Positions 1 through 64,000 of a DNA stretch of 64,000 nt are shown here, in pieces (the stretch's first letter is position 1; every line of letters begins with the position of its first letter). The notes under the pieces are model-generated. The model was not told the DNA's origin and did not search any database. It saw only the letters and a program-made list of their open reading frames with translations. The DNA comes from Deltaproteobacteria bacterium (GTDB lineage Bacteria; Desulfobacterota; DSM-4660; Desulfatiglandales; HGW-15): positions 1 to 64,000 of the forward strand of contig JAGVAP010000009.1 of NCBI GenBank assembly GCA_020060215.1. Reading direction: 5' to 3'. The position numbers and the translations under genes were made by a program.

Positions 1-149
1 CTGAAACCTGAAACCTCAGCCCCCTTGTAAGGCGTAAGCCCGTCGAGGAGGAGCAGCCACGACGTGGACCTTCCTTGCTGAACCATCGCCACCTTGCAGG
101 TACTCCAGGAAACCTATACGGGGTGTCAGCCCGGTGGTCCATCACATTC

Positions 150-184
150 CTGACACCTGAACACTGAAACCTCTAACTTGACGA
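150..184. repeat. Degenerate heptamer array
   Basis: Five consecutive 7-mers of the form CTGAMAC: ctgacac, ctgaaca, ctgaaac, ctctaac, ttgacga. The period is exactly 7 and the units are imperfect. The same unit occurs twice at positions 1-14. Confidence 0.6.
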
Positions 185-208
185 AAGGAAGCGAGTGGGA
201 TGAACCAT

Positions 209-246
209 GACCAACGACCAATGACCAACGACCAATATCCAACGAC
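209..246. repeat. Heptamer tandem array (GACCAAY)
   Basis: Units gaccaac, gaccaat, gaccaac, gaccaat, atccaac, gac follow one another with period 7. It sits just beyond the 3' end of gcvPB. Function unknown. Confidence 0.7.
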
Positions 247-261
247 AAAGGAGCTGATCGA

Positions 262-1722
262 TCACCCCGCCAGGCAGGGTTTCCTGGCCGCCAGGGTTTC
301 GTCCAGCCTCTTCACCCTGCACTTGTGGGGCGCGTTCTTCAGGAGTTCCGGCTCCTCTGATGCCTCCAGGGCGATGGTCTTCATGGCCTCGATGAACCGA
401 TCCAGGTCCTCCCTGGACTCGCTCTCCGTCGGCTCGACCATGATCGCCCCATCCACGACCAGGGGAAAATGGATGGTGGGCGGATGGAACCCGAAATCCA
501 TGAGCCTCTTGGCCACATCGGCCGTGAGGACCTTGTTGGGCCTCTGGAGCTTGTCCGAGAAGACACACTCGTGCATGCAGGGCCTGTCGTGAGGCAGGTG
601 AAAGACCCCCTTCAGCTTCTCCTTGACATAGTTGGCGTTGAGGACCGCGAGCCGGCTGGCCTGTTTCAGCCCCTCGGCCCCCATGCTCAGGATGTAGCAG
701 TAGGCCCTGACCAGGACCCCGAAGTTGCCATAGAACCCGTGGAGTCTCCCGATGGTGAGCGGGAAATCCTCCGAGAGGGTATACCCGCCTTCCCCCTCGA
801 CCACCCTGGGGACGGGGAGAAAGGGGATCAGCGCGCTCTTGACACAGACCGGGCCTGAACCTGGGCCGCCCCCGCCATGGGGGGTGGAGAAGGTCTTGTG
901 GAGGTTCAGGTGCAGGATGTCCACGCCGATCCGTCCCATGTCCACCATCCCCATGACCGCGTTCATATTGGCCCCGTCGCCGTAAACCAGGCCGCCCTTT
1001 GCATGAACGATATCGGCGATCTCCTTGAGGTTCTCCTCGAAGAGCCCGAGGGTGTTCGGGTTGGTCACCATGATGCCGGCCGTGTCCTCATCCATCAGCT
1101 CCAGGACCGTGTCGGCCGAAAGGATCCCTTCCGGGCCCGACTTCAGGGGGACCGGCCGATAGCCGCAGAGGGCGGCGCTCGCCGGGTTGGTGCCGTGGGC
1201 CGTGTCGGGAACGAGGATCTTGGTCGGCCGCCTTCCCCTGTGGCTGTGGTAGGCGTGGATGAGGAGCATGCCTGTCAGCTCCCCTTGTGCTCCGGCCGCG
1301 GGCTGAAGGGTCACACCGTCCATGCCGGTGATCTCTGCAAGAAAGCGCTCGAGCTCGAGCATCAGTTTCAGCGGACCCTGCACCAGTGCGGGGGGAAGCA
1401 GGGGATGGGCGCCGGCGAAACCGGGAAGGTTGGCGAGCTTGTCGTTGACCTTCGGGTTGTACTTCATGGTGCAGGAGCCGAGCGGATAGAAACCGGTATC
1501 CACCCCGAAGTTCCATGTGGAGAGTCTCGTGTAGTGCCTCACGATATCCACTTCGCTCAGGCTGGGGATGTCCGGCGGCGCGCCGACCAGGGACGGGTCG
1601 AGCGGGGCGTGATCCACGTCCCTTCGCGGCAGGGAGAATCCTTCTCTGCCATTCCTCCCCTTTTCCCACAGGAGGGGCTCCTGCAGCACGAGTCCGGTGG
1701 TCGCCAGGTCGGAATCCCTCAT
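262..1722 (-). CDS. gcvPB: Glycine dehydrogenase (decarboxylating) subunit 2
   Basis: This is the PLP-binding C-terminal half of the glycine cleavage P-protein, which decarboxylates glycine and passes the aminomethyl group to lipoyl-GcvH in the cytoplasm. The Schiff-base lysine is visible in LHLNLHKTFSTPHGGGG (about K276). At 486 aa it has the usual length of the split-type subunit. I chose the ATG at 1722 because it forms an ATGA overlap with the gcvPA stop and the protein starts with family-like sequence; a longer frame to 1782 would run inside gcvPA. It is the last gene of gcvH-gcvPA-gcvPB. No gcvT follows; a GcvT domain is found fused to SHMT near 40 kb. Confidence 0.95.
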   Translation of the reverse strand: MRDSDLATTGLVLQEPLLWEKGRNGREGFSLPRRDVDHAPLDPSLVGAPPDIPSLSEVDIVRHYTRLSTWNFGVDTGFYPLGSCTMKYNPKVNDKLANLPGFAGAHPLLPPALVQGPLKLMLELERFLAEITGMDGVTLQPAAGAQGELTGMLLIHAYHSHRGRRPTKILVPDTAHGTNPASAALCGYRPVPLKSGPEGILSADTVLELMDEDTAGIMVTNPNTLGLFEENLKEIADIVHAKGGLVYGDGANMNAVMGMVDMGRIGVDILHLNLHKTFSTPHGGGGPGSGPVCVKSALIPFLPVPRVVEGEGGYTLSEDFPLTIGRLHGFYGNFGVLVRAYCYILSMGAEGLKQASRLAVLNANYVKEKLKGVFHLPHDRPCMHECVFSDKLQRPNKVLTADVAKRLMDFGFHPPTIHFPLVVDGAIMVEPTESESREDLDRFIEAMKTIALEASEEPELLKNAPHKCRVKRLDETLAARKPCLAG

Positions 1723-3038
1723 GACCGGACCTCCTTCACCAGTCGATCCATGTCGTCTCTGGTCTTGGTCTCCGTGACACAAAGCAGGTAGTGGTTCGAG
1801 AGCTCCGGGTAATCACGCGAGATGGGGATGCCTGGGACAACGCCGCTCTCGACCAACCGCTCGTAGCGGACCCTGAACCCGGGGGGCGGTTCCATCAAAA
1901 ACTCATTGAAGGTGGGGGCTGCGAAGATCGTTCGCCACCCGGCCTCTTCAAGCCCTTTCTTGAGATATTCGCTCTTGTCGTGATTGAGGGACGCGAGCTC
2001 GCGCATGCCCGGGCCGCCGAGGCAGGCCATATACATGGCCGCAGTCAATGCGCACAGGCTGTTGTTGGTGCAGATGTTGGAGGTGGCCTTTTCGCGCCGG
2101 ATGTGCTGCTCCCTCGTGGCGAGGGTCAGGACGAACCCCCTCTGACCCTCCCTGTCCAGCGTCTCCCCCACCAGCCGGCCGGGCATGGTGCGCACGTGTT
2201 TCACCTTGCCGGCAAACATCCCGAGACCCGGGCCCCCGAAGGACCGGGCGATCCCGAAGCTCTGGCCCTCGCCGCACGCGATATCGGCGCCCTGGCTCCC
2301 CGGGTTCTTGAGCAGGCCGTAGGCGAGGGGCTCCGTAAAGGAGGCAATGAAGAGACCCTGTCTCTCGTGAGCGGCGGTTGCGGCGGAGGCCAGATCTTCG
2401 ATGCATCCGAAGAAGTTGGGGGATTGAACGGCCAGTCCCGCCAGGTGCTCGACCCCTTCCAGGGGAGAAAGGTCCGTCCTTCCGCTCGGATCATAGGGGA
2501 GTTCGATGATCTCATACCCGGTGGGCGCAAGGTATGTCCGGACCACCTGCCTGTAGTGGGGATGGACGGCCCTGGATACGGCCACCTTCCTATGGCCGGT
2601 CACCCGGACGGCCATGAGCAGTCCCTCTGCAAGGGCGGACGCGCCGTCGTAGAGCGAACCGTTCGCCACCTCCATGCCCAGGAGTCGGCAGACCAGCGTC
2701 TGGTACTCGTAAATGGCCTGAAGCGTGCCCTGGCTCATCTCGGGCTGGTAGGGGGTGTAGGAGGTGACGAACTCCGAGCGACCTGCCAGGCTGGAAACGG
2801 CCTGAGGGATGAAATGATCATAACTGCCGGCCCCTGCAAACACCATCCGGCCCGCTTCTCCTGAGAGGGCGCTCAGATGGGCCTTGAGCTCCCATTCGGT
2901 CAAGGGCTCCGGAAGCGACATCTCCGTCTCGCGGCGGGAATGGAGTGGGATGGACGAAAAGAGATCATCCAGGCTATTGACCCCGATCTCCTCCAGCATG
3001 GAGCCGATCTCTTCACTGCTATGGGGGAGATATCGCAT
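1719..3038 (-). CDS. gcvPA: Glycine dehydrogenase (decarboxylating) subunit 1
   Basis: This is the N-terminal half of the split P-protein, 439 aa, beginning MRYLPHSSEEIGSMLEEIGV, which is characteristic of the family. It shares the PLP fold but lacks the PLP lysine and forms the heteromer with GcvPB. The start codon overlaps the gcvH stop (TAATG at 3036-3040) and the end overlaps gcvPB by four bases, so the three subunits are translationally coupled. Split P-proteins are typical of Firmicutes, archaea and many deltaproteobacteria. Confidence 0.95.
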   Translation of the reverse strand: MRYLPHSSEEIGSMLEEIGVNSLDDLFSSIPLHSRRETEMSLPEPLTEWELKAHLSALSGEAGRMVFAGAGSYDHFIPQAVSSLAGRSEFVTSYTPYQPEMSQGTLQAIYEYQTLVCRLLGMEVANGSLYDGASALAEGLLMAVRVTGHRKVAVSRAVHPHYRQVVRTYLAPTGYEIIELPYDPSGRTDLSPLEGVEHLAGLAVQSPNFFGCIEDLASAATAAHERQGLFIASFTEPLAYGLLKNPGSQGADIACGEGQSFGIARSFGGPGLGMFAGKVKHVRTMPGRLVGETLDREGQRGFVLTLATREQHIRREKATSNICTNNSLCALTAAMYMACLGGPGMRELASLNHDKSEYLKKGLEEAGWRTIFAAPTFNEFLMEPPPGFRVRYERLVESGVVPGIPISRDYPELSNHYLLCVTETKTRDDMDRLVKEVRS

Positions 3039-3442
3039 TACTTTTTCCCCTTGATCGTTTCGAGATAAGCGCTCTTCGTCATCAGCTCGTCAAATTCGTG
3101 GGGAGTGGAGGGCTTCAATAGGACCATCCAACCCTTCCCATAAGGGTCGCTGTTGACGAGCTCCGGAGACCCCTCCAGGTCGGGGTTCACTTCGAGGACC
3201 TCCCCCCCCACCGGAAGGTAGATCTCCGCCACGGCCTTGACCGATTCGACGGTCCCGAACTGCTGCTTGCGGGTAAACGCATCTCCCACCCTCGGCAGCT
3301 CCACGAACACGATGTCTCCCAACTGATCCTGGGCATAGTCGCTGATCCCGATCCTGAAGTTCTCTCCTTCTTTCCGTGCCCATTCATGGTCCTCGGCGTA
3401 TCGGAGGTCATCGGGCAGATTCAGTTCACTGACCTCTTTCAT
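3038..3442 (-). CDS. gcvH: Glycine cleavage system H protein
   Basis: This is the lipoyl carrier protein of glycine cleavage, 134 aa. The lipoylated lysine lies in FGTVESVKAVAEIYLPVGG (K69). A good ribosome site (AGGAGG, 5 nt spacing) precedes the ATG at 3442. It is first in the gcvH-gcvPA-gcvPB operon, 144 bp downstream of gltX on the same strand. I saw no glycine riboswitch in the short spacer, which instead holds degenerate repeats. Confidence 0.95.
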   Translation of the reverse strand: MKEVSELNLPDDLRYAEDHEWARKEGENFRIGISDYAQDQLGDIVFVELPRVGDAFTRKQQFGTVESVKAVAEIYLPVGGEVLEVNPDLEGSPELVNSDPYGKGWMVLLKPSTPHEFDELMTKSAYLETIKGKK

Positions 3443-3586
3443 GAGTTCCTCCTGGTGCGGATTGCACGTTGCAGGTTGCGGGTCGCAAGAAAGGCATTTG
3501 CCACGAAGTCAAGAAGACACAAAGAACAGGATTTCTTCGTGCCTTCGTGTCTTTGTGACTATGCCTTCTTCTTCATGTCTTTGTGG
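3443..3586. repeat. gltX-gcvH spacer with inverted and direct short repeats
   Basis: The spacer contains repeated CTTCGTG / TCTTTGTG type words and their complements (CACGAAG, GACACAAAG), so it can fold on itself. No gene. It resembles the other periodic intergenic tracts of the window. Confidence 0.45.
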
Positions 3587-4996
3587 TTACGCCTTTTTCT
3601 GTATGTGCGACAGGACCTTTTCGATCCGGTCCAGGACCTTCTCTTTGCCCAGGATCTCCATCACCTCGAAGAGGCCCGGGCTGGCGCTCTTTCCGGTCAG
3701 GGCCACCCTGAGGGGCTGGGCTATGCTTCCCAGCTTGATCTGCTTTTCTTCCAGGAAACGGGCGAAGGTCTCTTCCAGCCCCTTCCGGCTGAAATCGTCG
3801 ATCCCCATCAGCCGGTCATAAATCTCGGAAAGCAGCGGGAGAACCTCGGGCTTCAGGAATTTTGCATCCGCCTTCGGTTCAAAGGAGATCGCGTCCTCGA
3901 AATAGAACCGGGCGGACTCGGCCATCTCCACCAGGGTCCGGCTCCTGGCCTTCAGGGTCTCTGCGGCCTGCTCCACCTTTCGTCGATCGAGACCGCGCAG
4001 GCCGAGCCTTTCCAGGAAAGGCACCAGAAGCTCAGCGATCTCGGGGGTGGCGGACTCGCGGATGTATTGCCCGTTCATGTCCAGGAGCTTTTCCATGTTG
4101 AAGATCCCGGCGGACTTCCCGACCCCCTCCAGGGAGAACTTCTCGATCAGCTCCTCCCGCGTGAACTTCTCCTGATCCCCGTAGGACCACCCGATCCGGA
4201 CGAGGGCGTTCAAAAGGGCATGGGGCAACACCCCCATATCCCTGTAGGCGAGGACCGATGTGGCGCCATGACGCTTGCTGAGCCTGGTGCGGTCGGAGCC
4301 CAGGATCATGGGAACGTGGGCGTAAAGGGGCAGGGGCTCGTCCAGGGCCTGATAGATCATTACCTGCCTCGGCGTGTTGTTCACGTGGTCATCCCCCCTG
4401 ATCACATGGGTCACCCCCATGGTGATGTCATCGACCACCACCGCGAGGTGATAGGTGGGGGTCCCATCGGACCGGAGCAGGACCAGGTCATCCAGCTCTC
4501 CGTTATCGAATGCCACCGGACCCTTCACGAGGTCCTGGAACACGGTCCTGCCGATCTCCGGGGATCTCAGCCTCACTACGCAACCGGGTCCTCTTTCGAG
4601 GCCGAGGTCCCTGCACCTCCCGTCGTACTTGGGCTTGAGCCCCTTGGCCTTGGCCTCCTGTCGCCGGGTCTCCAGCTCTTCGGGGGTGCAGCGGCAGAAG
4701 TAGGCCTTTCGGGATGCGAGCAACCGATCGATATACTCCCGGTAGACCGGAAACCGCCGGGACTGGAAGAACGGCCCCTCGTCCCAGTCCATGCCCAGCC
4801 ACTGGAGGGACTCGATGATCGCCTGGGTCGCCTCTTCGGTGGACCTGGCCACATCCGTATCCTCGATTCTCAGGATGAACTTTCCCCCGTTCTTCCTCGC
4901 AAAGAGCCAATTAAAAAGGGCCGTTCTGGCCCCTCCGATGTGAAGATACCCTGTCGGGCTCGGCGGAAACCGCGTAACGATCTTCTGGTTGCTCAT
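3587..4996 (-). CDS. gltX: Glutamyl-tRNA synthetase
   Basis: Class I aminoacyl-tRNA synthetase that charges tRNA-Glu. The HIGH-type motif is in FPPSPTGYLHIGGART (residues 10-25) and the KMSKS-type motif is RTRLSKRHGA. At 469 aa it has normal bacterial length, with the alpha-helical anticodon domain at the C-terminus. I start it at the ATG at 4996 (MSNQKIVTRFPPSPTG); an in-frame extension to 5098 is not family-like. A GGAGG lies about 15 nt upstream. It is followed by gcvH on the same strand. Confidence 0.95.
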   Translation of the reverse strand: MSNQKIVTRFPPSPTGYLHIGGARTALFNWLFARKNGGKFILRIEDTDVARSTEEATQAIIESLQWLGMDWDEGPFFQSRRFPVYREYIDRLLASRKAYFCRCTPEELETRRQEAKAKGLKPKYDGRCRDLGLERGPGCVVRLRSPEIGRTVFQDLVKGPVAFDNGELDDLVLLRSDGTPTYHLAVVVDDITMGVTHVIRGDDHVNNTPRQVMIYQALDEPLPLYAHVPMILGSDRTRLSKRHGATSVLAYRDMGVLPHALLNALVRIGWSYGDQEKFTREELIEKFSLEGVGKSAGIFNMEKLLDMNGQYIRESATPEIAELLVPFLERLGLRGLDRRKVEQAAETLKARSRTLVEMAESARFYFEDAISFEPKADAKFLKPEVLPLLSEIYDRLMGIDDFSRKGLEETFARFLEEKQIKLGSIAQPLRVALTGKSASPGLFEVMEILGKEKVLDRIEKVLSHIQKKA

Positions 4997-5098
4997 CAGC
5001 CGGAAAACGCCTCCATGAACGATGTCTGAATAGGTGCCACCCGAAAAACCATACTTTATCATAGGGAAAATGTGAATGCTAGACCGAGGATAGCCCAT

Positions 5099-5424
5099 TG
5101 GCTGGCGGGAGTACCAGGTCGATCACTCGTCAATGTCGCAAAACAGCACGGCCTCCCTGACAGGAGAGTTCATGCCTCCATTTTCCCCTGGCCTACGAGG
5201 AATTGAGCTTGCCCGTATCGGCCCGGCGGTTGAGCATCGCCGGGGCGCTGAAATCCCTTTCGGAAACAGTTCCTTTCCCCTAAATCTTTGGGATGAAAAC
5301 ATTACTTCCAGTTCTCGCAGTCCGGAGAGGGTTATCTGCGTTGACAATGGGTAACCGGATACTCATTTAGAGACGTGTGGGTTGACGGAATGGTGATGTT
5401 GAATTCTCAGGAAAGGAGTCGAGT
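5099..5424. other. Intergenic region, no gene seen
   Basis: This is the divergent region between gltX and the lipoprotein gene. Short open frames on both strands (5123-5354) resemble no family and have no convincing ribosome site. A TTGACA at 5340-5345 could be a -35 box for the downstream gene, but the -10 is poor. Confidence 0.4.
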
Positions 5425-5964
5425 ATGAAAACTCTTGCCTGGTTGACTACGGCTGTGGGAACGATCTTCCTCCTCTCCGGTTGTGCCACCTCAAACTCGA
5501 GTCTCTACAACGGGACGATCAGCGGCAGTATCCAGAGGTCGCAGGCGGCTCGTGACCTCTCTCTCGAATCCATCCGACTTCAACTCGTGGCCTTCCCGGA
5601 GGCGCAGCACAAGCGCCACCTGAGGTTTACCGTGCAGGAAGGCGACCACACCAAGAGGATGATCGTCAAGTCCAAACTCCCGCAGGTCGGCCCCTCTCAA
5701 AACGGCCAATTTGTGTTCAATGTCTCGGATTTCCCGGCCGCCTGGTACATCATTGCCGCTCAGAGCGACAAGATGAAATTCCCGATGTTCCTAGGCGATT
5801 CCGAGCACAGGCTCAAACTGGTGAGACTGGATACGGTCACCGACCGGACAACATCCGTCGACCTGGGCGACCTGGTCCTGCTATCGCCGTTTGCCCGGGC
5901 CACATTTGAACTGAAGGTCGGCGAGGAGTTTCCGATCTCCTTTGAGGGCTACGCAGTCCAATAA
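5425..5964 (+). CDS. Small lipoprotein of unknown function
   Basis: 179 aa with a clear lipoprotein signal: MKTLAW, a hydrophobic stretch, then the lipobox LLSGC with the acylated Cys at about residue 20. The mature part is predicted to be periplasmic, mostly beta, without a motif I recognise. An AGGAG ribosome site precedes the ATG. It is a lone gene convergent with hcp. Family unassigned. Confidence 0.7.
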   Translation: MKTLAWLTTAVGTIFLLSGCATSNSSLYNGTISGSIQRSQAARDLSLESIRLQLVAFPEAQHKRHLRFTVQEGDHTKRMIVKSKLPQVGPSQNGQFVFNVSDFPAAWYIIAAQSDKMKFPMFLGDSEHRLKLVRLDTVTDRTTSVDLGDLVLLSPFARATFELKVGEEFPISFEGYAVQ

Positions 5965-6003
5965 TCCAACCATTTGAAAGCGCCGAAGACCGCGGCCCGG
6001 GAA

Positions 6004-6054
6004 GACGTGTCCTCCTGCGATGAAGAAGGTCCTTGTCACCGTCAGGAGGACGTC
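6004..6054. terminator. Inverted repeat between convergent genes
   Basis: GACGTGTCCTCCTGCG at 6004-6019 pairs with CGTCAGGAGGACGTC at 6040-6054 with two small bulges, around a 20-nt loop. It lies between the lipoprotein stop (5964) and the hcp stop (6072) and could stop transcription from both sides. There is no T-run, so the terminator role is inferred from position. Confidence 0.4.
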
Positions 6055-6071
6055 GCTCTTCGCATCGGCAG

Positions 6072-7838
6072 CTAAGCGCTCTTGAGGATCGCTTTGAGGT
6101 CCTCTTCCGGGGTCTTTATGGGCATGATGTTGTATTTGTCAACAAGCACCTTCAACACGTTGGGGGTGATAAACGCGGGCAGCGAAGGGCCGAGGCGGAT
6201 GTTCTTGATGTCGAGAGCAAGCAGGGTGAGGAGGATGGCCACCGCCTTCTGCTCGTACCACGAAAGCACCAGCGATAGCGGAAGATCATTCACGCCGCAG
6301 TCAAATGCCTTGGCCAGGGCCACGGCGATCTGAATGGCGGAGAAGGCGTCGTTGCACTGACCCACATCCAACAGCCTCGGGATCCCCCCGATGTTGCCCA
6401 GGTCCAGGTCAAAGAACTTGAACTTGCCGCAGGCGAGGGTGAGCACGAGACAGTCCTCCGGGACCTTCTGCACGAATTCCCTGTAATACGCCCTGCCGGG
6501 TTTTGTCCCGTCACATCCGGCGACGAGGAACAGGTGTTTGATGGCACCGCTCTTGACCCCTGCAATCACCTTGTCGGCAACGCTCATCACCGTGTTCCTG
6601 GCGAAACCCACGTTCACTTCCTTGCCCGCGACATCGCCCGCAAACCCCGGGAGGTCGAGGGCCCTCCGGATGACCGGCGAAAAGTCGCCTCTGCCGACGT
6701 GCGGGATCCCCGGCCAGCCCACGAGCCCTGTGGTGAAGATGTTCTTCTGATACTCGGGCTGAGGTCTCTGGATGCAGTTGGTGGTCATGAGGATGGCGCC
6801 CGGGAAATCCTTGAACTCCCTTGTCTGGTTCTGCCAGGCGGTGCCGAAATGGCCGTAGAAGTGCGGGTGTTTCTGCTTCAGTCCGGGATAGGCATGGGTC
6901 GGCAGCATCTCTCCATGGGTGTAGACATGGATGCCTTTTCCTTCGCTCTGGATGAGGATCTGCTCCAGGTCGATGAGGTCGTGGCCCGAGACCAGTATGG
7001 CCTTCCCCTTTCTCGCTCCAAGAGGGACCTTGGTGGGCACCGGGTGACCGTACCGCGACGTGTTTCCGGCATCGAGCAGTTCCATGGCGCGTAGGTTCGT
7101 TTCCCCGCATTGGAGCGCCAGTCCCAGGAGGTCGTTCATGCCGAGACGCTTGTCGATGGTGGCGACAAGCCCATCCTGGACAAACTGATAGACCTTGGCG
7201 TCTTCCTGCCCCAGGGCCCCTGCATGGTCGACGTATGCGGAGAGGCCCTTCAGACCGAAGAGCAGGGTGTGCTGGAGGGAAAGCAGATCCGGATCCGCGG
7301 AACGGTCCGACTTGAGTCCGACCTTCTTGCCGTCCGCAACCAGTCCTTCGGTGGTTGAAGCAGGCCGGTAAGAGGCGGATGCATCCGTGAAGGGGAGGGA
7401 AGCCCCTGCCGAAGCCGCCTTCTGTTTCAGCTGCTCTCTGAGGGAGACCGTCTGGTCGATCAGGGCATGGAGCCTTTCCGGGTCGAAATCCACGTTGGTC
7501 AGGGTTGAGAACAGGGCCGCCGGGATAAAACGGTCGACCTCTTTGTCTTGGATGCCCTTTTGCCTCCCGGCCACCGCATAGAGGGCGAGTCCCTTGAGCG
7601 AGTAGACCAGCAGATCCTGAAGGGCCGCCACGCTGGCGGATTTGCCGCATATCCCCAGGGTGGTGCATCCTCTGCCGTTGGCAGTCTGCTCGCACTGGTA
7701 GCAGAACATCTTGTATTCCCCTTCTTTCTTCTGCCCGAAGGCGTTCGTTACATTCAGGATGCTCGGGCACACGGTCGCCGCTGCGGCGCCGATCGCGCTG
7801 GTCTTGAGGAATCTCCTCCTGGTGATCTCGTCTTTCAT
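6072..7838 (-). CDS. hcp: Hybrid-cluster protein (Hcp) with Tat signal
   Basis: 588 aa hydroxylamine reductase / NO reductase family protein. The [4Fe-4S] motif C46-x2-C49-x8-C58-x5-C64 is of class I type. Hybrid-cluster residues lie in GETN, HGEMLP, TTNC, GCDGT, ACGKF and the late GQCND. Unusually, the N-terminus MKDEITRRRFLKTSAIGAAA is a twin-arginine signal, followed by a hydrophobic stretch before the cluster motif. I chose the ATG at 7838 for its ribosome site (GGGAGGTGG) and because the Tat motif follows at once; the upstream in-frame extension to 8027 has no support. Canonical Hcp is cytoplasmic, so export or membrane anchoring would be distinctive. An HcpR-like palindrome lies 90 bp upstream. 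Confidence 0.93.
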   Translation of the reverse strand: MKDEITRRRFLKTSAIGAAAATVCPSILNVTNAFGQKKEGEYKMFCYQCEQTANGRGCTTLGICGKSASVAALQDLLVYSLKGLALYAVAGRQKGIQDKEVDRFIPAALFSTLTNVDFDPERLHALIDQTVSLREQLKQKAASAGASLPFTDASASYRPASTTEGLVADGKKVGLKSDRSADPDLLSLQHTLLFGLKGLSAYVDHAGALGQEDAKVYQFVQDGLVATIDKRLGMNDLLGLALQCGETNLRAMELLDAGNTSRYGHPVPTKVPLGARKGKAILVSGHDLIDLEQILIQSEGKGIHVYTHGEMLPTHAYPGLKQKHPHFYGHFGTAWQNQTREFKDFPGAILMTTNCIQRPQPEYQKNIFTTGLVGWPGIPHVGRGDFSPVIRRALDLPGFAGDVAGKEVNVGFARNTVMSVADKVIAGVKSGAIKHLFLVAGCDGTKPGRAYYREFVQKVPEDCLVLTLACGKFKFFDLDLGNIGGIPRLLDVGQCNDAFSAIQIAVALAKAFDCGVNDLPLSLVLSWYEQKAVAILLTLLALDIKNIRLGPSLPAFITPNVLKVLVDKYNIMPIKTPEEDLKAILKSA

Positions 7839-7928
7839 CTTTTCCACCTCCCTCAAAAAGGTTGCTTGTCTGAAAACCCCTTCCTCGTCCATGATGGCGA
7901 TCCTTACACGACACCAGGGGGCAGGGAA

Positions 7929-7942
7929 TTGACCCAAGTCAA
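7929..7942 (-). promoter_or_regulatory. HcpR-like palindromic operator upstream of hcp
   Basis: TTGACCCAAGTCAA is a palindrome with arms TTGAC and GTCAA around 4 nt. From memory it matches the HcpR consensus TTGAC-N4-GTCAA proposed for hcp genes of deltaproteobacteria. It lies about 90 bp upstream of the hcp start. The regulator gene itself is not in the window. Confidence 0.6.
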
Positions 7943-8415
7943 CCTTTGGGGGAATTTGCGGCAAGAGATCGGTTGTTCCAACCGAGGGGTCGTTGGGAGG
8001 GATGGCAGCCCAAACCTCACCCTTCATTCAGGGCATCCACAGAATATCTCAGTGTAGCTCTGTAATAAATCAGAGATTTCCCGGACGGGCGGATATCCTG
8101 TGGGTCAAGAAGGATATACAAGGCTATTTGGACTCCCCCTGCTTATTTACGTACAGAGAGCAGTAATCCCAAATCGCCGGAGGCATGAATTCATCCTTAC
8201 AAGGTGCGCTTCTTTGTTCACCAACCGGTCCGGTGAACCATGACCATACTTCCGTTTGACGCGCATTAACCAACTTCGAACTCTGAGGCCGTCCCTCTCT
8301 CTTTCGCCCCCCCTTTCGTAATGAGGAGCCGGAGGGGATTTGACTTTCAGTTGACAGCTCATATGGCCTGCTCTACTCTGAAAATAAAATCTACCCATAC
8401 CAATAGCTTGGGTGA
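7943..8415. other. Intergenic region, no gene seen
   Basis: This stretch lies between the hcp upstream region and the remnant nucleotidyltransferase. No open frame here has a recognisable product or a good ribosome site. No RNA gene was recognised. Confidence 0.4.
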
Positions 8416-8742
8416 AGTAAGAGCACGAATCCACGTGACCGGAAAATCGCTAGGGAGCTGAAGAGAAGACTCTTGTTGAGTGTTCCTCCCCTTGACTTGC
8501 GGGTCTTCGGCTCGCGGGCAAGAGGGGACTCTGACAAGTTCTCGGACCTCGACGTCTTCATTCTTGTTGAAAGGATCGATGAGGGTCTGAAGCAAGAGAT
8601 TCGAGATATTGTATGGGATCTGGGGTTTGAGAACTTCATGCTGATATCCGCCCTCATCTTTACGAAGCACGAGATTGAGGACACCCCATTACGGTCTTCC
8701 CAAATCGTTCATAACATCCAAGAAGAGGGAGTGAGAATATGA
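8416..8742 (+). pseudogene. MNT-type nucleotidyltransferase (MntA antitoxin-like), 5' end decayed
   Basis: The frame encodes the nucleotidyltransferase core FGSRARGDSDKFSDLDVF (the GS...DxD signature) and ends with the family-typical NIQEEGVRI. The open frame begins after a stop at 8413 and reads RKIARELKRRLLL before the core, which fits the usual N-terminal helix, but no ATG or GTG start exists; only a TTG at 8473 is available and would cut that helix. The stop overlaps the next ATG (ATGA, 8739-8742), as in MntA/HepT pairs. MntA AMPylates and neutralises a HEPN toxin. The partner is clearly broken, so I treat both as remnants, though this half could still be translated from 8473. Confidence 0.65.
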
Positions 8743-8994
8743 CCGATCAGCAAGCTCTCTTCGAGTACAGGCTGCAGCAAGCAGAAGAGACGCTGATGGA
8801 TTCCGAAAGGATGCTTGAACAAGGGATTAGCCCCAGGTCAACGGTCAACAGAGCTTACTCTTCAACGCCCGCCAAGAGTTTGATTACAAAGAACTGGTAA
8901 ACCCAACGGTGGAACAGGATGGCGAAAGAGTCCGGATGGCCCGGGATTTGTGACCCGGTTGAAATTGTTCCTAAGAGAAGACGCGACAACCTGA
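8739..8994 (+). pseudogene. HEPN-domain toxin remnant (deletion plus frameshift)
   Basis: Starts MTDQQALFEYRLQQAEETLM and keeps the HEPN motif region as RSTVNRAY, then loses the expected middle of the domain. The sequence resumes in another frame with FNARQEFDYKELVNPTVEQ, and after a further one-base loss near 8948 ends in RLKLFLRED. The total is much shorter than a HEPN protein (about 130 aa). The toxin is inactive, which explains tolerance of a weakened antitoxin. It overlaps the MNT gene by ATGA. Confidence 0.7.
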
Positions 8995-9177
8995 CAGATC
9001 ACAAGCATCGTGCCGCCTCAAGTTAGGATAAATCAACAATTCCACAACGTCCCCCTGTCTCCTCCAAGATTCCCTCTCGATTGCCTTCCCTTGATAGACA
9101 ATCCACCAAGGCCTTTTTTTCGAGTAATCCCTTTCCTTTCCAGAGCCATAGCTTGTTTTTCCATAGATCTTTTTGTA

Positions 9178-9207
9178 TTGACAATCGGGTCGACTTCGTG
9201 TTATATG
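9178..9207 (+). promoter_or_regulatory. Sigma-70-like promoter
   Basis: TTGACA at 9178-9183, an 18-bp spacer and TATATG at 9202-9207. It would give a leader of roughly 280 nt before the substrate-binding protein gene at 9493. Position and hexamers only; no further support. Confidence 0.45.
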
Positions 9208-9399
9208 ATACCGGAACTGAACAGGTTTCCCGCCTTGTACTCGCCTGGGAGTTGCAAAAGAGGCTAAAGCCTGTTCCCCCTCCAGGCTCAACGCCGGGCT
9301 CTGAGATCTTCAATACTGATCAAGGCTTCACTGCAGTAGCTTATACGGTGCTCATATTCGAGGCAAGGGGCATTCATCCCATTTTCCAACCTTGTAATC

Positions 9400-9415
9400 T
9401 TGACGAATGCGTCAA
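9400..9415 (+). promoter_or_regulatory. Palindromic putative operator
   Basis: TTGACGAATGCGTCAA has perfect 6-bp arms (TTGACG/CGTCAA) around 4 nt. It lies 78 bp upstream of the substrate-binding protein start. It resembles the hcp operator in its TTGAC...GTCAA arms but with wider spacing. The regulator is unknown. Confidence 0.4.
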
Positions 9416-9492
9416 TCTCAGAAAAGAGGAGACGGAAGTACGCGCTTTCTGTAATTGTGAAATTAATAATGCACGAAGGAGGTTATAAGAAG

Positions 9493-10698
9493 ATGAATTT
9501 AAAATGGAATGCAATGCTTAAGGTTTTAACTTTGTCAATCATGCTTTCTTTTCTATTTGCGGCAGTGGGTTGGGGGGCAAGCAAATCTGATAAGGATTCA
9601 AATGCAAAGAAACCGTTAAAAATTGGCGCCATATTAGATTACACCGGAAGTGTTGCTGAAAGAGGCCCGGAAATTGAACAAACATTAAAGCTATTTATGG
9701 AAGAGGTTAACAACCAGATTCTTGGTCGACCGGTACAACTAATTATTGAAGACGGTGCAAGTACCATAGATGGATCACTTGATAAAGCTAGGAAGCTGGT
9801 TGAAAGGGATGGGGTCGAGGTGATAATTGGACCTTTGATGGGTGGTATTCAATACGGAGTCGCACCGTATCTAGCCGAAAATAATATAACTTATTTCTCG
9901 TTAAACAATTTGAATCCTGCAATTGTTAAGAAGTATGATAACGGGATCGGTTTTCCTACACAGAATTCCATGGCATATTCGTCAGGTGGCTACTATCTTT
10001 ATGATCAATTAGGCTTTCGGAAAATAGCCGTAATTGGATCAGATTATGTTGCGGGATATGATTACATCGGAAGTGTGGTCACCCCATTTAAAGAAAAAGG
10101 GGGCACTGTTGTAAGTGACCAAAAGCCGCCCGTCGCTGAAACGGATTTTGCACCGTACATAAGTAATCTTTTGAAATCTGATGCTGAAGCTGTAACAGTA
10201 TTCTTGGCTGGGACCGTTTCTACTGCACTTTTCGTAAAACAAGCACATGAATATAATTTTAAGAAGCCAATCATAATTCTGTGCCCCGTAGGAAACATGA
10301 CAGAGGAATCTGTTCAGTCCTTAGGCCCTATTATGGGGAATTGCATAGGAATAGATACTTATACATGGCGAATCGATAGTCCGGTAAATAATGAATATGT
10401 AAAAGCCTTTGAAAAGAAATACGGGAAAAAACCTATCTCTGTTCAGACAAATGCATATGCTATCATGAAAATGCTTTTCGCCGCTCTGGAAAAGACAAAA
10501 GGTGATACAAGCATTAAAGCATTGCGGCCTGCGATTCTGGGTCTTCAAATCGAAGTACCACACGGAAAGTACACGTTTTCTCCTAAGGGGTATGGTATCG
10601 GAACTCAATACATAATGAACATAAGGGAAGATAATAAGAAGTATTATTGGGGCATTAAGGCTACTTACTTTGGTGACAAATATTCCACAGTGAATTAG
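9493..10698 (+). CDS. Liv-type ABC transporter substrate-binding protein
   Basis: 401 aa periplasmic type I binding protein (LivK/AmiC fold). A signal peptide spans about residues 8-30. The mature start LKIGAILDYTGSVAERGPEI and the later IIGPLMGG and FSPKGYGIG segments are typical. The start is the ATG at 9493, with AAGGAGG 10 nt upstream; the longer frame from 9400 lacks one. It is followed by a strong terminator and a dead IS630 copy before its permease genes. Neighbouring amidase-like genes suggest an amide or amino-acid-like substrate (inference). Confidence 0.88.
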   Translation: MNLKWNAMLKVLTLSIMLSFLFAAVGWGASKSDKDSNAKKPLKIGAILDYTGSVAERGPEIEQTLKLFMEEVNNQILGRPVQLIIEDGASTIDGSLDKARKLVERDGVEVIIGPLMGGIQYGVAPYLAENNITYFSLNNLNPAIVKKYDNGIGFPTQNSMAYSSGGYYLYDQLGFRKIAVIGSDYVAGYDYIGSVVTPFKEKGGTVVSDQKPPVAETDFAPYISNLLKSDAEAVTVFLAGTVSTALFVKQAHEYNFKKPIIILCPVGNMTEESVQSLGPIMGNCIGIDTYTWRIDSPVNNEYVKAFEKKYGKKPISVQTNAYAIMKMLFAALEKTKGDTSIKALRPAILGLQIEVPHGKYTFSPKGYGIGTQYIMNIREDNKKYYWGIKATYFGDKYSTVN

Positions 10699-10758
10699 TA
10701 ATCGGATTTTGTTCCAAGTTGCACGCTCATTGCGGTAATGCTCCTGAGTCCGACCCAT

Positions 10759-10798
10759 TAAAAACCCGGTTAGCCTCGATGGCGCATCCGGGTTTTTA
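10759..10798 (+). terminator. Rho-independent terminator after the binding-protein gene
   Basis: TAAAAACCCGG (10759-10769) and CCGGGTTTTTA (10788-10798) form a perfect 11-bp inverted repeat ending in five Ts, with an inner GCC/GGC pairing in the 18-nt loop. It separates the binding-protein gene from the rest of the transporter. Confidence 0.85.
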
Positions 10799-10879
10799 GT
10801 GGAAACTCAGGTATTCCCCTAAATCTATATAGAGAAGGGTCAAATACTTGGCCTGCGGCCCGAGGAAACCGATCCCACT

Positions 10880-11823
10880 GCGGGAAGGACATCTACCTTC
10901 ATGGTGATGGTCTGGATCTGCTCCAAGATGGACACAGTTTTGAAATTGTGTGTAAGGCATTGGGTATATGCTTGCCCGGTGTCGCGACGGTGGTTGGTCG
11001 GTACTGGATGCTCGAAAACGCGGAGGCGTAAGCCCAAACTTGATGGCAAAGCTCTCCAGTGGATTTTCAGGACTGTGACCGAGAACAATCCGTTGCAGCT
11101 CAATTTTACCTTTGCTCTTTGGACGGCGAAGATGGTTGGGCAGCTCATTGAAAAGAGATTCGATGTAAAACTGAGCAAAGCCTCCGTTTGCCGACTGCTT
11201 GCCCAACTGGGATTGACGCCGCAACGCCCGGTATGGCGTGCCTACAAGCAGCGACCTGAGCAAGTCCGAAAGTGGCTGCATGAGGAATATCCACGTATCC
11301 GACAACATGCCCAAGAGAAAGAACGCCATGATCTTTTTTGGGGACGAGGCTGGTGTTCGATCTGACCACCATTCCGGAACTACGTGGGCGCTCAAAGGCA
11401 AGACACCGGTAGTCAGCAGTACGGGGGCCATTTGGCCTGAACCTGATCTCGGCTGTCAGCGCACAGGGGGAGTTCCGGCTCATGACTGTGAAAGGCAGGG
11501 TGGGTGCTCCCAGATTCATCGAATTTCTTGAGCGTCTCATTCATAACGCCGAGCGTATGGTATTCCTGATTGTGGATGGCCATCCTGTTCATAAAGCCAA
11601 AACCGTTGCGCGGTTTGTGGAATCGGCTAAAGATCGTTTGCAACTTTATTTTCGTCCTCCGTACTCTCCAGAATTGAATCCGGATGAAAGAGTTTGTAAC
11701 GATCTAAAGAACAATGGTATCGGCCGCAAATCGCTCGATTCGCCCAAGCAGCTTAAGAGAAATGTGGTTAGCCACCTTCGGTTTATACAGAAATCCCCTG
11801 CCCGTGTTCGCGCATACTTTTGA
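10880..11823 (+). pseudogene. IS630-family transposase remnant
   Basis: Pieces of one IS630-type DDE transposase are spread over three frames. There is a helix-turn-helix-like start (about 10940-11020), a middle segment ([20 protein letters not shown] to about 11330), the first catalytic Asp in FFGDEAG (from about 11330), then VDGHPVHKAK and the PELNPDE box in the third frame (11482-11823). At least three frameshifts make it inactive. I could not find convincing terminal inverted repeats. It lies between the binding protein and the permeases of one transport system. Confidence 0.8.
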
Positions 11824-11922
11824 AATGAGACCCCAAGATATGCAGCGTAGTATACCATGTTATTATGAGACGATTAATGAGAACCCGGACGCGCCCAAAA
11901 TATAGATAAAGGCAGGCATCCA

Positions 11923-12783
11923 ATGGAATATTGGCTTTTGAACCTGGCGAATGGTATTTCCTATGGTGCGTTACTGTTCGTTTTATCGACATCTTTCTCT
12001 CTGATCGCGGGCATTACCGGAGTCACCAATTTGGCCCATGGAGCTATATATATGCTTGGGGCATATATTGGATGGTCAATTGTGGTGGCGAACGGCTTTA
12101 ATTTTGTGATAGGGATTGTGATCGCAGGGGCTATTACCAGTATAATTGGGTTTGTTATGGAGAGATTCTTCTTAAGGCACTTCCAAAAGCAATTAAATGA
12201 GCAGATATTGTTAACGTATGGTTTCCTCCTTGTTATAACAAACGTGGTTATTTGGATTTGGGGTGCAACATTCAGAGCTCCATATACCGCTTCTTTTCTG
12301 TCTGGTTCGGTAACTATAAAAGGGCTCTCTTATCCAACGGTGCGAATATCCATCATTGTTGTGGCCGCCTTATTTGGTATTGGACTATGGCTCTTTCAGG
12401 ATAAGACACGCGCTGGTGCTATCATTAGGGCGGGAATGGATGACAAAGAAATGATTGAAGGTTTAGGCATAAACATCTCACTGGCCAACTCTTTGATGTT
12501 TATCTTTTGTACCTTTATTGCAGGAGCCACAGGAGTTATTGGAGCGCAAATATTAGGTGCTGGTACCTTACTTAGTTTTTCAATTCTAATTCTCGCTCTT
12601 GTTGTAACCGTTGTTGGCGGAATAGGCTCAATACAAGGGGCACTCCTTGGAGGAATGATTGTAGGAGTTATCGATTCGTTTGGTAAGGCACTTTTTCACG
12701 AATTCGCGATGTTTACAGTTTATGTTATCATGATAATTGTCTTGCTTATTAAACCTACAGGAATTCTTGGAAGGAGGTCTTAA
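11923..12783 (+). CDS. livH: Branched-chain amino acid-type ABC permease (LivH family)
   Basis: 286 aa integral membrane protein with about eight hydrophobic segments. LivH hallmarks are GALLFVLSTSFSLIAGITGV near the N-terminus, the EAA-like region IIRAGMDDKEMIEGLGIN and the C-terminal KPTGILGRRS. It forms the inner-membrane channel with the next gene product. A ribosome site (AAGGCAGG) precedes the ATG. It is the first gene after the IS630 remnant, so it probably needs its own promoter or read-through from the insertion. Confidence 0.88.
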   Translation: MEYWLLNLANGISYGALLFVLSTSFSLIAGITGVTNLAHGAIYMLGAYIGWSIVVANGFNFVIGIVIAGAITSIIGFVMERFFLRHFQKQLNEQILLTYGFLLVITNVVIWIWGATFRAPYTASFLSGSVTIKGLSYPTVRISIIVVAALFGIGLWLFQDKTRAGAIIRAGMDDKEMIEGLGINISLANSLMFIFCTFIAGATGVIGAQILGAGTLLSFSILILALVVTVVGGIGSIQGALLGGMIVGVIDSFGKALFHEFAMFTVYVIMIIVLLIKPTGILGRRS

Positions 12784-12784
12784 G

Positions 12785-13789
12785 TTGGGCTCGGGACAGG
12801 TTTTATCAGAAAGTGACAGGGACAATAAGCAGACATTCCAAATTGCAAATATATTATTGTGGTTTACATGCATTGTTATAATATTGGCAATTCCCTTGGG
12901 GTTATCCAAACATTTACTAAGCGTGTTAACAAAGGCCATTATTTTTGCTGTCTTCGCGATGAGCCTTGATATTCTGGTTGGGTTCACCGGCCTTTTTTCT
13001 TTAGGACATGCAGCTTACTTTGGCGTCTCGGGTTATACCGTTGCATTGCTAGTAACACACTTTGAAATACAGAGTTTTTGGATCAGTGCCCCTGCTGCAA
13101 TTTTAGTGACCGTTTTAGTAAGCGCTCTTTTTGGTGTATTAGCGCTACGAGTATCAGACGCCTACTTTCTAATCATTACTTTTGCTTTTGGGGAGTTAGT
13201 CACTAGTTTTTTCGTTACAGGATTACCAATAGCCGGGGGGTGGTATGGGCTTGCCGGAGTTCCTCGCCCTCATCTTGGGCTATCTTGGTTCAAATGGGAT
13301 CCCTCTCGATATTTTTACTTCACTGTACTGGTTTTCGCGCTCTGCTTTTACCTTCTAAGAAAATTTACAAAATCCCCATTTGGGCTTGTGCTAAGAGGTA
13401 TCCGAGAAAATATCTCTCGTATGGAGTCATTGGGATATAATACTTTCCTATACAAATATATTGCTTTTATTGTTTCGGGGGCGTTTGCAGGAATCGCTGG
13501 GATTCTGTTCGTCCATTTGAATGGGATTATAAGTCCTACTCATGTTGGCATTGCCTACTCAACTTTAGCTTTACTCATGGTAATAGTGGGTGGCGTAGGA
13601 ACATTATATGGTTCCTTCATAGGAGCTATTTTGCTGGTTTTCATTGAGTACTACACTAGCCTCTATCTACCTCAGAGATGGCCTTTAATATTGGGTGGGT
13701 TCTTTATCTTTACCGTCATGTTTGCCAAAGGCGGCATAGGGCCGCATTTAACTCGTCTTCGGAAAACGGTGCGCTTATGGAAGCGTTGA
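12785..13789 (+). CDS. livM: Branched-chain amino acid-type ABC permease (LivM family)
   Basis: 334 aa second permease. I start it at the TTG at 12785, one base after the livH stop, because AAGGAGG lies 7 nt upstream; the upstream frame would overlap livH by 48 bases. Motifs include LVGFTGLFSLGHAAYFGVSG and LRGIRENISRMESLGYN (the ATPase-contacting loop). It pairs with LivH as the transmembrane heterodimer. The C-terminus overlaps livG by 13 bases. Confidence 0.87.
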   Translation: MGSGQVLSESDRDNKQTFQIANILLWFTCIVIILAIPLGLSKHLLSVLTKAIIFAVFAMSLDILVGFTGLFSLGHAAYFGVSGYTVALLVTHFEIQSFWISAPAAILVTVLVSALFGVLALRVSDAYFLIITFAFGELVTSFFVTGLPIAGGWYGLAGVPRPHLGLSWFKWDPSRYFYFTVLVFALCFYLLRKFTKSPFGLVLRGIRENISRMESLGYNTFLYKYIAFIVSGAFAGIAGILFVHLNGIISPTHVGIAYSTLALLMVIVGGVGTLYGSFIGAILLVFIEYYTSLYLPQRWPLILGGFFIFTVMFAKGGIGPHLTRLRKTVRLWKR

Positions 13790-14532
13790 ATGTTGAAGGC
13801 TTGTCCAAGGAGTTTGGTGGCGTAAGAGCTCTTAGCGAGATCACCTTCAAGGTAAATGTAGGCGAGAAACTCGCTATTATCGGCCCCAATGGGGCCGGAA
13901 AAAGTACTCTATTTAACGTCCTTTGTGGGCAACTGAAGCCGACGAAGGGAAGCATCCACTTTTTCGGAGAAGAGATCTCTAAGTTCCCGGTTCATAAACG
14001 GTGCCAGTTGGGTCTGGCGCGATCTTTTCAATTAAATTCATTATGCCAGAACCTCACCGTATTGGAAGGCATGATGTTAGCGGTGTTGGGCACTAAATCG
14101 TCACGCTTTGGATGGTTCAAATCGGTGGGTACATATAATGAGCATATGGAGAAGGCACATCACCTACTGCACGGTATGGATCTAATTGAGCATAAGGACA
14201 AACTGGTGAAGGATATCGGTTACGGTGAACAGCGAAAACTCGAAATATGCCTAAGCCTGGCGAGTGATTATAAAATGCTGTTGATGGATGAACCCACTGC
14301 CGGGCTGACGAATTACGAGAGTGAGGAAATCGTCAGAATCATAGAGGAGATGTCCAAAGATACGACGCTTCTGGTTGTAACGCATGACATTGATCTGATA
14401 CTAAAAATGGTTCAACGAACCATCGTACTGCATTTGGGACAAATGTTAATTGATGGAGAGACGGATCTCGTTTGTAACGATAAAAAGGTGAGGGAACTCT
14501 ACTTGGGAAAGGAGGAATCCCAAGCATGTTAA
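13777..14532 (+). CDS. livG: ABC transporter ATPase (LivG family)
   Basis: 251 aa. Walker A is GPNGAGKST, the signature is read as GYGEQRKLEI, and Walker B is MLLMDEPTAGL with the switch His in VVTHDIDL. The start is the ATG at 13777 (MEALNVEGLSKEFGGVRALS), inside the end of livM; the longer frame from 13678 is not family-like. It couples ATP hydrolysis to transport with LivF. Confidence 0.9.
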   Translation: MEALNVEGLSKEFGGVRALSEITFKVNVGEKLAIIGPNGAGKSTLFNVLCGQLKPTKGSIHFFGEEISKFPVHKRCQLGLARSFQLNSLCQNLTVLEGMMLAVLGTKSSRFGWFKSVGTYNEHMEKAHHLLHGMDLIEHKDKLVKDIGYGEQRKLEICLSLASDYKMLLMDEPTAGLTNYESEEIVRIIEEMSKDTTLLVVTHDIDLILKMVQRTIVLHLGQMLIDGETDLVCNDKKVRELYLGKEESQAC

Positions 14533-15230
14533 GGGTTTCTGACATACACACCTATTACGGTCAGAGTTATGTCTTGAAGGGAGTTTCGCTGGAGGTTATG
14601 CGGGGAGCAGTAGTGGCGTTGCTTGGCCGTAACGGGATGGGAAAGACAACTCTGATCAGTTCGATCATTGGGTTTAATCCTCCCCGAAGAGGAGGTATAT
14701 TCCTGGAAGGGAGAGACATTTCAAGATTAAGACCTTATGCAATATCCCGCCTGGGCATAGGCTTGGTACCTCAAGGGCGGCGGATCTTCCCTTCGTTGAC
14801 TGTCCGAGAGAACCTGACTACTGCAGCAAGGGTGACAGGTCGGAAGGACATTTGGTCTCTGGATAGGATTTATAGCATTTTCCCTATCCTCAAAGAGAGG
14901 TGCGCAATCAAAGGGAATCTATTGAGTGGTGGGGAGCAGACGATGCTGTCTATCAGTAGAGCTTTATTGATTAATCCGGCAATTCTCTTGATGGATGAAC
15001 CGTCTGAAGGGTTGGCTCCGAGCATTGTTCAGCAGGTTGGAGCCATAATCGAAATGTTAAAGAAGGAAGGGATCTCGATTTTACTTGTCGAACCTAACCT
15101 TTCCTTGGTGTTGTCGGTTGCCGATTACATTTACATCATCAATAAGGGGCTAATAGTACACGAATCGGAAACGGCCGAATTGGTTAAGGACCTAGAGACC
15201 CAAATAAAATACCTTAGTGTGACGAAGTGA
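14526..15230 (+). CDS. livF: ABC transporter ATPase (LivF family)
   Basis: 234 aa second ATPase. Walker A is GRNGMGKTT (the Met in place of Ala is common in LivF), the signature is LSGGEQTMLSISRAL and Walker B is ILLMDEPSEGLAP. An AAGGAGG site lies within the end of livG, with a 7-bp overlap. It completes the transporter; two hydrolase genes follow. Confidence 0.9.
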   Translation: MLRVSDIHTYYGQSYVLKGVSLEVMRGAVVALLGRNGMGKTTLISSIIGFNPPRRGGIFLEGRDISRLRPYAISRLGIGLVPQGRRIFPSLTVRENLTTAARVTGRKDIWSLDRIYSIFPILKERCAIKGNLLSGGEQTMLSISRALLINPAILLMDEPSEGLAPSIVQQVGAIIEMLKKEGISILLVEPNLSLVLSVADYIYIINKGLIVHESETAELVKDLETQIKYLSVTK

Positions 15231-15280
15231 GTTGGAATTGGCGAGATATTAACATCGTATGAGGGAGGGGGAAATACAAA

Positions 15281-15853
15281 ATGGAAAAGGGTGCTTTGCT
15301 GGTTGTCGATATGCTGGAGGATTTTGCGTTGGGGACTGAGACGTTGCCTCCAGTTGCAGGTCTGGATCAAATGGCTAAACGTGTTAAAAGGTTGGTCGAT
15401 AAGGCGCGCGAGATTGGTGTCCCGGTGTTTTATGTTAATGATTGTTTTATGCCTGCCGAGGCGGCCATTGACAAACATATGAAACTGTTTGGAGTTCATG
15501 GATTAAAGGGCGATCCTCGTGCAGAGGTGATGGAAATATTGAAGCCCCATAGAATGGATTTCGTTATTGAGAAGAAAATGTATGATGGGTTTTATGATAC
15601 AAGGCTGGATTCTATCCTTCGTGAATTGGACGTCAAGAATATTGTAGTCGTTGGAGCATGGACAAATGCCTGTGTTCAACATACTGTTATGGGAGGGTGG
15701 GCAAGGGGATATAGACCCTATGTAGTTGAAGATTGTGTCATGTGTCCGGATGAGAAGGAACATGCAGATAGTATAAAATATATGAAAAAATTTTATGGTA
15801 TCAAGTTGTTACCGCATGGAGAGGCAATAAGTTTGCTCGATGAAATGAAGTAA
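15281..15853 (+). CDS. Isochorismatase-family cysteine hydrolase
   Basis: 190 aa. The family triad is visible: Asp in LLVVDMLEDF (D10), a Lys about residue 98-99 in VIEKKMYDGF, and the nucleophile Cys in VGAWTNACVQHTV. Relatives are nicotinamidase, N-carbamoyl amidases and similar C-N hydrolases, so the specific substrate cannot be told. A GGGAGGGGG ribosome site precedes the ATG. It lies 50 bp after livF in the same AT-rich island and probably processes what the transporter brings in (inference). Confidence 0.82.
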   Translation: MEKGALLVVDMLEDFALGTETLPPVAGLDQMAKRVKRLVDKAREIGVPVFYVNDCFMPAEAAIDKHMKLFGVHGLKGDPRAEVMEILKPHRMDFVIEKKMYDGFYDTRLDSILRELDVKNIVVVGAWTNACVQHTVMGGWARGYRPYVVEDCVMCPDEKEHADSIKYMKKFYGIKLLPHGEAISLLDEMK

Positions 15854-16024
15854 TTAAGAAATGTTTCGGCAAGAGTGAATGGGAGGATATTGGGAGCTGG
15901 ATTTCGGGATCTATGCGTTGTCAAATACGGGCAGTAAGTCTAGTGACTAGCCGATTGCTGTTTTTCAACCGATCTAACCGAAATTGGTGAAGTTTAATTT
16001 AGGTTGAGCGCAGGGGAACGTAGG

Positions 16025-16816
16025 ATGAAAATTGGGTGTGTTCAATTTGCCCCTTTTCTGGGGAATGTTCAAGAAACCATAAAAGCGATCGACTCGTTAG
16101 TTGCCCAAACTCAGGGACTTGATCTGCTTGTATTGCCTGAGCTATGCAACTCCGGCTACAATTTCTCGTCGGCTCAGATGGCTTGGAATGCGGCGGAGAC
16201 CGTTCAGGATAGTATCTTCGTCAAGTATCTTGAGCAAAAGTGCAAGGAAAAAAGCTTATACATCGCTTCCGGATTCAACGAGCGGGACGGTGAGACGCTT
16301 TTCAATTCGGCTGTTCTCGTGGGGCCGAGAGGCTATATTGGAAAGTACCGGAAACTTCATCTGTTTCTGAACGAGAGAGATTTCTTTCAGCCAGGTAATG
16401 TGGGCCTCCCCGTATTCGATATCGGGAAAGCAAAGCTGGGTCTACTCGTTTGCTTCGATTGGGCGTTTCCCGAAGTTTGGAGGATACTTGCACTGAAAGG
16501 TGCAGACATTATATGCCATCCCTCTAATTTGGTTTTACCCGGCTTTGCACAGCGGGTGGTTCCGGTTCACGCACTAACGAACCGCGTCTACGTCGCCACG
16601 TGCAACAGGGTAGGGACTGAGCGTGGCTTGAAATTCACGGGGCTCTCAATTATCGCGGACCCTTTCGGAAATGTTCCTGTTCAAGCCTCACAGGAAGGTG
16701 AGGTAGTGATTTCGACAGCAGCCGACGTTAACAATTCCAGAGACAAGAGAATCACACCTAGGAATCACCTATTTGAAGATCGAAGAACCGCGGAGTATGA
16801 ACTGCTGATAAGGTGA
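16025..16816 (+). CDS. Carbon-nitrogen hydrolase (nitrilase superfamily amidase)
   Basis: 263 aa. The Glu-Lys-Cys triad is visible: Glu in VLPELCNSGY, Lys in KYRKLHLF, and Cys in LLVCFDWAFPEVWR. These enzymes hydrolyse amides, N-carbamoyl compounds or nitriles. I prefer the ATG at 16025 (MKIGCVQFAP) over a TTG at 16004. It lies 170 bp after the isochorismatase-like gene, same strand. Two unrelated C-N hydrolases beside a Liv-type transporter suggest uptake and breakdown of an amide, ureide or N-carbamoyl compound. Confidence 0.85.
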   Translation: MKIGCVQFAPFLGNVQETIKAIDSLVAQTQGLDLLVLPELCNSGYNFSSAQMAWNAAETVQDSIFVKYLEQKCKEKSLYIASGFNERDGETLFNSAVLVGPRGYIGKYRKLHLFLNERDFFQPGNVGLPVFDIGKAKLGLLVCFDWAFPEVWRILALKGADIICHPSNLVLPGFAQRVVPVHALTNRVYVATCNRVGTERGLKFTGLSIIADPFGNVPVQASQEGEVVISTAADVNNSRDKRITPRNHLFEDRRTAEYELLIR

Positions 16817-17033
16817 TCTCCGATTGATACTACATGGATGCGCCAATGTGGGATTAGGTGCCTACTAGCGTGAGATGTCGGAGTAACCTTCAGGCGGAAA
16901 CTACAGCCGTTTGTTTTTTGAGGTGAAGATTACTTGCCACAAGGTTGCCACTCTACCTAGGGAGATTCCGAGCTATTTCGGTCGCAGATATCGTCTGCAT
17001 GACAATAGGGGTCGGAGTTTTGATTGTCTAGGG

Positions 17034-17056
17034 CCTGGGGACGCCCATCAATAAAC
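17034..17056 (-). repeat. Left copy of transposon-end repeat (inverted)
   Basis: The reverse complement of this stretch reads TTTATTGATGGGCGTCCCC. It matches the copy at 17345-17368 in inverted orientation with one mismatch in 19, and so flanks the REP-type transposase fragment between them. Confidence 0.65.
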
Positions 17057-17086
17057 ATTCTGCGTGTCTTCCGCTGCAAAGGGTAC

Positions 17087-17245
17087 ATGCCACGTCGAAC
17101 TCGCATAGATGCCCCAGGGGCGTTCCACCATTTGATGATCCGGGGGATCGAAGCCCCGTGCAGTTCTTTGCTACCTCGGCGTCCGAAGACACGGGCTCAC
17201 CGGCACATATCTCAAAGGAGTTGGGGGATCACCCCCTCCGCGTAA
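17087..17245 (+). pseudogene. REP-type (Y1) transposase N-terminal fragment
   Basis: MPRRTRIDAPGAFHHLMIRG is the diagnostic N-terminus of the IS200-like REP-associated tyrosine transposases. Only this N-terminal part remains; the HUH catalytic part (NHAH) and the rest are gone. It is flanked by inverted repeats at 17034-17056 and 17345-17368, so it looks like an internally deleted element. A longer dead relative lies at 21093-22100. Confidence 0.7.
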
Positions 17246-17344
17246 GCAGGGCTGTTTCGCGCGCGCAAAAGGCGGATAGAAACGGCAGTTTCGGTGAGAA
17301 GTAAACAGGGCTAATTCACAAGAATGTCCCCCGTTTCAGGAATC

Positions 17345-17374
17345 TTTATTTATGGGCGTCCCCCTGCCTCCTCA
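17345..17374 (+). repeat. Right copy of transposon-end repeat
   Basis: TTTATTTATGGGCGTCCCC followed by CTGCCTCCTCA. The segment from 17349 recurs at 22101-22126 (tttatgggcgtcccc, one mismatch, tgcctcctca), directly downstream of the second dead transposase. The two direct copies bracket the sensor kinase gene. Confidence 0.65.
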
Positions 17375-17392
17375 TGGGCCTGCAAGGTGGAC

Positions 17393-20300
17393 TCATCGTT
17401 CTCCTTGCTTTACCGGCAGAGTGATGATGAAAGTGGACCCTTTACCAGGGGTGCTCTTAGCGGTGATCGTGCCGCGATGATGCTCAATCACTTTCGAGCA
17501 AATGGAAAGACCCATTCCGACCCCGGCGTATTCGTCTTTGCCGTGGAGACGATAGAACGGCTTGAAAATGCGCTCCATGTATTTTTCTTCAAAGCCGATC
17601 CCATTGTCATTGAAGGTTAAATGGCATTCGCGGCTTTGCGAGCTGGAGTCGGCGTGGATTCTAATTATGGGCTGAATGCCCTCCCGGCGAAACTTCATGG
17701 CGTTCTCGAGAAGATTTTGGAAGAGCTGTCTCATCTGCCCGGCGTCGGCTTCAATCTCAGGCAAGTCCCTGATCTCCACCAGTGCCCCCGTATCGCGGAT
17801 CTGAAGCTCCAAATCTGAAACAACCTCTCTCGCGACCTCGTTCAAGTCGATCCGTCCAAAGGGCTCGGCCTTGGAGGTTAAGCTTGAGTATTTCATGAGG
17901 GATTGGAGCACTTGCCTCATCCTCGTAGCGGTTTCATGCATGCGTTTAATGTAATCGCGGTCCTTCGTGTTGATGGAATTGGTGTCCAGTAAGTCACTGA
18001 ACGTCTGGATCTTCCTCAAGGGTTCCTGGAGATCATGGGCCGCAGCGAAGGTGAAGTTCTGGAGTTCCTCGTTTCTTCGCTCCAGCTCAGCAGTTCGTTC
18101 CTGTACAAGGAACTCCAGTTCGTGATGAGATCTCTTGAGGACCTCCTCTGCACGTTTTCGGTCCGTGATGTCACGGTCGATTCCGCGGTAACCCAGGAGA
18201 TTCCCCTGTCCATCCAGCCTGGGCACGCCGCTGGTTTCGAGAACCACCCGGCGGCCGTCCTTCCTGATGTTCACATTCTCAAGGCCGACGAACGCTTTGC
18301 GTTCCTTAGCCATCCTGGCAAACTCCGACCAGATACGGGCAGATTCGTCCGGGGGCATGAACTCGAATGGTTTTCGGCCGAGGACTTCTTCCGGTTCGTA
18401 GCCGAGAAGACTGCGGACCCTCGGACTCGTGTATGTGTAGACGCCATCAGCATCCGTCTCCCAGATCCAGTCGCTCGTGGTTTCGACGAGCGAGCGGAAC
18501 TTCTCCTCGCTTTCTCGCAGCGCCTCCTCCACCCGCTTTCGCTCGGTAATGTCCTCGTAGGTGCCCATGATGCCTATGACGTTCCCTTGCGCGTCGTGCA
18601 GGGGGACCTTGTTGGTCTCGACCCACGCCAGTTTTCCGTCCGCCTCTCGCTGCTGTTCGATGATGCGGTACTCCGGTCTATCGTTTTCCATAATCCTGCG
18701 GTCGTACTCGCGGAACGATTCTGCCTGCTCCGTGGACCAGGGGAGGTCGTAATCAGTCTTGCCGATGATGCTCACGGCGGACTCCAGACCAACCGCCCTT
18801 GCTAAGACGTTGTTACAGCCCAGGTAGGTGGAACGGCGATCCTTCCAGAAGATACCCTGAGGAATGTTATTCATGATCAGTTGCAGCATGTCCCGCGTTG
18901 CCCGCACCTCTTCCTCCGACTTCTTGCGCTCGGTGATGTCGGAGAGAATGCCCTGGACGCCGATGATCTCCTCGCCTTCAAATAGAAGACTGCTGAGTGT
19001 CCTCATCCAACGGATTTCGCCGCTCTTCGTCACCATGCGATATTCATTCTCACTTTTGCCTTTTCCGGACAGGAAATTTTGGAGTTCCTGGAGGAGGCGC
19101 GGCAGATCGTCGCTGAAAATGAACTCCTCTACATGGTGACCGATGATGTCAGAGTCTCGGTACTGAGTCATGGAAAGGACGGAAGGACTGACAAAAGTGA
19201 TCCGACCGTTACGATCCAGGGTGTACAAGACTTCTTGCATGTTCGTGATTAGATCACGGAACTTCCTCTCACTTGCCTTGAGCGCCTCCTCGGCCTGCTT
19301 ACGCTCGGTGATATCCCAGAACGACCCCTGCACAGCAACAGCATCGCCCTCTTCAAACAGGGGGCGGGTAAATGTCTGCATCCAAAGGACGCTGCCGTTC
19401 TTATGCAGGAGCCGAATTTCGTTGCTGATTATTCCTTTCTCTGAGACAGCATGCCCGATGTTTTTCAATGCCGCGGTGAAGTCTTCTTTATAAATGAATT
19501 CCTGGATATTATGACCAATCATTTCTGATTGCTCATATCCAATCAGGCGCGTTGCGGAGGGGGTGATAAATAAAAGCTTGCCGGTTTGATCAACGATGAA
19601 AACAACATCGCTCATGTTCTCTACAATGGCGCGGTACTTCTGCTCGCTCTTTCGCAGCGCCTGCTCCCTGGATCGGATCTTCTCCGCCATGTCATTGAAG
19701 GCTAGGGAAAGGCTCTTGATCTCGCGGGGGCCAAGGACCATTTGAAATCTCTCCACCTCTCCCTTTCCGAGTGCAGCGGCGTGGTCCTGAAGCCTGCGAA
19801 TCGACGTAGAAATGGGGCGTGATAGAATTATGGCGGCCCCGAAAGCCGCAAGTGTAACAAGCAACATTAACACCGCGTAAGGCAGCAGGGTTTGAGTAAT
19901 GCTTTCTATGACCTCATGCTCGGCGCGGCTTGAAGCCGCGACCCAACCAATGGAAGGGATAGGGACAAACGCCGCTAATCTGATTTCATCCCTTGGTCCG
20001 TGTACCTCGGCTGCAGCCTCTTTTCCCTCCAAAGCATTCTGAATTAAAGGTTGTCGTTTGAGCCGATTCATCCCCACGGGCGTGTACTCCATAGTGGGAA
20101 ATCTATAGACATGGATACCCTTACTGTCGAGAAGGCTTATCGCCGTATCCTTCGATCTTTGAACCGCCAGTAAGGGGTCCAGCTTATCCGGAACACAGAC
20201 GCAACTTATGATTCCAAGAAGATTGCCCTTGGGTTCCCGAATCCCCCTGCCTATCACAAAAACCTTCTCTCCTGTGTTTGGAGAGACGTGAAGATCGCTG

Positions 20301-20740
20301 ACACCATACTCCTCCCCAGATACAATTCTCGGAACCAGAGCCTCCGCTCTGATCTTCGGGTTATTTACTGCGGTGTTGGTGGTCACAAGGTTTACGCCCG
20401 CAGGGCTGCTCCATGTGAAAGATCGGAGCATTGGATTTGTCTCCTCTGCCGCCAGTAAAATCCTACGGAGAGAGTCGTCGGAAGGAGGGGGAGAGGCTGT
20501 GGCCGCCAAACCAATGGCGAGTTGAGTATGAAGGACGTCGTTTATAAAGGCATCAAAGGTCTTGGATACGGTCCGGGCGAGCTCGAGATTCGCCTGCATC
20601 TCGGCCTCCTTGCTCTCCCCGTACCATTTGTAGAAAGTGAAACCCTGAAGGAAAAGGAGCGGAACAAAAGCGAAGACAAGGAGAAAGAAGGCTCTCTTCC
20701 TGATCCCCATTTCAGATCGGAGGCTGAATGGATTCTTCAT
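17393..20740 (-). CDS. Membrane sensor histidine kinase, Cache-HAMP-4xPAS
   Basis: 1115 aa hybrid-free kinase. A transmembrane segment at about 13-35 is followed by a periplasmic double-Cache-like domain (about 40-285), a second membrane segment (about 290-312) and HAMP. Four PAS/PAC repeats follow (about 365-870), each ending DITERK or DITDRK. The DHp helix has the phospho-acceptor in FAAAHDLQEPLRKI, followed by HATPase_c with NLLENAMKF (N box), DNGIGFEEK and GVGMGLSIC. No response regulator gene is adjacent, so this is an orphan. The two external flanks carry REP-type transposon remnants. The start at 20740 has only a weak GAGGG site. Confidence 0.88.
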   Translation of the reverse strand: MKNPFSLRSEMGIRKRAFFLLVFAFVPLLFLQGFTFYKWYGESKEAEMQANLELARTVSKTFDAFINDVLHTQLAIGLAATASPPPSDDSLRRILLAAEETNPMLRSFTWSSPAGVNLVTTNTAVNNPKIRAEALVPRIVSGEEYGVSDLHVSPNTGEKVFVIGRGIREPKGNLLGIISCVCVPDKLDPLLAVQRSKDTAISLLDSKGIHVYRFPTMEYTPVGMNRLKRQPLIQNALEGKEAAAEVHGPRDEIRLAAFVPIPSIGWVAASSRAEHEVIESITQTLLPYAVLMLLVTLAAFGAAIILSRPISTSIRRLQDHAAALGKGEVERFQMVLGPREIKSLSLAFNDMAEKIRSREQALRKSEQKYRAIVENMSDVVFIVDQTGKLLFITPSATRLIGYEQSEMIGHNIQEFIYKEDFTAALKNIGHAVSEKGIISNEIRLLHKNGSVLWMQTFTRPLFEEGDAVAVQGSFWDITERKQAEEALKASERKFRDLITNMQEVLYTLDRNGRITFVSPSVLSMTQYRDSDIIGHHVEEFIFSDDLPRLLQELQNFLSGKGKSENEYRMVTKSGEIRWMRTLSSLLFEGEEIIGVQGILSDITERKKSEEEVRATRDMLQLIMNNIPQGIFWKDRRSTYLGCNNVLARAVGLESAVSIIGKTDYDLPWSTEQAESFREYDRRIMENDRPEYRIIEQQREADGKLAWVETNKVPLHDAQGNVIGIMGTYEDITERKRVEEALRESEEKFRSLVETTSDWIWETDADGVYTYTSPRVRSLLGYEPEEVLGRKPFEFMPPDESARIWSEFARMAKERKAFVGLENVNIRKDGRRVVLETSGVPRLDGQGNLLGYRGIDRDITDRKRAEEVLKRSHHELEFLVQERTAELERRNEELQNFTFAAAHDLQEPLRKIQTFSDLLDTNSINTKDRDYIKRMHETATRMRQVLQSLMKYSSLTSKAEPFGRIDLNEVAREVVSDLELQIRDTGALVEIRDLPEIEADAGQMRQLFQNLLENAMKFRREGIQPIIRIHADSSSQSRECHLTFNDNGIGFEEKYMERIFKPFYRLHGKDEYAGVGMGLSICSKVIEHHRGTITAKSTPGKGSTFIITLPVKQGER

Positions 20741-21092
20741 TGGCGCCCTCGTAGCACGGGAAGATCACGTCACGATTTCCCCCGACTTTAGGGTAGTTGA
20801 TTGACGACATCGTTATTCGCTTCATTCAGATCGTCAGAATTGTTGGCTTGGTAGTAATGAGATCCATGAGAATGAGGGTTTCATTCTAACCCGCAGGAGA
20901 GCAGAGGCAAGAACAACGATAAAAAATAGGATTTTTCCAAGTAGAAGAGAGCTTACCAAATCCCTGAATTCCGGTCAAATCCGGGTGGGGCGAAGCCATC
21001 TGGCCTCTCCGCCAGCCGGCTTATAGAAAGATATGCCTGCCGACCTCGACCGTCGCGTGTATGTGATAAGAGGGTATTGATATAGGAATCCC
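20741..21092. other. Intergenic region, no gene seen
   Basis: Upstream region of the sensor kinase and left flank of the second REP-type element. The short frames here have no family resemblance. No repeat matching the 17034 end motif was found on this side. Confidence 0.35.
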
Positions 21093-22100
21093 ATGCCAAG
21101 ATTAGCTCGACTGGATGCGCCCGGTGTTTTGCACCATGTGATCGTCCGCGGCATAGAGCGGCGAAAGATCTTCTGGGATGAGAGTGACAGCAAGGATTTC
21201 GTTGAGCGCCTTGGGGATCTTCTTCCGGATGGCGGCATGAGCTGCTACGCTTGGGCGTTTCTCGATAATCACGCGCACTTCTTTTCCGCACGGGACAAGT
21301 TGGACTCGCGTCGGTGATGAGAAGGGTCTCACGGGGTATGCGGTTCGTTTTAATCGGCGTCACCGGCGCCACGGTCATCTGTTTCAAAACCGATACAAGT
21401 CCTTCGTGTGCCAAGAGGACTCCTACCTCATGGAGTTGGTGCGCTATATACATCTCAACCCACTGAGAGCCGGAGTCGTGTACTCGATCCGTGATCTCGA
21501 TGAGTACCCCTGCAGTGGGCACAGCGTTGTAGTGGGGCGGCGGAAGAATGGATGGCAGGACTGGCGGTATGTCCTGTCAAAATTTGGGGGGAAGAGAAGT
21601 CACTGCGGCGAGGAAGGCGTACAGGAGTTATGTGGAGGCGGGGGTGGAACAAGGAAAAAGACCCGAACTGGTCGGCGGAGGTTTGACCAGGAGCCTCGGG
21701 GGGATGGGAGGAGATCAAGAAGAGAGGATCATTCGGTGAGGAGCGAGTGAAAAGTGACCATTGAATACTGGGGGACAGTGAGTTTGTGGCGGAGACTCTC
21801 CGTACTGCAGGTGAGAACTTCATCCTTATTACCGACTGAAGAGTCTTGGATATGACTTGGCGAAGGTTGAAGAGAAAGTGGGTAGAATGTTCGGCCTCGA
21901 TGTGTCGGAGATCTATGCAAGGGGGCGGCAGAAGGCGCATGCGGAGGCGAGAGGACTGTTGTGCTATTGGGCAGTGCTGGAATTGGGCTATAGATCAACC
22001 GATCTTGCGAGGAGTTGGGAATGACTCAGCCGGGAGTGGGGTACGCGGTAAGGCGAGGAAAGAGGATCGCACGGGAGAGGCATCTGACCCTTGAGGGATA
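21093..22100 (+). pseudogene. REP-associated tyrosine transposase, full-length but frameshifted
   Basis: Begins MPRLARLDAPGVLHHVIVRG with the HUH-like motif in DNHAHF (about 21270). Continuing in other frames come LTGYAVRFNRRHRRHGHLFQ, LMELVRYIHLNPLRAG and GRRKNGWQDWRYVL. Then YVEAGVEQGKRPELVGGGL shifts frame again, and a C-terminal DnaA-like helix-turn-helix part follows (EARGLLCYWAVLELG, then MTQPGVGYAVRRGKRIARE). There are at least three frameshifts and one in-frame TGA near 21768. All domains of the family are present in order, so the copy was once complete. Confidence 0.8.
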
Positions 22101-22126
22101 TTTATGGGCGTCCCCGTGCCTCCTCA
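22101..22126 (+). repeat. Transposon-end repeat, second direct copy
   Basis: tttatgggcgtcccc, g, tgcctcctca. It matches 17349-17374 with a single mismatch. It immediately follows the end of the dead transposase. Confidence 0.65.
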
Positions 22127-22450
22127 CTGGTAAATCTAAATTCCACCAGCTGGCCCCATTACCTACCGCTCTTACGTCGTCCCACTTGGCCGCGATTACG
22201 AACCGCTGCTCTTCAGGTAAAATGATCTGATTCCAAGAGGATGCTCCAGATAGATTTTGCCTATGCCTAGGAATTGGAGGAGTCAGAATCTGCTTTCGTG
22301 GCGAGCTATTCAATCTCGGGGTGGGTCGACCATCGGATCTCTAATGCTACCCGGAAGAACATCATCCAAATCAAGGAATACGCCGCGTATCTATTGAGCC
22401 TCACGCCGTTTTCTGTGTCAGACAAGGTGGGAAATGCTTCTCTGGTTTTA
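22127..22450. other. Intergenic region, no gene seen
   Basis: Spacer between the transposase remnant and the regulatory region of the catabolic operon. No coding frame or RNA recognised. Confidence 0.4.
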
Positions 22451-22451
22451 A

Positions 22452-22469
22452 ATCGAACGATTGATATAT
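22452..22469 (+). promoter_or_regulatory. TetR-family operator, site 1
   Basis: ATCGAACGATTGATATAT, repeated exactly at 22487-22504 (35 bp apart) and, in the other orientation with one mismatch, at 34274-34291 in front of the tetR gene. It is upstream of the acyl-CoA ligase promoter. Confidence 0.75.
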
Positions 22470-22475
22470 TTTATC

Positions 22476-22505
22476 TTGACACAGCTATCGAACGATTGAT
22501 ATATG
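22476..22505 (+). promoter_or_regulatory. Promoter of the acyl-CoA catabolic operon
   Basis: TTGACA at 22476-22481, an 18-bp spacer and TATATG at 22500-22505, about 68 bp upstream of the ligase start. Operator site 2 fills the spacer and the -10, which fits classical repression. Confidence 0.65.
22487..22504 (+). promoter_or_regulatory. TetR-family operator, site 2
   Basis: Identical 18-bp copy of site 1. It overlaps the -10 element of the operon promoter, so a bound repressor would block RNA polymerase. Confidence 0.78.
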
Positions 22506-22572
22506 GTTTTTAGGGACCAACTGCGAAAGGCTGCTTTCCACGAATTCTGGCTTGGACTCAAAGGAGGGCTGT

Positions 22573-24114
22573 ATGAGAGTGATAGGAGATATCCTTCGGC
22601 TCAATGCGAAACGACTTCCTGACAAGAAAGCCCTTATCGAGGAGGGCAGGTCCCTTACCTTCGGCCAGTTGAACGATCGCGCTAATCGAATGGCCAATGC
22701 GCTTCTTTCGATGGGCGTAAAGCCGAAGGACAAAGTTGCAGTGGTTGCACTCAATTGCATTGAATGGGTGGTCCTTTTCTATGCACTAGCTAAGTGTGGC
22801 GTCTGTGTTGTTCCTGTCAATTTTCGGTACAAAAGTGACGAACTCATCTACGTCATCAACAACTCCGATGCATCCATTGTCTTCTATGGCCCTCAGTTCG
22901 AAGCATTAGTCCAAGGGGCGAAGGGAGAATTCAATCAAAGGCCCCGCCTAATCCCCATATCCGGAGCTGCGATTGACGGGCTTAGCTATGACAAACTCAT
23001 AGAGAAGCAGTCGCCAAGGGAGCCGCAAATAGGGGTGGACCCCGAATGGCCGATGAATCTCACTTATACGAGCGGGACCACGGGTGTGCCGAAGGGGGTC
23101 CTTGCCTCTCATGCTGCATTCATCAACATTTACCTCGGCATCACCGTAGAGGGCGATGTGCAGGACCACGAGGTCACTTTGGTACCTATACCCTTTTTCC
23201 ATGCGGCAGGTATGCACGCTCTCGTGCAGCCAACATTCCTTAGAGGAGGTACTGCAGTAATCCATGGGGGACCCTTTGACCCCGACAAGATACTGGATAC
23301 GGTCTCACGGCACGGAGTGACGATGACCCTGTGGGTACCGACTCAACTCTCCATGCTATTGAATAGTCCTTCAGTCGGGAAGTACGACCTTTCGAGTTTG
23401 AAAAAAATTTGGTACGGCTCCTCGCCTATTACCCCACCGGTGCTTGAGGGGGCTATGGAGCGATTCAATAGTGATTTCTATCAGTGGTATGGGCAGACGG
23501 AGACAGGGATGGTGTCTGTGTTGCGTCCTGAGGACCATCGAGGGGAAAGATCACAGTTCACTGGGAGGGAGTTTTTCAACTCGGAGCTTCGTGTTGTGGA
23601 TGAAAATGCGATGGATATCAACGATGGGGAGATCGGAGAGATAATAAGTCGACAGCAGGGCCTAGGGATGATCGGTTACTACAAAATGGATGATGGAAAC
23701 CGGGAAACCATTCGTGATGGCTGGATTCATACAGGTGACGTGGCAAGGTTGGAAGGCGGCGGGTACTTTACTATTGTTGACCGACTCAAGGACATGATCA
23801 TCAGCGGGGCGGAAAACATCTATCCAAAGGAGATTGAGGATGTCATCAGCTGTTATTCCGGCGTGCGGGAGGTAGCGGTCTTCGGCATCCCAGATGAAGT
23901 CTACGGGGAAGCGGTTTGTGCGGCCGTTGTACGACAGCATGGGCAAGAATATGGTGAAGAGGAGATCATACATCTTTGTGCGGGCCGCCTTTCCAGCTTC
24001 AAAAAACCGAAGAAAGTAATCTTCATGGAAGACCTGCCGAAGAACGCCTTCGGGAAGGTCAGGAAGAACGTGTTGCGCGATCCGTTCTGGGCTGGCAGGA
24101 AAAAGCGAATTTGA
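22573..24114 (+). CDS. AMP-forming acyl-CoA ligase
   Basis: 513 aa adenylate-forming enzyme that activates a carboxylic acid with CoA and ATP. Core motifs are YTSGTTGVPKG (P-loop), WYGQTETG, the hinge TGDVARLEGGGYFTIVDRLKD, and the C-terminal catalytic Lys in PKNAFGKVRKN. The start is the ATG at 22573, with AAGGAGGG just upstream. The acid cannot be named from sequence. It is the first gene of an operon whose other products look like a beta-oxidation set plus a transporter, behind two TetR operators. Confidence 0.9.
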   Translation: MRVIGDILRLNAKRLPDKKALIEEGRSLTFGQLNDRANRMANALLSMGVKPKDKVAVVALNCIEWVVLFYALAKCGVCVVPVNFRYKSDELIYVINNSDASIVFYGPQFEALVQGAKGEFNQRPRLIPISGAAIDGLSYDKLIEKQSPREPQIGVDPEWPMNLTYTSGTTGVPKGVLASHAAFINIYLGITVEGDVQDHEVTLVPIPFFHAAGMHALVQPTFLRGGTAVIHGGPFDPDKILDTVSRHGVTMTLWVPTQLSMLLNSPSVGKYDLSSLKKIWYGSSPITPPVLEGAMERFNSDFYQWYGQTETGMVSVLRPEDHRGERSQFTGREFFNSELRVVDENAMDINDGEIGEIISRQQGLGMIGYYKMDDGNRETIRDGWIHTGDVARLEGGGYFTIVDRLKDMIISGAENIYPKEIEDVISCYSGVREVAVFGIPDEVYGEAVCAAVVRQHGQEYGEEEIIHLCAGRLSSFKKPKKVIFMEDLPKNAFGKVRKNVLRDPFWAGRKKRI

Positions 24115-24182
24115 CCTGAAACTGAATAGAAGTCCCTGCCTAGTAAACGGCATACGAACAAGGACGAAAGGAGGTTTTCACA

Positions 24183-24659
24183 ATGGTTCCTGGTAAAGAT
24201 GAATTGAAGATCTCGCCCGCGTATCCCCCCATAGGCGCGGAATACATAAAAGAGGTGGCAGTTCAACCTGGGATCTTTAGATATCCACTCGCTGGGGGCG
24301 AAAGACCAGCTCTTCTCGGGAGCAAGTGTACGAAGTGCGGAAAGAGTTTTTTCCCGGAGCGGGTGCTCTGTCCGGACTGTTTTGATGAGGGGGTGATGGA
24401 GAGCTTTCCCCTCGACACAAAGGGGGTAATTTATGCTTCTACTGTGGTGCGCGTCCCCTCGCCAGTCGGCATCCGGCCACCATACGCGTACGGCTATGTG
24501 GATATCCCGGCAAATCATATCCGAATCTTCGCACCTTTTACCGGGGCGGCCCCCGACTCCTTTGCTCCTGGACAGGAAGTGGAATTGGTTCTCGAACCGG
24601 TGAGCGCCAACAGGCTAGGCCAGAAGCTCATTGGCTACAAATTCAAACCGGTATCTTAG
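24183..24659 (+). CDS. DUF35 OB-fold / Zn-ribbon protein, thiolase partner
   Basis: 158 aa. A rubredoxin-like zinc ribbon shows as CTKCGK and CPDCF (about residues 49-67), followed by an OB-fold (GVIYASTVVRVP onward). Proteins of this family bind thiolase-like enzymes and help bind acyl-CoA, as in the archaeal HMG-CoA synthase complex or steroid aldolases. It directly precedes the thiolase gene by 13 bp, which supports a complex. An AAGGAGG site precedes the ATG. Confidence 0.85.
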   Translation: MVPGKDELKISPAYPPIGAEYIKEVAVQPGIFRYPLAGGERPALLGSKCTKCGKSFFPERVLCPDCFDEGVMESFPLDTKGVIYASTVVRVPSPVGIRPPYAYGYVDIPANHIRIFAPFTGAAPDSFAPGQEVELVLEPVSANRLGQKLIGYKFKPVS

Positions 24660-24672
24660 AAGAGAGGTCATT

Positions 24673-25815
24673 ATGAGGGATGTATTCATCACTGGTGTCG
24701 GCATGACTGTATTCGGAAAGCACGACCGGAGTCTCCGGAGTCTGGGTTACGAGGCTTGCCTCATGGCCATGAAAGACGCAGGTGTAAAGCCTTCTGAGAT
24801 CGAGGCCGGGTATTGCGGGAACGCACTTGCGCCAGCCCTCCAAGGGGAAACGGGGGTCGGTCAGAATGCATTCTGGGAGGTGGGGGTAAGGGGAGTCCCA
24901 ATTGCAAATCTTGAAAACGCCTGCGCATCCGGATCCACGGCTCTGAGAGAGGGATGGATGGCAGTCGCTGGAGGTCACTATGATACGGTGATAGTGGCCG
25001 GCATCGAAAAGACAGTGATGCCTAAAGGAACTGTTCTGAATGTAGGCGCCGGTGAACTGGAGACAAAGCTCGGTGACATCTTCCCAGGTTACTTTGCACT
25101 CATAGCGAATAAACATATGGAGAAGTTCGGTACAACGCGGGAGCAGATGGCGAAGGTTTCGGTTAAGAACCATTACAACGGCACGCTCAACCCTTATGCT
25201 CAATTTCAAAAACCGGTTAGTGTTGACGATGTGCTCAATTCGATAATGATTGCCGACCCGATGACCCTTCTGTCCTGTTGCCCCAACAGCGACGGAGCTG
25301 CGGCCGTGATTCTGAGCAGCGGAAAAGCGAAGAAGGGGAGCCGGCGTGTCCGTGTTGCCGCATCCGTCATGACCTCCGGAGTGTATACCAATCCACGAGA
25401 TTTCACCGGGTGGTTAATGGAGCAACAAGCGGCCGAAAAGGCATACGAGATGGCTTGCCTGGGTCCTAAGGATGTGAACGTGGTCGAAGTCCACGACGCC
25501 TTTACTATATGTGAAATTATCCATTGTGAGGGGCTTGGGCTGTGTAAGGTCGGGGAAGGTGGCAGGCTACTGGATGAAGGCGCCACCGCCATTGGCGGAA
25601 GAATACCTGTAAACCCGAGCGGAGGTCTTCTGGCAAAAGGCCATCCAGTTGGCGCGTCAGGCGTAGCACAGGCGGTGGAGTTGGTTTGGCATCTCCGGGG
25701 TGAAGCGGGAAAAAGACAAGTGCCGGGGGCGCGCGTTGCGTTGGCTCAGATCATGGGCGGCAGCAAGGAATCTGATACGAAAGCATGCACGGTCCATATA
25801 TTTGTGAAGGATTAG
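24673..25815 (+). CDS. Thiolase-family acyl-CoA acyltransferase (SCP2-like)
   Basis: 380 aa. The nucleophile Cys is in LENACASGSTA (C84), a His in VEVHDAF, and the second His in NPSGGLLAKGHPVGASG. The second catalytic Cys of biosynthetic thiolases (CxG near the C-terminus) is replaced: the region reads QIMGGSK. This is typical of the SCP2 or non-decarboxylating thiolase-like branch that pairs with DUF35 proteins. It may cleave a beta-keto acyl-CoA or act as an aldolase-type partner. The start is the ATG at 24673 after GAGAGG. Confidence 0.87.
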   Translation: MRDVFITGVGMTVFGKHDRSLRSLGYEACLMAMKDAGVKPSEIEAGYCGNALAPALQGETGVGQNAFWEVGVRGVPIANLENACASGSTALREGWMAVAGGHYDTVIVAGIEKTVMPKGTVLNVGAGELETKLGDIFPGYFALIANKHMEKFGTTREQMAKVSVKNHYNGTLNPYAQFQKPVSVDDVLNSIMIADPMTLLSCCPNSDGAAAVILSSGKAKKGSRRVRVAASVMTSGVYTNPRDFTGWLMEQQAAEKAYEMACLGPKDVNVVEVHDAFTICEIIHCEGLGLCKVGEGGRLLDEGATAIGGRIPVNPSGGLLAKGHPVGASGVAQAVELVWHLRGEAGKRQVPGARVALAQIMGGSKESDTKACTVHIFVKD

Positions 25816-25862
25816 CGACAGGGCGCAACCGCAGCGAAGTTATACCTACAAGGAGATTCGAA

Positions 25863-26717
25863 ATGACTGAGATAGGAAAGGTGGTCGTTGTAGGGGCTGG
25901 TACGATGGGCAATGGTATTGCTCAGGTTTATGCCCAAGGTGGGTTCCAAGTCACCATGACCGACGTGGAAGACAGGTGCCTCCAACGCGGTTTTGAAACT
26001 ATTAGGAAAAGCCTCGCCACCATGGCCAAGAAGGGGAAAATCACTGAGGAACAGGCCCACGAGGTGGCCAATGTCAGGATTAGGGGAACTTTGGATCTAA
26101 TGGAAGCGGCGCGGGACGCTGACCTGGTGATTGAAGCGGTGCATGAGTTGAAAGATCTAAAAAAGGCAATTTTCAAGCAGCTTGATGAACTCACACCTGC
26201 TCACGCTATCCTCGCAACCAACACGTCGACCATCAGCATCACAGCGATAGGTTCCGCGACGAAACGTCCCGACAAGGTCATAGGAATGCATTTTGCGACT
26301 CCCGTTCCGTTGATGAAAGGAGTGGAATTGATAAAGGGGCTAGACACCTCTGACGAGACTTTGGAGATAGCGAAGAAGCTGGTGCACGCAATAGGAAAGG
26401 AATGCTATGTGGCGCGCGACTGCCCTGGGTTCGTCGGTAATAGGGCCTTCCCGCTTTTCCTCAACGAAGCATTCAATGTGCTGTGGGAGGGGATCGGAAA
26501 GGCGGAGGACATAGACAAAATGGCGAAGCTGTCGCTGGGGCACCCCATGGGGCCTCTGGAATTGGCAGATCTGATCGGACTCGACCAACTGCTTAAGGGG
26601 ATGGAGTACCTATATCGGGAGTATGGCGAGAAGTACCGCCCGAGTCCCATGCTCAAGCAGCTTGTAGAAGCCGGTTACTATGGGAGAAAAGCGGGACGGG
26701 GGGTCTATCAGTATTAG
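25863..26717 (+). CDS. 3-hydroxyacyl-CoA dehydrogenase (PaaH/Hbd family)
   Basis: 284 aa NAD-dependent enzyme. The Rossmann motif is VVVGAGTMGNGIAQ at the N-terminus. Catalytic and substrate-contacting positions are ATNTSTISIT, GMHFATPVPLMKGVE (usual HFFNP reads HFATP) and CPGFVGNR with the conserved Asn. Length is that of monofunctional Hbd. It oxidises 3-hydroxyacyl-CoA to the keto form for the thiolase upstream. The start at 25863 follows AAGGAG. Confidence 0.9.
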   Translation: MTEIGKVVVVGAGTMGNGIAQVYAQGGFQVTMTDVEDRCLQRGFETIRKSLATMAKKGKITEEQAHEVANVRIRGTLDLMEAARDADLVIEAVHELKDLKKAIFKQLDELTPAHAILATNTSTISITAIGSATKRPDKVIGMHFATPVPLMKGVELIKGLDTSDETLEIAKKLVHAIGKECYVARDCPGFVGNRAFPLFLNEAFNVLWEGIGKAEDIDKMAKLSLGHPMGPLELADLIGLDQLLKGMEYLYREYGEKYRPSPMLKQLVEAGYYGRKAGRGVYQY

Positions 26718-26741
26718 ATCTGCTCAATGAAGGGGTTCGTA

Positions 26742-27530
26742 ATGAATTACGGGCATATCATCTTCACCAAGGAAAATGGAATTGCGAGAATTACCTTGAA
26801 TCGCCCCGAGGTGATGAATGCCATGAACAAGGCGATGATCTCCGAAATCGGAAGTGCGCTGGATGATGCCGAGCAGGACGAGGAGGTGCGGGTAGTTATC
26901 CTGACTGGAATGGGAAAAGCATTCTGCGTAGGTGCGGATCTTAAGGCCGCAGCCGAGGAGATGGGGACCTTGTCCAAGCAGGAAGCTTGGTTTCGTTGGG
27001 CGAACAAGCATACCATAGAACGCCTTGGCTCCCTGAGCAAACCGGTAATCGCAAAGGTGAACGGGTTTGCGTTTGCTGGCGGATATGAGCTCATGATTGC
27101 ATGCGACCTGGCGGTCGCCGCGGAAGATGCTCTTATAGGAGACCAGCACATCAATTTTGGGCTAGTGGGCCCAGGGGGGAGCACTCAGAAGACCACCTGG
27201 CTGGTGGGCGCCAGAAGGGCGAAGGAGATTATCCTCACTGGCAAAAGATTCACTGGGAAGGAGGCTGAGAGCATAGGGCTCGTCAATCAAGCGGTGCCTC
27301 GCGAAACACTGGAGCACATAGTCAGTCAGCTTGCTGCGCATCTGTGTGAGAAGAGCCCCGTTGCCTTACGTATTGCTAAATCCCTAATCAATAGAGCTAC
27401 TCAGGTTGATCTTTCTCTCTCCCAGGAGCTGGAGGTGATGTCCTCAATCGTGAACTGCGCCTCTGAAGACTACTCGGAGGGCATAAGGGCATTCAATGAA
27501 AAGAGGAAGCCTCTCTTCAAGGGGAGGTAA
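26742..27530 (+). CDS. Enoyl-CoA hydratase/isomerase family protein
   Basis: 262 aa crotonase-fold protein. The N-terminal ITLNRPEVMNAMN and the oxyanion-hole segment AFCVGADLK are clear, and the first catalytic Glu is kept in AFAGGYELMIACD. The second Glu of classical hydratases (usual GQPEI) appears as GDQHI, a His instead. So the enzyme may be an isomerase, hydrolase or an altered hydratase. I prefer the ATG at 26742 because AAGGGG lies upstream; an ATG at 26727 has no ribosome site. Confidence 0.87.
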   Translation: MNYGHIIFTKENGIARITLNRPEVMNAMNKAMISEIGSALDDAEQDEEVRVVILTGMGKAFCVGADLKAAAEEMGTLSKQEAWFRWANKHTIERLGSLSKPVIAKVNGFAFAGGYELMIACDLAVAAEDALIGDQHINFGLVGPGGSTQKTTWLVGARRAKEIILTGKRFTGKEAESIGLVNQAVPRETLEHIVSQLAAHLCEKSPVALRIAKSLINRATQVDLSLSQELEVMSSIVNCASEDYSEGIRAFNEKRKPLFKGR

Positions 27531-27604
27531 GTGACGGAAGGGCTGCGGCAGCGCCCTCCGCGCGGGCAGTAGATCGAGCATTTTTCCAGAAAGGAGGAAA
27601 TACG

Positions 27605-28981
27605 ATGGATATCATGTTCACGCTCGTGGAGAATTTCCTGAACACGAAATTCGAAGACCTGCCAAATACCGCCGTCGCCGCCGCGAAGAAAAGCATACTT
27701 GATACCATGGGGGCTACTATCGCAGGCTCATCGGTTAAGGGATGCCATTTGCTACGAGAGCATATTATCGAGTTGGGCGGCAAGGCTGAAAGCTCGATAG
27801 CGGCCTTTGGAGACCGGGTGCCCTGCAATCTCGCCGGTTTTGTAAACGGCACCATGGCACGAGCACTGGAAATCGCCGATGTCTTCGATCGATTTCCCCT
27901 TCACCCCAGCGCCTCGATCGTGCCCGCCTGTCTTGCCATTGCGGAGAAGAAGGGGAACGTCAGTGGCAAGGAGTTCATCACGGCCGTGGCTTTGGGGCAC
28001 GACATGAAGATCAGGATGGCACTTGCAACTAAAATCGGGCCTATTCAATCCGGCAGGTACAACCTTTTCAAGATATTCCCCGCAGTGGGAGCGGTAGGCC
28101 GGCTATGGGGGCTGGATCAGGATAAGCTGTCGAATGCGATGGGGATCGCATTCACCCACATGGTGGGGGACGCACAGAGCGCCTTTGAAGGCGCCATGAC
28201 CCATTATCTCCAGCAGGGAATGGTAGCCAAGCTAGCGATTGAAGATGTTCTGCTGGCGGAGAAGGGAATAACGGGCGCTAAGAATGTGCTCCAGGGTAGG
28301 AACGGGTTCTACAAAGCATATGAGCCCGGTCCAAATCTCGATGCCCTGACATACAATCTAGGGAAGGAGTTCAGGGGGTGTGAAATCTCGATCAAATTCT
28401 ACAGCGCCTGCCGTGCTAGCCACGAGTCTATCGACTTGGCGAGGTCTATGGTATCGACGGAAAAGATCACCCCTGAACAGATAGAAAGCATATCGATCCG
28501 AGTAAATAAATCCGTCTATGACCTCAATTGCAGTCCGCTCGTGGAGAAACATCATCCCAAAACGGCTGTAGATGCTCAGTTCAGCATACCTTTCACAGTC
28601 GCCGCATCAATTGTGAGAGGGGATTTCTTTGTCGATGAGCTCAATGAGGAAATCCTGAAGGATGAGAGGATACTCGATCTTGCAAGGCGTGTGACTCCGG
28701 TCGTCGACGAAAGCTGCAACACCGATCTAGTCATCGGTGCGGCTGAGATGGAAATCAAACTTAGAAACGGTAGGATTATCACCGGTAAAACCCGATTCCC
28801 CAAAGGAAATCCAAGCAACCCTGCTACCATGGAGGAGTGCATCCGTAAATTCGAGAAATGCATCAAGTATTCGGTCCGTGAGTTCTCACAATCCCAGACT
28901 GCCGATATTGCCGGGTGTGTAAGCAGGCTCGAGGAGCTGAGCGATGTGACCGAGCTTGCACATATGCTTGTTCCCAGATGA
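27605..28981 (+). CDS. MmgE/PrpD family protein
   Basis: 458 aa, the usual length of the family, which includes 2-methylcitrate dehydratase, cis-aconitate decarboxylase and iminodisuccinate epimerase. Family-like segments are ILDTMGATIAGSS near the N-terminus, the His-bearing FPLHPSASIVPACLA and, in the lid domain, YSACRASHESIDL. I cannot assign the reaction. It stands between the enoyl-CoA hydratase and the binding protein, with an AAGGAGG ribosome site, so it belongs to the same pathway. Confidence 0.85.
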   Translation: MDIMFTLVENFLNTKFEDLPNTAVAAAKKSILDTMGATIAGSSVKGCHLLREHIIELGGKAESSIAAFGDRVPCNLAGFVNGTMARALEIADVFDRFPLHPSASIVPACLAIAEKKGNVSGKEFITAVALGHDMKIRMALATKIGPIQSGRYNLFKIFPAVGAVGRLWGLDQDKLSNAMGIAFTHMVGDAQSAFEGAMTHYLQQGMVAKLAIEDVLLAEKGITGAKNVLQGRNGFYKAYEPGPNLDALTYNLGKEFRGCEISIKFYSACRASHESIDLARSMVSTEKITPEQIESISIRVNKSVYDLNCSPLVEKHHPKTAVDAQFSIPFTVAASIVRGDFFVDELNEEILKDERILDLARRVTPVVDESCNTDLVIGAAEMEIKLRNGRIITGKTRFPKGNPSNPATMEECIRKFEKCIKYSVREFSQSQTADIAGCVSRLEELSDVTELAHMLVPR

Positions 28982-29041
28982 TGGATGGTTAAACGAATCC
29001 AGATTCAGAACCCGTGTAAACTGAGATAGAAGGAGGTCAAG

Positions 29042-30193
29042 ATGAGAACCGGCAAGAAAATGCTTTTGATCTTGATGGTGTTGTGTTTCATGTGCATTGC
29101 ATCCGTACCCATGGTGACCGCGAAAGAACCTTACCGAATCGGCTGGTGCGGTCCCCTCTCCGGTCCTGCTGCCTACATGGGAGACGTGGGCAAGAAGACG
29201 GTCATGATGATGGCGGAAAAGATCAACATGGCTGGGGGCATCAATGGGCATCCCGTCGAGATAATCGCCTATGACTCGGAAAACAAACCGGAGACAACGG
29301 TCCAGGTGGTGAACAGGCTCATCAAGAAAGACGGGGTGGTGGCAATCGTCGGTCCCACCACGAGTATAGAAGCCGTATCGGCCCTAACCATTGCAGGACA
29401 AACAAAAACCGTCATGGTAATGCCCGCGCTTACATCGCGAATTGTGACCCCGGTTCGAAAGTACGTGTTCAAGACTGTCATATCGGAAGACGACTCGGTA
29501 GTGAAGGACTTCGAGTATCTAAAATCGCGTGGTCTAACAAAGATTGCGGTGATCACGTCACAAGACGGATACGGTGATGCAGGACTGGAATCAATCGAGG
29601 CACTTGCCCCACGAATGGGTGTGGAAATTATTCTTAAGGAAAAGGTCTCGGGGACTGACAATGACATGACCCCTGTCCTCACCAAGGTCAAGAACAGCGG
29701 TGCGCAGGCCCTCCTGGATTGGTGTCATTTGAGACCGGCCATTCTCATCACCCGCAATATCAAGCAGATTGGTCTTTCGATTCCCGTGATTCGCAGTATA
29801 GGATGTGTTCAGGAGAGCTTTCTGAAAGACGTGCAGGACAATGCCGAGGGTCACCTTGGAGCTACCTTCAAATTCATGGATGCGGAATCGCTGCCCGACA
29901 ACGATCCCCAAAAGTTTGTCATTCTCCGCTACCAGCGCGACTTTCAGGAAAAATACAAAGAGATGCCGATCATGTTCGGTGCGGACGCCTACGACGCGAT
30001 GCAGATTGTGGTCATGGCCCTTGGAAAAGTCGGAGCCGACAAAGAGAAGTTACGCGATGCGATCGAGCAGACCAGAAACCATGTCGGTGCTGGCGGCATT
30101 TTCAATTTCTCACCCGAGAAGCACCACCCCGATGGTGAAAACGCAGTGATCATCTACCGGGTAACCAACGGAAAATGGATGATTGCCCGGTAG
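29042..30193 (+). CDS. Liv-type ABC transporter substrate-binding protein
   Basis: 383 aa periplasmic binding protein with a signal peptide (MRTGKKMLLILMVLCFMCIA, cleaved near residue 28). The mature part starts YRIGWCGPLSGPAAYMGDVG; later motifs are VAIVGPTTS and AYDAMQIVVMAL. The ribosome site AAGGAGGTC is near perfect. It heads the transport half of the catabolic operon and presumably binds the acid that the ligase activates (inference from context). Confidence 0.9.
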   Translation: MRTGKKMLLILMVLCFMCIASVPMVTAKEPYRIGWCGPLSGPAAYMGDVGKKTVMMMAEKINMAGGINGHPVEIIAYDSENKPETTVQVVNRLIKKDGVVAIVGPTTSIEAVSALTIAGQTKTVMVMPALTSRIVTPVRKYVFKTVISEDDSVVKDFEYLKSRGLTKIAVITSQDGYGDAGLESIEALAPRMGVEIILKEKVSGTDNDMTPVLTKVKNSGAQALLDWCHLRPAILITRNIKQIGLSIPVIRSIGCVQESFLKDVQDNAEGHLGATFKFMDAESLPDNDPQKFVILRYQRDFQEKYKEMPIMFGADAYDAMQIVVMALGKVGADKEKLRDAIEQTRNHVGAGGIFNFSPEKHHPDGENAVIIYRVTNGKWMIAR

Positions 30194-30229
30194 CGGCTTT
30201 TATTCAAAGTTTTAGGAGTAGTTGAGGTC

Positions 30230-31123
30230 ATGACGGAGTTTTTGCAGGCGTTGTTTTCCGGGCTCTCCTCGGGAGCGATGTATGCCCTTATGGCGGTCGG
30301 CATCTCCCTCATATACAGCTCCACGAGGCTTATCAACTTTGCCCAAGGGGAGTTTGTGATGCTCGGCGGCATGATTATGGCTACCCTGTACGGCGATTTC
30401 AAACTTCCCCTTGTAGTCGCCTTTTCCATGACCGTGATAATCGTCACGGTCGTGGGAATTGTGCTGAAGTGGATCGTGTATAGGGAGAACAAACGTTTGC
30501 CTCTCGTTACGGTCCTGATCATCACGATCGGCGTGTCCATAGCTGTCAGCGGAATCTCGATGCACGTGTGGGACAAGAACTTTCATCAGTACATGCCGTT
30601 CTCAGGACAAGAGCCCATTTTCATCGCGGGCGCATCGATCCTCCCTCAAAGTCTCTGGGTCATCGTCACCGCAGTTGCGTTACTCGTGTTCCTGGCCGTG
30701 TTTCTCAACCGATCCATTACGGGAAAAGCCATGAGAGCCTGTTCCATCGATCCTTTGGGTGCCAGCATCATGGGGATAAAGGTGAATAGGATGGTGCTTC
30801 TTTGTTTTGTGCTCAGTTCTGCCTTCGGAGCCGTGGCCGGCATACTGATCACCCCGATCACCATGATGGAGTACAGCGGGGGGATGCGCATTGCTTTGAA
30901 AGGATTTTCTGCTGCGCTTTTTGGCGGGATGGAAAGTGTCCTCGGCGCGGTCTTGGGGGGGCTACTGATTGGTTTCCTTGAGTCTTTCTCGGCAATGTTT
31001 ATCTCCTCCGGATACAAGGATCTCATCACCTTTCTCGTGATCATCAACATACTTCTGTTCCGGCCGTCCGGGTTGTTGGGGAGAAGGTCTGCTGAAGGCC
31101 TGGAGGCGAACGGCGATGAGTAG
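30230..31123 (+). CDS. livH: ABC transporter permease (LivH family)
   Basis: 297 aa membrane protein with about eight hydrophobic segments. It opens GLSSGAMYALMAVGISLIYS, typical of LivH, and ends RPSGLLGRRSAEG. The cytoplasmic coupling loop is GKAMRACSIDPLGASIMGI. It pairs with the following LivM; the genes overlap by 8 bp. Confidence 0.9.
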   Translation: MTEFLQALFSGLSSGAMYALMAVGISLIYSSTRLINFAQGEFVMLGGMIMATLYGDFKLPLVVAFSMTVIIVTVVGIVLKWIVYRENKRLPLVTVLIITIGVSIAVSGISMHVWDKNFHQYMPFSGQEPIFIAGASILPQSLWVIVTAVALLVFLAVFLNRSITGKAMRACSIDPLGASIMGIKVNRMVLLCFVLSSAFGAVAGILITPITMMEYSGGMRIALKGFSAALFGGMESVLGAVLGGLLIGFLESFSAMFISSGYKDLITFLVIINILLFRPSGLLGRRSAEGLEANGDE

Positions 31124-32120
31124 CTGCTTTCAAAGAAACAAAAGTGTAATCCTGTTCAGCACGTCGCTGGTGCTTCTTCCTGTAGTCTTCGGATCCGGTT
31201 TTTACATTAATGTGATGATCTTAGTTGCGATCTACTCCTCAACAGCCATAGGGCTGTGCCTGTTGACGGGCTACACGGGGCAAATATCCATAGCGCACGC
31301 CGCATTCTTTGGGCTTGGAGCATATTCATCGGCGATTCTCACAACCCGCTGGGGCTTTCCGCCCTATCTCGCCCTTTTTGTGAGCGTACTTTTTGTAGGC
31401 ATCATCGCCTATCTAATTGGCCTAGTAGTCTTGCGGTTTCGTGGTCACTATCTAGCAATTGTGACACTTAGCATCCTAGTCATCATTGAAGTGCTGCTGA
31501 AGGAGACCCCGTCTCTCACTGGTGGTGATCAAGGTCTTTCGGGCATAACCCATTTCTCGCTGCCAGGGTTGGTTTTTGACAGTGAGCTGAAGATATACTA
31601 TCTCACGTGGTTCATCCTTGTAGTTTTGCTCGTGTTCTCCCTAAATATAGCAAAGTCCAGGATTGGGAGGGCACTGAAGGCCATCAGGGAAGACGAAGAG
31701 ATCGCAAGGATTATTGCCGTGCCCGCCTCGACCTATAAGACATACATCTTCATTCTTAGTTCAACTTACGCCGCCATATCAGGTGTGCTCTACGCCCACT
31801 ATGTCATGTTCCTGACACCGCAGGTCGCAAGCTTGTCCTTTGCGTTCGAGATCATCCTCATGGTCGCATTCGGTGGGATCAGAAGCCTTTGGGGGGTTAT
31901 TTTCGGGGTGGGCAGCATACTGTTTCTTTCAGAGTACTTGAGGGGTTTCGATGAGTACCGACTGATCATTTACGGTGTCCTGCTGGTCGTCATCACCCTC
32001 TTTTTCCCCAGAGGGCTGTTGCGAGGAATCTATGATTCCTTCAGGTCTCTTGGGGAGGTGCTGGGGAGAGGGAAAAGGCTGCTTGTTTCGTCAAGTGGAC
32101 CTGAAGGAGCGCGTGACTGA
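31116..32120 (+). CDS. livM: ABC transporter permease (LivM family)
   Basis: 334 aa second permease. LivM hallmarks are LLTGYTGQISIAHAAFFGLG, the coupling loop ALKAIREDEEIARII and the C-terminal FFPRGLL. The ATG at 31116 overlaps livH, and the stop overlaps the livG ATG (TGATG), showing translational coupling. Confidence 0.9.
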   Translation: MSSCFQRNKSVILFSTSLVLLPVVFGSGFYINVMILVAIYSSTAIGLCLLTGYTGQISIAHAAFFGLGAYSSAILTTRWGFPPYLALFVSVLFVGIIAYLIGLVVLRFRGHYLAIVTLSILVIIEVLLKETPSLTGGDQGLSGITHFSLPGLVFDSELKIYYLTWFILVVLLVFSLNIAKSRIGRALKAIREDEEIARIIAVPASTYKTYIFILSSTYAAISGVLYAHYVMFLTPQVASLSFAFEIILMVAFGGIRSLWGVIFGVGSILFLSEYLRGFDEYRLIIYGVLLVVITLFFPRGLLRGIYDSFRSLGEVLGRGKRLLVSSSGPEGARD

Positions 32121-32881
32121 TGCTCGAGATCCGTCGCCTTACAAAGAGGTTCGGTGGCTTGACGGTGCTGTCCGATGTCTCTACGGAAGTCAAGACGGGT
32201 TCGATCAAGGGACTCATAGGTCCAAACGGTGCGGGGAAAACCACCCTTTTCAATCTCATCTGCGGCGTTTTCCCGCCCAATGAAGGGACCATCCAATTCA
32301 CGGGGAGCGATATAGGGGGGGCAAAGCCAGAAATTATAGCCTCATGCGGGATATCGAGGACCTTCCAACAACCGCGCGTGTTCAAGAGCTTTACAGTGAA
32401 GGAAAACATGCTGCTGGGTCATCATCTTCAGTCGAAGGCCGGATTCTTTGCGTGTGGACTCAGGCTCCCCAGGGTACGACGCGATGAGCAATGGATTTCC
32501 GCGGAAAGCCTGAAGTATGTGCGGTTGCTCGGTCTCGAGGACAAGATGGATCGCATTGCGAGCGAGCTCCCTCTAGGGGAACAACGCCATCTTGAGGTTG
32601 CGCGGGCCCTTGCCATGAGACCGAAGCTGCTCCTTCTTGACGAGCCGGCATCCGGGCTTAATGATCAGGAGGTGAGCGTGTTCAAGGACATCCTTCTTCA
32701 AGTCAGGGAGCTTGGCATCAGCCTCTTCATTATCGAACACAGAATGAAATTCGTGATGGATATCTGCGATAGCATTCTGGTACTGAACTTTGGCGCTAAA
32801 ATCGCAGAAGGGACACCCAAAGAAATTCAGAGGTCCGAAAAAGTCATTGAGGCCTATCTGGGGACTGAAATCGATGATTGA
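32120..32881 (+). CDS. livG: ABC transporter ATPase (LivG family)
   Basis: 253 aa. Walker A is GPNGAGKTT, the signature region reads LPLGEQRHLEVARAL, Walker B is LLLLDEPASGL and the switch His is in IIEHRMKF. It has the longer insert typical of LivG and is coupled to livM and livF by overlaps at both ends. Confidence 0.92.
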   Translation: MLEIRRLTKRFGGLTVLSDVSTEVKTGSIKGLIGPNGAGKTTLFNLICGVFPPNEGTIQFTGSDIGGAKPEIIASCGISRTFQQPRVFKSFTVKENMLLGHHLQSKAGFFACGLRLPRVRRDEQWISAESLKYVRLLGLEDKMDRIASELPLGEQRHLEVARALAMRPKLLLLDEPASGLNDQEVSVFKDILLQVRELGISLFIIEHRMKFVMDICDSILVLNFGAKIAEGTPKEIQRSEKVIEAYLGTEIDD

Positions 32882-33587
32882 GGTGCGGGACATAAATGTC
32901 CGTTACGGACAGATCCAAGCCTTGCGAAACGTGTCCGTTGTTGTGGCGAGCGGCGAACTGGTCGCAATCATCGGGGCAAATGGTTCAGGCAAATCCACCC
33001 TCATCAAAGCAATGGTAGGGCTTGTTCCTAAAAACGCAGGAGAGGTGTTCTTAGCTGGGCAGCGGATTACGGAAATGCCGTGCAGCCGAATCGTTCAGCT
33101 CGGAATGACCGTTGTCCCGGAGGGGCGCCGACTGTTCGGGGTAATGCCGGTGATCGATAACCTCAGGCTGGGTGCTTACCTGCGTTTAAAACGTGGTGCA
33201 AAATCGGATGTTGAAGCAGATCTCGACTCGGTATTCACTCTTTTTCCACGTTTGAGGGAGAGGATCAGGCAACCGGCAGGCCAGCTATCTGGAGGGGAGC
33301 AGCAGATGCTGGCCATCGGGCGGGCATTGATGGGGAAACCGAAGATCATCCTTCTAGACGAGCCCTCACTGGGCCTTGCCCCATTAATTGTCAAGGAAAT
33401 CTTCGGAACCCTGAAAGTGCTAAGGAAGCAGGGTATCGCCATTCTCCTGATCGAGCAGAATGCCAAGATGTCTTTGACCATGTGCGACCGCGCCTATGTG
33501 CTGGAATTGGGCAGAATTGTACTACAGGGTGAAGGGCGAGATCTTCTCCAGAATGAATTGGTCCAGAAGGCGTATCTCGGCAGCTGA
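32874..33587 (+). CDS. livF: ABC transporter ATPase (LivF family)
   Basis: 237 aa. Walker A is GANGSGKST, the signature LSGGEQQMLAIGRAL and Walker B IILLDEPSLGLAP. I start it at the ATG at 32874 (MIEVRDINVRYGQIQALRN), overlapping the end of livG; an upstream in-frame start at 32790 lies within livG and is not family-like. It is the last gene of the operon, convergent with tetR. Confidence 0.92.
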   Translation: MIEVRDINVRYGQIQALRNVSVVVASGELVAIIGANGSGKSTLIKAMVGLVPKNAGEVFLAGQRITEMPCSRIVQLGMTVVPEGRRLFGVMPVIDNLRLGAYLRLKRGAKSDVEADLDSVFTLFPRLRERIRQPAGQLSGGEQQMLAIGRALMGKPKIILLDEPSLGLAPLIVKEIFGTLKVLRKQGIAILLIEQNAKMSLTMCDRAYVLELGRIVLQGEGRDLLQNELVQKAYLGS

Positions 33588-33648
33588 AGGAGGGACGAAC
33601 ACTACCCGTGGATTGCTGTCGAGAATGCCTCTTTCCAGCGCTGATTGA

Positions 33649-34242
33649 TTATCTATGTGGCGCCGAATCACCGACGATTCCATAGAGAATGAAGTTCAGT
33701 GCTTCTTCTTTGATCTGCTCAAACGACAATGGCCCATCCTCCCGGTACCAGCGCAGGTGCCATTGAATCACGCCTAAGATGTGAAAAGCCAGGACGGAGA
33801 TGTGAGCGTTTGGTATATAACCAGCATCTTTGAGCTTCTGCAACTCGCTCCGATAAACGTTGAGAATACCAGTCTGAAATTTCTTGTTGATTTCATTTAC
33901 AGCCGGCGATAGTTCCTCTTCATCAAGAAAGAACAATCGGGCCGACATCTCGTTTGCCCCAACCTGGTCGAGGTGAGCCTTCACCAGCCATTTGAAGCGT
34001 TCTATTGGATCGCTTTCAGCTTCAGCCGCTTTGATCAACTCCTCCTGAAGACCCATCGAGAGGTACTCTAGGATGGCAAGCAGGAGCCCATACTTGCTGC
34101 CGAAGTAATAGTAAATATTGGAAATTGTCATTCCAGTCAGCTTGGCAATGTCGCGTATGGATGTGCCCTTGAACCCGTTGGTGGAAAAAAGCTTCATCGC
34201 CACTTCAATAAGTTTCTTTTTTGATTCTGCTGCGTCGCCCAT
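33649..34242 (-). CDS. TetR-family regulator of the catabolic operon
   Basis: 197 aa. The N-terminal helix-turn-helix reads GTSIRDIAKLTGMTISNIYY (about residues 25-44), followed by a ligand domain that I cannot match to a ligand. It is convergent with the operon. Its own promoter carries the same 18-bp operator found twice at the operon promoter (22452 and 22487), so it most likely represses both the operon and itself and releases on an acyl-CoA or acid signal. That link is inferred from shared sites. The start is the ATG at 34242, about 24 nt after the expected transcription start. Confidence 0.88.
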   Translation of the reverse strand: MGDAAESKKKLIEVAMKLFSTNGFKGTSIRDIAKLTGMTISNIYYYFGSKYGLLLAILEYLSMGLQEELIKAAEAESDPIERFKWLVKAHLDQVGANEMSARLFFLDEEELSPAVNEINKKFQTGILNVYRSELQKLKDAGYIPNAHISVLAFHILGVIQWHLRWYREDGPLSFEQIKEEALNFILYGIVGDSAPHR

Positions 34243-34272
34243 GCCCCAGTTGCTCTCACGTTATTTTGCCGC

Positions 34273-34301
34273 AATATATCAAACGTTCGATTTTATGTCA
34301 A
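34273..34301 (-). promoter_or_regulatory. tetR promoter
   Basis: On the minus strand: TTGACA (34296-34301), a 17-bp spacer and TATATT (34273-34278). Near-consensus sigma-70 type. The operator at 34274-34291 covers the spacer and -10. Confidence 0.75.
34274..34291 (-). promoter_or_regulatory. TetR-family operator, site 3 (autoregulatory)
   Basis: Minus-strand ATCGAACGTTTGATATAT, differing by one base from sites 1 and 2 at 22452 and 22487. It lies in the tetR promoter in the same position relative to the -10 as site 2. Confidence 0.78.
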
Positions 34302-34559
34302 GAGCAGTTCTGTTTTTTCTACAACGGTCACTTCTTCAAGGGGATTTTTCCGTGACTTAAAGCATGCCTGTGACCGCCACGGTTTCTCTTTCGAAATGGG
34401 AAAGTGGTCTGATTTACTCGATCAGCGGATAAGAAGAGAAGAGCATACCCATCCAGAGCCGGAGGTTGGATAGGAAGAGTATCCGGCATAATAGTCCGAC
34501 CTGGTGAGACTGGGTGTTATTGCCAATGAGCCGATGGATCCGGGAGTCAGCGCGCCGTC

Positions 34560-35318
34560 TCACTCCTCCGGGCTGCCGAACTGAAAGATGGCGCTTTGGA
34601 TGATCCGGGTGGCGTATGCCATCTGTTCCGGCAGGAAGTAGGCCCCGCGTGCCCGATGTGTTGACTTGCGGTAAGCGACGGCATGTTCTTCTGACCAGAA
34701 GAACACACTCTCCTTTCAGAAGGCCTCCACGATGCACTCCTCGTCGAGCCCGAACAGGTCCACCTCCGGCACGTAGGCAATGGGCACGCATTCGGGGTCT
34801 TGTGCCTTGATGTGGAGGTCGCTGTCGATCTCCAGTTCTATCGGCGTGCCGCAGTGGGCACACCGGCTCCGCACCCTCGTCGACAGGTAGGAGTTTCTCA
34901 GCCGCCCTTGCACGAAGGGGGTCGCAAATGCGTCGGCCGCTCAGGCGGCGTATACCTGTTCCCCCGTATCAAAGGTGACATGGTGGGGTGTCTCCTCGAC
35001 CGTCACCGGGTAGGCCCAGACCACCCGGCCCTGCCGGTCGCGGCAGATGAACGTCATGTGCTCATCCAGGTCCCCGAGAATGGACACGACTCTTTCGATG
35101 CCCATCCCGAGCCTATCGGCTACGAAGCCGGGGGTCATCGGTCTTGCATGCCCCGGGAGTTCCCTCACGACCAAGTGATGGACCCTCCGGTGCTCTTCCG
35201 TCATGAACGCCAGCTCCCTCTGAAACCTCCTTTGGGAGGTAAGGATCCGCTTCTCCCACAGGGACGGGGGAACCTTGAGGACAAACTGCCATAATCCAAC
35301 CATGAGTCTCTTCTTCAT
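34560..35318 (-). CDS. MerB-like organometallic lyase, putative selenoprotein with two Sec
   Basis: One frame of 253 codons interrupted only by two UGA codons, at 34941-34943 (residue 126) and 34716-34718 (residue 201), and ending at UGA 34560. The protein aligns with organomercurial lyase. An N-terminal winged-helix-like part is followed by VVWAYPVTVEETPHHV, then YAA-UGA-AADAF, which matches MerB YAWCALDTL: the first UGA is at catalytic Cys96 and D129 matches Asp99. RCAHCGTPIELEI matches the Cys117 region, and EAF-UGA-KESVFF matches SFCCHVHFF, with the second UGA at catalytic Cys159 (numbering of plasmid R831b MerB, from memory). The reading frame is otherwise intact. A SECIS-like hairpin follows the second UGA. 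The ATG at 35318 overlaps the thioesterase stop (ATGA) with GGAGG upstream. The alternative is a pseudogene. Confidence 0.8.
34685..34704 (-). promoter_or_regulatory. SECIS-like hairpin for the second UGA
   Basis: On the mRNA, GTTCTTCT-GGTC-AGAAGAAC forms a perfect 8-bp stem with a GGUC loop. The loop begins 20 nt after the UGA. From memory, the E. coli fdhF SECIS has a GGUC(U) apical loop about 19 nt after its UGA, so both loop and spacing agree closely. Confidence 0.75.
34905..34919 (-). promoter_or_regulatory. Possible SECIS hairpin for the first UGA
   Basis: On the mRNA, CCCTT-CGTGC-AAGGG gives a 5-bp stem that can extend by two more C-G pairs past a bulged C. The loop has a G-U and starts 27 nt after the UGA, within the range known for bacterial SECIS elements. 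Weaker than the second element. Confidence 0.5.
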
Positions 35319-35767
35319 CGAGCGCTCCTCCGTTCTTGTCCGGAACCGTTTCCGGTTTCTTCGGCCCGCTGGAGGTCCTCCCAGGACGAGAAAACCTCGC
35401 TCCCGGTCTCGACGATATGGCCCATGCCGTCAAAAAAGACATTGACCACCTCCGCATCGACCACCAGACGATCGGGATTGCCCGTGTAGATCCTCTGCTC
35501 GAAGGTAATGCTGCGCCGGCTCTTCCTGGCGATGCCTGTCTCGATCCTGATCACGTCCCCCAGCACAGCCGGGTGATGGTAGTCGATGCCGATATGGACC
35601 GTGGGATGGGCTACGGCCGTTTCCGCCAGGATGCGTGAGATCTCCCTGTGCCGGTCAAAGTAGTCCCACCGGGCCTCTTCCATGAACCGGATGTACCCGG
35701 CATGGTTCACATGGCCGAATGCGTCGATGTGGTACCCCCTGATCTTGATCTGCATGGTCGACGGCAT
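35315..35767 (-). CDS. Acyl-CoA thioesterase (4HBT hotdog fold)
   Basis: About 151 aa hotdog-fold protein. The catalytic loop is HIDAFGHVNHAGYIRFMEEA (Asp and the HVN motif), with a typical middle strand VHIGIDYHHPAVLGDVI. Relatives hydrolyse acyl-CoA or 4-hydroxybenzoyl-CoA type thioesters. I place the start at the ATG at 35767 (MPSTMQIKIRGYH); the ATG at 35755 is also possible, neither with a strong ribosome site. Its stop overlaps the start of the MerB-like selenoprotein gene (ATGA), so the two are probably co-translated. Confidence 0.8.
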   Translation of the reverse strand: MPSTMQIKIRGYHIDAFGHVNHAGYIRFMEEARWDYFDRHREISRILAETAVAHPTVHIGIDYHHPAVLGDVIRIETGIARKSRRSITFEQRIYTGNPDRLVVDAEVVNVFFDGMGHIVETGSEVFSSWEDLQRAEETGNGSGQERRSAR

Positions 35768-36499
35768 GGTTTGCTTCGACTCGGGAGCGCGGCAAAGGAT
35801 TATGCCGGCGGTCACCTGTTGTTTGCCATCCTGATGAACAGCCCCACGCTGGAGGCGGCGCTCGGGAAGTTCTGCAGGTACCACTGCATCCTGTCCGACG
35901 TGGTGCAGCCCCGGCTCTCAGATACGGGCAACAGCCCCGTGATCACCCTGGAGACACCACATCCCGAAGTCAACCTGAGCCTGGGACAGGAGGCCTTTGT
36001 CTTCAGCCTGTTCGCGTCGATCGTCGAGGTCCTGACCGGCCGCAGAAAGAATGTCGTGGAAGTCCGTTTTTCCCACCCGCGGCCGAGGCGGGCCGATCCG
36101 TATCGCCGCATATTCTCCTGCCCGACAAGATTCGACCGGAAGGACAGAGGTCTTCTCATCCGCAGGAGCGCCATGGGGAAACCGGTGTTTCTGTCCAACC
36201 CCGATCTGCTTTCGCGGCTCGAAACGATGGCGCTGGAACACGCGGCAAAGACCTCCACCGGGAACACGGTCCGCCACAAGGTCGCGCTCGTCCTGGACCG
36301 GATGCTTCCTTCCGGCGAGAAACCCTCGCTGAGAAGGGTGGCGGAAGCCCTTGCCATGAGCACCCGGCTGCTGCAGCAGAGACTCAGGGCGGAAGAAGGG
36401 CTGAGCACCACGTCGAGGAGATTTGGAAAAGCTGCCTCAACTGGTATGGATCCACCATGGACGGTCGGTAGAGGACCCTCCTCCCACATATTGTTTTAA
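35768..36499 (+). pseudogene. AraC-family regulator fragment
   Basis: The frame reads like the middle of an AraC regulator of the arabinose-binding type II (OruR/ArgR-like) group. It begins GLLRLGSAAKDYAGGHLLFA (usual YGLLGYAL region), continues with SPTLEAALGKFCRYHCILSD, and ends with one helix-turn-helix, SLRRVAEALAMSTRLLQQRL. The first ~75 residues and the second helix-turn-helix are missing: upstream is the start of the thioesterase, downstream the tail of the kinase (4-bp overlap). I see no credible start codon, so I call it broken. Confidence 0.65.
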
Positions 36500-37770
36500 G
36501 GCAGCGTGATCATGAACGTGGACCCCTTCCCGGGGGTGCTCCTGGCCGTGATCGTCCCACCGTGTCGCTCGACGATCTTTCGGCAGACCGCAAGCCCCAT
36601 CCCTGTGCCGTCGTATTCTTCCTTTCCATGGAGCTGCTGAAGAGGCCTGAACACATTTTCCAGGTACTCCTGATCGAACCCTATCCCGTTGTCCTCGATG
36701 CAGATCCGGTTCCCATCGGCGGACTCGTCCGCATAGACAGAGATCAACGGCTTCTCGGCCCCCCTGTACTTCAAGGCATTCTCAATGAGATTTTCGAAGA
36801 GCAGGCGCATTTGCTCCTCGTCGGCGTCGATGATGGGCAGGGCGCTTATTTCGACCCGGCCTCCCTCCTGCTCCAGCCGCTCCCGATGACGATCCGCAAC
36901 ACCTCGCACGACCCGGCCCAGGTCGACTCTTGTGAAGGGGCCGCCATGGGTGACCAGTCTTGAATAGCTTAGAAGATCCTGGAGGAGATCGCGCATCCAC
37001 CTGGCCGATCTCTCGATCCGAGCGACGCGATCACACCCTTCTTCACCGAGTTTTTCCAGGCACTGCGGTCTCAGGATGTCTGCAAACATCTGAATCTTCC
37101 GAAGAGGCTCCTGAAGGTGGTGGGACGCCATGAACGCGAACTCCTGCAGTTCCCTGTTCACGAGCTCCAGTCTCCGTGCATGATCCTGGAGGGTCCGGTT
37201 GGCTTCTTCCAGTTCCGAGGTTCGCTCCCTGACCCTCGCCTCGAGTTCCTCCTTGGCGACCCGGAGCGCTTTCTCCATCTCCTTGCGCTCGGTGATATCG
37301 AAGGAGTACTCGATGATGTGGCTGACCTCCCCCCGCGGGGAGAACACCGGATAGCCGTGCACCTCGATGTGCCGGACGGCCCCGCCATCATCGGCATGCA
37401 CGTGCTCCACGGTGACCGGCTTCCGGGTCTCTTTGATGAGGTGGAGAGGGCAGTGGTGGTCAGGGCCGTGGCATGCCTCGGCCGATCCATGGGTCAGCGC
37501 ATAGCAGGTGACGGGGGATGAACACTCCGCGCTCCTTGCGGCCGAGTTGGCCAGCTTCACGGTGTAGTCTTTCGCATCGACCACATAGAGCGGCTGGGTG
37601 AGAGATTCGATGATCTGCTCCAGGAAATCCTCCTGCTCCAGTAATCTCTCTCGCGCCCTTCGGCTTTCGGCCGCGCAATCGGGCTCCAGGTCAATCCGAG
37701 TCGAAACCTGCTCCCGAATGGATTCGATTTCGTCCCGAAGTTGCGCCTCTGTCTTCTCCTTGCCCGCCAT
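36496..37770 (-). CDS. PAS-domain sensor histidine kinase, cytoplasmic
   Basis: 424 aa, no membrane segment. An N-terminal coiled region is followed by one PAS domain (about 60-180) carrying a Cys/His-rich insertion, TCYALTHGSAEACHGPDHHC, then PAC (DITERKEMEKAL) and a coiled coil. The DHp has the phospho-acceptor in FMASHHLQEPLRKI; HATPase_c shows NLIENALKY, DNGIGFDQE and GTGMGLAVC. The kinase core closely resembles that of the kinase at 17393. The start is the ATG at 37770 after GGAGGGGG. No response regulator is adjacent. Confidence 0.87.
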   Translation of the reverse strand: MAGKEKTEAQLRDEIESIREQVSTRIDLEPDCAAESRRARERLLEQEDFLEQIIESLTQPLYVVDAKDYTVKLANSAARSAECSSPVTCYALTHGSAEACHGPDHHCPLHLIKETRKPVTVEHVHADDGGAVRHIEVHGYPVFSPRGEVSHIIEYSFDITERKEMEKALRVAKEELEARVRERTSELEEANRTLQDHARRLELVNRELQEFAFMASHHLQEPLRKIQMFADILRPQCLEKLGEEGCDRVARIERSARWMRDLLQDLLSYSRLVTHGGPFTRVDLGRVVRGVADRHRERLEQEGGRVEISALPIIDADEEQMRLLFENLIENALKYRGAEKPLISVYADESADGNRICIEDNGIGFDQEYLENVFRPLQQLHGKEEYDGTGMGLAVCRKIVERHGGTITARSTPGKGSTFMITLP

Positions 37771-38087
37771 ATCCCCCTCCTGACGTGAAAGTTCGGTCAG
37801 CCGGATGTCGCAACGTGTTTTGGAAGCATCCGGTTCGAGACAGGGCCTGTGGAGTGCCGGAATTCGTGCCAAGGGGACCGTGCGAAGGCAGAGAAACAAG
37901 AGGGCCTATTTCCCAAGGGGAACCACAAACATCTCGTGCTCAGGACGTCAGCGAGTATCCGGCCCAGTCAATTCAAGGCGCTTCAATCTAATCAGCCCCC
38001 CTTCACAGTCAAGGTTTTCCAGCAGGGCCCCTCCTCTTTTCGCCCATTGCCCTCCTTCCTTCAGGATGAACCCATATGCATGACACC
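37771..38087. other. Intergenic region, no gene seen
   Basis: Upstream of the kinase and downstream of the TPR protein gene, both on the minus strand. The overlapping plus-strand frames look like chance frames. No hairpin followed by a T-run was noticed. Confidence 0.4.
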
Positions 38088-39782
38088 TCAGAACCGTGTG
38101 GCCTCGATCCGGATGTCCGCATCCGGCCAGGCCTTGCGAAAGCGCTGCTCGACCCTTTCCGCCTGTTCGTCCTTGTCCTGGGCCCGCAAGGCCCGGGCAA
38201 GGCCGAAGAGGGCCCAGCCGTTTCCGGGCGTCCGGCGAAGGTCCTCCCAGTACACCGTTTCCGCCTCGGCAGGACGGCCCGCTTCCAGCAATACGGCTCC
38301 AAGCACATGCCGCGCCGGCAGCCCCCAGTCAGGCGGCTCGATGTAGGTCAGCCCGTCCTCCAGCCTCGTGGCCCGGTCCAGATGGGCAACTGCGCGATCG
38401 TAATCGCCCCGCCGCGCAGCGACGTCCCCTGCGAGAACCTCCACGCCGATGGACAGAATGGTGCCGACCGAGTTGGGCGTCCAAAGGGCCGCCTTCGCGA
38501 CCTCCGGATCCGCTGCGAGCTCACGGAGTCTCTCGAGTTCCTTCGCTGCTTCATCGTACTGCCCCTTGGCGCTGAAGGCCATACCGCGCGCAAACCGCCA
38601 CATGCCGACGACCAGCGGCTGTTCATATCGGGGTAGGGGTTCTGCGAGGATCTCATCCCACTTGCCGAATCGAACCAGGGCGTGGTACGGCACGGCCGCG
38701 AAAAACTGGAGCATCGGGGCTTCCCGCACGACATCGGGGGTTATCTTTTCAACCACCTTGCGCGCCGCGGCCAGAGCGGGCCGGCTTCGTCCCAGCATGG
38801 TTTCGGCAAACCAGAGAAAATGGACATTGTGCGGGTAGTAGCTCACGGGATAGAAGCCCTGGATGCGGCACTGGGTGATGTACTCTTCATCGGCCTCGAC
38901 GGCAAGCGTATTGCCGCGCACCGCATCGGCGAAACGGCCGACGCGCACATAGATGTGCGAAGGCATATGGACCAGGTGGCCTGCGCCGGGCACCAGGTGC
39001 TGAAGCCGGTCGGCCGCAGCTTCGGCGGATTTCGCGTCCTGGGTGGGCTCCATCAGGTGAATCCAGAAATGGAGCGCGCCGGGGTGATCCGGGTTCCGCG
39101 CCATGACCGACTGCAGGGCCGCAGCGATCTCTTGGGTGCCCGGATGAGGAAGACCGTCACGCGTCCAGTAATCCCAGGGCCGGAGGTCCATCATGGACTC
39201 CGCGAAGAGCGTAGCGGCATCCAGGTCGTCCGGGAACCTCTGATGGAGACGGCGCATGGCGTCGGCGTAGGCCCGATCCCGCTCCTTGCGCTCTTCGGCC
39301 CTGCCCGAATACCTCTGGGACAGGGCATCGATATAACCCTGTTCGCGATCCGTGGCCCTGGACTTCAGCGACAGCGCCTTCCGGCTGAGTTCATAGGCCT
39401 CTTGCTCCTTCTCGGGATCCATGGGCGCATTGATGTTGGGCCCCAGCACGAGGGCCTGCCCCCAGTAGGCCATCGCGCAATCGGGATCGAGGCGCGCCGC
39501 CTCGCGGAAGGCCCGTCCGGCCTCGGCATGGTTGAAGCCGTAGGCCAGGTTCATGCCCTGGTTGATGAACAGCTGTGCGCGTTCCGACTTCGTCGTCACC
39601 GGGAAGGTATGCTTTCCCAGGTTCTGAAGCCGCGGCGCCAGGCTCCCGTCGGGTCCGGGGGAGTCTGTCTTCTCGGCTGCTGCGTAATGCTGATGGGTGG
39701 TCTGCTCCGCCAAAGCGGCTGCAGGCCCGGTCAGGATCACAGCCATTGCCACGGCTATGCTCAAAAGATGGCTCGTCTTCAT
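38088..39782 (-). CDS. Secreted tetratricopeptide-repeat protein
   Basis: 564 aa with a Sec signal peptide (MKTSHLLSIAVAMAVILTGP, cleavage near ALAEQ). The mature part contains TPR-like helical pairs, for example AEAGRAFREAARLDPDCAMAY and, near the C-terminus, GWALFGLARALRAQDKDEQA. The middle (DLDAATLFAESMMDLRPWDY; LHFWIHLMEPTQDAKSAEAA; HMPSHIYVRVGRFADAV) is a conserved arrangement in uncharacterised TPR proteins. Function unknown; it is single, with no operon partner. Confidence 0.75.
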   Translation of the reverse strand: MKTSHLLSIAVAMAVILTGPAAALAEQTTHQHYAAAEKTDSPGPDGSLAPRLQNLGKHTFPVTTKSERAQLFINQGMNLAYGFNHAEAGRAFREAARLDPDCAMAYWGQALVLGPNINAPMDPEKEQEAYELSRKALSLKSRATDREQGYIDALSQRYSGRAEERKERDRAYADAMRRLHQRFPDDLDAATLFAESMMDLRPWDYWTRDGLPHPGTQEIAAALQSVMARNPDHPGALHFWIHLMEPTQDAKSAEAAADRLQHLVPGAGHLVHMPSHIYVRVGRFADAVRGNTLAVEADEEYITQCRIQGFYPVSYYPHNVHFLWFAETMLGRSRPALAAARKVVEKITPDVVREAPMLQFFAAVPYHALVRFGKWDEILAEPLPRYEQPLVVGMWRFARGMAFSAKGQYDEAAKELERLRELAADPEVAKAALWTPNSVGTILSIGVEVLAGDVAARRGDYDRAVAHLDRATRLEDGLTYIEPPDWGLPARHVLGAVLLEAGRPAEAETVYWEDLRRTPGNGWALFGLARALRAQDKDEQAERVEQRFRKAWPDADIRIEATRF

Positions 39783-40057
39783 TTTGGCCCCTCCTTTTCT
39801 AAAGGCGATAGCTATAAGTTAGAGGCTGTTGCTCCGGATGCCAGATGGGGGAAGAGGCTTATTGATGCTGCTTCTTTGCAGTATTCTCAAAGAGAGGACG
39901 GCGCCGCATGAGAAGATCCGCCGATCTGCGATCAATCACCAGAAGAAGCACCTCCGACCCCCTTTCCTTATCCGTAAACACCACCCCATAACCACCGGGT
40001 TTGAAAAGAAGACCCATCGTAGTATGATGGTCCTCAATACACGTGAGGAGCAGGCGC
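39783..40057. other. Divergent intergenic region
   Basis: Between the TPR gene (minus) and the GcvT-SHMT gene (plus). No gene was recognised; promoters for both directions are expected here but I could not single one out. Confidence 0.4.
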
Positions 40058-42721
40058 ATGAACGGAGCATCCCTGAAGAGGACGGTTCTGAACGAGTGGC
40101 ACCGGTCGCGTGAGGCCAACATGACCGATTTCGGCGGGTGGGACATGCCCCTCCATTACCGGACGGGGATCATCCGGGAGCACCTGGCCACGAGGAGGTT
40201 CGGAGGGCTTTTCGACGTCAGCCATATGGGCCGTTTCCGGATCAGGGGAAGGGGGGCCGTTCCGTTTCTGCAGCATGTGCTCAGCAACAACGCGGAGGCC
40301 CTGGAGCCATGTCAGGCGCAATACACCTTGGTCGCGGACGAGAGGGGCGGTCTGATCGACGACACCTACCTGTACCGCCTTGCAGAGGAGGACTTCCTCC
40401 TGGTCGTCAACGGATCGAACCGGGAAAAGGACTGGGACCATTTTCAGGGGCAGGCAGGGGGTTTCGAGGATCTGTCGATCGAGGATCAGAGTGCGTCGAT
40501 CGCGATGATCGCCTTCCAGGGGCCGCTCGCGGGCCGGGTCCTCGAAGGGCTGATCGAGGGGGGATTGCTGCCCGAGCCCATGCGAAACCGGCTCTCCGAG
40601 GTCGTCGTGCTCGGGACGCGGATGTGGGCGGCCCGCACCGGCTACACGGGCGAGCCCGTCGGTTTCGAGCTCTTCCCCCCTTCGGAGAAATCGGTCGAAC
40701 TCTGGTCCCGGCTTCTCGAAGCGGGCGAGCCGCTCGGCATCCTGCCTGCAGGGCTGGGCGCGCGGGATACCCTCCGGCTGGAGGCGGGGATGCCCCTCTA
40801 TGGCAATGAATTCGGCACCGACCCCGAGGGGAGAGCGTTCCCCGCCTTTTCTTTTCCCCTCGCCTCGGCCGCGGTCAGCTTCTCCCCCCGCAAGGGAGAA
40901 TACCTAGGGAAGAGACCCCTCCTGGCCCAGTTCAGGCAGGTCCAGAAGCTCATGACCGGGCTCTTCGAACCCAATGACATCCTGCCCCGCAGGACCGTGC
41001 CTCTAGCGCTGCTGGACAGGGGAGTGGCCCGGCACGGGGACGAGGTCTTCCTGGAGGAGAAGAGGATCGGATGGGTCACCAGCGGCACCGTGGTCCCCTA
41101 CTGGGAGTTCGAAGGAGAGGGTGTGGAGGCGACGATCACCGGCGACGAGGGGAGAAGGGCCATAGCCCTGGCCTGTCTGGATGCCCGGCTGCTGCCCGAG
41201 CAGCAGGTCGATGTGGTCGTGAGGGGCCGCCGCATCAGGGCGCAGATCGTGCGGTGGCACGGCCGCTCCGACGCGCCCCCCTACTTCCGCCCCATCCCGG
41301 CAGGATGGTGCAAGACCGTGCCCGGTTCGTTTGCGGAGGACTCCGCCCGGAAGGGGCTGACCCTGTTGACCAGGTCCGTCGAGAACCACGAGTGGCGCCA
41401 GCAGCGGTGCATCAACCTCATCCCGTCGGAGATGACCCCCTCTCCGCTCGTCCGGCTGCTGCAGGTCCTGGACCCGGCAGGCCGCTACGCAGAGCACAAG
41501 CCCTTGCCTGCGGCCTGCGACCGGGAGGTGTACTACTACCAGGGCACGGATTTCATCGAATGGGTGGAGGATTCGCTGCTCGAGGAGGTGCGGACATATC
41601 TCAATGCACCGCTGGCAGAGGTGAGGCCCATCAGCGGGCAGACCGCCAATATGACCGTCTTCAGCGCCATGGTCGATTACAGGAATCGCGTCGACCGAAA
41701 ACGGGAACCCGAGCGCATTCGGCTGGTGATGAACAACCACATCGGCAAGGGGGGACACCTCAGCGCCCAGCCCATGGGCGCTCTGCGCGACTATGTGGCC
41801 AAGGACCCGGTCACGGAGAGATTCGCGGTGGTGAATTTTCCCGTGCAGAGGGAGAACCCCTACAGGATCGACCTGGAGGAGACGGGCCGGCTCCTGGAGA
41901 GGATCGAGCCGGAGATCATCATCTTCGGAAAGAGCATGGTGCTTCACCCCGAGCCGGTGCAGGCCGTGCGGAACCTGGTGGACGGGATGAAGATCCGCCC
42001 TGTCCTGATGTACGACATGGCCCATGTGCTCGGACTCGTCGGGCCTCACTTCCAGGCCCCCTTCGAGGAGGGCGCCGACATCGTGACCGGCTCCACCCAC
42101 AAGACCTTCTTCGGATCCCAGAGGGGGATCATCGCGGCCAAAATGGTGGAGAACACCCCCGAGTTCGATCTCTGGGACGCCATACGCAGGCGGGCCTTTC
42201 CCGGCATGACCAGCAACCATCATCCGGGAACGCTCCTCGGGCTTCTCATGGCGGCCATGGAGATGAATGCGTTCAAGGAGGAATACCAGCCCCTGGTGAT
42301 CTCCAATGCCAAGGCCTTTGCCAGGGCGCTCAAGGACCGGGGACTGGATGTGCAGGGAGACCCTGATCGCGATTTCACGGAGACCCACCAGGTGATCGTG
42401 AGGGTCGATTATGCACAGGGGATCCGGGTCGCCCGTTCTTTGGAGCGGAACAACATCATCGTAAATTATCAGGCGCTGCCCACGGACGAGAGCTTTACCG
42501 CAAGCTCCGGCCTGAGAATGGGGGTTGCGGAGATGACCCGCTTCGGGATGCAGGGACGGGATTTCGAGTCCCTGGCCGGTCTGATCGCCGAAGTGGTGAA
42601 GGGCGGCGCAGACGTGAAGGACCAGGTCATCGGGTTGAGGCGGGGATTTCAGCAGATGCGGTTCTGCTTCGAGGAGAAGGAACTGGAGCCGCTGAAGGAG
42701 AGGCTGCTCGCGACCTTCTGA
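40058..42721 (+). CDS. GcvT-SHMT fusion: aminomethyltransferase / serine hydroxymethyltransferase
   Basis: 887 aa. Residues 1 to about 425 are a GcvT domain (FGGWDMPLHYRTGIIREH, GGLFDVSHMG, then GYTGEPVGFELF and LGARDTLRLEAGMPLYGNEF, a tetrahydrofolate-binding T-protein pattern). Residues about 435-887 are a PLP-dependent SHMT-like domain (INLIPSEMTPSPLVR; YYQGTDFIEWVE; Schiff-base Lys in TGSTHKTFFGSQRG). The first part makes methylene-THF from the aminomethyl group, the second can use it to make serine from glycine, so the fusion could channel C1 units. I chose the ATG at 40058 (GAGGAG 7 nt upstream) over a GTG at 40043. The gcv operon at 0.3-3.4 kb lacks gcvT, so this may supply it. Confidence 0.9.
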   Translation: MNGASLKRTVLNEWHRSREANMTDFGGWDMPLHYRTGIIREHLATRRFGGLFDVSHMGRFRIRGRGAVPFLQHVLSNNAEALEPCQAQYTLVADERGGLIDDTYLYRLAEEDFLLVVNGSNREKDWDHFQGQAGGFEDLSIEDQSASIAMIAFQGPLAGRVLEGLIEGGLLPEPMRNRLSEVVVLGTRMWAARTGYTGEPVGFELFPPSEKSVELWSRLLEAGEPLGILPAGLGARDTLRLEAGMPLYGNEFGTDPEGRAFPAFSFPLASAAVSFSPRKGEYLGKRPLLAQFRQVQKLMTGLFEPNDILPRRTVPLALLDRGVARHGDEVFLEEKRIGWVTSGTVVPYWEFEGEGVEATITGDEGRRAIALACLDARLLPEQQVDVVVRGRRIRAQIVRWHGRSDAPPYFRPIPAGWCKTVPGSFAEDSARKGLTLLTRSVENHEWRQQRCINLIPSEMTPSPLVRLLQVLDPAGRYAEHKPLPAACDREVYYYQGTDFIEWVEDSLLEEVRTYLNAPLAEVRPISGQTANMTVFSAMVDYRNRVDRKREPERIRLVMNNHIGKGGHLSAQPMGALRDYVAKDPVTERFAVVNFPVQRENPYRIDLEETGRLLERIEPEIIIFGKSMVLHPEPVQAVRNLVDGMKIRPVLMYDMAHVLGLVGPHFQAPFEEGADIVTGSTHKTFFGSQRGIIAAKMVENTPEFDLWDAIRRRAFPGMTSNHHPGTLLGLLMAAMEMNAFKEEYQPLVISNAKAFARALKDRGLDVQGDPDRDFTETHQVIVRVDYAQGIRVARSLERNNIIVNYQALPTDESFTASSGLRMGVAEMTRFGMQGRDFESLAGLIAEVVKGGADVKDQVIGLRRGFQQMRFCFEEKELEPLKERLLATF

Positions 42722-42729
42722 GCTCGAAT

Positions 42730-42761
42730 GGATGGGTTTCGCTGCGCTCCACCCATCCTAC
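42730..42761. repeat. Dispersed palindromic repeat, copy 1
   Basis: GGATGGGT...GCTGCGCTCC...ACCCATCCTAC type element. Its arms GGATGGGT and ACCCATCC pair. Four more copies lie at 58478, 60378, 60491 and 60564. Always intergenic. Confidence 0.7.
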
Positions 42762-42828
42762 GAAGCTGCCCGAATTTGTGCAACGCTGGGGTTGACATCT
42801 GGTCTTTCAACTTGGACATTCGGTCGGA

Positions 42829-42845
42829 ACCCCCTTCGAGGGGGT
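42829..42845. terminator. GC-rich hairpin between convergent genes
   Basis: ACCCCC-TTCGA-GGGGGT, a 6-bp stem with a 5-nt loop, between the GcvT-SHMT stop (42721) and the ATPase stop (42879). No T-run follows. Terminator role inferred from position. Confidence 0.4.
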
Positions 42846-42878
42846 CTCCTCAGGCCACCCGCTCTGCGGGCTGGAGTC

Positions 42879-45560
42879 TCACTTTCGATGCTTGCTCTTG
42901 AATGCCTTTTCTATCTCCACCGCCAGGAAGACAATCGTTGAAATCAAGACAGCCACGATCAATTCCACGGCAGAAAGCGGTTCGGTCTTGAAGACAGGAT
43001 TCAGAAACGGCACATAGATGGTGATCATCTGAAGACCGAAGGTGAGCAAGACGGCACCGAGGAGGGGTTTGTTGGATAGGGGTCCCTGCTTAAAAAAAGA
43101 CTCTCGTTCCGATCGAATCGCCAGCACATGCCCCATCTGACTCAGGCAGAGAACGGTAAAGACCATCGTTTGCCACTTTGCCTGAGTGCCGCCGATGAAC
43201 AAGGCCTGCGTCCCGATGGAGACGGCGCCCATGAGGAGCCCCACCCAGATGATGTGAACACCGAGCCCCTTGGCGAAGATGCTTTCCCTCGGGTGGCGGG
43301 GGGGCCTGCTCATCACATCTTTTTCTCCAGGTTCAGCGGCCAGGGCCAGGCCGGGGATGCCGTCGGTGACCAGGTTGATCCACAGGATGTGGATCGGCAG
43401 CAGGGGAATGGGCAGACCCAGAAAAGGCGCCAGGAAAATGGTCCAGATCTCGCCCGAATTGCTGGTCATGGTGTACTTGATGAATTTGCGGATATTGTCG
43501 AAGATGCGCCGGCCTTCCCTGACTGTCCTGACGATGGTGCTGAAGTTGTCGTCCAGAAGAATCATATGGGATGCCTCCTTGGACACGTCGGTACCCGTAA
43601 TGCCCATGGCAATCCCGATATCCGCCCGTTTCAGGGCCGGGGCATCGTTGACGCCGTCTCCGGTCATGGCCACGAACTGCCCCTTGTCCTGAAGGGCCTT
43701 TACGATCTTGAGCTTCTGCTCCGGGGCGACCCGTGCGTAGACCCTGATCTTTTCAACCTGTCCTTCAAATTCTTTCAGAGGAAGCCGTTCGAGTTCCCTG
43801 CCCGTGATGACCTCACCCCCGTTTTCATGGATGATGCCCACGCGTTCGGCAATGACCCTCGCCGTCAATGGGTGGTCTCCCGTGATCATTACCGGGCGGA
43901 TCCCAGCGGACCGACACATGGCTACGGCCTCCTTTGCCTCGGGGCGAGGCGGATCCATCATGCCGACCATACCCAGCAGGATCAGTTGCGTTTCGACTTC
44001 GCCGGAGTTCAACGAATCCGGGAGACCGTCCCAGACACGTAGGCCGAAGCCCAGTGCCCGTAGACCCTCCCCGGCGATCCGGTCGGCGATTTCCAGGATT
44101 TTTGAACGATCAATCTCTTCCTGCCCTCGACCGGTAAACACCCTTTCGGAACGTGCCAATACTTCCTCTACCGCCCCTTTGGTAAAAGAGACCACCCTTC
44201 CATTATCCCATGGATGGAAGGTGGTCATCAGCTTCCGGTCTGAATCAAAAGGGATCTCAGCCAGACGGGGAAACGATCCATCCAGGTCCTTCCGAAGAAA
44301 CCCTTTCTCCGAGGCCAGGTTCAACAGGGCGGTTTCAGTCGGATCGCCTATGGCAGTGCCGGATTTGTCCTGACGGGCGTCATTGGACAGACACATACCC
44401 GCCAGCAACAGGTCTATCGGTTTTCTGCCGGAGAGAGACACATCGTCACGCCCCTCCCGACTGTTTGAGGGCAGATCTTGAGAGCGGAGCAAACGGCCAT
44501 CGGCATAGACCTTTTCCACGCTCATTCGGTTCAGGGTCAAGGTGCCGGTCTTGTCTGAACAGATGTAGGTTACAGAGCCCAATGTTTCCACGGCCGGCAG
44601 TTTCCGGATCAATGCCTGCTGTTTGACCAGCTTTTTGGCCCCGAGTGCCAATGAGATGGTGATGACGGCGGGAAGGGCCTCGGGAATGGCGGCCACGGCA
44701 AGGGAGATGGCCGTGAGCAGCATGAGAAGGGGGGGCTCTCCACGAAGGAGACCTGCGGCGAAAACGATAGCGCAGATGACCAGGACGGCATATGCCAGCT
44801 TCTGCCCGAAGGAGGCGAGCCGCTTCTGCAGCGGCGTACGCCCTTCCTCCTGGCTCTGGAGCAGGGCGGCAATACGGCCGAGTTCCGTCTGCATCCCGGT
44901 CTCCGTCACAAGGCCCAGACCTCGACCGTATGTGACCAGGGTACCTTTATAAGCCATGTTTTTGCGGTCGCCGATGGGCAAATCCGCTTCATCGATCGGG
45001 TCGACCAGTTTTTCCACCGGCACGGACTCGCCGGTTAAAGCCGCCTCCTGGGTCCGCAATTGAACCGCCTCCGTTAACCGGACATCGGCCGGCACCACGT
45101 TGCCGGCTTCCAGGACGATTTGATCTCCAGGCACGAGCCGTTCCGCAGGGATCGATTCCACCTTCCCTTCCCGAATGACGGTGGCCAAAGGGGCTGCCAT
45201 CTTCTTCAAGGCGGCTATCGCCTTTTCGGCCCGGTATTCCTGGACGAACCCAAGCACGGCGTTCAGCAGCACGATCACGGCGATGGCGATGCTGTCCGCA
45301 GGCTCGCCGATAGCCCCGGCCACAACAGCAGCGGCTATCAGGACCAGGATCATGAAATCCCTGAACTGATCCAGGAACATCATCCATAAGGACCTGCGTT
45401 TTTTTTCGATCAGTTCATTGGGGCCGAAGCGCTCCAGCCGTCGCCGGGCTTCATCCTGGGTAAGACCCCTGTCGGATGATTGAAGGATCTCCATCGCCTT
45501 TTCCGGACCAAGACGATGCCAGTCCGTTGAATTCTCTCTTTTTTCGGTCGTTGTTTTCAT
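42879..45560 (-). CDS. Calcium-type P-type ATPase (P2A)
   Basis: 893 aa cation pump. Actuator motif TGESVP (176-181), M4 motif PEALP (293-297), phosphorylation site CSDKTGTLT (D336), hinge TGDGVNDAPALK. M5 shows SNSGE and M6 NLVTDGIP, the Asn/Glu and Asn/Asp pattern of Ca2+-transporting ATPases. Cytoplasmic N- and P-domains and ten membrane spans are as expected, with a short basic tail. Ca2+ or Mn2+ export is likely, but the metal cannot be fixed from sequence. Confidence 0.9.
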   Translation of the reverse strand: MKTTTEKRENSTDWHRLGPEKAMEILQSSDRGLTQDEARRRLERFGPNELIEKKRRSLWMMFLDQFRDFMILVLIAAAVVAGAIGEPADSIAIAVIVLLNAVLGFVQEYRAEKAIAALKKMAAPLATVIREGKVESIPAERLVPGDQIVLEAGNVVPADVRLTEAVQLRTQEAALTGESVPVEKLVDPIDEADLPIGDRKNMAYKGTLVTYGRGLGLVTETGMQTELGRIAALLQSQEEGRTPLQKRLASFGQKLAYAVLVICAIVFAAGLLRGEPPLLMLLTAISLAVAAIPEALPAVITISLALGAKKLVKQQALIRKLPAVETLGSVTYICSDKTGTLTLNRMSVEKVYADGRLLRSQDLPSNSREGRDDVSLSGRKPIDLLLAGMCLSNDARQDKSGTAIGDPTETALLNLASEKGFLRKDLDGSFPRLAEIPFDSDRKLMTTFHPWDNGRVVSFTKGAVEEVLARSERVFTGRGQEEIDRSKILEIADRIAGEGLRALGFGLRVWDGLPDSLNSGEVETQLILLGMVGMMDPPRPEAKEAVAMCRSAGIRPVMITGDHPLTARVIAERVGIIHENGGEVITGRELERLPLKEFEGQVEKIRVYARVAPEQKLKIVKALQDKGQFVAMTGDGVNDAPALKRADIGIAMGITGTDVSKEASHMILLDDNFSTIVRTVREGRRIFDNIRKFIKYTMTSNSGEIWTIFLAPFLGLPIPLLPIHILWINLVTDGIPGLALAAEPGEKDVMSRPPRHPRESIFAKGLGVHIIWVGLLMGAVSIGTQALFIGGTQAKWQTMVFTVLCLSQMGHVLAIRSERESFFKQGPLSNKPLLGAVLLTFGLQMITIYVPFLNPVFKTEPLSAVELIVAVLISTIVFLAVEIEKAFKSKHRK

Positions 45561-45885
45561 CCGCTATTCCATATCGGGACAGGTGAAAGGTCAGGGCCGA
45601 CATCGGCCATGCGGCTTCTCCTCTTTTCTCTTAATTGGAATGATTCCATTGGATGTCAAGGGCCGGTATGGATGTACCTGAGGGAACCGCCGGTCGGCAC
45701 GGTCCTCGGCGTTGACACCTCGGCGTTAACAACTTGCAATCCAAAAGTGATGGTGGTAAAAGACTGCTCTCCACAGGCAGGCATATCCAGGCATGTTGGC
45801 TGCCGTAATTCACATCGGGATTCGGGCATACGGTTTGCGCTGACGTTCAACCACCACAAGAACTGGACCGGTACAGGAGCGTGAC
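45561..45885. other. Divergent intergenic region with small palindrome
   Basis: Between the P-type ATPase (minus) and the first M24 gene (plus). TGGAAT-G-ATTCCA at 45636-45648 is a perfect inverted repeat and a candidate operator. No gene seen. Confidence 0.4.
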
Positions 45886-47022
45886 ATGGCTTTCAGCGGC
45901 ATGGAACGAGAGCGAAGAGACCGTGCGATACGACGGATCATGGAAACGGCGGGCCTCCGGGCGCTGGTCCTCCTGGGCGATACCAACGTAGGCAACCATA
46001 TGTACGGTGATTTCCGGTACTACGTGGACAATCGCATCATCTTCTACCGGCAGGTGGCGGTCCTGTTTCCGGGATCGGAGCCGGTGCTCCTGGCGGGAAG
46101 CACCATCCAGAGCGAGGCGGCGTCCCGCAGATCCTCCATACGCGACTGCCGCCAGAGCGACGACCTGGCCGCGGACCTGGCGGCACTGCTGAAGGCGCGG
46201 TCCGTCTCGACGGGGAAGGTGGGTGTCAGCCTGGAGGTGCTCCCCGTCAGCTGGTGGAACGTCCTGAAGCGGGAGCTTCCCGGTGTCGAACTCGTGGACA
46301 CCCATGCAGAGATCCTCGGTGTGCGCGGGGTCCATACGGGCGAGGAGTCCGATCTTTTCCGGGCATGCGGACCCCTCGGCGACCTGGGGTACGAGGCGGC
46401 GCTGAAGATGATCCAGCCAGGCGTCACGGAATACGAAATCGCCGCCGCCATCGAAGAGGCCGCCCGCGCCCGGGGTGCGGAGCAGCATTTTACCCTCATC
46501 GGCTCCGGCCGGTTCGCCCCGGGCGACAAGAACAAGCTTCCCCTTCCTTACTCCCCATCCCAACGGCGCATCGAATCGGGGGACAGCGTGGTCATGGAGA
46601 TCACCCCCTGCCTCGAAGGATATTGGACGCAGCTCGTGAGGACGGCCAACGTGGGCGAGCCGAACACCGAGCTGGAGAGGCTTCACCGGGTCGCTTGCGG
46701 AGCGCTCAAGAGGGGGCTTGAGTCCCTCCGGCCCGGGAAGAGGGTCCAGGACGTGGTCTCTGCGATCGACGGCTATGTAAAGGATGCCGGCTATGTCCCA
46801 AGACCCCCGTACGGTCATCTCTGCGGTGTCGATCTCGTTGAGGCGCGCGTCTCCGCACAGAACGGGCAGGTGCTTCAGCCCGGGACGGCCGTGATTATCC
46901 ACCCCACGGTCCAGACCCCGGACGGCAGGAACAGCTTCTTCTGGGGAGAGACCTACCTCGTCACCGAAAGCGGTTACGAGCGTTTGAATCATGCCGGCGA
47001 TGATCTGTTGACCCTTTTGTAA
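45886..47022 (+). CDS. M24 (creatinase/prolidase fold) protein lacking metal ligands
   Basis: 378 aa with the N-terminal creatinase domain and the C-terminal pita-bread fold. The five metal ligands of aminopeptidase P are mostly lost: the first two Asp positions read VVMEITPCLEGYWTQ (Glu, Gln), the His is kept in YGHLCGVD, the first Glu reads IIHPTV (His), and the last Glu is kept in GETYLVTESG. It is therefore unlikely to be a two-metal peptidase and is closer in principle to metal-free creatinase-like amidinohydrolases. The second M24 gene follows after 27 bp. Confidence 0.82.
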   Translation: MAFSGMERERRDRAIRRIMETAGLRALVLLGDTNVGNHMYGDFRYYVDNRIIFYRQVAVLFPGSEPVLLAGSTIQSEAASRRSSIRDCRQSDDLAADLAALLKARSVSTGKVGVSLEVLPVSWWNVLKRELPGVELVDTHAEILGVRGVHTGEESDLFRACGPLGDLGYEAALKMIQPGVTEYEIAAAIEEAARARGAEQHFTLIGSGRFAPGDKNKLPLPYSPSQRRIESGDSVVMEITPCLEGYWTQLVRTANVGEPNTELERLHRVACGALKRGLESLRPGKRVQDVVSAIDGYVKDAGYVPRPPYGHLCGVDLVEARVSAQNGQVLQPGTAVIIHPTVQTPDGRNSFFWGETYLVTESGYERLNHAGDDLLTLL

Positions 47023-47049
47023 ACATGAGACTATGACAAGGAGGAAAAG

Positions 47050-48243
47050 GTGGCCTTTGACCCGAAAGAGAAAATGACCTTGTCCGCCTCCGACCGGGAG
47101 CTGGAGAGGCGGTGGAAGGCGGTAAGGGCGCGCATGGCGGAGGAGAAGATGGACGTCCTCGTCATGCAGAACTCCAACCAGCACCTGGGCGGCTATGTCC
47201 AGTATTTCATCGATATCGCCGCCCGCAACGCCTACCCCATGACCGTCATCTTCCCCCTCAAGGAGGAGATGACCACGATCACCTGCGGGGGAAAGCCCCC
47301 GGGCGATTTCGGTCCTCCCGCATGGACCATGAGGGGCGTCAGGAACAGGCTGACCGCACCCTACTTCCCGAGCCTCCACTACAGCGCCGCGTACGACGCG
47401 GAGCTGGCGGTCCAGACGCTGAAGGCCTGGAAGGGCGGCGTGATCGGGCTGGTCAACAAGGCGACGATGAACGGCATGTACTATGAGTACCTCCTGAAAA
47501 ACCTGCCGGGGGCCAGGTTCGTCGACGCGACCGACCTCGTGGATGAGATCAAGGCCGTCAAAAGTGAAGAAGAGATCGGCTTCCTGATGAAGACGATCTC
47601 CCTCCAGGATGAGGCCATGGCTTACGCGCGCACGGTCATCAGGCCGGGCAGAAGGGACTTTGAGATCGTCGCGGACGTGATCCACAAGGTCACCGATCTC
47701 GGGAGCGAGGAGCAGCTCGTCATCGGCGGCTCCGGCCCCCTGGGAACCCCCGTGACCCCCCTGAAACGTCAGTTCCAGAACCGGATGGTAAGGGAGGGGG
47801 ACCAGTTTACCCTGATGATCGAGGTGAACGGGCCGGGGGGCATGTACGCGGAGATGGGGCGGTGTTTCTTTGTCGGCAAGGTCCCGGCCGAACTCTACGA
47901 TGCACACGAGCTTTGCAAGGAGACGCAGCGGTACACGGTGAGCCTCATGAAACCGGGGGCCGACCCCGGGGACATATGGCGGGCGAACAATGAGTTCCTT
48001 GTGAGCAAGGGACAATTGCCCGAGACAAGGCTTTATGCGCACGGGCAGGGGTACGACCTGGTGGAGCGACCGGCCATCAGGGACGACGAGCCGATGAAGC
48101 TGAAGCCGAACATGAACATCACCGTCCACCCGACGATCGGGTCGGGCACGCTCTGGGTATCCGTGTGGGACAACTGGCTGATCACCGAGACCGGCGTCAG
48201 TGAACGGCTTCACAAGACGCCGCAGGAGATCTTTTCCGTATAA
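47050..48243 (+). CDS. Second M24 (creatinase/prolidase fold) protein lacking metal ligands
   Basis: 397 aa, GTG start at 47050 with AAGGAGG upstream. The same two-domain fold. Ligand positions read LMIEVNGPGGMYAEMG (Glu, Glu for Asp, Asp), His kept in YAHGQGYDLVE, the first Glu as ITVHPTI (His) and the last as VWDNWLITETG (Asp). The pattern of loss parallels the preceding protein, so the pair may have diverged together and may work as a complex. It is directly upstream of tctC, so it probably acts on the transported solute. Confidence 0.82.
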   Translation: MAFDPKEKMTLSASDRELERRWKAVRARMAEEKMDVLVMQNSNQHLGGYVQYFIDIAARNAYPMTVIFPLKEEMTTITCGGKPPGDFGPPAWTMRGVRNRLTAPYFPSLHYSAAYDAELAVQTLKAWKGGVIGLVNKATMNGMYYEYLLKNLPGARFVDATDLVDEIKAVKSEEEIGFLMKTISLQDEAMAYARTVIRPGRRDFEIVADVIHKVTDLGSEEQLVIGGSGPLGTPVTPLKRQFQNRMVREGDQFTLMIEVNGPGGMYAEMGRCFFVGKVPAELYDAHELCKETQRYTVSLMKPGADPGDIWRANNEFLVSKGQLPETRLYAHGQGYDLVERPAIRDDEPMKLKPNMNITVHPTIGSGTLWVSVWDNWLITETGVSERLHKTPQEIFSV

Positions 48244-48291
48244 CCGCGGGCGTCGAAAGGACGCCCCATCACCAAAGGGAGGGATGAGATC

Positions 48292-49269
48292 ATGAAATGC
48301 AGACATTGGTTGGTGGTTGCCCTTGCAGTCGTTCTTGGAATCGGCCTGTCGGCGCCGACGGCGTCTCTTGCGGAATACCCCGATCGCCCCATCACGCTGA
48401 TCATTCCATACGTGCCGGGTGCGACGGGGGACATTACCGCCAGGATGCTCGCCGAAGAGATGGAGAAAATCCTGGGCGTGAAGATCATCCCCAGCAACAA
48501 ACCAGGGGCCTCGGCCGTGCTGGGGACGGATGCGACGGTGAGGGCGAAGAGGGACGGGTACACACTTCTTTATGCGGGCGCTTCAGCGCTTGTGTACGCG
48601 CCGATCACGAACCCTGAGATCGTCAAGTACGATCCGGTAAAGGATCTCGAGCCGCTGGGATTCCACTACTACTTCCCCCAGGGCATTGGGGTGAAGGCGG
48701 ATGCCCCCTGGAAGAACTTCCCGGAGATGGTGGCGTATGCCAAGCAGAACCCGGGCAAGATCAGGGTGAGCACCATCGGCGTCGGCTCCACGCCTCACTT
48801 CGTCCTCGAGATGATCCAGTCCATCACCGGCACAAAGATGACCCATGTACCCTTTGAGGGAGGGGAATCCGTGGTGACGGCGGTCATGGGGGGCCATGTG
48901 GAGGCGACCTGCGACGGGTTTGCCAAGGTCAAGCCCCACATGGAGGCCGGGAGGATGAGATACCTGCTCACGACCACCAAGCTGCCCGTGTACCCGGAAT
49001 GCCCCACGATCACCGAACTGGGATACAAGCAGCCGCTCTTTGCGACCTGGTTTGCCCTCTACACGGGTTCCGGGATCCCCGAGGAGGCCCGCAAGGCGCT
49101 CGTGCCGGCCGTCGAGAAGGCGGTCAAGGCCACCAAGGAAAGGATCGACAAGATGGGAAGCCTCTGTGAGTACAAGACCCCTGCAGAGATGAAGAAGATG
49201 ACCGAGGAGGAGTACAAGGTCGGGGTCGAGATCGCAAAGAAAATGGACTTGAGCAAGAAGAAAAAGTAG
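48292..49269 (+). CDS. tctC: Tripartite tricarboxylate transporter binding protein
   Basis: 325 aa Bug-family periplasmic solute-binding protein. Signal peptide at about residues 1-27 (ends SLAEY). Typical mature start YPDRPITLIIPYVPGATGD and the loop NKPGASAVLGTDATVRAKRD. Binds carboxylates or related compounds with high affinity and feeds the TctAB permease. It follows the M24 pair and precedes tctB. Confidence 0.9.
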   Translation: MKCRHWLVVALAVVLGIGLSAPTASLAEYPDRPITLIIPYVPGATGDITARMLAEEMEKILGVKIIPSNKPGASAVLGTDATVRAKRDGYTLLYAGASALVYAPITNPEIVKYDPVKDLEPLGFHYYFPQGIGVKADAPWKNFPEMVAYAKQNPGKIRVSTIGVGSTPHFVLEMIQSITGTKMTHVPFEGGESVVTAVMGGHVEATCDGFAKVKPHMEAGRMRYLLTTTKLPVYPECPTITELGYKQPLFATWFALYTGSGIPEEARKALVPAVEKAVKATKERIDKMGSLCEYKTPAEMKKMTEEEYKVGVEIAKKMDLSKKKK

Positions 49270-49447
49270 CGTACACCCTCTTGCTCGATGCCGTCCCGGA
49301 AACGACATTTCCGGATGCGCGATCAATCATCCGCAATCAGCGGTCGGCTGAAGAAGCGTTGCTTGGCTGGAAGCCGGCCGCTGAGAGCTCCCTCCAGAGA
49401 TCCTCGATCTCCGGAGGGGCAGCGATCCATCGCGGGTACAGGGAGCA

Positions 49448-49915
49448 ATGGACAAGGCCGAACTCATCAGCGGCGTCTTCTGGTTCATCTTCTCTGCCTT
49501 CTGGGGCTACCTCTCTTATGACCTCGGACTCGGGATCGTGAACCAGCCGGGTCCTGGATTCTTTTTCTTCTGGACCGCAGTGGTCACGGCGGCCCTCTCC
49601 GTCTCCGTCATATGGAGAGGCTTGAAGAGGCACTCAGGGGGAGGGGAGAGCGCACCGGCCGTCCGGATCAACCAGGTGAAAAAACTCATCCTCGTGCTGG
49701 TGGCCCTGTTCCTCTATGCCGTCCTCGTGGAGGAGATCGGCTTCATCATCCTCACCTTTCTCCTGTTCGTCTTCCTCCTCGCGTTTATCGAAAAGAAGAA
49801 ATGGAGCGTCTCGATCTTCCTGGGGCTCCTGGTTACGGTGCTCGCCTATCTCCTTTTTGAGACGGCCCTGCAGTCGCAGCTTCCGAAGGGTCTCTTGGCG
49901 TTTCTCCGATTTTAG
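49448..49915 (+). CDS. tctB: Tripartite tricarboxylate transporter small membrane subunit
   Basis: 155 aa with four predicted membrane helices (for example VFWFIFSAFWGYLSYDLGLG and LILVLVALFLYAVLVEEIGF), the topology of TctB. It is 9 bp upstream of tctA, which supports the assignment more than its weakly conserved sequence. Confidence 0.83.
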   Translation: MDKAELISGVFWFIFSAFWGYLSYDLGLGIVNQPGPGFFFFWTAVVTAALSVSVIWRGLKRHSGGGESAPAVRINQVKKLILVLVALFLYAVLVEEIGFIILTFLLFVFLLAFIEKKKWSVSIFLGLLVTVLAYLLFETALQSQLPKGLLAFLRF

Positions 49916-49923
49916 GAACTGCA

Positions 49924-51423
49924 ATGTTCGAAGTTTTTGACAACGTACTCTACGGCTTCGGGGTTGCCCTTCAACCGCTGAACCTGATGTATTGTTTCTT
50001 CGGAGTCCTGATCGGGACCCTGGTGGGTGTACTCCCCGGGCTCGGACCTGCGGCCGCCATCGCCCTCCTCCTCCCCACCACCTTCAAGTTCACCCCCGTG
50101 GCCGCAACGATCATGCTGGCCGGCATCTATTACGGGGCCATGTACGGGGGATCGACCACCTCCATCCTGGTGAACATCCCGGGCGAGGCGGCGTCCGTCG
50201 TCACCTGCCTCGACGGGTATCAGATGGCCCGCAAGGGGCGCGCCGGACCGGCCCTCGGGATTGCCGCCTTCGGATCCTTTATCGCGGGGACCATCGCCGT
50301 CGTCGCCCTGACCGTGATCGGTCCTGTCCTGGCCAACCTGGCGCTTGCCTTCGGACCGCCGGAATACTTCTCCCTGATGATCGTGGGGATCACCGTGCTC
50401 ACCTATCTGAGCGGCGGCTCCATGGTCAAGGCGCTGATGATGGCCGGGGTGGGAGTCATGCTGAGCGGCGTGGGCATGGATACGATCAGCGGCCAGTACC
50501 GGTTCACCCTGAACATGCAGAGCCTGCTCGACGGGGTGGGGGTGGTCCCGGTGGCCATGGGTCTTTTCGGCATTTCAGAGGTCCTGCTCAATCTCGAGAC
50601 CGAGATCAAGAGGGATGTCCTTGCCGCCCGGGTGAGGAACATCTTCCCATCCCTGAAGGACTGGGGACTTTCCATATGGGCCATTATCAGGGGATCGGTG
50701 CTCGGGTTTTTTCTCGGGATCATCCCGGGAGGGGGAGCGGTCATCGCCTCTTTCGCATCTTATGCCATAGAGAAGAAGGTGTCGAAGCACCCTGAGGAGT
50801 TCGGGAAGGGGGCGATCCAGGGTGTGGCGGGGCCGGAGGCGGCGAACAACGCTGGGGCGGGCGGGTCTTTCATCCCTCTTCTCACCCTCGGCATACCCGC
50901 CAACCCGGTCATGGCCATCCTCCTGGGGGCGCTCATGATCCACGGGCTGCAGCCGGGGCCCTTGCTCATGAACGATGTCCCGGAGCTCTTCTGGGGGACC
51001 ATCATCAGCATGTATATCGGAAACGGGATGCTCCTGGTGCTCAACCTCCCCCTCATCCCCCTCTGGGTCAAGGTCCTCAAGGTCCCCTACTACCTGCTCT
51101 ACCCCCTTATCCTGCTCTTCTGCCTCATCGGCGCCTACAGCCTGGAGAACAGCCATTCGGACATGATCGTCATGCTGGTCTTCGGCATCCTCGGGTTCCT
51201 CATGAAGAAGTTCCGCTATGACGGGGCGCCCTTGATCCTCGCCCTGGTCCTGGGGCAGAAGCTCGAGACATCCCTTCGGCGGTCCCTGATCATGTCCTAC
51301 GGCGACTTCTCCATCTTCATCAGCCGCCCCATCTCCCTGGCCTTCCTGTTGATCTCTCTGGCGCTGCTGATCACGCCGCTGATCACCCAGAGGAAGAAGC
51401 TTTCGAAGCTGGAAGAAGAGTAG
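49924..51423 (+). CDS. tctA: Tripartite tricarboxylate transporter large permease
   Basis: 499 aa with about twelve membrane segments. Family motif GTLVGVLPGLGPAAAIALLL near residue 30-50, then GGSTTSILVNIPGE and, in the second half, GFFLGIIPGGGAVIASF. It carries out sodium-linked uptake of the solute delivered by TctC. Tail to tail with pyrB (4 bp apart). Confidence 0.92.
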   Translation: MFEVFDNVLYGFGVALQPLNLMYCFFGVLIGTLVGVLPGLGPAAAIALLLPTTFKFTPVAATIMLAGIYYGAMYGGSTTSILVNIPGEAASVVTCLDGYQMARKGRAGPALGIAAFGSFIAGTIAVVALTVIGPVLANLALAFGPPEYFSLMIVGITVLTYLSGGSMVKALMMAGVGVMLSGVGMDTISGQYRFTLNMQSLLDGVGVVPVAMGLFGISEVLLNLETEIKRDVLAARVRNIFPSLKDWGLSIWAIIRGSVLGFFLGIIPGGGAVIASFASYAIEKKVSKHPEEFGKGAIQGVAGPEAANNAGAGGSFIPLLTLGIPANPVMAILLGALMIHGLQPGPLLMNDVPELFWGTIISMYIGNGMLLVLNLPLIPLWVKVLKVPYYLLYPLILLFCLIGAYSLENSHSDMIVMLVFGILGFLMKKFRYDGAPLILALVLGQKLETSLRRSLIMSYGDFSIFISRPISLAFLLISLALLITPLITQRKKLSKLEEE

Positions 51424-51427
51424 GCTT

Positions 51428-52492
51428 TCAGTAATCCATGATCTGCTGGTGGACGTTGAAGATGTAGGCGATGAGGGCCGCTCGAGACCACATGCCGTTC
51501 CTTTCCTGCCTCCAGTACATGGCCCGGGGATCGGCGTCGATGGCCACATCGATCTCGTCTCTCCTCGGAAAGGGGTGCATGATGATGGCGTTGGGCCTGA
51601 GATTGGAGAGATGGGGAACCTTGAGCTTGAACCTGGAGCTGTCGGTCTTCAGCGACTCTCCGGCATACGCATCGTGCTCATCCTGGATCCTGGTCATGTA
51701 GACGGCATCCGCCTGGGAGAGCACGTTCTCAATCGAATCCACTTCCACCACATAGGGGATCTTGTGACGCTCCAGAAAGCCGCAGACATCCTCTCTCATC
51801 TGGAAAGCGGGTGGCGCGGCGTAGATGATCCGGACCCCCACGAAGTTCTTCATCAGGTAGCTGAGGGACCTTACGGTTCTTCCCCTCTTGAGATCGCCGC
51901 ACATGAGGATCGTCTTTCCTTCGAGTCCCCCCTGGTCTTCGAAGGACCTCTGCAGGGTGTAGACGTCCAGAATGGCCTGCGTGGGGTGCTGGTCGCTGCC
52001 CGAACCCCCGTTGATGACCGGGACGGGGCGATTCGTGCAGGTGTTGAGCAGCCACGCAGACCTCTCGGCCATGTTCTGACCCTTGTGGCGGATGATGATC
52101 AGATCCGTGTACGAGGAGAAGGTCCGAAGGCTGTCGTCGAAGCTCTCCCCCTTGATTTCAGAGGAGACGCTCGGGTCACGGATTTCAGAGGTCCTCATGC
52201 CGAGAATATGGCACGCATTTTCGAAGGAGAGATAAGTCCTGGATGAAGGCTGCGCAAAATAGAGCATGGCCCTCTTGTGGCAGAGCAGCGACTGGAGGAA
52301 TATCGAGCCGGCCTTGCTCTTTGCGACGGTCCTGAGGCGGTTCGTGATCCGGTAGATGTCGTCCAGGATCTGGCGGTTGAGCTGTTGCGAGAGGATCATG
52401 TCGAAGAGGCGACCACCCAGCTCAAAGCACTTGATCTTCTCTTCATTGGGAAGCATCTCGAATTCTCGGTATTTCTCATCCAGGATCGTCAT
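51428..52492 (-). CDS. pyrB: Aspartate carbamoyltransferase family protein
   Basis: 354 aa. The carbamoyl-phosphate loop is AQPSSRTYLSFENA (82-86 PSSRT), the second motif HKGQN, and the aspartate-type signatures are DQHPTQAILDVYTL and MHPFPRRDEI. Longer than E. coli PyrB (about 310 aa) because of an N-terminal extension of roughly 35 residues. It probably makes carbamoyl-aspartate for pyrimidines; pyrK-pyrD lie 5 kb away. A related transcarbamylase specificity cannot be excluded. Confidence 0.85.
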   Translation of the reverse strand: MTILDEKYREFEMLPNEEKIKCFELGGRLFDMILSQQLNRQILDDIYRITNRLRTVAKSKAGSIFLQSLLCHKRAMLYFAQPSSRTYLSFENACHILGMRTSEIRDPSVSSEIKGESFDDSLRTFSSYTDLIIIRHKGQNMAERSAWLLNTCTNRPVPVINGGSGSDQHPTQAILDVYTLQRSFEDQGGLEGKTILMCGDLKRGRTVRSLSYLMKNFVGVRIIYAAPPAFQMREDVCGFLERHKIPYVVEVDSIENVLSQADAVYMTRIQDEHDAYAGESLKTDSSRFKLKVPHLSNLRPNAIIMHPFPRRDEIDVAIDADPRAMYWRQERNGMWSRAALIAYIFNVHQQIMDY

Positions 52493-52664
52493 GAGGCCCT
52501 CCGGGCAGGATGGTGGATGCTGCCGGGCAGCATCGAAGAAGGGGAGAATATCTAATCATTTGAAGATAGAATAACCGGGAAGGGGTGTCAAGAAGCGAAC
52601 CGTCGGGGCGTTTCCTGTCCATCGGAGCGCAGGCCCACCCTGTGGGTCTTGCGGGAACGGTTCG

Positions 52665-53186
52665 CTATCTCTCGATCCGGAGCTGCTGGCCTTTTCGGAT
52701 CCCCTGGTCCGCAGCCAGGTTGTTCCACCTGCGCAAATCCTCCACGGACACATCGTAGATACGGCCGATCTTGAAGAGCGTATCCCCGTCGACGACCTGG
52801 TGGAAGGTGACCCTGGGCCTTCCGGGAGGGTCGGGTAAGGTGTGGGGGCCGGGGTTTTGCTTCATTTCGGGCTGGGCCGGTCTCACGGGCACGGGCGCAA
52901 CCGCCGCGCTTGCCCGGGCCAACGCCTTCTCGAGTCTCTCGATCCTTTCCACGAGCCGGTTGTCGAGTTCCTTGACCTTTTCATCGACCTGGGGGGGCTT
53001 ATCGCCGTGCTCCAGTCGCGCCAACCGTTGCTCCAGCCGTTTCATCCGGCTGTCGAGGTCCTCGTAGATCACATCCTTTGTATGCGTTCCGGTCCTTGCG
53101 CTGAAGAACATGAAGAGAATACCGATCGCCAGCAGGATCGGGACGGCGAGGAGGAAGGGCTGGGAGATTCTACCTGAGCTGTTCAT
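52665..53186 (-). CDS. Membrane-anchored LysM-domain protein
   Basis: 173 aa. A single transmembrane helix at about residues 10-30 (LAVPILLAIGILFMFFSA), a coiled-coil-like charged segment (about 40-90), a proline-rich linker, and a C-terminal LysM domain (VDGDTLFKIGRIYDVSVEDL, ending QQLRIER). Probably faces the periplasm and binds peptidoglycan. Single gene between pyrB and the MFS gene, all on the minus strand. Confidence 0.82.
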   Translation of the reverse strand: MNSSGRISQPFLLAVPILLAIGILFMFFSARTGTHTKDVIYEDLDSRMKRLEQRLARLEHGDKPPQVDEKVKELDNRLVERIERLEKALARASAAVAPVPVRPAQPEMKQNPGPHTLPDPPGRPRVTFHQVVDGDTLFKIGRIYDVSVEDLRRWNNLAADQGIRKGQQLRIER

Positions 53187-53304
53187 GGGCTCCTCTGCAA
53201 TCGGGTTCTTGAAGGAATCGCAGGCAGGGGCTTGCTCCTGCAGATTTTGGGTCCCTCGGTTTGATGGTGGATGTTCGATGTTCGCCTTTCTCTTTTCTCG
53301 TCCC

Positions 53305-54558
53305 TCATGAAAACGGGATCCTCGCCGGGCGCGTTCGGATCGTCAGCCACAGGAGGAGCACGGAGGCGGTCGCAAAGCAGAGCGCCATGGCATAGAATAC
53401 CGCGGCGAGCCCGAAGCGATCGGCAATGTAACCGCCTATGGCGGCGGCAAATGAGCCGACGCCGAAATTGATGAAGAAGTGGAGCCCGAAGACAAAACCC
53501 TGCCTGGACCTGGGGGTGTATTTCGCGAGGATGAAATTCTGGGCGGGTTGAGTGGCGAAATAGAGGAATGCATAGACCACGGCCGAAAGCACGAGAACGA
53601 GACCCGAGGACATGGCCATGATCAAGATAAAGAAAGTCCCCGAGGCAACCACCGCGAAATAGATCTTCTCGGGTTGGATGCGATCCACGAGTCGGCCCGC
53701 AGAGTACTGTCCGAAGGCGCCCGACAGAAAGGCGAGGGTGGCCATCATCCCTCCGGTTGCGACCGTATCGATGCCCAGCATCCGCAGCGATACCCTCTCC
53801 CCCATGTAGGCGGGGAGGAACGTCATGATGCCTCTGTAACTGAGGCCGAGTACGAGAACGGAAAGGAAGAAGATCGCGAAATCCAGATAAGGCGCCCTCC
53901 GGGCTTCGCCCGCCGGCAACGGTTCGGGCTGCGGGGAGGTCGACGGAGGGGGTTCTCGTCCGGTCCGAAGGCTGAGGGAGTAGAACCCGACGAGTATGCC
54001 AAAGAGGCCCAGCAGCACGTGGGGCATCTTCCATCCTGCGGCGACCGCTGTCCAGGCGGAAAAGACCGGGGCCAGGGCTACACCCAGGCTGCCTGCTATC
54101 CCATGTATCCCGAAGGCTTGTCCCCTCTTGCGTATGGCATGGGAGATGAGGGTATTCGACGCGGGGTGGTACATGCTGCACATCAGGCCCAGAAACCCCA
54201 TGAATACGCTGTAGGCCATGAGTGAACCGGAGAACCAGATGAGCACCGAGAGGACCCCGGAACCGAAGAGATAGATCGTCACAAGGCTCCGCGGTCCGAA
54301 GCGATCTGCCAGGAGCCCTGCGGGAAGGGAGCCCAGTCCGAAGGCGTAAGAGAAGACCGTGGCCACGAGGCCCAGGTGGAAGTAATCGGTGTCGAAAAAA
54401 CCGATCAGGAGTGGAAACAGGGGAGGCAGGACGTTCTCGTACAGGTGGACCAGGCCATGGGAGGCCGAGGTGACCCCGATTGTCCTGCGCTCCGTCTTGT
54501 TCATGGAATGGCTCGTGTCCAGCGGTTCGTCCTCCCTCGAATGCAGGCTTACTTTCAT
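53305..54558 (-). CDS. MFS transporter
   Basis: 417 aa with about twelve membrane helices. The loop between helices 2 and 3 reads GSLPAGLLADRFGPRSLV, matching the MFS A-motif GxxxDRxGxR. Substrate unknown. I use the ATG at 54558; the ATG at 54504 (MNKTERRTIGVTSASHGLVH) is also plausible, since the helix 1 region starts right after it. Neither has a strong ribosome site. Confidence 0.83.
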   Translation of the reverse strand: MKVSLHSREDEPLDTSHSMNKTERRTIGVTSASHGLVHLYENVLPPLFPLLIGFFDTDYFHLGLVATVFSYAFGLGSLPAGLLADRFGPRSLVTIYLFGSGVLSVLIWFSGSLMAYSVFMGFLGLMCSMYHPASNTLISHAIRKRGQAFGIHGIAGSLGVALAPVFSAWTAVAAGWKMPHVLLGLFGILVGFYSLSLRTGREPPPSTSPQPEPLPAGEARRAPYLDFAIFFLSVLVLGLSYRGIMTFLPAYMGERVSLRMLGIDTVATGGMMATLAFLSGAFGQYSAGRLVDRIQPEKIYFAVVASGTFFILIMAMSSGLVLVLSAVVYAFLYFATQPAQNFILAKYTPRSRQGFVFGLHFFINFGVGSFAAAIGGYIADRFGLAAVFYAMALCFATASVLLLWLTIRTRPARIPFS

Positions 54559-54866
54559 CGCATAAGGCTCTGAAAAGCACAAGGGTTTACTGCCATGGCG
54601 GAAGACCGGTCCTGTGAGCCGGGTCAGAGATCCGCCGGAAAGGGCATTTTGGGAATGATGGAAATATGTCCAATATACCGGTGCCGCGCTCCATACCAAC
54701 CTCCTCCGGGGGTTCAATCGAAGCCGGATCCTTTGGACTCGGATCTTGCTCTAACCCTTGACAGAAGGGAGGGGGCGCATAGAATGGACGGGCTCAGGAA
54801 AGGATGCAGGATCGCTGACACAGAAAAAAGGCGTGCAAGGGGTCAAATCAAAGAGAGCCATGGAAC

Positions 54867-55319
54867 ATGGCGGGACACGGACGGGACATGATGAACGATG
54901 AACGGTGGCATGAGACGAAGATCCGCGTGAGGTACAAGGATACGGACCGTATGGGCGTGATCTACTATGGCAATTACCTCACCTATTTCGAGGTCGGTCG
55001 TGCGGAATTGATGCGCTCCCTCGGGTATCCCTATTCCAGAGTGGAGAGGGAAGGGTACAGCCTGGTGGTGGTGGAGGCTTCGGCGCGGTACCATTCGAAT
55101 GTGGGCTATGACTCGGAGGTGGCGGTAAAGACGGCAATCGCTGAAGTGAAGGGTGCGAGTGTCCGCTTCGAGTACAGGGTGTTTGACGATGGTTCCACGC
55201 TCCTGGTCGAGGGCCACACCCTCCACGCCTGCCTGGACTCCGCAAGCCAGAAGTTGACCCGTCTGCCGGCCGAGGTGAAAAGGACCATGGTCGAGGCCAT
55301 GACCGCGGGAAGGTACTAA
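54867..55319 (+). CDS. YbgC-type acyl-CoA thioesterase
   Basis: About 150 aa hotdog-fold thioesterase. The catalytic segment is VRYKDTDRMGVIYYGNYLTY with the Asp of the DTDxMG(V) motif, followed by YFEVGRAELMRSLGYPY. It hydrolyses short acyl-CoA thioesters or acts with the Tol-Pal system in some species. Starts at 54888 or 54891 are also possible; none has a clear ribosome site. Confidence 0.85.
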   Translation: MAGHGRDMMNDERWHETKIRVRYKDTDRMGVIYYGNYLTYFEVGRAELMRSLGYPYSRVEREGYSLVVVEASARYHSNVGYDSEVAVKTAIAEVKGASVRFEYRVFDDGSTLLVEGHTLHACLDSASQKLTRLPAEVKRTMVEAMTAGRY

Positions 55320-55437
55320 AGACTGAAGAGAAACGGAGAATCGGGGAACCGGTGACACGGGGAATCGACCCTGTGGTCATTCTCTCTCATTTCAATTGGC
55401 ACCTTTTATACCAGGCACCGCATGAAGAGATTCCTTT

Positions 55438-55461
55438 TCTCCGGATCTCCGATTCTCCGAT
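55438..55461. repeat. Octamer tandem repeat
   Basis: tctccgga, tctccgat, tctccgat: three 8-bp units in the spacer between the thioesterase and the UPF0316 gene. A related GAGAATCGG-type tract lies at 55329-55370. Confidence 0.55.
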
Positions 55462-55474
55462 TCGCGCCGGCTCC

Positions 55475-56047
55475 TCATTTCTTCTTGAAGATGGCCCTCC
55501 ACCCCGTCGGCTGCTGCAGGAAGGGCCGGTAGATCCGGCTCACGCTGCACGCCTGCTCCGTCAGGTAGAAGGCGGCGGGGTCGACGGCCGTGGCGATATC
55601 CAGAAGGCCTCGAAGATCCTTCCTTCGACTGACCACGAAAAGCTCGGTCACCGACCCGTTCAACCCCTCTCCCTGAAAAGTCGTTACCCCGAAACCAGAT
55701 GCGCGCATCCTCACCGCCATCTCTCTCCCTCTCTGGGGGCTGATGATGCGGAGGACGATGTGGCCGAACGCGAGGCGCTTCTCCATCAGGATTCCGACGA
55801 CATTGCCGGTCGAAAATCCCAGGGCGTAAAAGACGCCCAGGATGGGTTTCTGCGACATCATGTGGACAACGGTGGAGATGACGACCAGCCACATGCTCAC
55901 TTCGGCGAACCCCAGAAAAAATGCGGTCTTTGTGCGGCCCTGGACAGTGCTGATCGTGCGAACGGTACCCATCGAAACGTCGACCACCCTCGCCACGAAT
56001 ATGGCCGTGCCTGTGAGGAGGGTGGGTAGATCAAAACCCCATTCCAT
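55475..56047 (-). CDS. UPF0316 / DUF2179 membrane protein
   Basis: 190 aa. Three membrane helices in the first 100 residues with VDVSMGTVRTISTVQGR, a hallmark of the UPF0316 family, then a cytoplasmic DUF2179-type domain (GFGVTTFQGEGLNGSVTELF). Function unknown; related domains bind nucleotides. Single gene. Confidence 0.82.
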   Translation of the reverse strand: MEWGFDLPTLLTGTAIFVARVVDVSMGTVRTISTVQGRTKTAFFLGFAEVSMWLVVISTVVHMMSQKPILGVFYALGFSTGNVVGILMEKRLAFGHIVLRIISPQRGREMAVRMRASGFGVTTFQGEGLNGSVTELFVVSRRKDLRGLLDIATAVDPAAFYLTEQACSVSRIYRPFLQQPTGWRAIFKKK

Positions 56048-56690
56048 TCACTACTCCTAAAACAATGAAGGGGTCAGGATACACGAGCAGCGGAAAAGGT
56101 CAAGGGGGGCTGAAAGCCCCGATTCACCATCAAGCACCATCTGCAGCGTTGCCCTCGTCCCTCGCCCTGTTGAATTCCCGCACAGCGGGACGGCTTCGCC
56201 GATTCAACGGGGCGAGTCGCTGCGACGTACCGGCCTGTACGACTCGCTCCTCGGGATGTTTCTTCGCTTCGCTCGAACAGCCCACCCTTCGGGCGGGACC
56301 CATAGTCGGGTGCCTTGCATCTGACGCCTGCTGGTGAATCGGGAAAACCCCCAACCGGCAGGTTTCACGGAACAAGGCGAAAGTTGACGGTGGATTTGGG
56401 AAAGCGCCAGTAGCGCGCTTCTGGACCCCGGTTTTCCACCGGGGTGACGACTGGAGGTTCCCGAGGCCTGCCGGCGGATGGGACGCGGGAGCGTCCGGGT
56501 CGGGCGTTCCCACGCTGGAGCATGGGAACGATAGGAAAAAGAGCGTGGGAACGACAAGGATATCTCGCCTGCTCCGTGTCCTGGTGTCTTCGTCTCTTCG
56601 TCGCGGGACCTGGTTGCGGCGCAGGCATGGATAGGGGGCAGGGGGGGATTTTTGCTTTTTAAAGCCCTGGTTCTAAGGTATGTTTACCCC
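56048..56690. other. Long intergenic region with palindromic repeats
   Basis: No gene supported. It holds CGTTCCCACGCT...GCATGGGAACG (56505-56530), a further GCGTGGGAACG at 56543-56553, and inverted pairs around 56210-56260 (GAGTCG...CGACTC). These are dispersed-repeat-like. Open frames here look like by-products of the repeats. Confidence 0.5.
56505..56530. repeat. CGTTCCCACGCT-type palindrome
   Basis: CGTTCCCACGCT pairs with the later CATGGGAACG (arms CGTTCCCA/TGGGAACG). A half copy follows at 56543. A similar palindromic word is common in intergenic DNA of many bacteria (from memory). Confidence 0.55.
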
Positions 56691-57482
56691 ATGATCGAAG
56701 ATAAGGCAGAAGTGGCGTTCAATCGCATGCTCACGTCCGACACATGGCTGATGGGGTTGAGATCCGCCGCGATTTCGGCCTCTGCGCGTCCCGGGCAGTT
56801 TGTGATGGTCCGGGTGCGAAACGGGGCAGAGCCCTTGCTCAGACGCCCGTTTTCGATATGCGGAGTGGAGGGGGATCTCTTTCTCGTCCTCTACCGGATC
56901 GTCGGCAAGGGGACGGAGATCATGGCCGGGGAGATCGCTGCGGGCGACAGGATATCGGTCCTGGGGCCGCTCGGCAACGGGTTCCGGCCACCTGAAGAGC
57001 GGAGGACGATCTTCCTGGTGGCGGGGGGAATCGGGATAGCGCCGCTCCTGTTTCTGGCACAAAGACTGGTCCGCAGGGATTCCATTTTTCTGGCCGGCTT
57101 CGGGTCCGCAGCGGCGATCATTCCAGTCCAGGAGGTCCTCGACCTTTCCGCTCCGCTCCGGGTCTCCACCGACGATGGGGCCGAAGGGCACCATGGCCCC
57201 GTGACCGACCTGCTGGAGGCGCATCTCCGGGAGCTTCCGAAAGGGGTTGGCGCAGAGGTCTTCTCGTGCGGCCCTAAACCGATGCTCAAGACGGTTGCGG
57301 GGATGGCCCTCGAAACCGCCGTCCCCTGCCAGGTCTCCATGGAGGCCTCCATGGCCTGCGGACTGGGGGCCTGCCTGGGCTGTGTAGTCAAAGCGGCTCC
57401 CGCGGAAAAGCGGATCTACTACCACGCATGCAGCGATGGGCCCGTCTTCGACGCATCCATGATCGACTGGGAATCGGTCTGA
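56691..57482 (+). CDS. pyrK: Dihydroorotate dehydrogenase B electron transfer subunit
   Basis: 263 aa iron-sulfur flavoprotein that passes electrons from PyrD to NAD. FAD-binding RRPFSICG, NAD-binding LVAGGIGIAPL, and the C-terminal [2Fe-2S] motif MACGLGACLGC ... YYHACSDGPVF. The start is placed at the ATG at 56691 (MIEDKAEVAFNRM); an upstream ATG at 56652 adds a non-conserved stretch. It precedes pyrD by 9 bp. Confidence 0.9.
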   Translation: MIEDKAEVAFNRMLTSDTWLMGLRSAAISASARPGQFVMVRVRNGAEPLLRRPFSICGVEGDLFLVLYRIVGKGTEIMAGEIAAGDRISVLGPLGNGFRPPEERRTIFLVAGGIGIAPLLFLAQRLVRRDSIFLAGFGSAAAIIPVQEVLDLSAPLRVSTDDGAEGHHGPVTDLLEAHLRELPKGVGAEVFSCGPKPMLKTVAGMALETAVPCQVSMEASMACGLGACLGCVVKAAPAEKRIYYHACSDGPVFDASMIDWESV

Positions 57483-57491
57483 GGGAGAACG

Positions 57492-58454
57492 ATGGATCAC
57501 CGGCAACCAGATCTCCGCGTACGCCTTGGTCCACTGGAACTGAAGAACCCGGTGATCGCCGCATCAGGGACCTTCGGGTACGGGGAGGAGTACGCCCCCC
57601 TGGCGGACCTGAACCAGATCGGAGCAATCGTGGTCAAGGGATTGTCCCTGAAGCCGAGGCCCGGCAATCCCCCGCCGAGGATCGTGGAAACGCCCAGCGG
57701 GATGCTGAACGCGATCGGCCTGGCGAACGTCGGGGTCGAGTCCTTTATCAGGGACAAACTCCCGTCCCTGCGGAGGTACCACACCGAGGTCATCGCGAAC
57801 ATCTATGGTCATCACATTGACGAGTACGGGGAACTGGCCTCCATCCTGAAGGGGGTGGAAGGGGTGTCGGCCCTGGAGGTGAACATCTCGTGCCCGAACG
57901 TCGAGTGCGGGGGCATGGTCTTCGGCGTCGACCCGGATGTCTCGGCCAGGGTGACGGAGAGGGTGCTCCGGAATACGGACAAGCCGGTGATCATGAAGCT
58001 CACCCCGAATGTCACCGACATCAGGACCATTGCCATGGCCGTCGAGAGTGCAGGGGCCCATGCCATCTCCCTGATCAATACGCTGACGGGGATGGCCATC
58101 GACGTGAACAGCCGGACCCCCAAACTGGGGAACGTGGTCGGCGGGCTGTCGGGTCCGGCGATCCGACCCGTTGCCTTGTACATGGTCTACCGGGCGGCGG
58201 GAAGCGTAAAGATCCCGGTGATCGGGATGGGGGGGATCATGGAAGGGAGGGACGCGCTGGAGTTCATGATCGCCGGGGCCTCGGCCGTCCAGGTGGGCAC
58301 GGCCAATTTTGTGGACCCGGCCGCGACGCTGCGCGTGGTGGAAGGGATCAGGAGATACTGTGAGGAACAGGGGGTGACACGCATCCGGGACATCGTAGGA
58401 ACGCTGAGAACCACATCCGATCTCGCGCAGAGACGCAGAGACGCGGAGGGCTAG
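57492..58454 (+). CDS. pyrD: Dihydroorotate dehydrogenase B catalytic subunit
   Basis: 320 aa FMN enzyme oxidising dihydroorotate to orotate. Motifs: NPVIAASGTFGYGEEY, EVNISCPNVECGGMVFG, INTLTGMAIDV, and GMGGIMEGRDALEFM for the FMN phosphate. It pairs with PyrK. The last residues (DLAQRRRDAEG) are encoded by an 8-bp tandem repeat at 58426-58449, so the C-terminus seems to have been extended by repeat DNA. Confidence 0.92.
   Translation: MDHRQPDLRVRLGPLELKNPVIAASGTFGYGEEYAPLADLNQIGAIVVKGLSLKPRPGNPPPRIVETPSGMLNAIGLANVGVESFIRDKLPSLRRYHTEVIANIYGHHIDEYGELASILKGVEGVSALEVNISCPNVECGGMVFGVDPDVSARVTERVLRNTDKPVIMKLTPNVTDIRTIAMAVESAGAHAISLINTLTGMAIDVNSRTPKLGNVVGGLSGPAIRPVALYMVYRAAGSVKIPVIGMGGIMEGRDALEFMIAGASAVQVGTANFVDPAATLRVVEGIRRYCEEQGVTRIRDIVGTLRTTSDLAQRRRDAEG
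58426..58449 (+). repeat. Octamer repeat overlapping the pyrD 3' end
   Basis: cgcagaga, cgcagaga, cgcggagg. The pyrD stop lies just after it at 58452. The same octamer occurs in complement at 60416-60439. Confidence 0.65.
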
Positions 58455-58477
58455 AACAGGATTTCAACCGCTCGAAT

Positions 58478-58510
58478 CGATGGGTTGCGCTGCGCTCCAC
58501 CCGTCCTACG
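58478..58510. repeat. Dispersed palindromic repeat, copy 2
   Basis: cgatgggttgcgctgcgctc followed by cacccgtcctacg. Lies between pyrD and the acyl-CoA synthetase (convergent). Confidence 0.68.
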
Positions 58511-58526
58511 GACTGAGACACTCTGA

Positions 58527-60347
58527 TCAGTCCCCGCCTCCTCCTTTGTACATCGACTCGATCAGGTCCTTGAAGGCCTCGTTCACATACTTCCGCTTGA
58601 CCTTCATGGTCGGGGTTACCTCGCCGTCCTCTTCGTAGAGCTTCTTGGGCAGGATCCTGAACTTCTTGATCTGCTCCACCCGGGAGAGGGTCTCGTTCAC
58701 CTTGTCGATCTCGCCCTGGATCAGCTTCACGATCTCGGGGGCGAGGGTGAGATCCTTGTAGGTGGAGAACTGGACCTTGTTGTCCTGGGCGAACTTGACC
58801 ACGTTGTCCTCGTCGATCATGATCAGGCAGCTCATGAATTTTCTCCGGTCCCCGATCACGACCGCGTCGTTGATGAATGGGCTGAACTTGAGCTTGTTCT
58901 CGATGTACTGGGGCGTGATGTTCTTCCCGCCCGCAGTGACGATGATGTCCTTCTTGCGGTCCGTGATCTTGAGGTATCCGTCCTCGTCGATCACACCCAC
59001 ATCTCCGGAGTACAGCCAGCCGTCCTTCAGCGTCTCGGCAGTCGCCTCGGGGTTCTTGTAGTACCCCTTGAACACGCTGGGGGAGCGGACCAGGATCTCC
59101 CCGTCTTCGGCGATCCTCACTTCCGTGCCTGTCAGGGGGGGCCCCACGGTGCCGAATTTGGCCCTGCCTACCCTGGAGACGCAGGTGACGCCCGTGCCCT
59201 CCGTCTGCCCATAACCCTCGATGAGATTGACGCCTATGGACTGGAAGAAGTGGAGCACGTCCGGCGAGATGGGGGCGGCGCCGGAATAGGCCAGCCGCAT
59301 CCTGTCGAAGCCGAGCCGCTCCTTGAGCTTCCTGAACACCGAGAAATAGGCGAGCCGGTAGAGGATCTCCAGCGCCGGCGGGATCTGCTTGAAACTCATG
59401 CTGAGGGTGGCCCTCTTCTGCCCGATCTTGAGGGCCCCGTAAAAGGCCATCTTCTTGAACCAGGTGGCGTCCGACATCTTGATGTAGATGGCCGAATAGT
59501 ATTTCTCCCAGATCCGGGGGACGGCATACCCCACGGTCGGCGAGATCTCGATCATGTTGTCCGTCACCGTATCCGGGCTCTCGATGAAGTTCACCACGAA
59601 ACCGTGGGTGATGTGGCCCATGACCGAAAAGAGCTGCTCGAAGACGTGACAAAGGGGGAGAAAGGACATGACCTCGTCCGTGTCGTACATGGGGTTGTCC
59701 CTGGTGATCGCCTTCCCCATCCACGTGAGATTTCTCTGGGTCAGCATCGCCCCCTTGGGAGGGCCGGTCGTTCCGGAGGTGTAGATCAGCATGGCCACGT
59801 CATCGGGCTGAACGGATTCGATCCTCTTCTCGAAAAGATCGGGATCCTTCTCCGCGGCCGCTTTGCCCACTTCCAGGAGCTCATCGAAGGTCATCACCAT
59901 GGGGTCGCTGAAGTGGCGCAGCCCCTCCAGGTCCCAGACGATCACCTTCTTGAGGAGGGGCGCGTTGTCCCTGAAGTTCAGCCACTTGTCGAGCTGCTCT
60001 TCGTTCTCCACAAAGAGGAACCTGGATTCGGAGTTCTGAACGACGTATTCGACCTGCTGCCAGGCGTTGGTAGCGTAGATGCCCACCACGACCCCGCCGG
60101 CACACTGTACCGCCATGTCGGCAATCACCCATTCAGGGCAGTTGTCTCCGATGATGGAGACGGATTCGCCCTTCTCCAGCCCCAGTGCGATCAGCCCTGA
60201 ACCCACCCACTTGGCCTTGCGGTAGTAATCGTTCCAGGTGAGGTCGTGCCAAAGGCCGTATTCCTTCTTGCGCATGGCCACACGGTCCTGAAACTTTCGG
60301 ACGGTCTCCCTGAAAATCAATGGTGCGGTTTCCAATGTGTGGTCCAC
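58527..60347 (-). CDS. Long-chain acyl-CoA synthetase (AMP-forming)
   Basis: 606 aa, the length of FadD15/FACL-type enzymes. P-loop YTSGTTGPPKGAM, adenine motif GYGQTEGTG, hinge YSGDVGVIDEDGYLKITDRK, ending with a C-terminal Lys-rich lid. Converts a fatty or other long carboxylic acid to its CoA ester. It lies downstream of the Liv-type ATPases on the same strand after about 300 bp of repeats, a common genomic partnership in deltaproteobacteria. Confidence 0.9.
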   Translation of the reverse strand: MDHTLETAPLIFRETVRKFQDRVAMRKKEYGLWHDLTWNDYYRKAKWVGSGLIALGLEKGESVSIIGDNCPEWVIADMAVQCAGGVVVGIYATNAWQQVEYVVQNSESRFLFVENEEQLDKWLNFRDNAPLLKKVIVWDLEGLRHFSDPMVMTFDELLEVGKAAAEKDPDLFEKRIESVQPDDVAMLIYTSGTTGPPKGAMLTQRNLTWMGKAITRDNPMYDTDEVMSFLPLCHVFEQLFSVMGHITHGFVVNFIESPDTVTDNMIEISPTVGYAVPRIWEKYYSAIYIKMSDATWFKKMAFYGALKIGQKRATLSMSFKQIPPALEILYRLAYFSVFRKLKERLGFDRMRLAYSGAAPISPDVLHFFQSIGVNLIEGYGQTEGTGVTCVSRVGRAKFGTVGPPLTGTEVRIAEDGEILVRSPSVFKGYYKNPEATAETLKDGWLYSGDVGVIDEDGYLKITDRKKDIIVTAGGKNITPQYIENKLKFSPFINDAVVIGDRRKFMSCLIMIDEDNVVKFAQDNKVQFSTYKDLTLAPEIVKLIQGEIDKVNETLSRVEQIKKFRILPKKLYEEDGEVTPTMKVKRKYVNEAFKDLIESMYKGGGGD

Positions 60348-60377
60348 TGAGGCTCTCCCTTGTTTGTTCTACGGCTG

Positions 60378-60410
60378 GGATGGGTTGCGCTCCGCTCCAG
60401 CCATACTGCG
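60378..60410. repeat. Dispersed palindromic repeat, copy 3
   Basis: gggatgggttgcgctccgct followed by ccagccatactgc; a more diverged copy. Confidence 0.6.
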
Positions 60411-60415
60411 GACTT

Positions 60416-60439
60416 TCTCTGCGTCCCTGCGTCTCTGCG
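60416..60439. repeat. Octamer tandem repeat
   Basis: tctctgcg, tccctgcg, tctctgcg: complement of the units at 58426-58449. Confidence 0.6.
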
Positions 60440-60490
60440 CGAGACATCCTGACCAGTCTCAAGGCTGGCGGCATGCTCGATCGCTCGCAT

Positions 60491-60522
60491 CGATGGGTTC
60501 CGCTGCGCTCCACCCATCCTAC
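60491..60522. repeat. Dispersed palindromic repeat, copy 4
   Basis: cgatgggttccgctgcgctc followed by cacccatcctac; close to copies 1 and 2. Confidence 0.68.
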
Positions 60523-60563
60523 TGGCTGCGTCAGATCTCGCGCAGAGACGCAGACAGCTCGAA

Positions 60564-60596
60564 TGGATGAGTTGCGCTTTGCTCCACCCATCCTAG
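60564..60596. repeat. Dispersed palindromic repeat, copy 5
   Basis: tggatgagttgcgctttgct followed by ccacccatcctag. Confidence 0.65.
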
Positions 60597-60643
60597 GAAG
60601 CATTGAAGCGGCAGAGCCGCTTGTATAAAATCGTGAAACGATT

Positions 60644-61403
60644 TTATCGCCACCGCTTCTTTCTCTTCCACCGCTGGTAGCCCTTGGCGGACTCCTCGGA
60701 GCGGATCCCCAGATAGAACTCCTTGACGTCCTTGTCTTCGATCAGATCCCTGGCATTTCCTTTCATGACGAAACGGCCGTTTTCCAGGATCAGGGCGGTA
60801 TCCGAGATGGTGAGGGCCATCCTTGCATTCTGTTCCACCAGGAGGATCGTAACCCCCTCCTCGTGGATGGTCTTGATGATCTTGAAGATTTCTTTCACGA
60901 GAAGGGGAGAGAGCCCCAGCGACGGCTCATCCAGGAAGAGAAGGGACGGCCTGTTCATCAGCGCCCGTCCGATGCTGAGCATCTGCTGCTCGCCGCCCGA
61001 GAGGGTTCCGGCCCACTGATTCTCCCGCGCCTTCAGGACCGGGAAGTAGCGGTAGATCAGCTCGAAGTCATCCTTGATGGAGATCCGGTCATTCCGGAGG
61101 TACGCCCCCATGAGCAGGTTCTCTTTGACCGTGAGCTCTTCGAACACCTGGCGTCCTTCGGGGACATAGGAGATGCCCATCCGTACGATCACTTCCGTGT
61201 CCTCTCCATCGATGCGCCGGCCCAGGAATTCGATGCTCCCCTTGTCCGGCTGGTCCTCGATGAGGCCCATGACGGTCTTGAGGATGGTCGATTTTCCGGC
61301 CCCGTTGTTTCCCAGGACCGAGGTCACGGTGCCCACATCGACGGACAGAGAGACGCCCCTGAGGGCGTAAATCAGTCCGTAATAGGTTTCGATGTTCTTG
61401 ATT

Positions 61404-61426
<23 letters not shown>
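60644..61426 (-). CDS. livF: ABC transporter ATPase (LivF family)
   Basis: 260 aa. Walker A GNNGAGKST, signature LSGGEQQMLSIGRAL, Walker B LLFLDEPSLGLSP. The C-terminus is extended by a basic tail (KGYQRWKRKKRWR) compared with usual LivF (about 235 aa). Overlaps the end of livG by 23 bp. It serves the third Liv-type transporter of the window. Confidence 0.91.
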
Positions 61427-62195
<769 letters not shown>

Positions 62196-62267
62196 CGTTC
62201 GACGCTCGATATTCCATGCCGGACACTCGATGCCGATCCCGGATGTCCGATGCGGTTTCTTTCCTTA

Positions 62268-62302
62268 CATCCAGCATCCAGGATCAAGCATCCAGCATCT
62301 GT
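62268..62302. repeat. Heptamer array (CATCCAG)
   Basis: catccag, catccag, gatcaag, catccag, catctgt: period 7, in the livG to binding-protein spacer. Confidence 0.6.
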
Positions 62303-62307
62303 TCCTG

Positions 62308-63495
62308 TCAATTTGGTTCAAACCAGTCGGTCAGCTGTTTGGCCTTTCCTTCGTCCAGACACTGTGAAAGGAACACCTCGTTCTGGCCCTGCCGGCAGAG
62401 CAGATCATTCGGCTCAAACCTGTCATAACTGACACGGCCGAAGATCCCTTTGAAGTCCCGGATGGTCTCCATCGCCTGAACGAATCGCTCCCGGGTCAGG
62501 TCCCTTCCGGCCCTTTTCAGCCCCTCGACCATGGGTTCCACAAAGCCGATGCCCGCATAGAAGAATACCCCCCATCGCTCACCCTTGGCCGCATACTTCT
62601 CAAAGGCCTTCCTGTACTTCTGCATCAGAGGCGACGTGGCGTCCGGCAGCTCGCCGAAATTGGTTACAATGACGTCCTTCCAGAGCCCTTTGCTGATCTG
62701 CATCATGAGCGGGAAATCGGAGCAGGTACTGGTGCTCATCCACTGGGGGTTGAACTGCATGGCCTTGGCCGTCCCCACGAGCCTTACGGCGTGGACCGGT
62801 GTGACCCAGAGGAGCACCACATCGGCGTCCGCCTTCTTGATCTGCATGATGTGGGGCTTCATATCCGTGTCCGCCTGCTCGACCGGAACCTGTGCGACGA
62901 GCTTCAGACCGTGCCTGGAGAGCTCCTTCTCGGCCCCGGCAACCCCGTTCTTCCCGTAATCGTCGTTCTGGTAGGCAATGGCGATCCGCTTTTTCCCCAG
63001 CTTGGTCACGGCATAGCCGCTGAGGGCTTTGGCTTCTGAATAATAGAGCGGATAGACCGCAAAGAGGTGTTTCTGGGGAGGGGTGATCCAGTGGAGGGAG
63101 CCTGCAGCAGGGCCGACCCACGGCACCTTCCTTTCCATGAGGTAGTCCTTCACCGCCAGCCCGCAGGCAGTGCCCACCCCTGACGCCCAGCCGAAGATCC
63201 CCACACCTTCCTGGAGCTCCTTCACGCCCGCCTTGGTCTTGGCCGGATTGTAGCCGTCATCGAACATGTGGTATTCGATCTTGCGGCCGTTGATCCCGCC
63301 TTCCTCGTTGATCATCTGAAAGTAGACGCCGGTCCCCCTGGCGACGGCCCCCCACGGCGCGGCCGGACCGGTCTGCGGTCCCCACTGTCCGATGTGGATC
63401 ACCGTATCGGTCACGCCTTCCTCGGCGGAGACCGGAAACGCGACACCCAGGATCCCGAGGAACACCAATAGCACCCACGTTCTTCTTGCTTTCAT
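62308..63495 (-). CDS. Liv-type ABC transporter substrate-binding protein
   Basis: 395 aa periplasmic binding protein with a signal peptide (MKARRTWVLLVFLGILGVAF, cleaved near VSAEE). Mature start VIHIGQWGPQTGPAAPWGAV; further AIAYQNDDYGKNGVAGAEKE and VLLWVTPVHAVRLV. An AAGGAGG-type site (CCAAGGAGGGGTTC) precedes the ATG at 63495. Neighbouring long-chain acyl-CoA synthetase suggests a hydrophobic acid or amino acid ligand (inference). Confidence 0.9.
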   Translation of the reverse strand: MKARRTWVLLVFLGILGVAFPVSAEEGVTDTVIHIGQWGPQTGPAAPWGAVARGTGVYFQMINEEGGINGRKIEYHMFDDGYNPAKTKAGVKELQEGVGIFGWASGVGTACGLAVKDYLMERKVPWVGPAAGSLHWITPPQKHLFAVYPLYYSEAKALSGYAVTKLGKKRIAIAYQNDDYGKNGVAGAEKELSRHGLKLVAQVPVEQADTDMKPHIMQIKKADADVVLLWVTPVHAVRLVGTAKAMQFNPQWMSTSTCSDFPLMMQISKGLWKDVIVTNFGELPDATSPLMQKYRKAFEKYAAKGERWGVFFYAGIGFVEPMVEGLKRAGRDLTRERFVQAMETIRDFKGIFGRVSYDRFEPNDLLCRQGQNEVFLSQCLDEGKAKQLTDWFEPN

Positions 63496-63551
63496 GAACC
63501 CCTCCTTGGAATAAAGGTTGAAAGGTAATCGCTCGCTGCTGGTCTTTTCGA

Positions 63552-63586
63552 CCTTGAACCTTGGACGTTGGACCCTGAACCTTGCT
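63552..63586. repeat. Heptamer array (CCTTGAA)
   Basis: ccttgaa, ccttgga, cgttgga, ccctgaa, ccttgct: five units with period 7, between the permease and the binding-protein genes. A shorter tract lies near 63655-63680. Confidence 0.62.
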
Positions 63587-63690
63587 TCATCAGGTTTCCG
63601 GTTCGGCGTTCCGAGTTCCTACGGCTCCGCCGGTTGGGGGTCTATAAGCTTTGGCCCCTGAACCTTTGAACCTCCAGACCTCATGAGGAT

Positions 63691-64000
63691 CTACACCTTC
63701 TTCACATAATGCCGGGCGAACAACCCGCTCGGCTTGATGCACAGGACCAGGACGATGATGAAAAAGGCGACCACCGACTTGAATTCGATGGAGACGTAGC
63801 CGCCGAAGAGATTCTCGATGATGCCGATCATATACGCCCCGAACACCGAACCCGGCAAAGAGGTCATCCCCCCGAGCACGGCCGAGGCAAAACCCTTGAG
63901 CATGGGGTCCCACATCATGTAAGGCTGCATGGTCGTGGGGGCGATGAGGAGCCCCGCCACACACCCGACCAGGGAGGAGATGCCCCAGGTGATCATCAGG
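63691..64000 (-). CDS. livH: ABC transporter permease (LivH family), partial at window edge
   Basis: C-terminal ~103 residues of a permease; the 5' part lies beyond the window. GMTSLPGSVFGAYMIGIIEN and the end CIKPSGLFARHYVKKV are typical of LivH. It belongs with the binding protein and LivG/LivF genes downstream on the same strand; the partner LivM must lie outside. Confidence 0.85.
   Translation of the reverse strand, partial: LMITWGISSLVGCVAGLLIAPTTMQPYMMWDPMLKGFASAVLGGMTSLPGSVFGAYMIGIIENLFGGYVSIEFKSVVAFFIIVLVLCIKPSGLFARHYVKKV

Follow-up and report, generated by a model that had tools for sequence, protein, structure and literature searches.

A MerB-family gene with in-frame UGA at its two catalytic cysteine positions likely encodes a double selenoprotein

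The 64,000-nucleotide stretch of DNA analysed in this study (hereafter the window) carries a MerB-family gene in which UGA codons stand at both catalytic Cys positions. These codons are likely translated as selenocysteine (Sec), and the product likely cleaves carbon-mercury or similar carbon-metal bonds. Taken separately, the assignment of a double selenocysteine is made with very high confidence, and the carbon-metal lyase activity, proposed by analogy with MerB, is considered moderately probable. In MerB, the textbook enzyme for the breakage of carbon-mercury bonds, the metal is held by two cysteines. The proposal of a MerB-like double selenoprotein, made in an earlier note on this DNA, is supported by the presence of UGA at both positions in 81/81 genes, by sister proteins with Cys at position 126, by a constrained hairpin past each UGA codon, and by the Sec machinery found in most of the relatives' genomes.

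Analysis of the region confirmed a single frame of 252 residues and a stop with UGA at codons 126 and 201, as the earlier note had described. The frame lies on the minus strand and starts with an ATG at position 35318, and no MerB-like frame was present on the plus strand at the same coordinates. The sequence contexts of the two UGA sites are AUA (126) and FUK (201). The features of the region are collected in Table 1.

Table 1. Coordinates of the MerB-like gene, its UGA codons, the putative recoding hairpins and the adjacent gene in the window
Feature	Coordinates	Strand	Details
MerB-like gene with two in-frame UGA	34560..35318	-	252 codons + stop
UGA codon 126, predicted Sec	34941..34943	-	at MerB Cys96 position; TGA in 81/81 genes
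UGA codon 201, predicted Sec	34716..34718	-	at MerB Cys159 position; TGA in 81/81 genes
Stop UGA, codon 253	34560..34562	-	full-length relatives terminate near the same site
Predicted SECIS hairpin 1	34905..34919	-	stem CCCTT/AAGGG, loop CGTGC; columns 25-39 of alignment A5
Predicted SECIS hairpin 2	34686..34703	-	stem TTCTTCT/AGAAGAA, loop GGTC; loop 19 nt past UGA201
YbgC/FadM-type 4HBT acyl-CoA thioesterase	35315..35884	-	PF13279 65.3 bits; TIGR00051 76.3 bits (cut-off 68.7)

The by-eye placement of both UGA codons on the catalytic cysteines of MerB was borne out by phmmer alignment to MerB structures, which in chain 3f2g matched positions 126, 129, 153 and 201 of the query to Cys96, Asp99, Cys117 and Cys159, respectively. 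The positions of the catalytic trio Cys96/Asp99/Cys159 are found in MerB order, with the Asp kept and UGA (predicted Sec) at both Cys positions. The location of the catalytic Asp three residues past the first UGA (D129) and the retention of the middle Cys (C153) were likewise confirmed, and Asp129 was invariant in the 70 rows of alignment A2. The presence of UGA instead of Cys at both catalytic sites leaves unaffected the claim that the protein works like MerB. Regarding family models, the score against Pfam PF03243 was 62.1 bits, above the gathering score of 27, and the scores against the NCBIfam MerB models were far under the equivalog cut-offs (63.6 vs 193 and 58.2 vs 200 bits). The test for a MerB fold was positive, with a structural identity to MerB of 18-20%. 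Four NCBIfam families matched the protein at E values up to 1, and NCBIfam (June 2026) contained no model whose cut-off is reached by this protein.

Conservation of the two UGA codons was determined in genome contigs, where the scan revealed 141 relatives, the analysis being carried out on the best 80 of them. TGA was present at both columns in the window and in 80/80 of these loci, so that the two stops at exactly both catalytic Cys sites, considered improbable as random events in the earlier note, are not a product of chance. Among the same 81 genes (the window and the best 80 of 141), the middle Cys was retained in 81/81 and the codon for Trp101 was TGG in 81/81, and in-frame UGA inside the matched stretches was confined to both of these columns and the C-terminal end. 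According to their record titles, the relatives belong to Desulfobacterales, Syntrophus, Anaerolineae, Dehalococcoidia, Acidobacteriota, Nitrospirota, Rokuibacteriota, Binatia, Zixiibacteriota and others.

In addition, stops were counted in matches of profile A2 to genome samples, which overlap each other, contain some recurrent genomes and include many source genomes of the 80 loci. Exactly two TGA codons were present in 44 of 47 strong matches (limit 1e-25 except in one sample, with nine weaker matches without internal stops excluded). The other three matches (L104, L105 and L119) cover the second half only, with its one TGA, and L105 is located at a contig edge. In L104 and L119, the second half and its UGA were intact with no recognisable first half upstream, corresponding to either a lesion or an assembly join. 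Two copies of the double-UGA gene were observed in each of two genomes (L100/L106 in G1290 and L108/L120 in G1443). No relative was identified in viral contigs scanned with profile A1, a single weak match (27.3% identity, annotated as merA, from Simkania) was found in plasmids, and the search of plasmids with P0115 gave no match.

A profile search of protein databases resulted in 602 matches, 120 of which were listed. The alignment of 104 records derived from it comprised 92 new records from the matches listed, the window's own record and 11 earlier ones. In 63 of these 104 aligned records, among the matches listed, Cys was present at column 126 and the record ended directly before column 201; Trp at both columns was observed in 35/104, also among the matches listed, and the window's row and two odd rows were found in the remainder. 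An earlier protein search had given 67 matches, 36 of them stopping right before column 126 and 26 showing Trp at both columns. We attribute the Trp at both columns to gene callers that applied code 4 to UGA on short contigs. Three single records (P0022, P0081 and P0077) departed from these patterns, two of them with Ser126 and Cys201 and one with Gly and Leu; UGA was present there in the loci read as DNA.

The Cys126 sisters ending directly before column 201 correspond to records in the range P0085-P0160 (63/104 in all) and probably constitute a group of single selenoproteins with a Cys/Sec pair. In this group, the UGA at codon 201 is deduced only from the position at which the records end, and the kept matches of whole-genome samples included no DNA for it. 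When column 126 was masked and a tree was constructed from 146 sequences, the minimum number of changes was 7 for the Cys group and 8 for the UGA group, and at least five UGA/Cys switches were forced by well-supported branches. MerB itself shows Cys at both aligned columns. These data agree with the expectation of Cys or predicted Sec at both columns in relatives, with UGA in 81/81 genes and Cys126 in 63/104 aligned sister records.

Putative SECIS hairpins were identified at both sites. In hairpin 1, a 5-bp stem is possible from codons CCC TTC GTG CAA GGG, with the loop 26 nt past UGA126. Three codons of this stretch were nearly or fully frozen: GGG for Gly138 (81/81 vs a background of 0.235), CCC for Pro134 (80/81 vs 0.293) and GTG for Val136 (81/81 vs 0.342). 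A 6-pair helix, one pair longer than this stem, was able to pair in 98.1% of cells. The both-side changes (5 cells) were all located in the outermost pair, which the window does not form, and the single pair changed on both sides did not go beyond the control, as 282/500 shuffles reached one. Sliding the partner by +2 gave equally many both-side cells, and sliding it by +3 gave nearly the same score. Covariation was rejected as evidence for hairpin 1 after these shuffle and slide controls. In the window, the 44-nt context of this hairpin folds best in another way (z 0.28, with 113/200 shuffles as good), and the 25-nt hairpin alone gave a z of -0.41.

Hairpin 2 was paired in 99.8% of cells, and covariation supports this hairpin only. 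Three pairs were changed on both sides, a number reached by 1/500 shuffles, and the both-side changes amounted to 10 cells vs a shuffled mean of 0.8 (0/500 shuffles); the number of further pair types was not unusual (61/500 shuffles). The changes consisted of T-A to C-G in four and in five distinct sequences, and of C-G to T-A in one. The T-A to C-G changes cost the substitutions F207L and W208R, each of them matched on the opposite strand of the stem. Furthermore, the folding energy in the window reached a z of -4.15 (0/200 shuffles), and synonymous freezing was observed as TCA in 72/81 and TCG in 9/81 genes vs a background of 0.108 for TCA.

The bSECIS model, as given in PMC13188914, sets a loop distance of 16-37 nt; the observed distances of 26 and 19 nt are in line with that model, as is the G found within the first two positions of the loop. 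A strict in-house bSECIS test was passed by 47/81 genes at site 126 and by 17/81 at site 201, vs 18/265 random codons. Altogether, the expectation of SECIS elements at both UGA contexts was upheld for hairpin 2 by covariation, freezing and energy, and only in part for hairpin 1, with pairing and freezing in its favor and energy and covariation against it.

With respect to the machinery for Sec insertion, selB was over the cut-off in 67/79 of the relatives' genomes (41/49 and 26/30 in the two sets, the L008 genome being outside the set). Since the Rfam cut-off for tRNA-Sec was passed by 5/14 control genomes, only scores of at least 60 bits were counted, and these were found in 39/49 genomes (40 over the Rfam cut-off by the tool tally). 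At least one of the two components was present in 47/49 genomes. The baseline for selB in the reference sample of the phylum of G033 was nearly as high (158/201), and the co-occurrence of selB was rejected as a specific argument. The data indicate that Sec insertion is available in the relatives, a permissive condition, and not that the gene follows selB. The 64-kb window itself contained no tRNA gene and no Rfam match at the gathering score.

Analysis of the gene neighborhood revealed that the end of the thioesterase gene and the start of the MerB-like gene share 4 nt (ATGA), and co-transcription of both genes is probable. On the other side of the MerB-like gene, the window contains a TetR gene and a Liv-type ABC transporter. 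The neighbors tested in the window were the thioesterase, TetR, a histidine kinase, a TPR protein, a GcvT-SHMT protein and the Liv-type ABC transporter, and no mer gene was found among them. No SAO family was assigned by NCBIfam to seven window neighbors (for two ATPases, among the best 25 families). The GcvT-SHMT protein is encoded by an 892-aa frame at 40043-42721 of the plus strand, in which a serine hydroxymethyltransferase domain comes after a glycine cleavage T protein (GCV_T) domain, apparently as a fusion of GcvT with GlyA.

No conserved neighborhood was observed in the 80 loci, where frames were called only if they had at least 90 codons, so that short genes, and genes for other selenoproteins, may have escaped notice. 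The largest close-upstream clusters comprised 8 and 6 loci, and 8 and 8 (plus one partial) by tblastn. A MerR-type regulator was located ca. 50-90 nt upstream in 8/80 loci, with a ninth match being partial (tblastn), and a MarR-type regulator was upstream in 8/80, in six of them within 200 nt. A thioesterase was beside the gene in 5/80 loci, plus the window. Two MerR-type neighbors that were scanned scored 40.3 and 41.9 bits vs a cut-off of 150.85 for the mercury MerR model. The loci with MerR-type regulators are L004, L005, L006, L007, L009, L013, L023 and L065, and one cysteine was kept in six aligned members.

In MerB models from a computational study, Cys96, Cys159 and Asp99 hold Hg and shuttle the proton, according to PMC4525700. 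The present protein retains all three positions, with predicted Sec in place of both Cys, so that the simplest reading is metal binding by a pair of selenolates combined with proton transfer by Asp129. Each hairpin would act as a SECIS element recruiting SelB and Sec-tRNA. By analogy with MerB, the selenolates of Sec126 and Sec201 would bind the soft metal of an organometal, and Asp129 would move the proton that frees the alkane. The metal might then be handed to cellular thiols or selenols, and the substrate may be methylmercury or another organometal. The predicted organometal lyase would be expected to bind the metal more strongly than the thiol enzyme.

Two further explanations for the internal stops were considered. 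A variant genetic code, with UGA read as Trp (or Gly), would agree with the Trp present at both columns in part of the protein records. This reading is contradicted by the codon usage of the 81 genes, in which Trp101 is always TGG and the two columns are always TGA, never mixed, and by the nature of the columns, which correspond to the MerB catalytic Cys and show Cys in sisters at the first of them, so that we give it almost no credence. A decaying gene, or assembly errors, might account for two in-frame stops and for half-length matches such as L104 and L119. This possibility is negligible as well: the same two stops and, within the matched stretch, no additional one ahead of the C-terminus were found in 80/80 loci (best 80 of 141), and this conservation refutes decay or assembly error for the family.

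Membership in the published SaoL family, raised in the earlier note, would be in line with the MerB-like and selenium-linked nature of both proteins. In fact, SaoL was the third NCBIfam model matched here and the best match for 8/10 relatives scanned, several of them being records ending at column 201. Nevertheless, the protein reached 48.6 bits vs a cut-off of 140 for NF040728, and thus the curated model places it outside SaoL; 10/10 relatives scanned were also under 140 bits, and no SAO family was assigned to the seven window neighbors scanned (for the two ATPases, among the best 25 families). As to whether both Cys are Sec in SaoL, a question raised in the earlier note, PMC13188914 assigns SaoL only one Sec, within a CU motif, vs the AUA and FUK contexts of the present protein. 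Altogether, this membership is very improbable. A more serious alternative, which we still consider unlikely, is a double selenoprotein with a MerB fold and no lyase activity, using the Sec pair for binding or sensing of a soft metal or metalloid, or for redox functions. The lack of mer genes among the neighbors tested, the varied neighbors (MerR-type and MarR-type regulators and thioesterases among them), the low scores of the MerR-type neighbors against the mercury model and the low structural identity to MerB point in that direction. Against it, all the catalytic positions (Cys96, Asp99 and Cys159) are kept in order, with the Asp invariant in alignment A2, which favors the reading as an organometal lyase.

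Beyond this gene, organometal lyases with a Sec pair replacing the Cys pair of MerB might be widespread and overlooked, working away from mer operons in bacteria of the subsurface and of sediments (Desulfobacterota, Chloroflexota, Acidobacteriota and others). They might thereby provide an uncounted route of methylmercury or organometal breakdown missed by merB surveys; we put this forward tentatively, at slightly less than an even chance. Surveys of merB miss genes truncated at UGA. Since protein records often end at UGA (36/67 before column 126 and 63/104 before column 201), counts of environmental demethylation genes probably miss the family. If the proposal is true, a MerB family with Sec at both sites, and with a likely recoding signal of its own past each of them, would constitute a natural test of the contribution of selenium to metal-carbon chemistry, and it would bear on the link between mercury and selenium in anoxic sediments.

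Regarding known selenoproteins, two reviews (PMC13188914 and PMC9312934) each include a single MerB-like selenoprotein; the example accession is identical in both, and the later review names the protein SaoL and assigns it one Sec. In the parts of the literature on MerB, SaoL or alkylmercury lyase and selenoproteins that were searched, there was no MerB-like selenoprotein beyond the SaoL row and no MerB-like protein with both catalytic Cys as Sec, a scope that does not extend to Haft and Gwadz 2023 or Haft and Tolstoy 2025. Searches for terms within PMC5029168, PMC2398784 and PMC12013277 revealed no MerB. The metal-binding double selenoprotein MbdU (NF045648) resembles the present protein in having two Sec per protein and a metal-related name, according to PMC13188914; unlike SaoL, its model is not among the four NCBIfam families matched at E values up to 1. 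SaoL (NF040728), the MerB-like organometallic lyase of the SAO system, shares the likeness to MerB and the link to selenium, and differs in its one Sec and CU motif, as listed in PMC13188914, vs two UGA here. The nearest known system is MerB (PF03243; PDB 1s6l, 3f0o and 3f2g; MerB2 5c17). In comparison with MerB, the present protein has ca. 20 extra N-terminal residues, its gene stands without a mer gene among the neighbors tested, and both catalytic sites, which are Cys in MerB, are encoded by UGA.
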